29,178 nt of DNA from a virus: positions 1 through 29,178 of the IMG/VR virus record IMGVR_UViG_3300010160_000169; one strand, written 5' to 3'. Below, in pieces: positions 1 to 29,178 of this stretch (within the stretch, counting starts at the first letter, position 1; every line of letters begins with the position of its first letter). The position numbers were made by a program, and so were the translations under genes. The notes under the pieces were generated by a model, which made no database searches, was not told the origin of the DNA, and saw only the letters and a program-made list of their open reading frames with translations.

Positions 1-113
1 AGACAAGACTAACTTATTACGATGCAGAAGAATATTTTAACCACGTAATTCAAGAAACAAGAAAAGCCTATCACTCAATGGAAATGCCATTTAACACAAC
101 TGAAACAAAATGA
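1..113 (+). CDS. C-terminal end of conserved small early protein (5'-truncated)
   Basis: The reading frame begins at base 3 and gives 36 residues, starting TRLTYYDAEEYF and ending MPFNTTETK, identical to the end of the complete 79-residue protein at 28541-28780. The gene is cut by the window edge and is not broken. The function is unknown; the visible part is acidic and probably helical (DAEEYFNHVIQETRKAYHSME). Its TGA stop overlaps the ATG of the next gene (ATGA at 110-113), which suggests translational coupling in an early operon. Confidence 0.8.
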   Translation, partial: TRLTYYDAEEYFNHVIQETRKAYHSMEMPFNTTETK

Positions 114-211
114 AAAATCACAACGAAATCGCAGAAATTATCATAGGAGCATTAATAGTAGTAGCTATGTTCCTAATGGCTTATGTAGTATTATTAATCA
201 CACACGACTAA
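110..211 (+). CDS. 33-residue single-pass membrane microprotein
   Basis: Starts in an ATGA overlap with the preceding gene and encodes MKNHNEIAEIIIGALIVVAM..., ending VVLLITHD. Residues about 8-30 form one hydrophobic helix, with a short polar N-terminus and a THD tail. A homologue with the same start (MKN) and the same ending (ITHD) is at 28777-28872, two codons shorter and with a different hydrophobic core. Conservation of both ends and of hydrophobicity rather than exact sequence supports a real gene. The function is unknown; a small inner-membrane protein acting early in infection is an inference. Confidence 0.65.
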   Translation: MKNHNEIAEIIIGALIVVAMFLMAYVVLLITHD

Positions 212-223
212 TCAAATTAAACA

Positions 224-499
224 ATGAAAATTACAATCACAAAAACAGTAGAAGAAACGCACGAATTAGAATTACCTGCGTATCGTAAAAACAGTTGTCA
301 CTACTTTAAAATAGTAAGCGAAACAGAAGCAGTGTTAGTTTGTACTTATCCAAATGGAGAAAACATAAGTATAAGTAATACCAGTAGTGCTTTAAGTTTA
401 GCACCAAGAGAATCAAATGAAGAAGAATTTGATTTAAAGTTCAATGAAGTATTTACACTAATCAGCGAAAAAGCATCACTATGCAAAAAGAACGATTAA
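224..499 (+). CDS. small early protein of unknown function, allele 1
   Basis: A 91-residue protein. The N-terminal 40 residues look beta-rich (MKITITKTVEETHELELPAY, then YFKIVSETEAVLVCTY), followed by a Ser/Asn-rich stretch and an acidic helical C-terminus (EEEFDLKFNEVFTLISEKAS). A diverged copy lies at 28885-29142. Differences concentrate at residues about 43-53, where PNGENISISN replaces SGGESIATST. In this copy CTA stands where the other has TAA, so the protein reads on for six residues (LCKKND) and overlaps the next gene by 19 nt. I do not recognise the family. Confidence 0.75.
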   Translation: MKITITKTVEETHELELPAYRKNSCHYFKIVSETEAVLVCTYPNGENISISNTSSALSLAPRESNEEEFDLKFNEVFTLISEKASLCKKND

Positions 500-720
500 C
501 AAAAGAAGTAGTATTATTACTACTGAAAAGCCAAGAATCAATAGGGTATATTGCTGATAAAATGGGAGTACAATTTCAAACAGTATTAAAGCAAATAATA
601 AGTGAATCACCAACATTATGCAAAGGTACTTATCAAATGGCTATTAGGTTAGCATTAGGACAAACAGCACCTGCAATATTAACCGAGTTTTACAATAACG
701 ATGGAGGGTATAAAGAATGA
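481..720 (+). CDS. small helix-turn-helix-like protein
   Basis: A 79-residue protein. Residues about 8-40 (VVLLLLKSQESIGYIADKMG followed by VQFQTVLKQI) have the spacing of a helix-turn-helix: a helix, a turn around the Gly, and a second helix after VQFQ. The rest is helical. This suggests a small DNA-binding regulator of early genes, but no family-specific signature is present and the assignment is inference. The start overlaps the previous gene by 19 nt and the TGA stop overlaps the next ATG (ATGA at 717-720). The first 37 bases recur exactly at 29142-29178. Confidence 0.65.
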   Translation: MQKERLTKEVVLLLLKSQESIGYIADKMGVQFQTVLKQIISESPTLCKGTYQMAIRLALGQTAPAILTEFYNNDGGYKE

Positions 721-896
721 GTTTACAAGAAGAAGAAAACAAGTTAGACATACTATGGCAGTATTATAAAAACTGTTTAGAAATAACCCACACTGGAGAA
801 TGCGATGACCAAGAATTTATTGAGTTAGGCAAAGCAGCTAACAAATGGAGATTACAAAAGGAATTAGTACACAAGTTAAAAACCGAAAACAAATGA
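717..896 (+). CDS. 59-residue acidic early protein, unknown function
   Basis: Begins in an ATGA overlap with the preceding gene and ends in another ATGA overlap at 893-896, so it fills its slot exactly; that tiling is the main evidence that it is real. The protein begins MSLQEEENKLDILWQYYKNC and continues through an acidic middle (GECDDQEFIE) to a basic C-terminus (LQKELVHKLKTENK). It is probably all-helical and cytoplasmic. I do not recognise a family. Confidence 0.6.
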   Translation: MSLQEEENKLDILWQYYKNCLEITHTGECDDQEFIELGKAANKWRLQKELVHKLKTENK

Positions 897-1057
897 GCAG
901 AATAGACACACTACGAAACCGATACGATAGAATAAATAGATTGCGCAACATTGCAATAAATGAACGCAACATTTTAAAAACAAAACAAGCGCAATGGCTA
1001 TTATTTTCAATCACTGCAAATTTAAATCTTATTAGCCAACCGACACAATGGAATTAG
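893..1057 (+). CDS. 54-residue basic early protein, unknown function
   Basis: An in-frame ATG exists upstream at 845, but the ATG at 893 sits in an ATGA overlap with the previous stop and fits the style of the neighbouring genes, so I chose it. The protein starts MSRIDTLRNRYDRINRLRNI and is rich in Arg and Asn, with a helical basic N-terminal half that could bind nucleic acid. The C-terminal half is more hydrophobic (QWLLFSITANLNLIS). It overlaps the next gene by 10 nt. The function is unknown. Confidence 0.5.
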   Translation: MSRIDTLRNRYDRINRLRNIAINERNILKTKQAQWLLFSITANLNLISQPTQWN

Positions 1058-1179
1058 AATATTTAAAACATAATGAAAGGCTATTACTAAAGCAATTAGC
1101 TATATTGCAGGATAAAGTAAAGATTTATAAAAAACAATTATTAGAAACTAAAAAACAAATAAAGAAATGGAAAATTTAA
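1048..1179 (+). CDS. 43-residue coiled-coil microprotein
   Basis: Encodes MELEYLKHNERLLLKQLAIL followed by QDKVKIYKKQLLETKKQIKKWKI. Leucines and isoleucines recur every three to four residues through the whole chain, as expected for one amphipathic helix or short coiled coil with a strongly basic C-terminus. It starts inside the end of the previous gene and overlaps the following gene by 13 nt, consistent with the compact tiling of this operon. The function is unknown; it may be an adaptor or DNA-binding peptide. Confidence 0.5.
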   Translation: MELEYLKHNERLLLKQLAILQDKVKIYKKQLLETKKQIKKWKI

Positions 1180-1511
1180 CACATTGGAAAAAATGTACGG
1201 ATCAAAAATATATTGGAAGTTATGACTTTCAACCTGATCAAGAATTAAAAGTAACTATTGAAAAAATAGAGAATGTAAATATTGAATTATTTAATGGAAA
1301 AAAGCTTGAAACAAAAAACTGTATATTGGCCCATTTTAAAGGAGCTAAAAAGCCAATGATATTAAATAAAGAGAATATGAAGGTAATAACCAAAGTAGCA
1401 GGATCACCATACATTGAGCAATGGGTAGGTAAGGAATTAATTTTGTATGTAACTAAAGTAGCTGCATTTGGTTCTATGGTTGATGCAGTAAGAGTAAAAT
1501 TTATACGATAA
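1167..1511 (+). CDS. phage protein next to exonuclease, possible OB-fold recombination accessory
   Basis: A 114-residue, beta-rich protein. Residues about 28-40 (KVTIEKIENVNIE) are followed by CILAHFKGAKKPMILNKENM and then GSPYIEQWVGKELILYVTKV with AFGSMVDAVRVKF at the end. From memory this pattern, KPMILN, W-x-GK and a terminal R-V/I motif, is common in uncharacterised phage proteins encoded directly beside YqaJ or lambda-type exonucleases and annealases. The alternating strands would fit an OB-like fold that binds single-stranded DNA, which is my inference. The gene is one base away from the exonuclease gene, so the two are probably co-translated. Confidence 0.6.
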   Translation: MENLTHWKKCTDQKYIGSYDFQPDQELKVTIEKIENVNIELFNGKKLETKNCILAHFKGAKKPMILNKENMKVITKVAGSPYIEQWVGKELILYVTKVAAFGSMVDAVRVKFIR

Positions 1512-1512
1512 T

Positions 1513-2232
1513 ATGATAGATAATTTAATATTTAGAAGCAGCGCAACAGGTGGCTTATGTGGTAAAACAGGGCTTGGCGCAACAGGTGAGAAGCTTGCAA
1601 TTAAAACGTATTTACAGAAGCGTTATGGTAGGTACAAAGAAATTACAAATAAGTATCTTGAAAAAGGTATTGCTTGTGAAGATGCTGGTATTAAAACCTA
1701 TAATAGCCTATTTGATACGGATTATGTAAAGAATGATACTAGAGTTTACAATGATTTTATTACAGGTGAATGTGATATTGATACAGGTGATAGTATTATA
1801 GACATTAAAAACAGTTGGGATTTATTCACTTTTCACGAATCTAAAACGAGTGACAATAAATTATATGATTGGCAAGGCCAGTGCTATATGGAATTGTACG
1901 ATAGACCAACATTTCAATTGGTTTATGTTTTAGAAGATGCACCTGACTTAAATATCTTTAAGGAAATAAACTATGCTGGTGAAATTGAAGAGTGGGAAGA
2001 GGTGCAAATTATAGCCAATATGGTTTATTCTCAATCAACATTTGATAGGCTTATTGAAACTCAAGGATTGGGTGGCGATGTAAAAACTGATAAAGCTATA
2101 AAAAGTTTTATAGAAATTCCTGCAGCTGAAAGATTGCACGCTAAACAATTTAGTAGGGATTCAACAAAATATGAATTTATTAAAACAAGAATAAATGAAG
2201 CAAGAAAATTTTTAAAATCAATATACGAATAA
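1513..2232 (+). CDS. PD-(D/E)XK recombination exonuclease (YqaJ/lambda-exo-like)
   Basis: A 239-residue nuclease predicted to degrade one strand at double-strand ends and so feed single-strand annealing recombination. Visible motifs: Glu56 in GIACED, Asp88 in GECDI, Asp97-x-Lys99 in IIDIK, and the later helix DWQGQCYMELY (residues 119-129), which matches the Q-x-x-x-Y motif of lambda-exonuclease and RecB-type nucleases. The N-terminal SSATGGL and LGATGEKL may contribute to DNA-end binding. Length is near the 200-320 typical of the family. Its stop overlaps the next ATG by one base (TAATG at 2230-2234). No RecT or Erf annealase is recognisable nearby. Confidence 0.8.
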   Translation: MIDNLIFRSSATGGLCGKTGLGATGEKLAIKTYLQKRYGRYKEITNKYLEKGIACEDAGIKTYNSLFDTDYVKNDTRVYNDFITGECDIDTGDSIIDIKNSWDLFTFHESKTSDNKLYDWQGQCYMELYDRPTFQLVYVLEDAPDLNIFKEINYAGEIEEWEEVQIIANMVYSQSTFDRLIETQGLGGDVKTDKAIKSFIEIPAAERLHAKQFSRDSTKYEFIKTRINEARKFLKSIYE

Positions 2233-3362
2233 TGGAAATACAAAAAATCAAAAACGAAATAGCAGAATTGCTAACTGATAAAACTTTATCAGAAAAAATT
2301 AATTACATTAATGAATTAAGGGAAGCTATTCACAATCAATCACCTTTTAAAAATGAACCAGTTGATTATGTTAAATGGGTTTTAGCTGAAGATGTAATTG
2401 CTAATGATTACAATCCAAATAAAGTAGCTCCACCCGAAATGGAATTATTGGAAATATCAATTATGAATGATGGATATACTCAACCTGTTGTAACTTTCCC
2501 AAATAATGGTAAAATTGAAGTAGTTGATGGATTCCATAGAACTAGAGTAAGTAAAGAATCTAAAATAGTAAGAGAACGAGTTTTGGGATATACCCCTACT
2601 GTTATTATTAGAAAAGAACAAAGCAATAAAAATGATCGTATTGCATCTACAATAAGGCATAATAGAGCAAGAGGAAAGCATCAAGTTGATGCAATGAGTG
2701 AAATTATTTTAGAGCTTAAAAATAGAAATTGGAAAAACGAAAGAATAGCTAGAGAACTTGGAATGGATGAAGAAGAAATATTAAGACTTTGCCAAATTAC
2801 AGGCCTTCAAGATATTTTTAAAGATGATGATTTTAGTAAATCTTGGGAAAGTTCTGATTCAATTGCTAATTACGAAATTCTTACTGATGATTTATCAGAT
2901 GAAGAGGTTGAGCATTACAGAACTACAAACACAAGTGATCCTGAAAGAATATTTCATACTTTTGAAAAGTGGGAATGCCACAAAGCAGGTTTCTATGGTA
3001 ATAAAAAAGAAGGAATGACTGGTGATCAATGCGAACAGGAGTATGCAAATTATTTATCTAATGAGGAAAGATTTAGAGAAGGTTTAAATGGAGTAATAAA
3101 CGAGTGGATTAATTCTTGTGAGCATTATTTAACTAATAAAGCAATGAATAGAATTGCTTGGTTAGGACAGGCCGCAATGTGTTATTCTACTAAAATACCA
3201 TCTAAGTTTTGCGGTGGATTTAATTTATTAAGCCCAGAGCAACAGGATAAAGCAAATTTAATAGCTTTAGATGCTTTAAACTTTTGGATGAAAAAATACA
3301 ATAGATCAGAATTAACGATAGAGGAAGCTTTATCAATTGGCAGACAAGTTAATATTTACTAA
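2232..3362 (+). CDS. ParB/sulfiredoxin-fold protein, IbrB-like
   Basis: A 376-residue protein with a ParB/Srx-type nucleotide-binding domain: LAEDVIANDYNPNKV near residue 51, PPEMELLEISIMNDGYTQPV at 67-86, the GxHR-type box DGFHR at 99-103 and RHNRARGKH at 142-150. A helix-turn-helix-like segment (NWKNERIARELGMDEEEIL) follows at about 167-185. The C-terminal 170 residues are unlike classical partition ParB. The gene is followed directly by a PAPS-reductase-like gene, the arrangement of IbrB and IbrA in enterobacterial and phage elements. In ParB proteins this fold binds or hydrolyses CTP; the substrate here is unknown. No parA or parS-like site is visible, so plasmid-style partition is unlikely. 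Confidence 0.8.
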   Translation: MEIQKIKNEIAELLTDKTLSEKINYINELREAIHNQSPFKNEPVDYVKWVLAEDVIANDYNPNKVAPPEMELLEISIMNDGYTQPVVTFPNNGKIEVVDGFHRTRVSKESKIVRERVLGYTPTVIIRKEQSNKNDRIASTIRHNRARGKHQVDAMSEIILELKNRNWKNERIARELGMDEEEILRLCQITGLQDIFKDDDFSKSWESSDSIANYEILTDDLSDEEVEHYRTTNTSDPERIFHTFEKWECHKAGFYGNKKEGMTGDQCEQEYANYLSNEERFREGLNGVINEWINSCEHYLTNKAMNRIAWLGQAAMCYSTKIPSKFCGGFNLLSPEQQDKANLIALDALNFWMKKYNRSELTIEEALSIGRQVNIY

Positions 3363-3363
3363 T

Positions 3364-4572
3364 ATGGCTACAAAAGTATATAACGATAAATCAGTGCTTG
3401 AAGCAAGCAAAGAAAGAGTTTCTTTAGTTTTTGATAATTTTGAAAAAATATATATTTCATTTTCAGGAGGTAAAGATAGTAGCGTAATGTCTCATTTAGT
3501 ATTAGCTGAAGCTAAAAAAAGAAATAGAAAAGTTGGATTACTTATAATAGATTTAGAAGCACAGTATAATGATACAATAACTCATATAGAACATATGATT
3601 GAAATATATAAAGATTATATTGAATTACATTGGGTTTGTGCTGAATTATTATTAAGAAATGCAGTTAGTAATTATGAACCTAGATGGTGTTGTTGGGATA
3701 AAGAAAAAGAAGCAGTTTGGGTTAGACTAATGCCAAAACTTGCATCAGATTTAACTCAATATGATTTTTACCAACCAAAAATGGAGTTTGAAGAATTTAT
3801 GGTTATATTTGGCGAATGGTATTCACAAGGTAAAACTACTGCAGCATTTATAGGAATTAGATCGGATGAATCTTTGCATAGATATAGAGCAATAACATCT
3901 AGAAAAGATGGCTTAATGTTTAACAATTGGAAATGGTCAACAAAAGTATCTAATAAATTATTTAATATTTACCCTATTTATGATTGGAGAACTGAAGATA
4001 TTTGGGTATTTCACGGAAAATATAATGAATTACCACATAATAAAGTTTATGACAAAATGATGATGGCAGGAGTTAAAATAAGCCAACAAAGATTATGTCA
4101 ACCATATGGAGATGATCAAAGAAGGGGTTTATGGTTATATCACATATTAGAACCTGAAACTTGGTATAAATTAATATTAAGAGTTAATGGTGTAAATAGT
4201 GGAACTCTTTATATTAAAGAAAATGGAAATATGACTGGATACAATAAAATAACAAAACCTGAAGGGCATAGTTGGGAGTCATTTTGTAATTTACTATTAT
4301 CCACAATGCCTAAAAAAACACAAATACATTACAGGGAAAGATTTATTAAATTTATAAAAGGATGGCAAGATAGGGGGTATTTAGTAATACCTGATGAAGC
4401 TCCTGAAGATTTAGAATCTAAATGCTGGGTGCCATCGTGGAGAAGAATGTGTAAAGTAATGTTAAGAAATGATTATTGGTGTAAAGGATTAGGGCAAACT
4501 CAACCATTTTCTGAGGCTTATGGTAAATTTAAAGATATAAAGAAAAAAAGACAATTAGAAAAACAATTATAA
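3364..4572 (+). CDS. PAPS reductase-like PP-loop protein, IbrA/DUF3440-like
   Basis: A 402-residue protein. SGGKDS at residues 34-39 is the PP-loop ATP-pyrophosphatase motif of the PAPS reductase/DndC superfamily. Further blocks include WCCW (108-111), FIGIRSDESLHRYRAI, YPIYDWRTEDIWVF and RLCQPYGDDQRRGLW; Cys354, Cys363 and Cys373 lie in the C-terminal extension. The length and the tryptophan- and cysteine-rich C-terminal half fit IbrA/DUF3440 rather than the ~240-residue true PAPS reductases. A TTG start 27 nt upstream is possible, but ATG 3364, one base after the preceding stop, is preferred. The family has ill-defined chemistry; a role in sulfur-containing nucleic-acid modification or regulation is inference from superfamily membership. 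Confidence 0.85.
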   Translation: MATKVYNDKSVLEASKERVSLVFDNFEKIYISFSGGKDSSVMSHLVLAEAKKRNRKVGLLIIDLEAQYNDTITHIEHMIEIYKDYIELHWVCAELLLRNAVSNYEPRWCCWDKEKEAVWVRLMPKLASDLTQYDFYQPKMEFEEFMVIFGEWYSQGKTTAAFIGIRSDESLHRYRAITSRKDGLMFNNWKWSTKVSNKLFNIYPIYDWRTEDIWVFHGKYNELPHNKVYDKMMMAGVKISQQRLCQPYGDDQRRGLWLYHILEPETWYKLILRVNGVNSGTLYIKENGNMTGYNKITKPEGHSWESFCNLLLSTMPKKTQIHYRERFIKFIKGWQDRGYLVIPDEAPEDLESKCWVPSWRRMCKVMLRNDYWCKGLGQTQPFSEAYGKFKDIKKKRQLEKQL

Positions 4573-4577
4573 ATAAA

Positions 4578-4829
4578 ATGGTAATCAAAGGTAAGATCCT
4601 TCAAATTTGGGAAGTAAAACAAATAAGTGAGAAATTCAGTAATCAAGATTTTTTAATTGAAACTGATGGACAATATCCAAAAAAAGTATTAATGCAGGCT
4701 ATGAAATCAGCGCAGCCATATTTGGATAAATTAGTATTGGGCGATACTGGAACATTTAGCTTTGATGCTGAATCAAGGGAGTTTAATGGTAAATATTATA
4801 CCAATTTAAAGTGTTTTAAGATTAGCTAG
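4578..4829 (+). CDS. DUF3127 protein, putative OB-fold ssDNA-binding protein
   Basis: An 83-residue protein carrying the DUF3127 pattern: GKILQIWEVKQISEKFSNQD at the N-terminus, then FLIETDGQYPKKV and finally SFDAESREFNGKYYTNLKCF. The family is typical of Bacteroidota and their phages and is usually taken to be a small OB-fold nucleic-acid-binding protein. Its place between the recombination genes and the primase suggests a role in coating single-stranded DNA during replication or recombination (inference). The TAG stop lies inside the first repeat unit of the iteron-like array that begins at 4827. Confidence 0.8.
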   Translation: MVIKGKILQIWEVKQISEKFSNQDFLIETDGQYPKKVLMQAMKSAQPYLDKLVLGDTGTFSFDAESREFNGKYYTNLKCFKIS

Positions 4830-4887
4830 GTATAAATAGGTATAAAAGGTATAAAATATTTCCTTAGTTTAGCAATAGTACAATAAT

Positions 4888-4895
4888 TATATTTG
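4888..4895 (+). promoter_or_regulatory. candidate Bacteroidota-type promoter -7 element
   Basis: TATATTTG matches the TAnnTTTG consensus of the Bacteroidota primary sigma factor. The -33 region is weak: TTTA at about 4868-4871 lies at a plausible distance instead of TTTG or TTG. A transcript from here would cross the iteron-like repeats and the leader hairpins before the primase gene. One short motif in AT-rich DNA can arise by chance. Confidence 0.35.
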
Positions 4896-5033
4896 TAAAA
4901 TGCTTTTTAAAAAATTTGGAAAATAAAATGTACCTTTTATACCAAATAGGGTTAAAGTGCTGAAAATCACAGGTACATTTTAAGTATAAAAGCGGTATAA
5001 AAGTGTTTTAAGTTTATACAAAATGTACCAAAC

Positions 5034-5054
5034 TATTTAGAATCATTCTAAATA
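5034..5054. repeat. perfect 10-bp inverted repeat with 1-bp centre
   Basis: TATTTAGAAT, a single C, then ATTCTAAATA. It sits between the iteron-like words and the AT-rich tract. It could be an operator for a dimeric DNA-binding protein or an origin cruciform. No T-run follows on either strand, so it is not a terminator. Confidence 0.6.
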
Positions 5055-5138
5055 AGGTTATTATTTGTAATTAATCTAAATAACTAAAGTTTAAAATTAA
5101 ATAGTAACAATGTAATATAATTAAATATTATTGTAAAG

Positions 5139-5238
5139 TTAGTTGTAGTAGAAGCCAACTAATATGAATCGCATTTTATCTTTTGCAGTTAAAATATAGA
5201 TTAAGCCCCTTTTAGCTTCTACCTAATTGGGGCTTTTT
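5139..5238 (+). ncRNA. structured leader RNA with complementary hairpin loops
   Basis: The first hairpin has stem TTAGTTG (5139-5145) with CAACTAA (5156-5162) and a 10-nt loop. The second is the terminator hairpin at 5203-5235 with a 19-nt loop. Loop segment GTAGAAGC (5148-5155) is the exact complement of GCTTCTAC (5215-5222) in the second loop, giving a possible 8-bp kissing interaction. Both elements precede the primase-helicase start by 14 nt or more. An attenuator controlling that gene, or a small RNA ending at the terminator, would fit. No known RNA family is recognised. Confidence 0.5.
5203..5238 (+). terminator. rho-independent-type terminator upstream of primase gene
   Basis: Stem AAGCCCC (5203-5209) pairs with GGGGCTT (5229-5235), and a run of five T ends at 5238. 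The 19-nt loop carries GCTTCTAC, which is complementary to the loop of the hairpin at 5139-5162. It lies 14 nt before the start codon of the primase-helicase, so it either separates the upstream operon from a promoter I cannot place, or works as a conditional terminator. Confidence 0.7.
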
Positions 5239-5251
5239 CGTCTAATATAAT

Positions 5252-7618
5252 ATGATAGTTTCAATATACAAAACAGTTAAGGATACATCAAATCCTTTTA
5301 ATAAGCCAGTGCAGGTTGCATTGGATAGGATAAAAAATGGAACTTCTAAAGAGTTAAATTTACAAATAAGAGCAACAGCATCAAAAGATGAGCAAAAGCC
5401 ATTAAAAGCATTATTAAGTGGTGTTTGTTTTAATGGAACTTTTATAAAACGATCAATAAAAGGATTAGATAAAAAATCGGGGTTAATAGTATTAGATTTT
5501 GATGAATTTGAAAATGAGCAAAAAGCAATTGATTTTAAAGAAAGTTTAAAAGAAGATGCTTATATATTTGCTGCCTGGATAAGTCCAAGCGGAAAAGGTG
5601 TAAAGGTATTGGTAAAGATTCCAACTGAAGGCGAACATAAACAATATTTTAATGCACTACAAAAGCACTTTAATAGTCCGAATTGGGATGTATCAGGTTC
5701 AAATATTGATAGATTTTGTTTTGAATCTTATGATCCTGATTTGTTTCAAAATAATGATTCATTAGTTTGGGAGTTTATAGAATTACCTGAATATAATGAA
5801 ATTGAAACTAATGAAGTAAGTATTCCAATTAAATCTGAAAGAATAATTATTGAAAAATTACTAAAATGGTGGGAAAAGAAATATGGCTTAGTAAAAGGTA
5901 ATATTAATAATAACTTACACATTTTAGCTAAAGCATTCAATACTTTTGGAATACCAAAAAGCGAATGCGAACACGTTTTAAAATCAATGGTTAGTATAGA
6001 TAAGGACAAAGAAGTGCAACAATTAATAGATTCAGCATATAAGCACACATCTGAGTTTAATACTAAACAATTTAATGATAGAACAGCAAAACAAAAGATT
6101 GAAAAACAAGTTATTTCGGGTGCAAAAAATGCTGATATTGTAAAGCTTTATCCTAATTTTACACCAGTAGAAATTGAAAGTTGTATATTAACAATTAAGC
6201 AAAATAATATAAATGATAACTTTTGGGAATATGATGAAAAAGGTAAATGTATAGTTAGTCCACATAAATATAAATTTTGGTTAGAGGATAACAATTTTTT
6301 TAAATACTTTCCTACTGATACTAATACTTATACATTTATAAGAAAACATCAAGGATTAATTGAGGAAACAAACGAAAAAAGAATAAAGGATTATGTTTTA
6401 ACATATTTACTTAAAAGAACTGATATAGGATTTGCGCCATATGATATGATGGTAAGCACAACTAAAAATTTTACATCTGAATATTTAAGTTGTTTAGAAA
6501 GTGCTAATATTAATTTAAAAGAAGATACTATTGACAGTTGTTTTATATATTTTCAAAACAAAGTATTAAGAATAACAAAAGATAATATTGAACAAATTGA
6601 TTATTTGAATATTAAGGATTACGTTTGGAAAAAACAAGTTATAGCACGTGATTATGTTGAAACTGATCACCATAAGAGTGAATTCAGAAAGTTTATTTGG
6701 CTTATATCTGGTCAAGATGTAACAAGATATGATACACTAAAATCGGTTATAGGTTATTTATTACATTCATATAAAACAAGTGCAAATAATAGAGCTGTAA
6801 TATTTAATGATGAAATTATAAGTGATAATCCTAATGGTGGTAGTGGTAAAGGTTTGTTTTGTAATGCACTTGGTAAAATGAAAAAAGTTGCTTCTATTGA
6901 TGGTAAAACATTTGAATTTACTAAATCATTTCCTTATCAAACAGTTGGAACTGATACGCAATTATTGGTGTTTGATGATGTAAAAAAGAACTTTAGTTTT
7001 GAATCATTATTTAGTTTAATTACTGAAGGATTAACTTTAGAATATAAGGGCCAGGATGCAATTAAGCTTCCAATAAATAAAAGCCCAAAAATATTAATTA
7101 CAACTAATTACACAATAGGTGGAGTTGGTGGATCATTTGAGCGTAGGAAATTTGAAGTTGAATTAAGTGGATACTTTAATAGTAAATACACTCCATTGGA
7201 TGAATGGGATCATATGTTTTTTGATGATTGGAGCGAATTAGAATGGTCAAGGTTTGACAATTATATGATTCAATGCTGCCAGTTTTATTTAAAGAATGGA
7301 TTAGTTAAAAACAGTTTTGTAAATTTAGAACTTAAAAAATTAATTAATGAAACTAAAAAAGAGTTTATTGATTGGGCAAGTTTAGAAACATTACCATTAA
7401 ATACAAGACTACCAAAAGATGAAATTTATAATTTGTTGGTTCGTGATTATTCAGATTTCTCTAAATGGTTAAGAAAAAACACATTAACCAAATGGCTTAA
7501 AATATATGCTGATTACCATAATTATAAAGTTATAGAAGGAAAAACCAATAATGTATATTGGATTGAATTTACATTACCAACAGGAACATACGAAAATCCA
7601 ATAAAATTTGACATATGA
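5252..7618 (+). CDS. primase-helicase: VirE-N/BT4734-like primase domain plus SF3-type ATPase
   Basis: A 788-residue replication protein. The N-terminal domain (about 1-175) shows the BT4734/VirE-N pattern: LDFDEF at 81-86 with the paired aspartates of archaeo-eukaryotic primases, SPSGKGVKVLVKI at 111-123, and SGSNIDRFCFESYDPDLF near 148-165. A helical linker follows (WWEKKYGLVKGNINNNLHIL). The C-terminal part is a phage/plasmid-type helicase with Walker A GGSGKG at 529-534, Walker B LLVFDDV, and sensor-like KILITTNYTIGG. It probably primes and unwinds phage DNA at the origin just upstream. Its stop overlaps the next gene (ATGA). Confidence 0.88.
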   Translation: MIVSIYKTVKDTSNPFNKPVQVALDRIKNGTSKELNLQIRATASKDEQKPLKALLSGVCFNGTFIKRSIKGLDKKSGLIVLDFDEFENEQKAIDFKESLKEDAYIFAAWISPSGKGVKVLVKIPTEGEHKQYFNALQKHFNSPNWDVSGSNIDRFCFESYDPDLFQNNDSLVWEFIELPEYNEIETNEVSIPIKSERIIIEKLLKWWEKKYGLVKGNINNNLHILAKAFNTFGIPKSECEHVLKSMVSIDKDKEVQQLIDSAYKHTSEFNTKQFNDRTAKQKIEKQVISGAKNADIVKLYPNFTPVEIESCILTIKQNNINDNFWEYDEKGKCIVSPHKYKFWLEDNNFFKYFPTDTNTYTFIRKHQGLIEETNEKRIKDYVLTYLLKRTDIGFAPYDMMVSTTKNFTSEYLSCLESANINLKEDTIDSCFIYFQNKVLRITKDNIEQIDYLNIKDYVWKKQVIARDYVETDHHKSEFRKFIWLISGQDVTRYDTLKSVIGYLLHSYKTSANNRAVIFNDEIISDNPNGGSGKGLFCNALGKMKKVASIDGKTFEFTKSFPYQTVGTDTQLLVFDDVKKNFSFESLFSLITEGLTLEYKGQDAIKLPINKSPKILITTNYTIGGVGGSFERRKFEVELSGYFNSKYTPLDEWDHMFFDDWSELEWSRFDNYMIQCCQFYLKNGLVKNSFVNLELKKLINETKKEFIDWASLETLPLNTRLPKDEIYNLLVRDYSDFSKWLRKNTLTKWLKIYADYHNYKVIEGKTNNVYWIEFTLPTGTYENPIKFDI

Positions 7619-8832
7619 AAGTATTAAGAGATTACCAGTTGACAATAAGTAAAGATGCAAATAATATTTTAAAGCGTTTAGGCTTTGTTTATTTAGCACT
7701 TGAAGTAAGAGTAGGTAAAACAGCAATTGCATTAAATACAGCTCACATATATGGTGCAAAAAATGTTTTATTTGTAACTAAAAAGAAAGCAATAAAATCT
7801 ATTGAAAATGATTATATTGATTTTGGATTTAACTTTAATTTGACTGTTATAAATGCTGAAAGTTTACATAAAGTTACAGGTAATTTTGATTTAATAATAA
7901 GCGATGAACATCATAAATATGGAGCTTTTCCAAAACTATCAAAAGGAACAGTTTACTTTAAGAAAACTTTTGGACATTTGCCAATTATTGCATTAAGTGG
8001 CACAATGAATCCTGAATCATATAGCCAGGTATATCATCAATTTTGGATTAGTAATAATTCACCATTTAAGCAATATAAAAACTTTTATAATTGGGCCTTA
8101 TATTTTGTAAACATAGGCCAAAAGTATTTAGGTTATGCAGTTGTTAAAGATTACACTAATGCTAAACAAGATTTAATTCAGAAAGCAATACAGCCATATA
8201 TTATTACTTATACTCAAAAGCAAGCAGGATTCACATCTGAAGTAATTGAAAGAATATTGACTGTTGAAATGAATGAAAGCACTTATGATTTGGTTGCTAA
8301 ACTTAAAAAGGATAATGTAATTGAAGGTAAAACTGAAGTTATTATTGCTGATACTGGAGCTAAAATGATGAGTAAATTGCATCAAATGTATTCAGGTACA
8401 GTAAAGTTTGAAAGTGGGAACAGTATGGTATTAGATAAGTCTAAAGCTTTATTTATTAGTAATCATTTTGCAAACAATAAGATTGCAATATTTTATAAGT
8501 TTAAAGAGGAATTAAACGTAATTCAAAGTATTGGTAATATTACAACTGATCTGAATGAGTTTAATACTACTGACAAATCAATAGCTTTGCAAATAGTTAG
8601 TGGGCGTGAAGGAATAAATTTAAGTGCTGCAAAATATATTGTTTATTATAATATAGATTTTAGTGCGGTCAGTTATTGGCAATCACGTGACAGGCTAACA
8701 ACAATGGATCGGTTAAGTAATGAAGTGTTTTGGATATTTGCTAAAGGTGGAATTGAACACCATATTTATAAACAAGTTATGGCTAAAAAGAATTTTACAT
8801 TAAGTACATTTAATAAAACATATGTCAAGTAA
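7615..8832 (+). CDS. SF2 DNA helicase (SNF2-like phage helicase)
   Basis: A 405-residue ATPase. An upstream Gln (Gln8 in LRDYQLT) precedes motif I EVRVGKT (30-36), motif II DEHH (97-100), motif III LSGTM, motif V-like VSGREGINLSAA and motif VI YWQSRDRLTTMDR. The first glycine of Walker A is Arg (RVGKT rather than GxGKT), as seen in many compact phage SNF2-like helicases. It probably remodels or unwinds DNA during replication. It lies between the primase-helicase and a VRR-NUC nuclease, a frequent order in siphovirus replication modules, and overlaps the nuclease gene by 11 nt. Confidence 0.88.
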   Translation: MKVLRDYQLTISKDANNILKRLGFVYLALEVRVGKTAIALNTAHIYGAKNVLFVTKKKAIKSIENDYIDFGFNFNLTVINAESLHKVTGNFDLIISDEHHKYGAFPKLSKGTVYFKKTFGHLPIIALSGTMNPESYSQVYHQFWISNNSPFKQYKNFYNWALYFVNIGQKYLGYAVVKDYTNAKQDLIQKAIQPYIITYTQKQAGFTSEVIERILTVEMNESTYDLVAKLKKDNVIEGKTEVIIADTGAKMMSKLHQMYSGTVKFESGNSMVLDKSKALFISNHFANNKIAIFYKFKEELNVIQSIGNITTDLNEFNTTDKSIALQIVSGREGINLSAAKYIVYYNIDFSAVSYWQSRDRLTTMDRLSNEVFWIFAKGGIEHHIYKQVMAKKNFTLSTFNKTYVK

Positions 8833-9085
8833 ATTCCAATCACAAGTAATTAAGCAGTATGAAAGCAATGGATGGACAGTGCTAAACATTATTAAGTTAT
8901 CAGATAATGGCTATCCTGATTTATTATGTATGAAGTTGGGTGAAATAGATACGTGGATAGAATGTAAAGAAGGTGGTGATACACTTAAGCCATTGCAGAA
9001 ATTTAGAATAAGTCAATTAAATAAATTAGGTAAAAAAGCATTTTGCTTACATAAAGAAAAAGGATTAATATGTCCAGTTTATTAA
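8822..9085 (+). CDS. VRR-NUC domain nuclease
   Basis: An 87-residue stand-alone nuclease domain. GYPDLL (30-35), WIECKEGG (45-52) and LKPLQ (55-59) provide the VRR-NUC catalytic pattern of Asp33, Glu47-x-Lys49 and Gln59, a version of the PD-(D/E)XK fold. Phage VRR-NUC proteins of this size can act as structure-specific nucleases on branched DNA, so processing of replication or recombination intermediates before packaging is a reasonable role. Overlap with the helicase gene suggests the two are produced together. Confidence 0.88.
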   Translation: MSSKFQSQVIKQYESNGWTVLNIIKLSDNGYPDLLCMKLGEIDTWIECKEGGDTLKPLQKFRISQLNKLGKKAFCLHKEKGLICPVY

Positions 9086-9106
9086 CATAAAAACAAGACA
9101 AAACAA

Positions 9107-9388
9107 ATGAACATAAAAGAACAATTAGAACAAAGTCTTAGTGAAATGGGAGTTATGGCCTACATAATTGCTAAGCATCAGCAAGAATACTTAGATGGTA
9201 TTACAGGCCTTAAAAAATTAATGATACCAAGTGAAGTTGCAGTAATGCTAAGGCTAAGTAAGGCCAATCAAGACTTTATACGTAAAACCGACAAATCACT
9301 AAAGAAGGCTAATATTGATGTTAGTAAGATTGAGGAATTAGTAATGGATATGTTAGATAAAATAGAATTAGAACTTAAAAAAATATAA
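9107..9388 (+). CDS. small helical protein in replication module, unknown
   Basis: A 93-residue protein, predicted all-helical by eye, with no recognisable motif. It begins MNIKEQLEQSLSEMGVMAYI, has a central segment with GLKKLMIPSEVAVMLRLSKANQ, and ends in an acidic and lysine-rich helix (ELVMDMLDKIELELKKI). It lies between the VRR-NUC gene and the DnaA domain IV gene, 2 nt before the latter, so a function in replication or its control is likely from position alone. Confidence 0.65.
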   Translation: MNIKEQLEQSLSEMGVMAYIIAKHQQEYLDGITGLKKLMIPSEVAVMLRLSKANQDFIRKTDKSLKKANIDVSKIEELVMDMLDKIELELKKI

Positions 9389-9390
9389 TT

Positions 9391-9816
9391 ATGACAAAAC
9401 AAGAAATAATAGCCAGTATACTATTTAGAGCTGAGCAAGAAATAAGAGAATGCACCAACGAATCAGTTAGGTTATATTGTAAGAGCAAAGAAGTAAATAC
9501 TGATGCTGAAGTGGCTGAGTTTATAATTAAGCTATGTGCTGATGAATACAACATCACAGTTGATACATTGATTGCATCTACACGAATGCGGATACAATGT
9601 GAAGCACGCCAAATGAGTATGAAGCTTATTAAACAACATACAACATTAGGCCTAAAAGATATTGGATTGAACTATAATAGTAAAAACAGATTAGGTAAAG
9701 ATCACACTACAGTTATCAGTGCAATTAAAACTATTGATAACCTATTAAGCTATGATAAGACTGTAATTGATAAGTATCAAAGGCTGGTGAATAACATTAT
9801 GTTGATACGATGTTAA
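9391..9816 (+). CDS. stand-alone DnaA domain IV-like DNA-binding protein
   Basis: A 141-residue protein. Residues about 55-118 match the C-terminal DNA-binding domain of DnaA: ITVDTLIASTRMRIQCEARQ (basic helix), LKDIGLNYN, then GKDHTTV at 102-108, the DHxTV signature that contacts the DnaA box, followed by ISAIKTIDNLL. There is no AAA+ ATPase domain. The N-terminal 50 residues are helical and of unknown role. It could bind phage origin sites or host DnaA boxes and so steer or block host initiation. The family assignment is firm; the target is unknown. Confidence 0.82.
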   Translation: MTKQEIIASILFRAEQEIRECTNESVRLYCKSKEVNTDAEVAEFIIKLCADEYNITVDTLIASTRMRIQCEARQMSMKLIKQHTTLGLKDIGLNYNSKNRLGKDHTTVISAIKTIDNLLSYDKTVIDKYQRLVNNIMLIRC

Positions 9817-9850
9817 TTACCATATAATAAATAGCGTAACATTTGTAACT

Positions 9851-10069
9851 ATGATAGGTCAATCAATACAAGATACAAAAACTAAATACTATTATCATAT
9901 AGTAGAGTATAATGCTAACTATGTCAAAGCTAACTGTTATAACCAAAGAGCATTGAATAGTCAATTACAATTTAGTAGAAGCTACTTTAATGAGCTGATA
10001 ATGGATGGTGGTATAGTTGTAGTGGATAGAAGTAATATAATAGGTAACAAGTCTATATACTTAGGATAA
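9851..10069 (+). CDS. 72-residue protein before HNH gene, unknown function
   Basis: Encodes MIGQSIQDTKTKYYYHIVEY at the start and GGIVVVDRSNIIGNKSIYLG at the end; mixed alpha/beta with many Tyr and Asn. No family is recognised. Its stop overlaps the ATG of the HNH gene by one base (TAATG at 10067-10071). The position just before the packaging genes suggests expression with them. The 34 nt upstream hold only a partial promoter-like word (CATTTG). Confidence 0.6.
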   Translation: MIGQSIQDTKTKYYYHIVEYNANYVKANCYNQRALNSQLQFSRSYFNELIMDGGIVVVDRSNIIGNKSIYLG

Positions 10070-10377
10070 TGCCAACTAAGCCAAGTGCTAAGCCAGCACT
10101 ATACAACATAACCAAGAACATTAGCGGCCAATGGTCAGGTAATAACGATACGTTTTACCATTCAAATAGGTGGCGCACGTTACGTAAACAAGTTATTACA
10201 GCTAATCCATTGTGTGTTGAGTGTAGTAACAATGGCAGAGTAACACTGGCTAAGGTTGTAGATCACATACATTCAGTTCGTTTAGGTGGCGATAAGTGGG
10301 CCATTGATAACCTGCAGAGTTTATGTGAAAGCTGCCATAATACCAAGACAAGTAAAGAAAGTAAACAATATATATAA
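10069..10377 (+). CDS. HNH endonuclease of the packaging module
   Basis: A 102-residue protein with a zinc-supported HNH fold: Cys49-x-x-Cys52, the catalytic-side VDHIH at 64-68 (Asp65, His66, His68), Asn81 in AIDNLQSLC, and Cys86-x-x-Cys89-His90. In HK97-like siphoviruses an HNH protein encoded directly before the terminase genes assists the large subunit in cutting cos DNA. The size and the position, 119 nt before the small terminase gene, match that arrangement. Confidence 0.88.
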   Translation: MPTKPSAKPALYNITKNISGQWSGNNDTFYHSNRWRTLRKQVITANPLCVECSNNGRVTLAKVVDHIHSVRLGGDKWAIDNLQSLCESCHNTKTSKESKQYI

Positions 10378-10496
10378 GTGCCTGAGTATGAGGGTAGGGG
10401 GTTGTAAGTTATTGAGCATCAAGGCTATTAACCGCTAGTTCAACCTTTATATACATTTAACGTAATTTGGGGAGTGTCATTGATTAATAAACAGTT
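10378..10496 (+). other. HNH-terS intergenic region, candidate cos/packaging site
   Basis: This 119-bp gap carries the G-rich run GAGGGTAGGGGG (10390-10400), unusual in this AT-rich genome, followed by a short possible stem (GGTTG 10400-10404 with CAACC 10441-10445). HNH nuclease and terminase genes flank it, which is where cos sites of HNH-dependent siphoviruses are usually found. I see no gene here. The cos assignment is positional inference; no staggered-nick symmetry is obvious. Confidence 0.35.
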
Positions 10497-10874
10497 ATGA
10501 AAGATAAAATTGAAGTGCCAAACATTTTGATAAACAATAAGTTTGGAAAAGAAGAATTTTTAAAACTTTACGATGAAGTTTTAGGTAATGGAAAAGTTGA
10601 AGCAAAAGAATTATTTGCGTTTGTAACTTATTGCGCAGAGTATGGAAATTATACGCAATTTGAATTAGACATTCAAAAATATGGCGCTACAATAATTGCT
10701 GGTAATGGAACTGAAATACCAAATCCAAAACACGCAATGAAGCAAAGCAGTTTTAATGCAATGATGAAAGCAGCAATGCAAATTGGATTAACTCCAAAAA
10801 GTAGAATCAAATCTACAACTAAAGCAAAAATGAGTAAACTTGATTCAATAAGAGAATTTGCAAAGAATGGCTAA
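10497..10874 (+). CDS. terS: terminase small subunit (P27-like)
   Basis: A 125-residue protein predicted to recognise the packaging site and load DNA on the large subunit. The C-terminal NPKHAMKQSSFNAMMKAAMQ followed by IGLTPKSRIK matches the P27-type small terminase signature (helices followed by LGLTPxSR). The N-terminal half contains an acidic helical part (FLKLYDEVLGNGKVEAKELF). It overlaps the large-subunit gene by 8 nt, so both should be made together. Confidence 0.82.
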   Translation: MKDKIEVPNILINNKFGKEEFLKLYDEVLGNGKVEAKELFAFVTYCAEYGNYTQFELDIQKYGATIIAGNGTEIPNPKHAMKQSSFNAMMKAAMQIGLTPKSRIKSTTKAKMSKLDSIREFAKNG

Positions 10875-12510
10875 ATTAGAATCTGAACTTTTAAGATATT
10901 GCGAAACTGAGCAATGTGAATTAATACATAAATCACAGCAAAGGTTTCTTTATGACTTAAAAAGAACGGATATTTATTTAGATTACGAAAAAGCTAATTT
11001 TGCAATTGGATTTATTGAAAGTTTAAACCACGTGGATGGATCGCCATTTAAATTAGAGTTATGGCAGAAGTTTTTATTAGCTAATCTATTTGGTTGGTAT
11101 TATATTAATGGAATAAGAAGATTTAAAACAAGTTACATTGAAGTACCACGAAAGAATGGAAAAACTGCACTAGCCGCTGCCATTGCTTTATATGGTTTAA
11201 TTGCGGATACTCACGATGATGGGCAAATTTATACCTGCGCAACTACACGTGATCAAGCCACGATTTGTTATAAGGCTGCAAAGCAAATGATAAAACAAAC
11301 TGATTGGCTTAATGAATTAGTTAGAGTAATGCAGTATGAATTGATTAATATTGAAAAAGGTTTTGATACTGGTATTATGAAAGCTTTATCAAGCGATTCA
11401 AATACATTGGATGGTTTAAAGCCATACATTGCTGTAGTTGATGAATATCACGCTCACAAAACTGATGAAGTTTACAATGTAGTTAAGTCAGGAATGGGTG
11501 CAACAAAGAATCCATTACTTTTTACAATTACTACTGCAGGATTCTTAAAAGATGGGCCTTGTTTTAAAGAGCGTAAATATTGTATTGAAGTATTAAGCAA
11601 GAAACTTAAGGATGATACTTTATTTGCAATGATATTTACCATTGATGAAAATGATGATTGGCAAGATCAAAACGCTTGGCAAAAAGCTAATCCAAATTTA
11701 AATATATCGGTTAATCTTGATTTCTTAAAAGCAGAACTGACTGCAGCAAAGAATGATGGTAGTAAGGAAATAAACTTTAAAACAAAATATCTTAATGTTT
11801 GGACTGATACTGCAACAACTTGGATACCTGATGAGAAATGGATTAATAGCGGTCAATCATTTGATGAATCTATTTTAGAAGGTAGAGAATGTTTTGGTGG
11901 AATGGATTTAAGTAAAAGCCAAGATTTTAGTAGTTTAGTTTTAAACTTCCCACCATTACCAGGCGAAACCGATTTTAAACAATTGTATTTCTTTTGGATT
12001 CCAAATGATGTAGCTAAGGAGCGCCACAAAAGAAACTATCATAATTATGTTAATTGGAATAAGATTGGATTAATTAAGTTTACTGAAGGAAATGTAATAG
12101 ACCACCAAATAATAAGAAATGATATTAATAATCTTGCAAGTAAATACAAGATTCAGTTTATTAATTATGATGCTATTTTTGCAACTACACTTGTAACTGA
12201 ATTAACTGAAGATGGAATTAGCTTACATCCATTTAGGCAAGGGTTTATGTCAATGGCTGCACCAACTGCTGAACTTGAAAGGTTAGTAATTAGCAAGGAA
12301 CTAAGCCATAACAATAACGAAGTAATAAGATGGATGGCAGGTAACGTATTAATATTGCGTGATGCTTCAGGTAATATGAAAGTTGATAAGAGTAAGCCTG
12401 AGAATAAGGTGGATGGAATTGTATCAAATATTATGGCCATTGCTGCTTATATGCAACATATGAAAGAGAATCCAAAAGAACAAGAATATTTTTTTATTAA
12501 TGTACGATAA
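10867..12510 (+). CDS. terL: terminase large subunit (HK97-like)
   Basis: A 547-residue packaging motor. The ATPase domain has Walker A EVPRKNGKT (92-100) and Walker B YIAVVDE (187-193); the coupling segment LFTITTAG follows. The nuclease domain begins around FGGMDLSKSQDFSS, with the metal-binding Asp of GGMDL, and continues with FINYDAIFAT and a late Asp in KPENKVDGIVSN. The length is typical of the family. An in-frame TTG three codons upstream is possible, but ATG 10867 is preferred and gives an 8-nt overlap with terS. HK97-type terminases usually cut at cos. Confidence 0.93.
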   Translation: MAKLESELLRYCETEQCELIHKSQQRFLYDLKRTDIYLDYEKANFAIGFIESLNHVDGSPFKLELWQKFLLANLFGWYYINGIRRFKTSYIEVPRKNGKTALAAAIALYGLIADTHDDGQIYTCATTRDQATICYKAAKQMIKQTDWLNELVRVMQYELINIEKGFDTGIMKALSSDSNTLDGLKPYIAVVDEYHAHKTDEVYNVVKSGMGATKNPLLFTITTAGFLKDGPCFKERKYCIEVLSKKLKDDTLFAMIFTIDENDDWQDQNAWQKANPNLNISVNLDFLKAELTAAKNDGSKEINFKTKYLNVWTDTATTWIPDEKWINSGQSFDESILEGRECFGGMDLSKSQDFSSLVLNFPPLPGETDFKQLYFFWIPNDVAKERHKRNYHNYVNWNKIGLIKFTEGNVIDHQIIRNDINNLASKYKIQFINYDAIFATTLVTELTEDGISLHPFRQGFMSMAAPTAELERLVISKELSHNNNEVIRWMAGNVLILRDASGNMKVDKSKPENKVDGIVSNIMAIAAYMQHMKENPKEQEYFFINVR

Positions 12511-12513
12511 ATT

Positions 12514-12687
12514 ATGACAATTACTGAGTATTTTCAACGCTATTACAATTTATTACCATTTCACACAAATGGCGAACAAGCTTACATTGCTTTAGAAGTA
12601 GAGTATTTTGATAAGTTTAAAAAGAATAGGTTTAAAACTTATAATAGCTTTAAAAGAAGTAAGAACTATTATTTTGGGCTATATTAA
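12514..12687 (+). CDS. 57-residue protein between terminase and portal, unknown
   Basis: Encodes MTITEYFQRYYNLLPFHTNG at the start, then EQAYIALEVEYFDKFKKNRF and a basic aromatic tail ending NYYFGLY. It is rich in Tyr, Phe and Lys. It begins 3 nt after the large terminase gene and is followed by the repeat-bearing gap before the portal. No family is recognised. The plain ATG start, a reading frame filling the gap and coding-like composition support it; it could be a small packaging or portal accessory. Confidence 0.55.
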   Translation: MTITEYFQRYYNLLPFHTNGEQAYIALEVEYFDKFKKNRFKTYNSFKRSKNYYFGLY

Positions 12688-12689
12688 GT

Positions 12690-12709
12690 AGTTACAATAA
12701 GTTACAATA
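12690..12709. repeat. tandem 10-bp duplication AGTTACAATA x2
   Basis: Two perfect head-to-tail copies, 12690-12699 and 12700-12709, one helical turn apart, in the 46-bp gap before the portal gene. A promoter-like word TTTCTTTG (12718-12725; one mismatch to TAnnTTTG) lies just downstream. Together they could be a two-site activator region and late promoter for the head genes, which is an inference. Confidence 0.5.
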
Positions 12710-12733
12710 GCTTTATGTTTCTTTGTAAAATTA

Positions 12734-14032
12734 ATGGCTAATTTATTAACTCGTTTTTTACCGACAATATCATTTAGGGCTAAAGCTCCAAAATCATTAA
12801 TGCCTGCTAACCAGTTTAGCGGATTCCCTTTACAAAATTGGTTTAGTGGCTTTGCTAAAAGTGGCGAACAGGTATCTGAAAAAAATGCTAAGCAATTGGC
12901 TACTTACTATGCTTGTATAAGAAATATTGCTGAAGATATTAGTAAACTTCCTTATATTGTTGTAAAAACTGAAAAGAATGGCAATAAAACTAGAGTAAAT
13001 AACTTAAATGTTGCTAAAATACTACAAGTTAAGCCAAATAGTTATTCAACTCCTATTGGTTTAAAATATTCAATTATAAATGATGCTATTGCTAGAGGTA
13101 ATGGTTATGCTTTAATTGTTCGTGACAAAGCAGGATTAGCAACTGAAATGCATTACATAGATGGTAATTTTGTTTATCCTGAGTTTGATATTGATAGTAA
13201 AACAATGTTTTACCAAATCAATTATATTCCTTTAGGTTTAAGTGGTATTTATTCAAGCGAAGATATATTTCATTTAAAAGGGCCAGGTAATTCTATGGTT
13301 GGTAAATCAGTATTGGCTTATCAATTAGAAACTTTAGGTCACGCTTTAGCAATCCAAAATTATTCAAGTAAATATTTTAGCGGTGGCGCTTCAATGAGTG
13401 GTATTCTTACTTTTGAAGGTGTTAATGATGAAAAGAAACTAAGACAATACACTGAAATGTTTATGGCATCTTACACTGGTGGATCAATAGCTGCAATGCC
13501 AAGTGGTGTAAAGTTTGAAGCAATGGGTAATGATCCGCAAAAATCGCAGTTCGTAGAAACTGAAAATTATATGAGAGGTGAAATTGCTAGATGGTTTAGA
13601 ATGCCATTAAGTAAATTACAAGATTTATCTGATACAAATAATTCAGCATTAGAACAGGTTAATATAAACTATGTAACTGATTGTTTAATGCCTTGGATTG
13701 TAAGATTTGAACAAGAAGCTGATCAAAAACTTTATGCAATTTATGAACGTGATATTTATGATGGTTATATTGATACTGATATGCTTTTAAGAGGTGATTC
13801 AGCAGCAATGGAACGCAAAGTAAGGACAATGTTTACTAGTGGTGCAATAACTCCAAATGAAGTACGTAAAATGTACGCAATTAATACAATTGATGAAGAT
13901 TACGCAAATAGTAGCTATATGCCAAGCAATATGATGCCAGGCGAAACTGCTATTCCTTTTTGGACAGCACAAGCAGAAAAAAATAACCAATTAACCAATA
14001 GTCAGCCTGGAATGGGTGGCGCACAACAATAA
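12734..14032 (+). CDS. portal protein (HK97-like)
   Basis: A 432-residue protein expected to form the dodecameric ring at one capsid vertex, through which DNA is packaged and to which the tail binds. The pattern is typical: YYACIRNIAEDISKLPYIVV (about 55-75), NVAKILQVKPN with YSTPIGLKYSIINDAIARGN, YSSEDIFHLKG, then YFSGGASMSGILTF and the membrane-proximal FRMPLSKLQDLSDTNNSALE and QVNINYVTDCLMPW. The C-terminal 40 residues are low in complexity and rich in Met, Asn, Gly and Gln. Its stop overlaps the protease ATG by one base. Confidence 0.93.
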   Translation: MANLLTRFLPTISFRAKAPKSLMPANQFSGFPLQNWFSGFAKSGEQVSEKNAKQLATYYACIRNIAEDISKLPYIVVKTEKNGNKTRVNNLNVAKILQVKPNSYSTPIGLKYSIINDAIARGNGYALIVRDKAGLATEMHYIDGNFVYPEFDIDSKTMFYQINYIPLGLSGIYSSEDIFHLKGPGNSMVGKSVLAYQLETLGHALAIQNYSSKYFSGGASMSGILTFEGVNDEKKLRQYTEMFMASYTGGSIAAMPSGVKFEAMGNDPQKSQFVETENYMRGEIARWFRMPLSKLQDLSDTNNSALEQVNINYVTDCLMPWIVRFEQEADQKLYAIYERDIYDGYIDTDMLLRGDSAAMERKVRTMFTSGAITPNEVRKMYAINTIDEDYANSSYMPSNMMPGETAIPFWTAQAEKNNQLTNSQPGMGGAQQ

Positions 14033-14607
14033 TGGAAAGAAGATATAATAATAGAGCGGCTGATATAATCAGCGAAGAGGGTAGAATGATTAAGGGCTAT
14101 GCTTCAACATTTGAATCAATGTACGAAATGTTTGAAGGATACAATGAAACTATAGCACGTGGCGCATTTGATGACTGCGATATGAGCGATGTTGTAGCTT
14201 TATTTAACCACGAAAGTGAGCAATTATTAGCAAGAACTAAAGATGGTAAAGGCACATTGACTTTAGCAGTTGATGAAAAAGGATTATACTTTGAGTTTGA
14301 AGCATTAAATACAACTATGGGTAATGATGTTTTAGAAAACATAAAAGCAGGTAATATTCGTGGATGTTCATTTGCATTTACTGTAGCTGAACAAAAAGTA
14401 GAGGAATTTACTGATGGATCAATGTTAAGAACTATTATGAAAATTGATAAGTTGTATGATGTTGGGCCTGTAGTTAATCCTGCTTATGAAGATACTGAAG
14501 TTGAAGCATACAAAAAAAGAAGTAAAGAACTAATAAAAAAAGAAGATACAAAACAAATAAACGAAAGCTATTATATAGCACAAAAATTTAAATTTAATTT
14601 AAACTAA
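14032..14607 (+). CDS. HK97-type prohead protease
   Basis: A 191-residue serine protease that cleaves the N-terminal delta domain of the capsid protein during prohead maturation. MIKGYASTFES near the start, His60 in LFNHE and Ser113 in IRGCSFAF are the catalytic signatures of the U35/HK97 family; YDVGPVVNPAYEDTEVEAY closes the domain. The tail after residue 170 is charged and probably serves assembly. It stands between portal and major capsid genes as in HK97. Confidence 0.92.
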   Translation: MERRYNNRAADIISEEGRMIKGYASTFESMYEMFEGYNETIARGAFDDCDMSDVVALFNHESEQLLARTKDGKGTLTLAVDEKGLYFEFEALNTTMGNDVLENIKAGNIRGCSFAFTVAEQKVEEFTDGSMLRTIMKIDKLYDVGPVVNPAYEDTEVEAYKKRSKELIKKEDTKQINESYYIAQKFKFNLN

Positions 14608-14622
14608 AAAAAACAAACAATA

Positions 14623-15948
14623 ATGAAAAACTCAAGTGTTGAATTACGCCAATTACAAGCGTTAAAAAGAAACGAAGGTTCTGACTTAGTAGCTAAGGCA
14701 GAATTAGAAGGAAGAGAATTGACTGCAGTAGAATTAACTACTTTGCGCTCAATTGAAACTGATGTAACTGCTTTTGATGCACAAATCAAAGATGCAGAAT
14801 TAAGAGAAAAATTTGCTAAGAGCAATGTTGAAGGTAGAAAAACTGCTGAAGGCGATTCTAAAGAAAAAAGAGAAATTGCAAACTTTTCATTCGGTAAATT
14901 AGTACGTGAATTAAGTTTATCACGTGGTGATGAAAGTGCAATTACAGGTCTTGAAAAAGAAATGTTGCAAGAATCAGCTAAAGAAAAAAGAGCTTTAGGT
15001 TCTATGGGTGATGGTTTGTATTTATCAAACAAATTCTTAACTGTTGAAAACAGAACTATGAGCGCAGGTTCAGCTACTGCAGGTGGTAACTTTATTGCTA
15101 CTGACAAAGTTGGATTCTTTGATGCTTTGTATGCAAAAACTGTTTTACCTCAATTAGGTGCAATTAAATTAGAAGGCTTAGCAGCTAATACTGATTTAAC
15201 TGGATTTAGTGCTGGTGTTACTGCAGGTTGGGCTACTGAAGTTGCTGATGCGGCTGCAGGTGATCCTACTACTGCTTCACGTTCTATCACTCCTAAGCGT
15301 TTAACTGCTTATGTTGATTTATCTAAGCAATTATTGTTACAAGATAATTTTAGCATCCAAAACTACACAGTTCAATCATTTATGAAAGCTTTTGCAGTAG
15401 CAATTGAAGCAGCAGCTATCAATGGTTCAGGTTCAAGCGGACAGCCTACAGGTTTATTAGGAACAAGTGGAATTGGATCAGTAGCAATTGGAACTAATGG
15501 TGGTGCGCCAACTTTAGCTAAGATTCTTGAATTAATCCAAGTTGTAGAAACAGCTAATGCAGGAATGAATGGTAAATTCTTAGTAAATCCTAAGGTTGTA
15601 GCTAAATTAAAGCAAACTGTTATCGATTCAGGTTCAGGTGCTATGATTATGCCATATATGAACTACTTTATGGGCCAGCCTGAGCAAATTGCAGGTAAAG
15701 AAACTTACAGTACTTCAAATGTTCCTTCTACATTAACAAAAGGTTCAACTTCAGGTACTTGTTCTGCAATTATCTATGGTGATTTTGAAAATTTGGTAGT
15801 TGGACAATATGGTGGAATAGATTTAGTTATTGATCCTGCTTCACAAGCAATCGGTGGTAAAACTAGAATCGTTATGTCACAATACGTAGGTGTTGCGGTA
15901 AAACAACCAGCAGCATTTGCAGCTATACTAGACGCAACAACTGTTTAA
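14623..15948 (+). CDS. major capsid protein (HK97 fold)
   Basis: A 441-residue protein. Residues 1 to about 125 are charged and helical (LRQLQALKRNEGSDLVAKAE and on), as in the scaffolding delta domain that the preceding protease removes. From about 145 the HK97 core begins: SAGSATAGGNFI, then YAKTVLPQLGAIKLEGLA, SITPKRLTAYVDLSKQLLLQ, AINGSGSSGQPTGLLGTSGI and, near the end, FENLVVGQYGGIDLVIDP and VGVAVKQPAAFAAI. The start follows an A-rich leader without a Shine-Dalgarno sequence. A strong GC-rich hairpin begins 10 nt after the stop. Confidence 0.93.
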   Translation: MKNSSVELRQLQALKRNEGSDLVAKAELEGRELTAVELTTLRSIETDVTAFDAQIKDAELREKFAKSNVEGRKTAEGDSKEKREIANFSFGKLVRELSLSRGDESAITGLEKEMLQESAKEKRALGSMGDGLYLSNKFLTVENRTMSAGSATAGGNFIATDKVGFFDALYAKTVLPQLGAIKLEGLAANTDLTGFSAGVTAGWATEVADAAAGDPTTASRSITPKRLTAYVDLSKQLLLQDNFSIQNYTVQSFMKAFAVAIEAAAINGSGSSGQPTGLLGTSGIGSVAIGTNGGAPTLAKILELIQVVETANAGMNGKFLVNPKVVAKLKQTVIDSGSGAMIMPYMNYFMGQPEQIAGKETYSTSNVPSTLTKGSTSGTCSAIIYGDFENLVVGQYGGIDLVIDPASQAIGGKTRIVMSQYVGVAVKQPAAFAAILDATTV

Positions 15949-15957
15949 ACAGTAATT

Positions 15958-16000
15958 AAGCGTGAATGGAAGTAGGGCGGCTCGATACCGCCCCACGCTT
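15958..16000 (+). other. GC-rich hairpin resembling a tRNA acceptor/T-arm minihelix
   Basis: Outer stem AAGCGTG (15958-15964) pairs with CACGCTT (15994-16000), 7 bp. A 10-nt single-stranded stretch follows on the 5' side. The inner stem GGGCGG (15975-15980) pairs with CCGCCC (15988-15993) around the 7-nt loop CTCGATA. Seven acceptor-like pairs, a 5-6-bp inner stem and a 7-nt loop close to TTCGANT are those of a tRNA lacking the D and anticodon arms. No T-run follows, so it is not a classical terminator. It may limit readthrough from the capsid gene, be an RNA-processing site, or be a tRNA relic. Confidence 0.6.
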
Positions 16001-16005
16001 CAAAA

Positions 16006-16179
16006 ATGGAAATACAATTTATAAAAAGTCCAATCGGATTTGGTTTAGGTTATCATATTGGCGAATTGGCAACAATTAACGAAAATCAAGCTAATGAATT
16101 AGTTGAATTAGGTTTTGCAGTTAAGATTGAACAAGCAGTAAAAGTTGAAACAAAAACAATTAAAAAAGCAGTAAAGTAA
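16006..16179 (+). CDS. 57-residue protein following the capsid gene
   Basis: Encodes MEIQFIKSPIGFGLGYHIGE, then LATINENQANELVELGFAVK and a lysine-rich tail (TKTIKKAVK). From memory, the block with an Asn-Glu/Ala helix, ELVELGFAV, recurs in small proteins encoded directly after capsid genes of siphoviruses. Their role is not settled; a head-completion accessory is plausible. The ATG lies 5 nt after the hairpin, so its translation may depend on that structure. The stop abuts the TTG start of the next gene. Confidence 0.65.
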   Translation: MEIQFIKSPIGFGLGYHIGELATINENQANELVELGFAVKIEQAVKVETKTIKKAVK

Positions 16180-16752
16180 TTGGAAACATACGTAGTAATA
16201 ACAGCACCATCAAGCGAGCCATTAACATTGGCAGAAGCTAAACTTCATTTGAGAGTAAATAACTCAGTTGAAGATGCGCTTATTACTGCATTAATTACAG
16301 CAGCTAGGCAATTTGTTGAAGGATATACTTGGAGGCCATTAATGACACAAACTATTGATGTGGTATTTGATACTATTATTGATAGAACAATTATGATTAA
16401 TAAAGCCCCAGTGCAATCGGTTACAAGTGTAAAATATTTAGATTTGAATGGAACTGAGCAAACAATTAGTAGTACATTATATGTTACTGATTTGTTAAAT
16501 TCACCTTGTAGAGTAAAATTAGATACTATTCCAAGTATAAAAGATACATTAAATGCTTTTAAAGTTAGAGTAGTTTGCGGTTACACAAGTGCTGCATTAA
16601 TTCCACAAACTTATAAGAGTGCAATGCTATTAATTATTGGCCATTTGTACGACAATAAGCAGCAAGCTCAATCACAAACATTAAGTGAAATTCCATTTGG
16701 AGTTTATACTCTTTTAGATATAGAAAATAATAAATATAATAGATCGATATGA
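16180..16752 (+). CDS. head-tail connector (phiE125 gp8/HK97 gp6-like)
   Basis: A 190-residue adaptor expected to form a ring under the portal. The pattern SEPLTLAEAKLHLRVNNSVE (12-31) followed by DALITALITAARQFVEGYTW and RPLMTQTIDVVFD is the usual helical core of phiE125 gp8-like connectors, followed by a beta-rich part. The start is TTG, directly after the previous TAA; the first in-frame ATG would delete the conserved N-terminus, so TTG is well supported. The stop overlaps the next ATG (ATGA). Confidence 0.85.
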   Translation: METYVVITAPSSEPLTLAEAKLHLRVNNSVEDALITALITAARQFVEGYTWRPLMTQTIDVVFDTIIDRTIMINKAPVQSVTSVKYLDLNGTEQTISSTLYVTDLLNSPCRVKLDTIPSIKDTLNAFKVRVVCGYTSAALIPQTYKSAMLLIIGHLYDNKQQAQSQTLSEIPFGVYTLLDIENNKYNRSI

Positions 16753-16991
16753 TTAAGCAAATAGCAACACAAGGAGTAACTGTAACTCCAAGCGATACGA
16801 CATTTTTAACTAATCCTGGTACTTTATACGTAGGAGTTAGTGGTGATTTAACTGTAATTCATTTTGATGATTATGCAGGTTCACCAACTGCAGTTCTTTA
16901 CAAATCAGTTCCTGTTGGTTTCTTTCCAGTAGCGGTTAGAAGAGTAAATGCAACAGCAACAACAGCAACTAATATTATAGTAAATTACTAG
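16749..16991 (+). CDS. small beta-rich virion protein, unknown role
   Basis: An 80-residue protein, almost entirely short strands: GVTVTPSDTTFLTNPGTLYV, then GVSGDLTVIHFDD and VPVGFFPVAVRRVNATATTA. The PGTLYVGVSGD and VPVGxFPVxVRRV pattern is shared with small phage structural proteins from head regions that I recall only as uncharacterised or spike-base-like. It lies inside the connector gene cluster and overlaps both neighbours, so a head-decoration or connector-associated role is likely but unproven. Confidence 0.6.
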   Translation: MIKQIATQGVTVTPSDTTFLTNPGTLYVGVSGDLTVIHFDDYAGSPTAVLYKSVPVGFFPVAVRRVNATATTATNIIVNY

Positions 16992-17344
16992 TGAATATTA
17001 TTAGTGGTAAATTTGATATGACTTGTGAGCTATTTGCTCCAATTGTTACTACTGATTCAAACAGTGGTGAGGTTGCACAGTCATACTCAGGAACTGCTAC
17101 AGCTACTATTTTTTGCTATGTAAATAATAGGGCAAATAATGAAGCTTTTAATGATATGCAGCGCCAATCAAATACAACTACAACAGTAGATTGTAGGTTT
17201 GGTGATATTGATGCATTAAATGTTACTTTAAGTTGGTTAATGAAAGTTGAAGGCCAAACATATCAAGTTACAAGTGTAGTTGATGCGGTTGAATTTCAGC
17301 GTAGAACAGTAACGAGGTTAAGCGGAGTTGAAAGGATTGGATAA
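16991..17344 (+). CDS. head closure / head-tail joining protein (SPP1 gp16-like)
   Basis: A 117-residue protein with the small beta-barrel pattern of phage head-tail joining proteins: an N-terminal strand hairpin (FDMTCELFAPIVTTDSNSGE), a central variable loop, and the C-terminal WLMKVEGQTYQVTSVVDAVE with a final RRTVTRLSGVER. The start is GTG overlapping the previous TAG by one base; no ATG precedes the conserved region. It probably plugs the connector after packaging. The gene order connector, closure, gp10-like, DUF3168 is the standard siphovirus neck order. Confidence 0.78.
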   Translation: MNIISGKFDMTCELFAPIVTTDSNSGEVAQSYSGTATATIFCYVNNRANNEAFNDMQRQSNTTTTVDCRFGDIDALNVTLSWLMKVEGQTYQVTSVVDAVEFQRRTVTRLSGVERIG

Positions 17345-17871
17345 TGAAAGTAACATTACCTAATGATACTGAAAAAAAGGTTTTAGAATTATTAGATAAA
17401 ACTTTTGCTAGTTCAGAAAAACAATTTGCTGATTTAGCACACAATGAAGCTAATAAAGTAGAAGTTGAAATGGCTGCAAAGGTAGCAGTTGATAAAGGAA
17501 CTTTAAAAGCAAGTATTGGAGTGGTAAAATCTAAAAAGAATAATTTTTTCTTTTGGGTTGGGCCACAATATAGCAATAAAAGTTCAGCATTTCAGGGTGG
17601 AAACCACGCACATTTAGTTGAATACGGAACTAAGGAGCGTTATATGAAAAAAGGATTATTAGCAGGTGGATTTACAAGGTCAAGCGGTGGAAGTCAAAAG
17701 TTTAAAGGAAAGCCTGAATATGTGCCATATGCTGGTAAGTATTTAGGAACAATGGTATCAAAACCATTTATTAGACCAACTTATGATTCAATGGGTGCTA
17801 CTATCATTGAGAATTTAAAAAAAGGAACTGAAAAAATAGTAGCAGAACAAGGAAATAAACAAGGTATATGA
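17344..17871 (+). CDS. HK97 gp10-like neck/tail completion protein
   Basis: A 175-residue protein. The family signature is clear: VAVDKGTLKASIGV, then FWVGPQYSNKSSAFQGGNHA with HLVEYGT (about 94-101) and the C-terminal KPFIRPTYDSM. A basic insert (RSSGGSQKFKGKPEYVPYAG) sits between the two blocks. The family joins the tail tube to the head connector. It overlaps both neighbours. Confidence 0.88.
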   Translation: MKVTLPNDTEKKVLELLDKTFASSEKQFADLAHNEANKVEVEMAAKVAVDKGTLKASIGVVKSKKNNFFFWVGPQYSNKSSAFQGGNHAHLVEYGTKERYMKKGLLAGGFTRSSGGSQKFKGKPEYVPYAGKYLGTMVSKPFIRPTYDSMGATIIENLKKGTEKIVAEQGNKQGI

Positions 17872-18275
17872 GTACAAGTAACGCAGGAAATATAGTATAT
17901 AATAAATTGGTTAATACAGTTGGTGTTACTAATTTAGTAAGCACTAGAATTAGACCAATGCGAGCTGCAGATACTGATGTTTATCCTTATATTATTTACG
18001 AAAGTATAAGTAAGCCAAGTTTACAATCTAAAGAAGGTAATACTGGGTGGTATAAAATGCGTTTTCAATTAAGTATGCTTGCAACTTCATTAAGTGCTGT
18101 GCAAGCCATTGCTGATGCGGTTAGAACGAGTATGGATGGTGCTAGTGGAACTATTGCAGGATTTACAGTACAAAGGATTACATTTGAAGATGAACGTGAT
18201 ATATTTAACGATAATAGTGCGGTGGATGGAGTTTATATGTTACAACAAGATTATTACATAACAATACAATTATAA
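17868..18275 (+). CDS. tail completion protein (DUF3168 family)
   Basis: A 135-residue protein with the DUF3168 layout: an N-terminal helix (GNIVYNKLVNTVGVTNLVST), RIRPMRAADTDVYPYIIYES, a central MRFQLSMLATSLSAVQAIAD, VRTSMDG, and a C-terminal YMLQQDYYITIQL strand. The family equals SPP1 gp17/lambda gpU-type tail terminators, which cap the head-proximal end of the tail tube. The start overlaps the previous stop by four bases. Confidence 0.85.
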   Translation: MSTSNAGNIVYNKLVNTVGVTNLVSTRIRPMRAADTDVYPYIIYESISKPSLQSKEGNTGWYKMRFQLSMLATSLSAVQAIADAVRTSMDGASGTIAGFTVQRITFEDERDIFNDNSAVDGVYMLQQDYYITIQL

Positions 18276-18279
18276 AAAT

Positions 18280-19110
18280 ATGGCAGTATCAGGAAATTAT
18301 TTAGGATTATATGTTAATGGCCAAAGAATAGCATTAACAAAAAGCAATGATTTTGCTAGTAAAATGGCAATGATAGACATTACTACAAAAGATTCAAGTG
18401 GTAACAAAGAAGTTCAGCCTGGATTAAAGGAAGGTAGTTGCTCAATGGAAGGAATTTGTACAAGTGGATTAACTAATTTATTACAATGGCCTGAAGCGTT
18501 TGATAATGCAATTTGGACTAAAGGCGGAACAGGTACAATTAGTGGAACTAAGGTTGCAAACGAGAGCAATCAAATCTTAGCACAAACTTATACATTTGGA
18601 ACAGGCACACAAATTAAACAAACATTTGCAACAGCGCCAAGTGTATTAGCTATTGGCGATAAAGTAGTATTTTCAATATCTTTAAAAGGATCAGGAACAG
18701 TAACAATTCAAGTAGGTGATTCAGTAGGTAGCACAACAAGTTCAACCATTACTTTATCAAGCACTTGGACACGTTATGAATCAGTTTATACATTAGCTTC
18801 TACTACTACAATATTTGCTGCAGTAAACAAGGTAAGTGCTACAACAGTTACTTTATTTGGGCCACAAGTTGAAGAAAGCTTAGTTGCAACTAGTTACAAA
18901 GGAAGTCAAGTAACTTTATTAGACTTGCAAACTATAGCAGAAGCAAAAACAAAAGTAACTTTATTATATTCGGATTTTTTAGCATTGGATTTTAAACAAA
19001 GTTATGAAGGATTTATATCTGATTTAACAATAAAAAGTTCTAATGATGAAGCAGAAACATTTAGTTGCTCATTTATGGGAACAGGAGTACAAACAATAAG
19101 CAACGTATAA
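18280..19110 (+). CDS. tail tube protein with inserted carbohydrate-binding-like domain
   Basis: A 276-residue protein. Residues 1-61 and about 209-276 match the next gene's 137-residue tail protein (KMAMIDITTKDSSGNKEVQP against KLAMIDITSKTSAGNKEVMP; ISDLTIKSSNDEAETFSCSF against ISDCSVKSANDDKITCSLTF). Between them, residues about 62-208 form an inserted beta-sandwich: NLLQWPEAFDNAIWTKGGTG, SLKGSGTVTIQVGDS, STWTRYESVYTL and LFGPQVEESLVATSY, the pattern of CBM-like domains common on phage tails and fibres. The insert should project from the tube surface. Binding to glycans is inferred. Confidence 0.8.
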   Translation: MAVSGNYLGLYVNGQRIALTKSNDFASKMAMIDITTKDSSGNKEVQPGLKEGSCSMEGICTSGLTNLLQWPEAFDNAIWTKGGTGTISGTKVANESNQILAQTYTFGTGTQIKQTFATAPSVLAIGDKVVFSISLKGSGTVTIQVGDSVGSTTSSTITLSSTWTRYESVYTLASTTTIFAAVNKVSATTVTLFGPQVEESLVATSYKGSQVTLLDLQTIAEAKTKVTLLYSDFLALDFKQSYEGFISDLTIKSSNDEAETFSCSFMGTGVQTISNV

Positions 19111-19128
19111 AATTAAATAAATATAACA

Positions 19129-19542
19129 ATGGCATCAAATGGAAATAATGCAAGATTTACACTTGCAACAAAATTAATAAACCAAGTAACATCTGAGGAT
19201 TTTGGTTTAAAATTGGCAATGATTGATATTACAAGCAAAACAAGTGCAGGTAATAAAGAAGTAATGCCAGGATTGAAAGAAAGAACTGCAAGCGCAGAAG
19301 TAATATTTGAAACTAAGCCAGCAGGATCACCTGCAGATTTTTATTTCAAAGATGCTATTGATGCTTGGAATGCAGGAACTTTATTAGCTTTCACTTATTC
19401 ATTAAGTGCTACAGCAGGTGATATTAAGTTCACTGGTTCTTTGTACATTTCAGATTGCTCAGTAAAAAGCGCAAATGATGACAAGATAACTTGTTCATTA
19501 ACTTTCGCAATTACAGGTGCAGTAACAATAACAACAGTTTAA
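19129..19542 (+). CDS. tail tube protein, undecorated paralogue
   Basis: A 137-residue protein of the major tail protein type: SEDFGLKLAMIDITSKTSAG, NKEVMPGLKERTASAEVIFE, FKDAIDAWNAGTLLAFTYSL and the C-terminal strands GSLYISDCSVKSANDDKITC. It aligns with both ends of the preceding gene's protein and lacks that protein's 145-residue insert. The stop is 2 nt before the tail assembly chaperone start. Either this forms the bulk of the tube with the other as a minority subunit, or the two alternate. Confidence 0.82.
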   Translation: MASNGNNARFTLATKLINQVTSEDFGLKLAMIDITSKTSAGNKEVMPGLKERTASAEVIFETKPAGSPADFYFKDAIDAWNAGTLLAFTYSLSATAGDIKFTGSLYISDCSVKSANDDKITCSLTFAITGAVTITTV

Positions 19543-19544
19543 TT

Positions 19545-19928
19545 ATGAACGCATTGAAAATGAAACACGTTAAGCAGCTTATGGAGTTGCTTAACGTGAA
19601 AAATGCAAGCGAATTATTAAGCTATATTTCTAGTTGTTTTGAAACAAAGAAAGTAATTTTTAGTGATCTTGATGAAACTATGCAAAAAGCAGTTCTTACA
19701 CAAAAAGAATATGCCAATGATGAATTAGTTGAGCTAAATGATTACGATCAAAATAAATATTGGAAATTTGTTTCTAGCTGCATTCAACTAAGCGAAGGAT
19801 TAGGCGAAGTTGAAGCGGATGACAAAATAGAATCAATTAATGATTTGTATAAATTTGGTGCTGAATTTCAAAACGAAATTATCAAGCTTCAAACCATTGT
19901 AAGCCCAAACGAGACAACCACCAACTAA
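19545..19928 (+). CDS. tail assembly chaperone, short form (gpG-like)
   Basis: A 127-residue product in the zero frame. An open frame extends upstream without an ATG in good context; ATG 19545, two bases after the tail protein stop, fits the operon. The protein is helical and acidic (MNALKMKHVKQLMELLNVKN and later ELVELNDYDQNKYWKFVSSC). It corresponds by position to lambda gpG, which with its frameshifted form coats the tape measure during tail assembly. The last residues SPNETTTN are encoded over the slippery site and stem-loop; the TAA stop sits in the loop of that stem. Confidence 0.82.
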   Translation: MNALKMKHVKQLMELLNVKNASELLSYISSCFETKKVIFSDLDETMQKAVLTQKEYANDELVELNDYDQNKYWKFVSSCIQLSEGLGEVEADDKIESINDLYKFGAEFQNEIIKLQTIVSPNETTTN

Positions 19929-20248
19929 CTAGCTTACTTGGTGGTGATTTAAGTTATAATGATGTAAAATCATTTGCTTATGGTATATTGGGTTGGGATG
20001 AAATAAAGTTAAGCGAAGCTTCAATTGATTATTTTGTATTTAGCTGCATTGGGTGGAAACATAATGATTTATGGAATACACAAACTACAAATAATTTAAA
20101 TAAAAGATTAGCTTATGCTTTTGCTGAAATCCAAACAGCACAAAAGAAAATTGAAATTGAAAAATACTTTCAATTATTTGAGGTAAAAGAAATTGATATA
20201 AAAGAAGATTTAAAAGATGCGAGCGGACATTTTCCGACTAATATATAA
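19545..20248 (+). CDS. tail assembly chaperone, -1 frameshift product (gpGT-like)
   Basis: A -1 slip at CCCAAAC (19904-19910) joins 122 codons of the zero frame to an open frame that runs from 19910 to the TAA at 20246-20248, giving about 234 residues. The added part reads RDNHQLTSLLGGDLSYNDVK after the junction, continues through LGWDEIKLSEASIDYFVFSC and ends DASGHFPTNI. The second frame has no convincing start codon of its own before 19988, is open back to 19865, and lies between chaperone and tape measure genes, as lambda T does. Its stop overlaps the tape measure ATG (TAATG). Confidence 0.87.
19904..19945 (+). promoter_or_regulatory. -1 programmed ribosomal frameshift signal
   Basis: Slippery heptamer C CCA AAC in the zero frame (19904-19910) fits X XXY YYZ exactly. 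After a 6-nt spacer (19911-19916) follows a perfect 8-bp stem, ACCACCAA (19917-19924) with TTGGTGGT (19938-19945), around a 13-nt loop that contains the zero-frame stop. Slippery site, spacer length and stem form a textbook -1 signal at the conserved tail chaperone position. Confidence 0.9.
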
Positions 20249-22038
20249 TGGCAAAAAGTAGTAACAACATATTAGCGCTCGGAGTTGGATTAAATTTAGA
20301 TCCATTAAATCAAGATATTGCCAATGCAGCTAAGACTGCAAAGGAAGGAATGGCTGTATTAGGTCAATCAGTTGTAGATGGTGGAGCAAAAGCAAGCGGA
20401 GCAACTGAAAAACTAGGCGACAAAGTACAAACAATGCGCCAACAGTTAAGGCTAGCTACACAAGATACTCAAGCTATGGCTGAAAAGTATGGCATAATGA
20501 GTACTCAAGCTATTGCCAGTGCATCAAGAGCAGGGGAATTAAAAGATAAGATTGGTGATATAAATACTGTAATTACTGCATTTAGTGCGGATTCTAAATT
20601 TACAGTTGTAGCAGGTGCAATGCAAAGTGCTGCAGGTGCAGCAAGTATTGTTACAGGTGCAATGGGGTTACTTGGAACTGAAAGTAAAGCTACTCAAGAA
20701 ATGCTACTTAAAGTTCAAAGCGCATTAGCATTAACACAAGGATTAGCCCAAATAAAAGAAATGGGGGCAAGCTTTACAGCATTACGAGCAGTTATAGTTG
20801 GCCAAGTTATTCCAAGTATAGCTGCAATGGGTGTTACTATGAATATTGCATTAGGCGTAATAGGATTATTGGCTGTTGGTGTATATGCTATGGTTGTTTA
20901 TTATAATAATGTTTCAGATGCAACTGAAAAATGGAAAAATGAACTTGAAAAAACAATTAAATTACAAGCCTTACAATTAGAATTGTTTAAAATATGGCAA
21001 TCAATAAGTAGTAGAGGATTAAGTGAAAGGGCAGCTGCATTACAGCAAGAGCAAGCAATTTACGAAGAAAATAAAACTAAATTAATTGCACAATTAACAG
21101 AAGTATTAGCAGAAGAAAAAAAGAATGGCGGACAAAGAATATTTGCTCATAATATTGTAAATTCAGCTATTGAAGAAAATTTAAGAATACATAATGAAAA
21201 AAATAAATCAATAAATGCTGATTATGATAAAAAAGAATTTGATAAATTAAGTAAAGCAAGTAAAGATAAATTAGCACTTAAAGATGCTGAAGCTAAATAC
21301 TTAATTGATTTAAATACTTTTCAAACTCAACAAATTGCAGATGCTAATAAATTAGCTGAACAAAAAGCAATATTAGCACCAAAGTTAGCAAGATTACAAA
21401 AACCAATGTTACCAGGATTAGGTGCTAGTGGTTATGATTTTGGTAAAAGTAAAAAAGTTGATTTGACTTTAGGATTTAGTATTGATCAAATAAAAATTGC
21501 TGCAGATATGGATATAGCAGCAAAAACAGTTACTGAAAAACTTAAATTTATAAATGGGCAAATAAAAGCAATTGCAGTACCAGGAATAATAAATGCATTA
21601 AGCGGATTAGGCGAAGGAATAGCAGGCGCATTAAGTGGCGATAACGATCCTTTTGAAGCTTTTGGAATTGGTTTAATAAAATCATTAGGCGCAATGGCAG
21701 TTCAATTGGGTACTCAGTTATTATTAATTGGAGCAGGATTACAAATAGTTCCAGGACTGCAATACAATGCTTCTTTATATATGTTAGGTGGTGCTGCTTT
21801 AATTGTAGCTGGAAGTGCTGTAAGTGGATTAGCAGGTAGGAAATCACAATCAGCACCAACTCCAAGCGGTGGTGGCGGTGGTGGCGGTAATAATTCAGCA
21901 TTATCACCAAACTCAAACTATATTGGTGGTCAAAATAGCGGTCAATTAGTAATTCAAGGTTATGTACGTGGAAATGATATAAACTTTGTGAATGGTAAGA
22001 GTGGCAGTAAAAATAATCGTAATTTAAGATTTGGATAA
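20248..22038 (+). CDS. tape measure protein (short)
   Basis: A 596-residue protein in the tape measure position, directly after the frameshifted chaperone. It is Ala-, Gln- and Lys-rich and mostly helical, with hydrophobic segments near 190-223 (MNIALGVIGLLAVGVYAMVV) and 480-540 (AMAVQLGTQLLLIGAGLQIV; AALIVAGSAVSGLAG), which in this family can enter the host membrane. A glycine run (SGGGGGGGNNS) separates the C-terminal 45 residues. By the rule of about 0.15 nm per residue the tail would be near 90 nm long. No lytic domain is visible. Confidence 0.85.
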   Translation: MAKSSNNILALGVGLNLDPLNQDIANAAKTAKEGMAVLGQSVVDGGAKASGATEKLGDKVQTMRQQLRLATQDTQAMAEKYGIMSTQAIASASRAGELKDKIGDINTVITAFSADSKFTVVAGAMQSAAGAASIVTGAMGLLGTESKATQEMLLKVQSALALTQGLAQIKEMGASFTALRAVIVGQVIPSIAAMGVTMNIALGVIGLLAVGVYAMVVYYNNVSDATEKWKNELEKTIKLQALQLELFKIWQSISSRGLSERAAALQQEQAIYEENKTKLIAQLTEVLAEEKKNGGQRIFAHNIVNSAIEENLRIHNEKNKSINADYDKKEFDKLSKASKDKLALKDAEAKYLIDLNTFQTQQIADANKLAEQKAILAPKLARLQKPMLPGLGASGYDFGKSKKVDLTLGFSIDQIKIAADMDIAAKTVTEKLKFINGQIKAIAVPGIINALSGLGEGIAGALSGDNDPFEAFGIGLIKSLGAMAVQLGTQLLLIGAGLQIVPGLQYNASLYMLGGAALIVAGSAVSGLAGRKSQSAPTPSGGGGGGGNNSALSPNSNYIGGQNSGQLVIQGYVRGNDINFVNGKSGSKNNRNLRFG

Positions 22039-23987
22039 TGGGAGCTATAAGGTATCAAACAAGCGGATTTAGTATTGATGGATATGAATATAGAATATCA
22101 ATATATGATAAGACTTATAGCGGTGCAATTGTATCGGATTTTATATTAGATTCAAACTTCTTTGAATTACGTTATGACAGTGGAGCTGATGAAAATTACA
22201 GTCCAATTATTGGAAGTGAATTAACTTTAAATATTGAATTATTTAAAAGCGCAGCTCGTAACGATACAACATTATTTACATTTTTAAAAAATATGATTGC
22301 GCAAAATAGCCAAACATATTATATTATAATAGAAGAGAAAGTAAGCGGAACTTATGTTAATTATTGGCGTGGTAATGTGGTGCAAGACCAAAGCACTTGG
22401 AATAATGATGCATTGGAAGGCGGAAAGAGTTTTAAAGTTACTGCTAATGATTTTGCCTTTTTAAATGAATTACCTTTTGAGTTGTTGAGCACAGCAAGCC
22501 CAAAAGTAGTAGCAGAATATCCATTGCGCTCATTAATGAACGCAGTATTAACAAAGCTTGGTATTTATGATGATTTTTCAGGTGATATTCTTTATTATTT
22601 TTTGCATAATATAAATTGGTTTGAAACAACTATTCCATTACTAGACAGACCAAATACTGATATACTTTATGATATATTAACAAATGATTCAAACTTTACT
22701 GAACTAAATGAAGATCAAACTGCAAATACTATTAATTACATTGAAGTTTTAAAAACTATTTGTATAATATTTGGGTGTAGGTTAATTCAAAGTAATGGCA
22801 AATTTTGGGCTATACAAATGTCAAATTATGCTAATTCAACTAGCAAGTTTTACCAGCGAGGAATTGATAACAATAACAACACAACAGTAACAGTAAGCCC
22901 ACGTAAACTAGTAGATAATACTTCAGGGCCATTAAAGATATTGGAAGGTGGAAGCTATGCAGGTATTAGGCCATATTATACAGTATTTGTTGAAAAACCA
23001 AGACTAAATAGTTTATTAGTACCTGAAAATAAAAAAGACTTAGATAACACTAACCATATGGCTAGTACTCAAAAAAGTATTAGGTTTACAGGTGGGAATA
23101 ATAACAAAATAGAAATAAATTTTGAAACTGAGTCTAATTATACAGGCGATATTTATATTGAAGATGCTACTTATGGTAAAGTCAGAATATTACCAAGTTT
23201 TTTTACATTAACACAACAAAAGTTTATTGTTAAAATAAAAAATACTGCAGGTACATTTTATTACTTAAAAAATTTAGGAAATACTTTTACTTGGACAACT
23301 ACTAGTTCAATTGTAATTTTAAACTTTCCATTAACAGGTTTATTTTTTGATGGTAAATTAGCAGGATCATTATTAACTCCAGTACTTCCATCTTTTGTAT
23401 TTACTGAAATATATGTTGAGAATTGGAGTTATTTTGAAGGGGTTTATCCAATAGTAGCTCCTGGTGTTCCAATTGCAGGTGATGCATATTTTAAAGGTAA
23501 AGTAAGTGTTTTATTTTTAGAAAATGGAGTTGCAGGTGATACGACAACTTATAGAGCAACTATAAGCCCAAAGCCATTTGATCCAACTGAAAAACAAATA
23601 GAAAAAGTTTATTTGTATGATAATAGCAATGGTTCAGAAAAAGGGTTAATGCGAGTTAATTATGGAGCTAATCCTGTTACTACAAATTGGAATATTGGTG
23701 CTTATGGCGGTTCATCTTTTAGTTTATTAGAAATAGTTGTATTAAATGCACTTGCACAAAATAGAGCAGTAAAAGAAATAATTACAGCTACGATAAAAGG
23801 TAATTACTACCCACATCAATTATTGACTTATGATAGCAAGCAGTGGCATTTAAAACAATGTACTTACAATGCTGGAAGTAATCAATGGAATGGCGAATGG
23901 TGGGAATTACAATACGATGAATCAAATATAACAACAGTTGTAAATGAGGCTACTGGTGATTGGCAAGATACAGTTTTAATAGGATAG
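22038..23987 (+). CDS. large tail tip / baseplate protein (Dit-Tal-like)
   Basis: A 649-residue protein following the tape measure, where distal tail and tail-associated proteins are encoded. The N-terminal part is beta-rich (IDGYEYRISIYDKTYSGAIV, later YYIIIEEKVSGTYVNYWRGN); a middle segment IEVLKTICIIFGCRLIQSNG with KFWAIQMSNY recalls the hub domains of Tal/gp27-type proteins. The C-terminal half is strand-rich and ends in LLTYDSKQWHLKQCTYNAGS with NQWNGEWWELQYDE. I infer a single protein combining hub and distal functions in the tail tip; no enzymatic motif is seen. Confidence 0.7.
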   Translation: MGAIRYQTSGFSIDGYEYRISIYDKTYSGAIVSDFILDSNFFELRYDSGADENYSPIIGSELTLNIELFKSAARNDTTLFTFLKNMIAQNSQTYYIIIEEKVSGTYVNYWRGNVVQDQSTWNNDALEGGKSFKVTANDFAFLNELPFELLSTASPKVVAEYPLRSLMNAVLTKLGIYDDFSGDILYYFLHNINWFETTIPLLDRPNTDILYDILTNDSNFTELNEDQTANTINYIEVLKTICIIFGCRLIQSNGKFWAIQMSNYANSTSKFYQRGIDNNNNTTVTVSPRKLVDNTSGPLKILEGGSYAGIRPYYTVFVEKPRLNSLLVPENKKDLDNTNHMASTQKSIRFTGGNNNKIEINFETESNYTGDIYIEDATYGKVRILPSFFTLTQQKFIVKIKNTAGTFYYLKNLGNTFTWTTTSSIVILNFPLTGLFFDGKLAGSLLTPVLPSFVFTEIYVENWSYFEGVYPIVAPGVPIAGDAYFKGKVSVLFLENGVAGDTTTYRATISPKPFDPTEKQIEKVYLYDNSNGSEKGLMRVNYGANPVTTNWNIGAYGGSSFSLLEIVVLNALAQNRAVKEIITATIKGNYYPHQLLTYDSKQWHLKQCTYNAGSNQWNGEWWELQYDESNITTVVNEATGDWQDTVLIG

Positions 23988-23990
23988 AAA

Positions 23991-24434
23991 ATGACAGATG
24001 CACAACGTATAAGTAAACTTGAAGAGCAAGTTGCAGCTTTAATAAATGAGAATAAATATACTAATAATGCTATTATGAATGCTAATGGTATAGCAGCTAA
24101 TAACAATAGATATACCAATGATTTTATAGGTTTATTTTTACCTTATTTGCCATTAATTGGCAAAATAAATATACCATTAGCAAGTGGAGCTGCAGTAAGT
24201 ACATTAACCTGCTCAGCTACTTATTACCAATTGGATAATAATGATAAATTTGTATTGATAAATATAGCAACAGGTACAAGCTTTAATTTGGTTGCTAATG
24301 GTAATACTGCTGCAGGATCAACTTCAATAACATTTGATTCATTTACACCAAGTGAGGAAATTGGCACAAATAGCCTAATTATGTTTAAAATGCATAGGGA
24401 TAATGGCAGTCATTTTATAAAGATTGATAGCTAG
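23991..24434 (+). CDS. coiled-coil plus beta-domain virion protein, fibre-like
   Basis: A 147-residue protein. Residues 1-25 (TDAQRISKLEEQVAALINEN) form a heptad coiled coil suited to trimerisation. An Asn-rich linker follows, and from residue 50 a beta domain of about 95 residues (GKINIPLASGAAVSTLTCSA to the end, MFKMHRDNGSHFIKI). Coiled coil followed by a beta head is the plan of small phage fibres. It may attach to the tail tip encoded just upstream or the capsid surface. No family is firmly recognised. Confidence 0.6.
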   Translation: MTDAQRISKLEEQVAALINENKYTNNAIMNANGIAANNNRYTNDFIGLFLPYLPLIGKINIPLASGAAVSTLTCSATYYQLDNNDKFVLINIATGTSFNLVANGNTAAGSTSITFDSFTPSEEIGTNSLIMFKMHRDNGSHFIKIDS

Positions 24435-24474
24435 TTACATAAAATAATAATAATATAAATAATATTGCAAAACA

Positions 24475-25266
24475 ATGAGTATAAGAATAGGAATTGGATT
24501 AGATGTATTTAGTGGGCCTGGCATTGATGCTGATGCAGTAGCATTTTTTGCACGAGTAACAGCAGCAGGTGGCACACTATCAGCTACTGAAATAACTGCT
24601 ATAAACAAGTTAGTAAAAGATATGAAAGCAGCAGGTATTTGGACAAGTATGAAAGCAGTTTATCCAATGGTAGGTGCAAGTGCTGCTGCTTGTGCGCAAA
24701 ATTTAATAAGCAGTAGTTTTACGGGTACTTTTTTTGGTGGTTGGACTTTTGCAAGTAGTGGTGTTACGCCTAATGGAACTAATGCTTATATGGATACAAA
24801 TTTAAATGTACTTTTAAATATTTCAATTACTTCTGCACATTTATCTTATTATTCAAGAACTAATAGTGCTAGTAATTGGGATATGGGTGTAACGCAAGGA
24901 ACTAGTACTGTAATGGGTTTAATACTTAAGAGAAGTACTGGTTTATCTGAAGTTGATATGTTTTCTGATATTTCTGAAGCATTTTCAACCGAAACTGATT
25001 CAAGAGGATTTTATCTTGGCACAAGAACTTCAAATATAAATTTAAAATTTTTTAAAAATTTAACATTAAAAGCAACTTCAGTAGTTCCAGATACAGGTAA
25101 TTTATATAATGGAAATTTATATGTTGGTGCAGTAAATGGAAATATTCAATATGGTAACAAAGAATGTGCATTAGCTTCTATTGGTAATGGATTAACCAAT
25201 ACTAATGCTACTGATTTATACACAACAGTTCAAGCATTTCAAACAACACTTTCAAGACAAATATAA
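24475..25266 (+). CDS. tail-tip lectin-like (concanavalin/LamG-type) protein
   Basis: A 263-residue protein. The N-terminal 65 residues, including FFARVTAAGGTLSATEITAI and NKLVKDMKAAGIWTSMKAVY with YPMVGAS, match a block I know from tail-module proteins of many Bacteroidota phages. The rest alternates strands as in a concanavalin-like jelly roll: NGTNAYMDTNLNVLLNISIT, HLSYYSRTNSASNWDMG, GFYLGTRTSNINLKFF and GNLYVGAVNG. Probable role: host glycan binding. No hydrolase residues are visible. Its stop overlaps the next ATG (TAATG). Confidence 0.7.
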   Translation: MSIRIGIGLDVFSGPGIDADAVAFFARVTAAGGTLSATEITAINKLVKDMKAAGIWTSMKAVYPMVGASAAACAQNLISSSFTGTFFGGWTFASSGVTPNGTNAYMDTNLNVLLNISITSAHLSYYSRTNSASNWDMGVTQGTSTVMGLILKRSTGLSEVDMFSDISEAFSTETDSRGFYLGTRTSNINLKFFKNLTLKATSVVPDTGNLYNGNLYVGAVNGNIQYGNKECALASIGNGLTNTNATDLYTTVQAFQTTLSRQI

Positions 25267-25493
25267 TGATAGGATATAAACTAACAACAACGCAAAAAGA
25301 AGATATACAAGGCAAAGAGTATGCCCCTTATCAAGCATTCAATTGTGTTCAAGATATAAATAACATTTGGTTTACTTTTTTAACTGATGAGGATAAACTT
25401 ATTTTAGTAAATTCAAATTATAAATGGCTATTAGATTGCCCACAAGCAGAGTATGTTCCACCAATACCACCACCATTTCCACCGACAATATAA
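25266..25493 (+). CDS. small tail-module protein with proline-rich end
   Basis: A 75-residue protein beginning MIGYKLTTTQKEDIQGKEYA, with PYQAFNCVQDINNIWFTFLT in the middle and a C-terminus of alternating prolines (YVPPIPPPFPPTI). Coupled to the lectin-like gene by TAATG overlap, so it may be its chaperone or a tail-tip accessory; similar small proteins follow fibre genes in other Bacteroidota phages as far as I recall. The function is unknown. Confidence 0.6.
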   Translation: MIGYKLTTTQKEDIQGKEYAPYQAFNCVQDINNIWFTFLTDEDKLILVNSNYKWLLDCPQAEYVPPIPPPFPPTI

Positions 25494-25667
25494 ATGAACA
25501 AAAATATTTTATTACTTATAGATAACGGATTTGCTTGGGCAGGAGTATTAACTGCATTTGCTATGGCTATTTTGCCAATCATTCAAGTATTAGCAGGAGC
25601 AGCAGCACTTATATTTTCAATACTTTCAATATTCAAAATTATAAAAAATTGGTATGAAAAAGATTAA
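25494..25667 (+). CDS. 57-residue membrane protein, candidate holin component
   Basis: Encodes MNKNILLLIDNGFAWAGVLT, then AFAMAILPIIQVLAGAAALI and ends KIIKNWYEKD. Residues about 12-50 make two closely spaced hydrophobic helices with a charged C-terminus, the usual topology of small class II holins. It begins directly after the previous stop and overlaps the next membrane-protein gene by 14 nt. Adjacency to the endolysin gene supports a lysis role, by inference. Confidence 0.6.
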   Translation: MNKNILLLIDNGFAWAGVLTAFAMAILPIIQVLAGAAALIFSILSIFKIIKNWYEKD

Positions 25668-25845
25668 AGAAAATTGGCAAAGTCACACTTCAACTATTAT
25701 CGGTGGAATAGTGGCAATTGCTACTGCTTGGAGTACAATTGATATGAGTACATTTGATATTAGTAAGGATTGGTTTAAATTAATTATACCTGCTATAATT
25801 GCACTTGGCGGCTATTTGACAAAAATAAATACAAAAGTTAACTAA
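25654..25845 (+). CDS. 63-residue holin-like membrane protein
   Basis: Encodes MKKIKENWQSHTSTIIGGIV, then AIATAWSTIDMSTFDISKDW and a second hydrophobic helix LIIPAIIALGGYLT before a short basic tail. Basic N-terminus, two transmembrane helices (about 14-27 and 43-56) and a length near 60 are typical of phage holins. It lies 11 nt before the M15 peptidase gene. The two overlapping membrane proteins may be holin and antiholin; which is which cannot be told from sequence. Confidence 0.68.
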   Translation: MKKIKENWQSHTSTIIGGIVAIATAWSTIDMSTFDISKDWFKLIIPAIIALGGYLTKINTKVN

Positions 25846-25856
25846 TAAGTGAACTA

Positions 25857-26270
25857 ATGACAATGATAAGTAAACACATTACTTTACAAGAAGCAACCGA
25901 GAGTGCAACTGCTTTAAGAATGGGTATTAATAACGTGCCTAATGAAGTAGAATTAGATGCAATGAAGTATGTATCAGAAAACTTATTTGAACCGATTAGA
26001 GAGTGGTATAATAAGCCTATAAAGATTAATAGTTTTTATAGATGTTTAGCATTAAACAAAGCAGTTAATGGTAGTAAAACAAGCGGTCACGTATTAGGCA
26101 ATAGCATTGATATTAGTGGTGGCAATAAAGTAGAAAATAAAAAGATATTTGACTTTATAAAATTAAGTGGATTAAACTTTGACCAAGTAATTAACGAATA
26201 CGATTATACGTGGATTCATATATCTTTAAAAAAGGATAAAAATAGAAAACAAATATTAGCTATTGGATAG
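25857..26270 (+). CDS. endolysin: M15-type peptidase
   Basis: A 137-residue peptidoglycan peptidase of the M15_3 (D-Ala-D-Ala carboxypeptidase-like) type. Zinc ligands and catalytic residues are visible: INSFYRCLALNKAVNG (57-72), SGHVLGNSIDI (76-86) with His78 and Asp85, and WIHIS (119-123) with His121. There is no signal peptide, so release needs the holin encoded upstream. Two starts (25857, 25863) differ by two residues. No separate cell-wall-binding domain is present. Confidence 0.87.
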   Translation: MTMISKHITLQEATESATALRMGINNVPNEVELDAMKYVSENLFEPIREWYNKPIKINSFYRCLALNKAVNGSKTSGHVLGNSIDISGGNKVENKKIFDFIKLSGLNFDQVINEYDYTWIHISLKKDKNRKQILAIG

Positions 26271-26376
26271 TGTAGATATAGAAAGAAAAAGGTTGGTAGC
26301 TATAATAGAAGCTAAATATAAGCAGAAAGAAATAGACAAACGCACAACACAAACTAATAAGAAAACAAACAAATGA
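26263..26376 (+). CDS. 37-residue basic helical peptide (TTG start)
   Basis: An open frame from TTG 26263 overlaps the endolysin end by 8 nt and stops in an ATGA overlap with the next gene at 26373, exactly filling the gap. It reads DSVDIERKRLVAIIEAKYKQ after the start, then KEIDKRTTQTNKKTNK, a charged amphipathic helix. The tiling argues for a gene, but the rare start codon and short length keep it tentative. The function is unknown. Confidence 0.4.
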   Translation: MDSVDIERKRLVAIIEAKYKQKEIDKRTTQTNKKTNK

Positions 26377-26672
26377 TAATATTTGCAATACTACTTTTAG
26401 TTCAAACAATATTAAATGCAATAAGTGATTCAATCACACATCACGATGGATATAAAACTTGGGGTTATTTCTTTTCAAAAGATGCAGCAGAAGAGCCTAA
26501 ATACAATTGGTTTCATAGGTACTTTCCTATGTTCTACGATGCTTGGCATTTATCAAAAGTGCTTCAAACTTTATGTACAGTTGGCATTGTATTTATTGCC
26601 ACAAAATCAATTATATTTGTTGCTGCTATTTTAGTTGCAAGAGGATTACTTTTTAATATTGTTTACAAATGA
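26373..26672 (+). CDS. 99-residue integral membrane protein in lysis region
   Basis: Residues 1-18 (IIFAILLLVQTILNAISDS) form one hydrophobic helix; a polar middle rich in aromatics follows (THHDGYKTWGYFFSKDAAEE, FHRYFPMFYDAWHL); the C-terminal 40 residues (VLQTLCTVGIVFIATKSIIF and VAAILVARGLLFNIV) give one or two more. I recall similar His- and Trp-rich membrane proteins as uncharacterised in other Bacteroidota phages. It could take part in lysis or superinfection exclusion. The start and stop both overlap neighbours. Confidence 0.6.
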   Translation: MIIFAILLLVQTILNAISDSITHHDGYKTWGYFFSKDAAEEPKYNWFHRYFPMFYDAWHLSKVLQTLCTVGIVFIATKSIIFVAAILVARGLLFNIVYK

Positions 26673-27100
26673 AAAATATATATGCAATCCTAATAGCTTT
26701 ACTTTATTGCTTAATTTGTAGTTGCTACACAAAGAACCAAGCAATAAATAAGTTCTGCAATAAAGATACAGCCAGTGTAATGGTAACAATACACGATACG
26801 ATTATAACCGAAACTATACGAACTGATACGATATTTAATGATAACGTTGATTCTGTTTTTTTTACTAAAAATAAGATAGAGATTAAATATATTAAGATAG
26901 GGAATAAGATAGAGATTGCAGGTAAGTATTTGGGTGACACGATTTACTACGAGAAAAAAGTATTGATTGAAGTACCAGTTGATTGCCCGAAATTAGTATG
27001 GTACAAACAACTCGGTGCAGACTATTGGTATATACTACCATTGATAATATTGATTATATTTATAGTTGGTTACATTCGTAAAATCTTAAACAATGGATAA
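26669..27100 (+). CDS. u-spanin-like lipoprotein with C-terminal membrane helix
   Basis: A 143-residue protein. The N-terminus is a lipoprotein-type signal (KNIYAILIALLYCLICSC), with Cys19 in ICSC the likely lipidation site, although Cys at -2 is atypical. The middle is strand-rich (MVTIHDTIITETIRTDTIFN; KNKIEIKYIKIGNKIEIAGK). Residues about 120-139 (YWYILPLIILIIFIVGYI) form a membrane helix followed by RKILNNG. An outer-membrane lipid anchor plus an inner-membrane helix in one chain is the design of unimolecular spanins such as T1 gp11, which fuse the membranes in the last step of lysis. Confidence 0.72.
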   Translation: MKNIYAILIALLYCLICSCYTKNQAINKFCNKDTASVMVTIHDTIITETIRTDTIFNDNVDSVFFTKNKIEIKYIKIGNKIEIAGKYLGDTIYYEKKVLIEVPVDCPKLVWYKQLGADYWYILPLIILIIFIVGYIRKILNNG

Positions 27101-27102
27101 CT

Positions 27103-27285
27103 ATGAAAGACTACAAGATTGCATATGAATTTAATGGTCGTAAAATGTACACGATTGTAAGAGCAAGAAATGTTGAGGATGCTAAAAAGCAAATCAATGA
27201 TAGGTTACATTTTATTGAGGTCAAAGATATTACAGCACCTGATGAAACTTTAGACTACATTAAGAATTTATTTAATATGAAATAA
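27103..27285 (+). CDS. 60-residue protein, unknown function
   Basis: Encodes MKDYKIAYEFNGRKMYTIVR, then ARNVEDAKKQINDRLHFIEV and ends LDYIKNLFNMK. The pattern strand-strand-helix-strand (YxIxYEFNGRxMYTIVxAxN with DAKKQI) is that of a small alpha/beta domain seen in many short phage proteins. It lies 2 nt after the spanin and 1 nt before the phosphatase. The function is not recognised. Confidence 0.6.
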   Translation: MKDYKIAYEFNGRKMYTIVRARNVEDAKKQINDRLHFIEVKDITAPDETLDYIKNLFNMK

Positions 27286-27286
27286 T

Positions 27287-28003
27287 ATGAAAATAAGACC
27301 ACGATTAACACAACAAGAATATGACTTTATTAAGTCGTTAAAAACCGAAAGGAAAGAAAACAAAGTGTTAGTCATTGGTGATTTGCACGAACCTTTTTGT
27401 TTAGATGGATATTTTGAGTTCTGCAAAGATGTTTATGCTATTTACGGATGCAATGAAGTTGTTTTTATAGGCGATATAGTAGACAATCATTTTGCAAGTT
27501 ACCACGAAACTATACCAGATTCAATTGGTGGCGGTGATGAGTTAGAGTTTGCAATTAGCAAACTTAAGAAGTGGCACGATTACTTTCCTAATGCTACTGT
27601 GATAATAGGAAACCACGATAGACTTATAATGCGAAAGGCACAGACTGGTGGCATAAGTCAAAAGTGGATTAAGGATTACAAAGATGTTCTTGAAGTACCT
27701 ACTTGGAAATTTGTTGATAGGCATATTATTGATGGAGTTCAATATTTGCACGGAGAAGGTGGCACAGCAAAGGTTAAATGCAAGGCTGATATGATGAGTA
27801 CAGTACAAGGTCATTTGCATACACAAGCCTATAATGAATGGTTCGTAGGTGCTAACTTTAAGATATTTGGAATGCAGGTAGGTTGTGGAATTAATCACAA
27901 GCATATTGCTTTTAGTTATGCTAAATACGGAAAGAAACCTGCAATAGGCTGTGGTGTGGTAATAAACGGAACAACTGCAATCAATGAATTAATGGAACTA
28001 TGA
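27287..28003 (+). CDS. calcineurin-like metallophosphatase
   Basis: A 238-residue enzyme with all blocks of the two-metal phosphoesterase fold: GDLHEP (31-36), GDIVDN (62-67), GNHD (108-111), YLHG (153-156) and GHLH (175-178). The family cleaves phosphomono- or diesters in proteins, nucleotides or nucleic acids; the substrate here cannot be told. It may modify host nucleotide pools, signalling or phage DNA ends. It overlaps the next gene, a small HExxH protein, by four bases. Confidence 0.86.
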   Translation: MKIRPRLTQQEYDFIKSLKTERKENKVLVIGDLHEPFCLDGYFEFCKDVYAIYGCNEVVFIGDIVDNHFASYHETIPDSIGGGDELEFAISKLKKWHDYFPNATVIIGNHDRLIMRKAQTGGISQKWIKDYKDVLEVPTWKFVDRHIIDGVQYLHGEGGTAKVKCKADMMSTVQGHLHTQAYNEWFVGANFKIFGMQVGCGINHKHIAFSYAKYGKKPAIGCGVVINGTTAINELMEL

Positions 28004-28314
28004 TAAGTAGCTTTCAGATATTAGGTCAAACAATTGAAGTAATCATAGATAACGAATATTGCCACAAGAATAAGTGCTATGGGCAATTTATACCATTTGA
28101 AAACAAAATAATAATAGCTAATAAATTTAAGAGTAAAAAAGTTTGGTTAGATTACAAGCAGGAAATAATTGATGCTACGTTCTTTCACGAGCTGATCCAT
28201 TGCTTACTATTTTATTCAGATTCTGAAAGTTGGTTAGATGAAAAGTTTGTAGATAAACTTGGAAACTTTTTGCACCAGTACGAAATAAGTAAATGTGAAA
28301 AAATCACAATTTAA
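28000..28314 (+). CDS. small HExxH zincin-like protein
   Basis: A 104-residue protein. HELIH at residues 63-67 is the zinc-metallopeptidase motif, embedded in DATFFHELIHCLLFY; an acidic segment WLDEKFVDKLG downstream could give the third ligand. Strands in the first 45 residues and two helices around HExxH match minimal ImmA/IrrE- or SprT-like zincins that occur in phages. Whether it is proteolytic is unknown. It is the last gene before the terminator at 28404, so it ends the late operon. Confidence 0.7.
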   Translation: MISSFQILGQTIEVIIDNEYCHKNKCYGQFIPFENKIIIANKFKSKKVWLDYKQEIIDATFFHELIHCLLFYSDSESWLDEKFVDKLGNFLHQYEISKCEKITI

Positions 28315-28366
28315 GTACCGTATTTGTGCTATTTTTACACAAAAGTGGCATCTAAAAGTAGGAATA

Positions 28367-28381
28367 TCAGTTTTTAACTGA
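28367..28381. repeat. short perfect inverted repeat
   Basis: TCAGTT, TTT, AACTGA: six paired bases around three T, 23 bp before the terminator. It could be a weak hairpin in the end of the late transcript or an operator site. In AT-rich DNA such a small repeat can arise by chance. Confidence 0.35.
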
Positions 28382-28403
28382 CATACTACATACAAAACAT
28401 TAT

Positions 28404-28432
28404 CCCAAATATTGATTTATTTGGGTTTTTTT
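28404..28432 (+). terminator. rho-independent terminator at end of late operon
   Basis: CCCAAAT (28404-28410) pairs with ATTTGGG (28419-28425) around an 8-nt loop, followed by seven T (28426-28432). It separates the metallophosphatase/zincin genes from the promoter of the early operon. Confidence 0.85.
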
Positions 28433-28508
28433 ATGCTCTTTAAAAAAATAATTGTTTGATAATCAGTATTAATAAAAAAAGTATTAGTTTTTGTAATAAT
28501 AAATATTG

Positions 28509-28516
28509 TACATTTG
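28509..28516 (+). promoter_or_regulatory. early promoter, Bacteroidota type
   Basis: TACATTTG matches TAnnTTTG. TTG at 28491-28493 lies 15 nt upstream, a little shorter than the usual -33 spacing. It stands after the terminator and about 25 nt before the ATG at 28541, giving a short leader. It would drive the small early genes whose second copy opens the window. Transcription from here makes the in-frame TTG at 28514 an unlikely start codon. Confidence 0.65.
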
Positions 28517-28540
28517 AAGGGTCAAAAAAATATATTAAAA

Positions 28541-28780
28541 ATGGAAAAAATCACATCACTAACATTTACTAATACTTTTTCAAAAGAGCATTTAGTAACA
28601 GTAACACTTTACAAATTAGAAATAGGCTATGCAGTATTAAGCGAGTTTGGATGTAAATTAGATGGACAGACAAGACTAACTTATTACGATGCAGAAGAAT
28701 ATTTTAACCACGTAATTCAAGAAACAAGAAAAGCCTATCACTCAATGGAAATGCCATTTAACACAACTGAAACAAAATGA
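28541..28780 (+). CDS. conserved small early protein, complete copy
   Basis: A 79-residue protein, MEKITSLTFTNTFSKEHLVT at the start, a central EIGYAVLSEFGCKLDGQTRL and a helical acidic end. ATG 28541 is chosen over an in-frame TTG at 28514, which lies inside the promoter. Its last 36 codons are identical to bases 3-110 of the window. Mixed alpha/beta; function unknown. It is the first gene of the early operon and so perhaps made very early. The stop overlaps the next ATG (ATGA). Confidence 0.75.
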   Translation: MEKITSLTFTNTFSKEHLVTVTLYKLEIGYAVLSEFGCKLDGQTRLTYYDAEEYFNHVIQETRKAYHSMEMPFNTTETK

Positions 28781-28872
28781 AAAATCAAATTTTAGAAAAA
28801 GTACTATTTGTACTAATGTTAGCAGCTATGTTTTTTATAACATACGTAATCTTATTAATCACACACGACTAA
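28777..28872 (+). CDS. 31-residue single-pass membrane microprotein, second copy
   Basis: Encodes MKNQILEKVLFVLMLAAMFF followed by ITYVILLITHD. It is homologous to the 33-residue protein at 110-211: same start, same ending, one hydrophobic helix, but a largely different core sequence and two fewer codons. It starts by ATGA overlap. The function is unknown; conserved topology with a changing helix suggests selection for membrane insertion rather than for specific helix residues. Confidence 0.65.
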   Translation: MKNQILEKVLFVLMLAAMFFITYVILLITHD

Positions 28873-28884
28873 TTAAATTAAATA

Positions 28885-29142
28885 ATGAAAATTACAATCA
28901 CAAAAACAGTAGAAGAAACGCACGATATTGAATTACCTGCGTATCGTAAAAACAGTTGTCATTACTTTAAGATAGTAAGTGAAACACAAGCAGTATTAGT
29001 TTGCACTTATTCAGGTGGAGAATCAATCGCAACAAGTACAACCAGTAGTGCTTTAAGTTTAGCACCATTAGAATCAAGTCAAGAAGAGTTTGATGCCAAG
29101 TTCAATGAAGTATTTACATTAATAAGCGAGAAAGCATCATAA
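28885..29142 (+). CDS. small early protein of unknown function, allele 2
   Basis: An 85-residue homologue of the protein at 224-499, with matching ends (MKITITKTVEETHDIELPAY; FNEVFTLISEKAS) and a variable centre (SGGESIATST). Here TAA ends the protein and shares its last A with the next ATG (TAATG), whereas the other copy reads CTA and continues for six residues. This copy has the coupling style most common in this genome and may be the ancestral form. Confidence 0.75.
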   Translation: MKITITKTVEETHDIELPAYRKNSCHYFKIVSETQAVLVCTYSGGESIATSTTSSALSLAPLESSQEEFDAKFNEVFTLISEKAS

Positions 29143-29178
29143 TGCAAAAAGAACGATTAACAAAAGAAGTAGTATTAT
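29142..29178 (+). CDS. N-terminal fragment of helix-turn-helix-like protein (cut by window end)
   Basis: The first 12 codons (MQKERLTKEVVL) are identical in DNA to the gene at 481-720. The window ends here, so the rest of this copy is not seen and it is not a pseudogene on this evidence. It overlaps the previous stop by one base. Confidence 0.65.
   Translation, partial: MQKERLTKEVVL

Follow-up and report, generated by a model that had tools for sequence, protein, structure and literature searches.

A hypervariable pair of complementary hairpin loops in phage leaders, read as a candidate self-kissing transcription attenuator

The virus record IMGVR_UViG_3300010160_000169 (the window, the whole stretch of 29,178 bases analyzed here) carries a short leader ahead of its primase-helicase gene, in which the loop of a promoter-proximal hairpin is exactly complementary to the apical loop of an intrinsic terminator. 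Given its architecture and its behavior among relatives, we regard this leader as probably a cis-acting phage transcription attenuator that uses a self-kissing, jointly diversified loop pair. In dozens of related phages the match persists under changed letters, which is indicative of a new, rapidly evolving RNA switch or phage self-recognition tag. Terminator loops ordinarily have no function of their own and vary without constraint, whereas in these leaders pairing ties the loop to the 5' end of the RNA that contains it. The tie spans very divergent phages and many genes, and its letters are exchanged more rapidly than the DNA on either side. Should this be confirmed, the arrangement would constitute a new topology of transcription attenuation, a kissing-assisted terminator, and the element family would amount to a natural library of orthogonal RNA pairs.

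The leader and its surroundings in the window

The window encodes siphovirus-like genes on a single strand (terminase, portal and prohead protease), together with a ParB-like protein and a PAPS-reductase/DUF3440 protein. Annotated relatives of its primase come from Flavobacterium, Cellulophaga, Polaribacter, Maribacter and Bacteroides phages, from which we infer a Bacteroidota host. No Phage_integrase match was found in the window and 19 related records (20 in total, several possibly incomplete), which suggests virulent phages, though some records may be fragments. The features of the leader region are as follows.

5034-5083, no strand assigned: a 22-nt palindrome, TATTTAGAATCATTCTAAATAA, at 5034-5055, repeated in diverged form at 5062-5083 (repeat search)
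5126-5133, plus strand: TATTATTG, a probable -7 promoter box that departs from the Bacteroidota TAnnTTTG at one position
5138-5163, plus strand: promoter-proximal hairpin H1 (sequence and fold; stem covaries between relatives)
5148-5155, plus strand: X, GTAGAAGC, within the H1 loop
5164-5202, plus strand: AU-rich spacer, the place of a small middle hairpin in several relatives
5203-5238, plus strand: intrinsic terminator (sequence features and fold)
5215-5222, plus strand: X', GCTTCTAC, in the terminator apical loop, the complement of X
5252-7618, plus strand: primase-helicase, the gene behind the leader (open reading frame; Pfam BT4734-like N-terminal domain and DUF5906)

A first-pass annotation of this DNA had described two hairpins with loops complementary over 8 nt, and the sequence bears this out exactly, X at 5148-5155 matching X' at 5215-5222 throughout. 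The H1 stem joins TTAGTTG (5139-5145) to CAACTAA (5156-5162), with an additional G-U pair at 5138/5163, and encloses the 10-nt loop TAGTAGAAGC (5146-5155). The outer stem of the terminator joins AAGCCCC (5203-5209) to GGGGCTT (5229-5235) and runs into a T tract at 5234-5238, 13 nt before the primase-helicase ATG at 5252. Since an inner stem, TTAG (5212-5215) with CTAA (5223-5226), lies inside the terminator loop and is present in the MFE fold, the true apical loop is the 7-nt CTTCTAC, which pairs with GTAGAAG; the eighth X/X' pair uses G5215 and so competes with the inner stem.

X/X' is the sole hairpin/terminator pair of its kind on either strand of the window; shuffling the entire window under a first-order Markov model yields 0.2 pairs of at least 7 nt by chance. 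The probability of at least 8 nt at the leader is 0.0007 for a random 10-nt loop and 0.027 when the entire 69-nt upstream stretch is shuffled, and the leader fold exceeds shuffles in stability (z -2.85). Significance at this locus by itself is modest; the comparative evidence is decisive. The X and X' 8-mers recur in the window only at 9975 and 18796, within open reading frames, and were taken as chance. A search with the window X found GTAGAAGCCAACTAA in 17 viral stretches; decoy copies of X were considered and set aside, the partner being present, among the loci collected at that point, only where the leader was the same. A search for tRNA-like or tmRNA structures returned none.

The first-pass annotation had also raised the possibility of a promoter inside the gap before the primase gene, and a probable -7 box indeed lies just upstream of H1. 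It is perfect in close relatives (TACTTTTG in L003 and TATTTTTG in L004; L-numbers denote related loci). A perfect TAnnTTTG stands 98-136 nt before the start codon, and in one case at 196, in 27 of the 28 leaders listed. Among 22 representative leaders, 20 have a sense-strand box between -150 and -90, where about 1.5 would be expected. A sigma-70 promoter scan performed no better than on shuffles. Because the box sits immediately upstream of H1, the RNA is predicted to start at H1, and X, which begins 4-27 nt past the box, would lie at or near the RNA 5' end. The broad features of an attenuator leader are thus present at the level of sequence: promoter, short leader, G+C-rich hairpin with a U tract, then the gene.

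Upstream of the promoter, positions 4827-5083 hold iteron-like direct and inverted repeats (GGTATAAA/AAAATGTACC) and the two palindromes; different repeat arrays (GTACAC, GGGGCAGATT, GGTAAGTGTAAT) occupy the same place in other clades. The palindromes are a possible operator, with a comparable palindrome upstream of the leader in L006-L011, and the arrays could represent a replication origin or an operator array. Location of an origin by GC skew was abandoned: with every gene on the same strand, the skew is positive throughout and carries no information. Near the record ends (224-499 and 28885-29142) stand two similar open reading frames of 85-91 aa, which may be adjacent in the case of a circular or circularly permuted genome. 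At 2232-4572 the ParB-like protein adjoins the PAPS-reductase/DUF3440 protein, a pair possibly tied to DNA modification or defence.

Joint change of the two loops among related leaders

Leaders were gathered via relatives of the primase, with hairpins disregarded, and those with both a box and a terminator were kept as the sole selection criteria. This yielded 65 leaders in 20 clusters. Complementarity of at least 7 nt between the upstream stretch and the terminator loop occurs in 14 of the 20 clusters, against 0.74 expected from shuffles, and none of 20,000 permutations that re-paired upstream parts with loops reached 14. At a threshold of at least 6 nt, all 16 clusters of the X/X' type qualify; the remaining 4 of the 20 have a second architecture, described below. 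The match is specific to the loop (16/16), the 5' arm of the terminator being matched in 2/16 (0.64 expected) and the 3' arm in 0/16. It is also far commoner at the primase than elsewhere: within 110 nt upstream, at least 7 nt are found for 13 of the 15 terminators at the primase versus 55 of 339 other terminator-like hairpins in the same loci. In models of the clusters X' occupies the terminator apical loop, X is either in the loop of H1 or at the RNA's 5' end, and 11-20 nt (8 in one case) separate the end of X' from the T tract. Between lineages the pair differs on both sides, as in the following examples (X/X').

L006: GTAGAGA/TCTCTAC
L017: GATGCAG/CTGCATC
L026: GATACAG/CTGTATC
L111: AGTGGTAG/CTACCACT
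L112: GTGGTGG/CCACCAC
L113: CTGGAAG/CTTCCAG
L114: CTCTCTGA/TCAGAGAG
L127: CTCACTAC/GTAGTGAG
L229: GCTTCTCAC/GTGAGAAGC
L236: CTCTTCAC/GTGAAGAG
L243 (Bacteroidota MAG): CCTTCAC/GTGAAGG

The same layout with other letters recurs in L252, L253, L232, L287, L318 and others. The kissing complex with the terminator loop envisaged by the first-pass annotation is therefore kept across relatives through compensatory changes on both sides, and the loop complementarity is conserved as a pairing between letters that are hypervariable. Covariation among homologous leaders, the absence of which had been named beforehand as refuting, was found. The H1 stem covaries between relatives. When the kissing helix of the GATRCAG clade is treated as a pseudoknot, 95.2% of cells are paired and 10 pairs change on both sides, with a covariation score of 0.232 compared to 0.080 when shuffled (0/500 shuffles); slid control structures are only 40-46% paired. 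Since just one of the seven kissing pairs varies within this clade, from A-U to G-C, the evidence for kissing comes mostly from comparisons between clades.

Replacement of the pair is fast. Between L159 and L160 the primase gene and the sequence upstream show 96% identity and 10% of 4-fold sites have changed, yet loop, partner and outer stem all differ (GGGG/CCCC to GGCAG/CTGCC). L229 and L236, with genes 90% identical, differ on both sides in the kissing pair and the H1 stem. The cultured Flavobacterium phages elemoA and elemoE share one host strain, Flavobacterium sp. BAL314; in their alignment the leader is replaced between two flanks that match completely or almost so, namely the 53 nt up to and including the -7 box and the 3' flank. 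Both leaders fold into H1 and a terminator whose loop carries the partner, and both precede a small open reading frame followed by a replication protein. Their transcripts would begin a few nt past TATCTTTG and end at the leader T tract.

elemoE: GTGGAGG/CCTCCAC
elemoA: TGAGAGC/GCTCTCA

Such fast joint replacement of X and X' suggests, as a reading of these alignments, selection for private pairs. Modular recombination can also generate hypervariability, a point that counts against the attenuator reading. So do the leaders that lack an H1 stem, and the loss of X in L158 and L330. In these two loci the terminator loop X' (TCAGAGAG) is kept and its 5' partner is gone after upstream replacement. 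A convincing element was not found in the isolates FPSV-S1, lotta8-1, phi46:1, Leef_1, Panino and MW202828. The terminators of L114, L127, L172 and L252 carry a conserved symmetric internal loop (UGAA.../...GGAU) between outer and inner stems; it has the potential for tandem G-A pairs and is possibly a protein-binding or structured motif.

Other genes and a second architecture

The first-pass annotation linked the leader to the primase gene. It does precede the primase in the window, and elsewhere the same element stands before other genes, so the element is not primase-specific. In loci with a gene inserted between leader and primase, the leader remains with the inserted gene. Both strands of all loci (4.88 Mb) were scanned for TAnnTTTG followed by a terminator whose loop is complementary over at least 7 nt to the first 38 nt, which gave 78 matches versus 12 on reversed sequence. 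Counting only matches with an open reading frame behind them, there are 36 clusters, in which X takes 34 different sequences; a primase follows in 16, and endonuclease-like genes, a DNA methylase and small open reading frames follow in the rest (resemblance to GIY-YIG and HNH/NUMOD endonucleases was judged by eye). A few of the 36 are probably chance, for example the match at 4740 in L112, within the primase gene. By selection, X fits its own terminator in 36/36 clusters; it fits the terminator of another cluster in 0.9% of pairs.

Single loci can hold several pairs, as in L129 with three mutually unrelated ones (AGTGGTAG, AGTTGCGTT and ACCGCCAA), and a near-identical open reading frame lies behind different elements in L115 and L222. 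Small open reading frames or putative homing-endonuclease genes stand between leader and primase in L115, L124, L129, L134, L238, L228 and L332. The pair CCGCCAAG/CTTGGCGG recurs before unrelated small genes in L115, L118, L121, L129, L220 and L224, and this recurrence suggests that the leader moves as a cassette.

In the second architecture (type B), found in the L013/L136 clade, the transcript would begin with the terminator itself. Its apical loop is complementary over 7-9 nt to a segment that directly follows the T tract in 11/11 clusters. This segment is hypervariable and is often repeated before the start codon, in one or two copies. On the primase tree type B occupies one clade and the separate row L240. 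Type B leaders occur in L013, L133, L147, L155, L159, L160, L161, L171, L190, L194, L195, L202 and L240, with GTCGGAGGCATCCAC or GG-TTAGCTG-CC as the inner hairpin. Pairing between a terminator loop and another part of the leader is thus selected in more than one form. In type B the cis pairing can form only after read-through, which favors an effect on translation or a target in trans; it cannot affect termination in cis, and this counts against the cis attenuator model.

A candidate attenuator, its alternatives and its known counterparts

In the cis attenuator that we favor, transcription would start just past the -7 box, and the 5' hairpin would fold first with X in its loop, or X would lie bare at the 5' end. 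The terminator would follow, its small inner hairpin displaying X' in the apical loop. RNA polymerase holds about 14 nt of RNA, so that X' would emerge at the moment when the polymerase reaches the T tract, by which time H1 would have folded. On leaving the polymerase, X', which lies 11-20 nt ahead of the T tract, would then pair with X (7-9 bp). Since this pairing sits atop the terminator, whose inner stems are weak at 2-5 bp, the kiss may stabilize or pace the terminator, helping to nucleate or time it and thereby determining what share of the polymerases continues into the gene. Polymerases that do not read through would release an RNA of about 100 nt. The opposite sign, with the kiss hindering the terminator, is also conceivable. 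The letters of X and X' would count only as a pair and be replaced jointly, even between sibling phages on one host, probably to avoid cross-pairing in trans with other leaders of the same phage or of co-infecting relatives.

The first-pass annotation had proposed that a kissing complex or pseudoknot could switch terminator formation. A conventional terminator/antiterminator switch was rejected, as the upstream stretch has no complementarity to the terminator arms; pairing without contact to the arms leaves them free, is compatible with the stem and implies no antiterminator-like competition. Control by an antisense RNA was rejected as well: an antisense TAnnTTTG between -110 and +120 around the start codon occurs in 3 of 22 leaders, which is background.

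An unlikely alternative is that the leader acts mainly in trans, the released RNA of about 100 nt kissing leaders with the same pair, whether nascent or complete, and lowering expression of the gene behind them. In that role it would serve a phage for copy control and exclude relatives in an allele-specific way (heteroimmunity), in the manner of P1/P7 c4 or plasmid antisense RNAs. Replacement of the pair between same-host phages with identical promoters and between primases 93-96% identical fits this idea, as do several mutually unrelated pairs per genome and the type B loop, whose partner next to the start codon would be a natural trans target. However, both partners reside on the same RNA, where cis pairing should win, and for this reason we rate action in trans below the cis attenuator; the lack of a separate antisense promoter (the same 3/22) and of integrase matches in 20 records, several possibly incomplete, which would make lysogenic immunity unlikely, weighs against it too. 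An extension that we hold just as tentatively is RNA-only self/non-self recognition in virulent Bacteroidota phages, in which the leader RNA would shut down replication or endonuclease genes of co-infectors with the same pair, relatives would escape by swapping both loops, and the pair would be a hypervariable incompatibility or heteroimmunity type. Such RNA-based competition between virulent phages is testable with elemoA and elemoE, which share the promoter and differ in the leader.

More doubtful is a kissing complex that serves simply as a stable structured RNA or as a platform for a protein (an antiterminator or RNA-binding factor), X and X' drifting neutrally. The architecture is kept though nearly all letters change, and the element precedes many unrelated genes, as expected of a shared trans factor; yet in siblings X and X' change far faster than 4-fold sites, unlike neutral drift under a pairing constraint, and no factor was identified. 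Very improbable, in our estimate, is that the inverted repeats act as DNA (repressor sites, a cruciform or an origin). The palindromes and iteron-like repeats just upstream and the replication gene behind would suit such a role, but X' lies in an apical loop closed by a covarying inner stem, with a T tract after it and a promoter before it, and the element invariably has the same orientation as the gene that follows, endonucleases and other non-replication genes included. Least credible is chance complementarity at an ordinary promoter and terminator. Taken singly, the window offers a P of only 0.027 over the whole upstream stretch, and 55/339 other terminator-like hairpins reach 7 nt; the counts of 13/15 at the primase and 14/20 clusters, the covariation and the elemoA/elemoE replacement speak against it.

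The first-pass annotation knew of no RNA family with this layout, and in agreement no description of such a leader was found in the open literature, nor any Rfam match, to C4 or another family, at the gathering threshold in the window and 12 related loci. Rfam on the leader returned only three matches, with E of 0.5-1.9, far below gathering scores. Several known systems nevertheless share parts of the design. Attenuators of the pT181 type control plasmid copy number by leader kissing and a terminator (PMC3753616). In both cases a 5' hairpin loop kisses and governs, here putatively, an intrinsic terminator before a replication gene, with specificity set by the loop; in pT181, however, the antisense RNA comes from the opposite strand, whereas here the partner is the terminator's own loop. 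The terminator and antiterminator folds of pT181 are mutually exclusive, while the present leaders are without antisense box enrichment and without complementarity to the terminator arms.

The P4 CI RNA is a phage immunity RNA that acts before a primase gene. The c4 RNA of P1/P7 is likewise a phage immunity RNA, with heteroimmunity (PMC12197685). Like these, the element would yield a short RNA derived from a phage leader with complementary loop segments, small changes of which separate heteroimmune phages, and c4, as would be the case for type B, pairs close to a ribosome-binding site. Unlike them, it would pair in cis with the terminator loop, and no integrase was found in the 20 records, several possibly incomplete; c4 and P4 RNAs belong to temperate elements and act in trans. 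The HMP-PP (thiS) riboswitch has a terminator-embedded pseudoknot (PMC6478431) and is similarly a compact leader whose terminator hairpin forms a pseudoknot with upstream RNA. Its loop, however, is highly conserved and ligand-bound, and its pseudoknot excludes the terminator stem; here the loop is hypervariable (34 X in 36 clusters), and the pairing is confined to the loop and compatible with the stem.

In ColE1, RNA I and RNA II pair through fully complementary kissing loops of about 7 nt, and paired substitutions change their specificity. That interaction is intermolecular and controls primer processing, with no terminator; the loops of the leaders described here resemble those of ColE1 in their length of about 7 nt, their full complementarity and a specificity that would be altered by paired substitutions.
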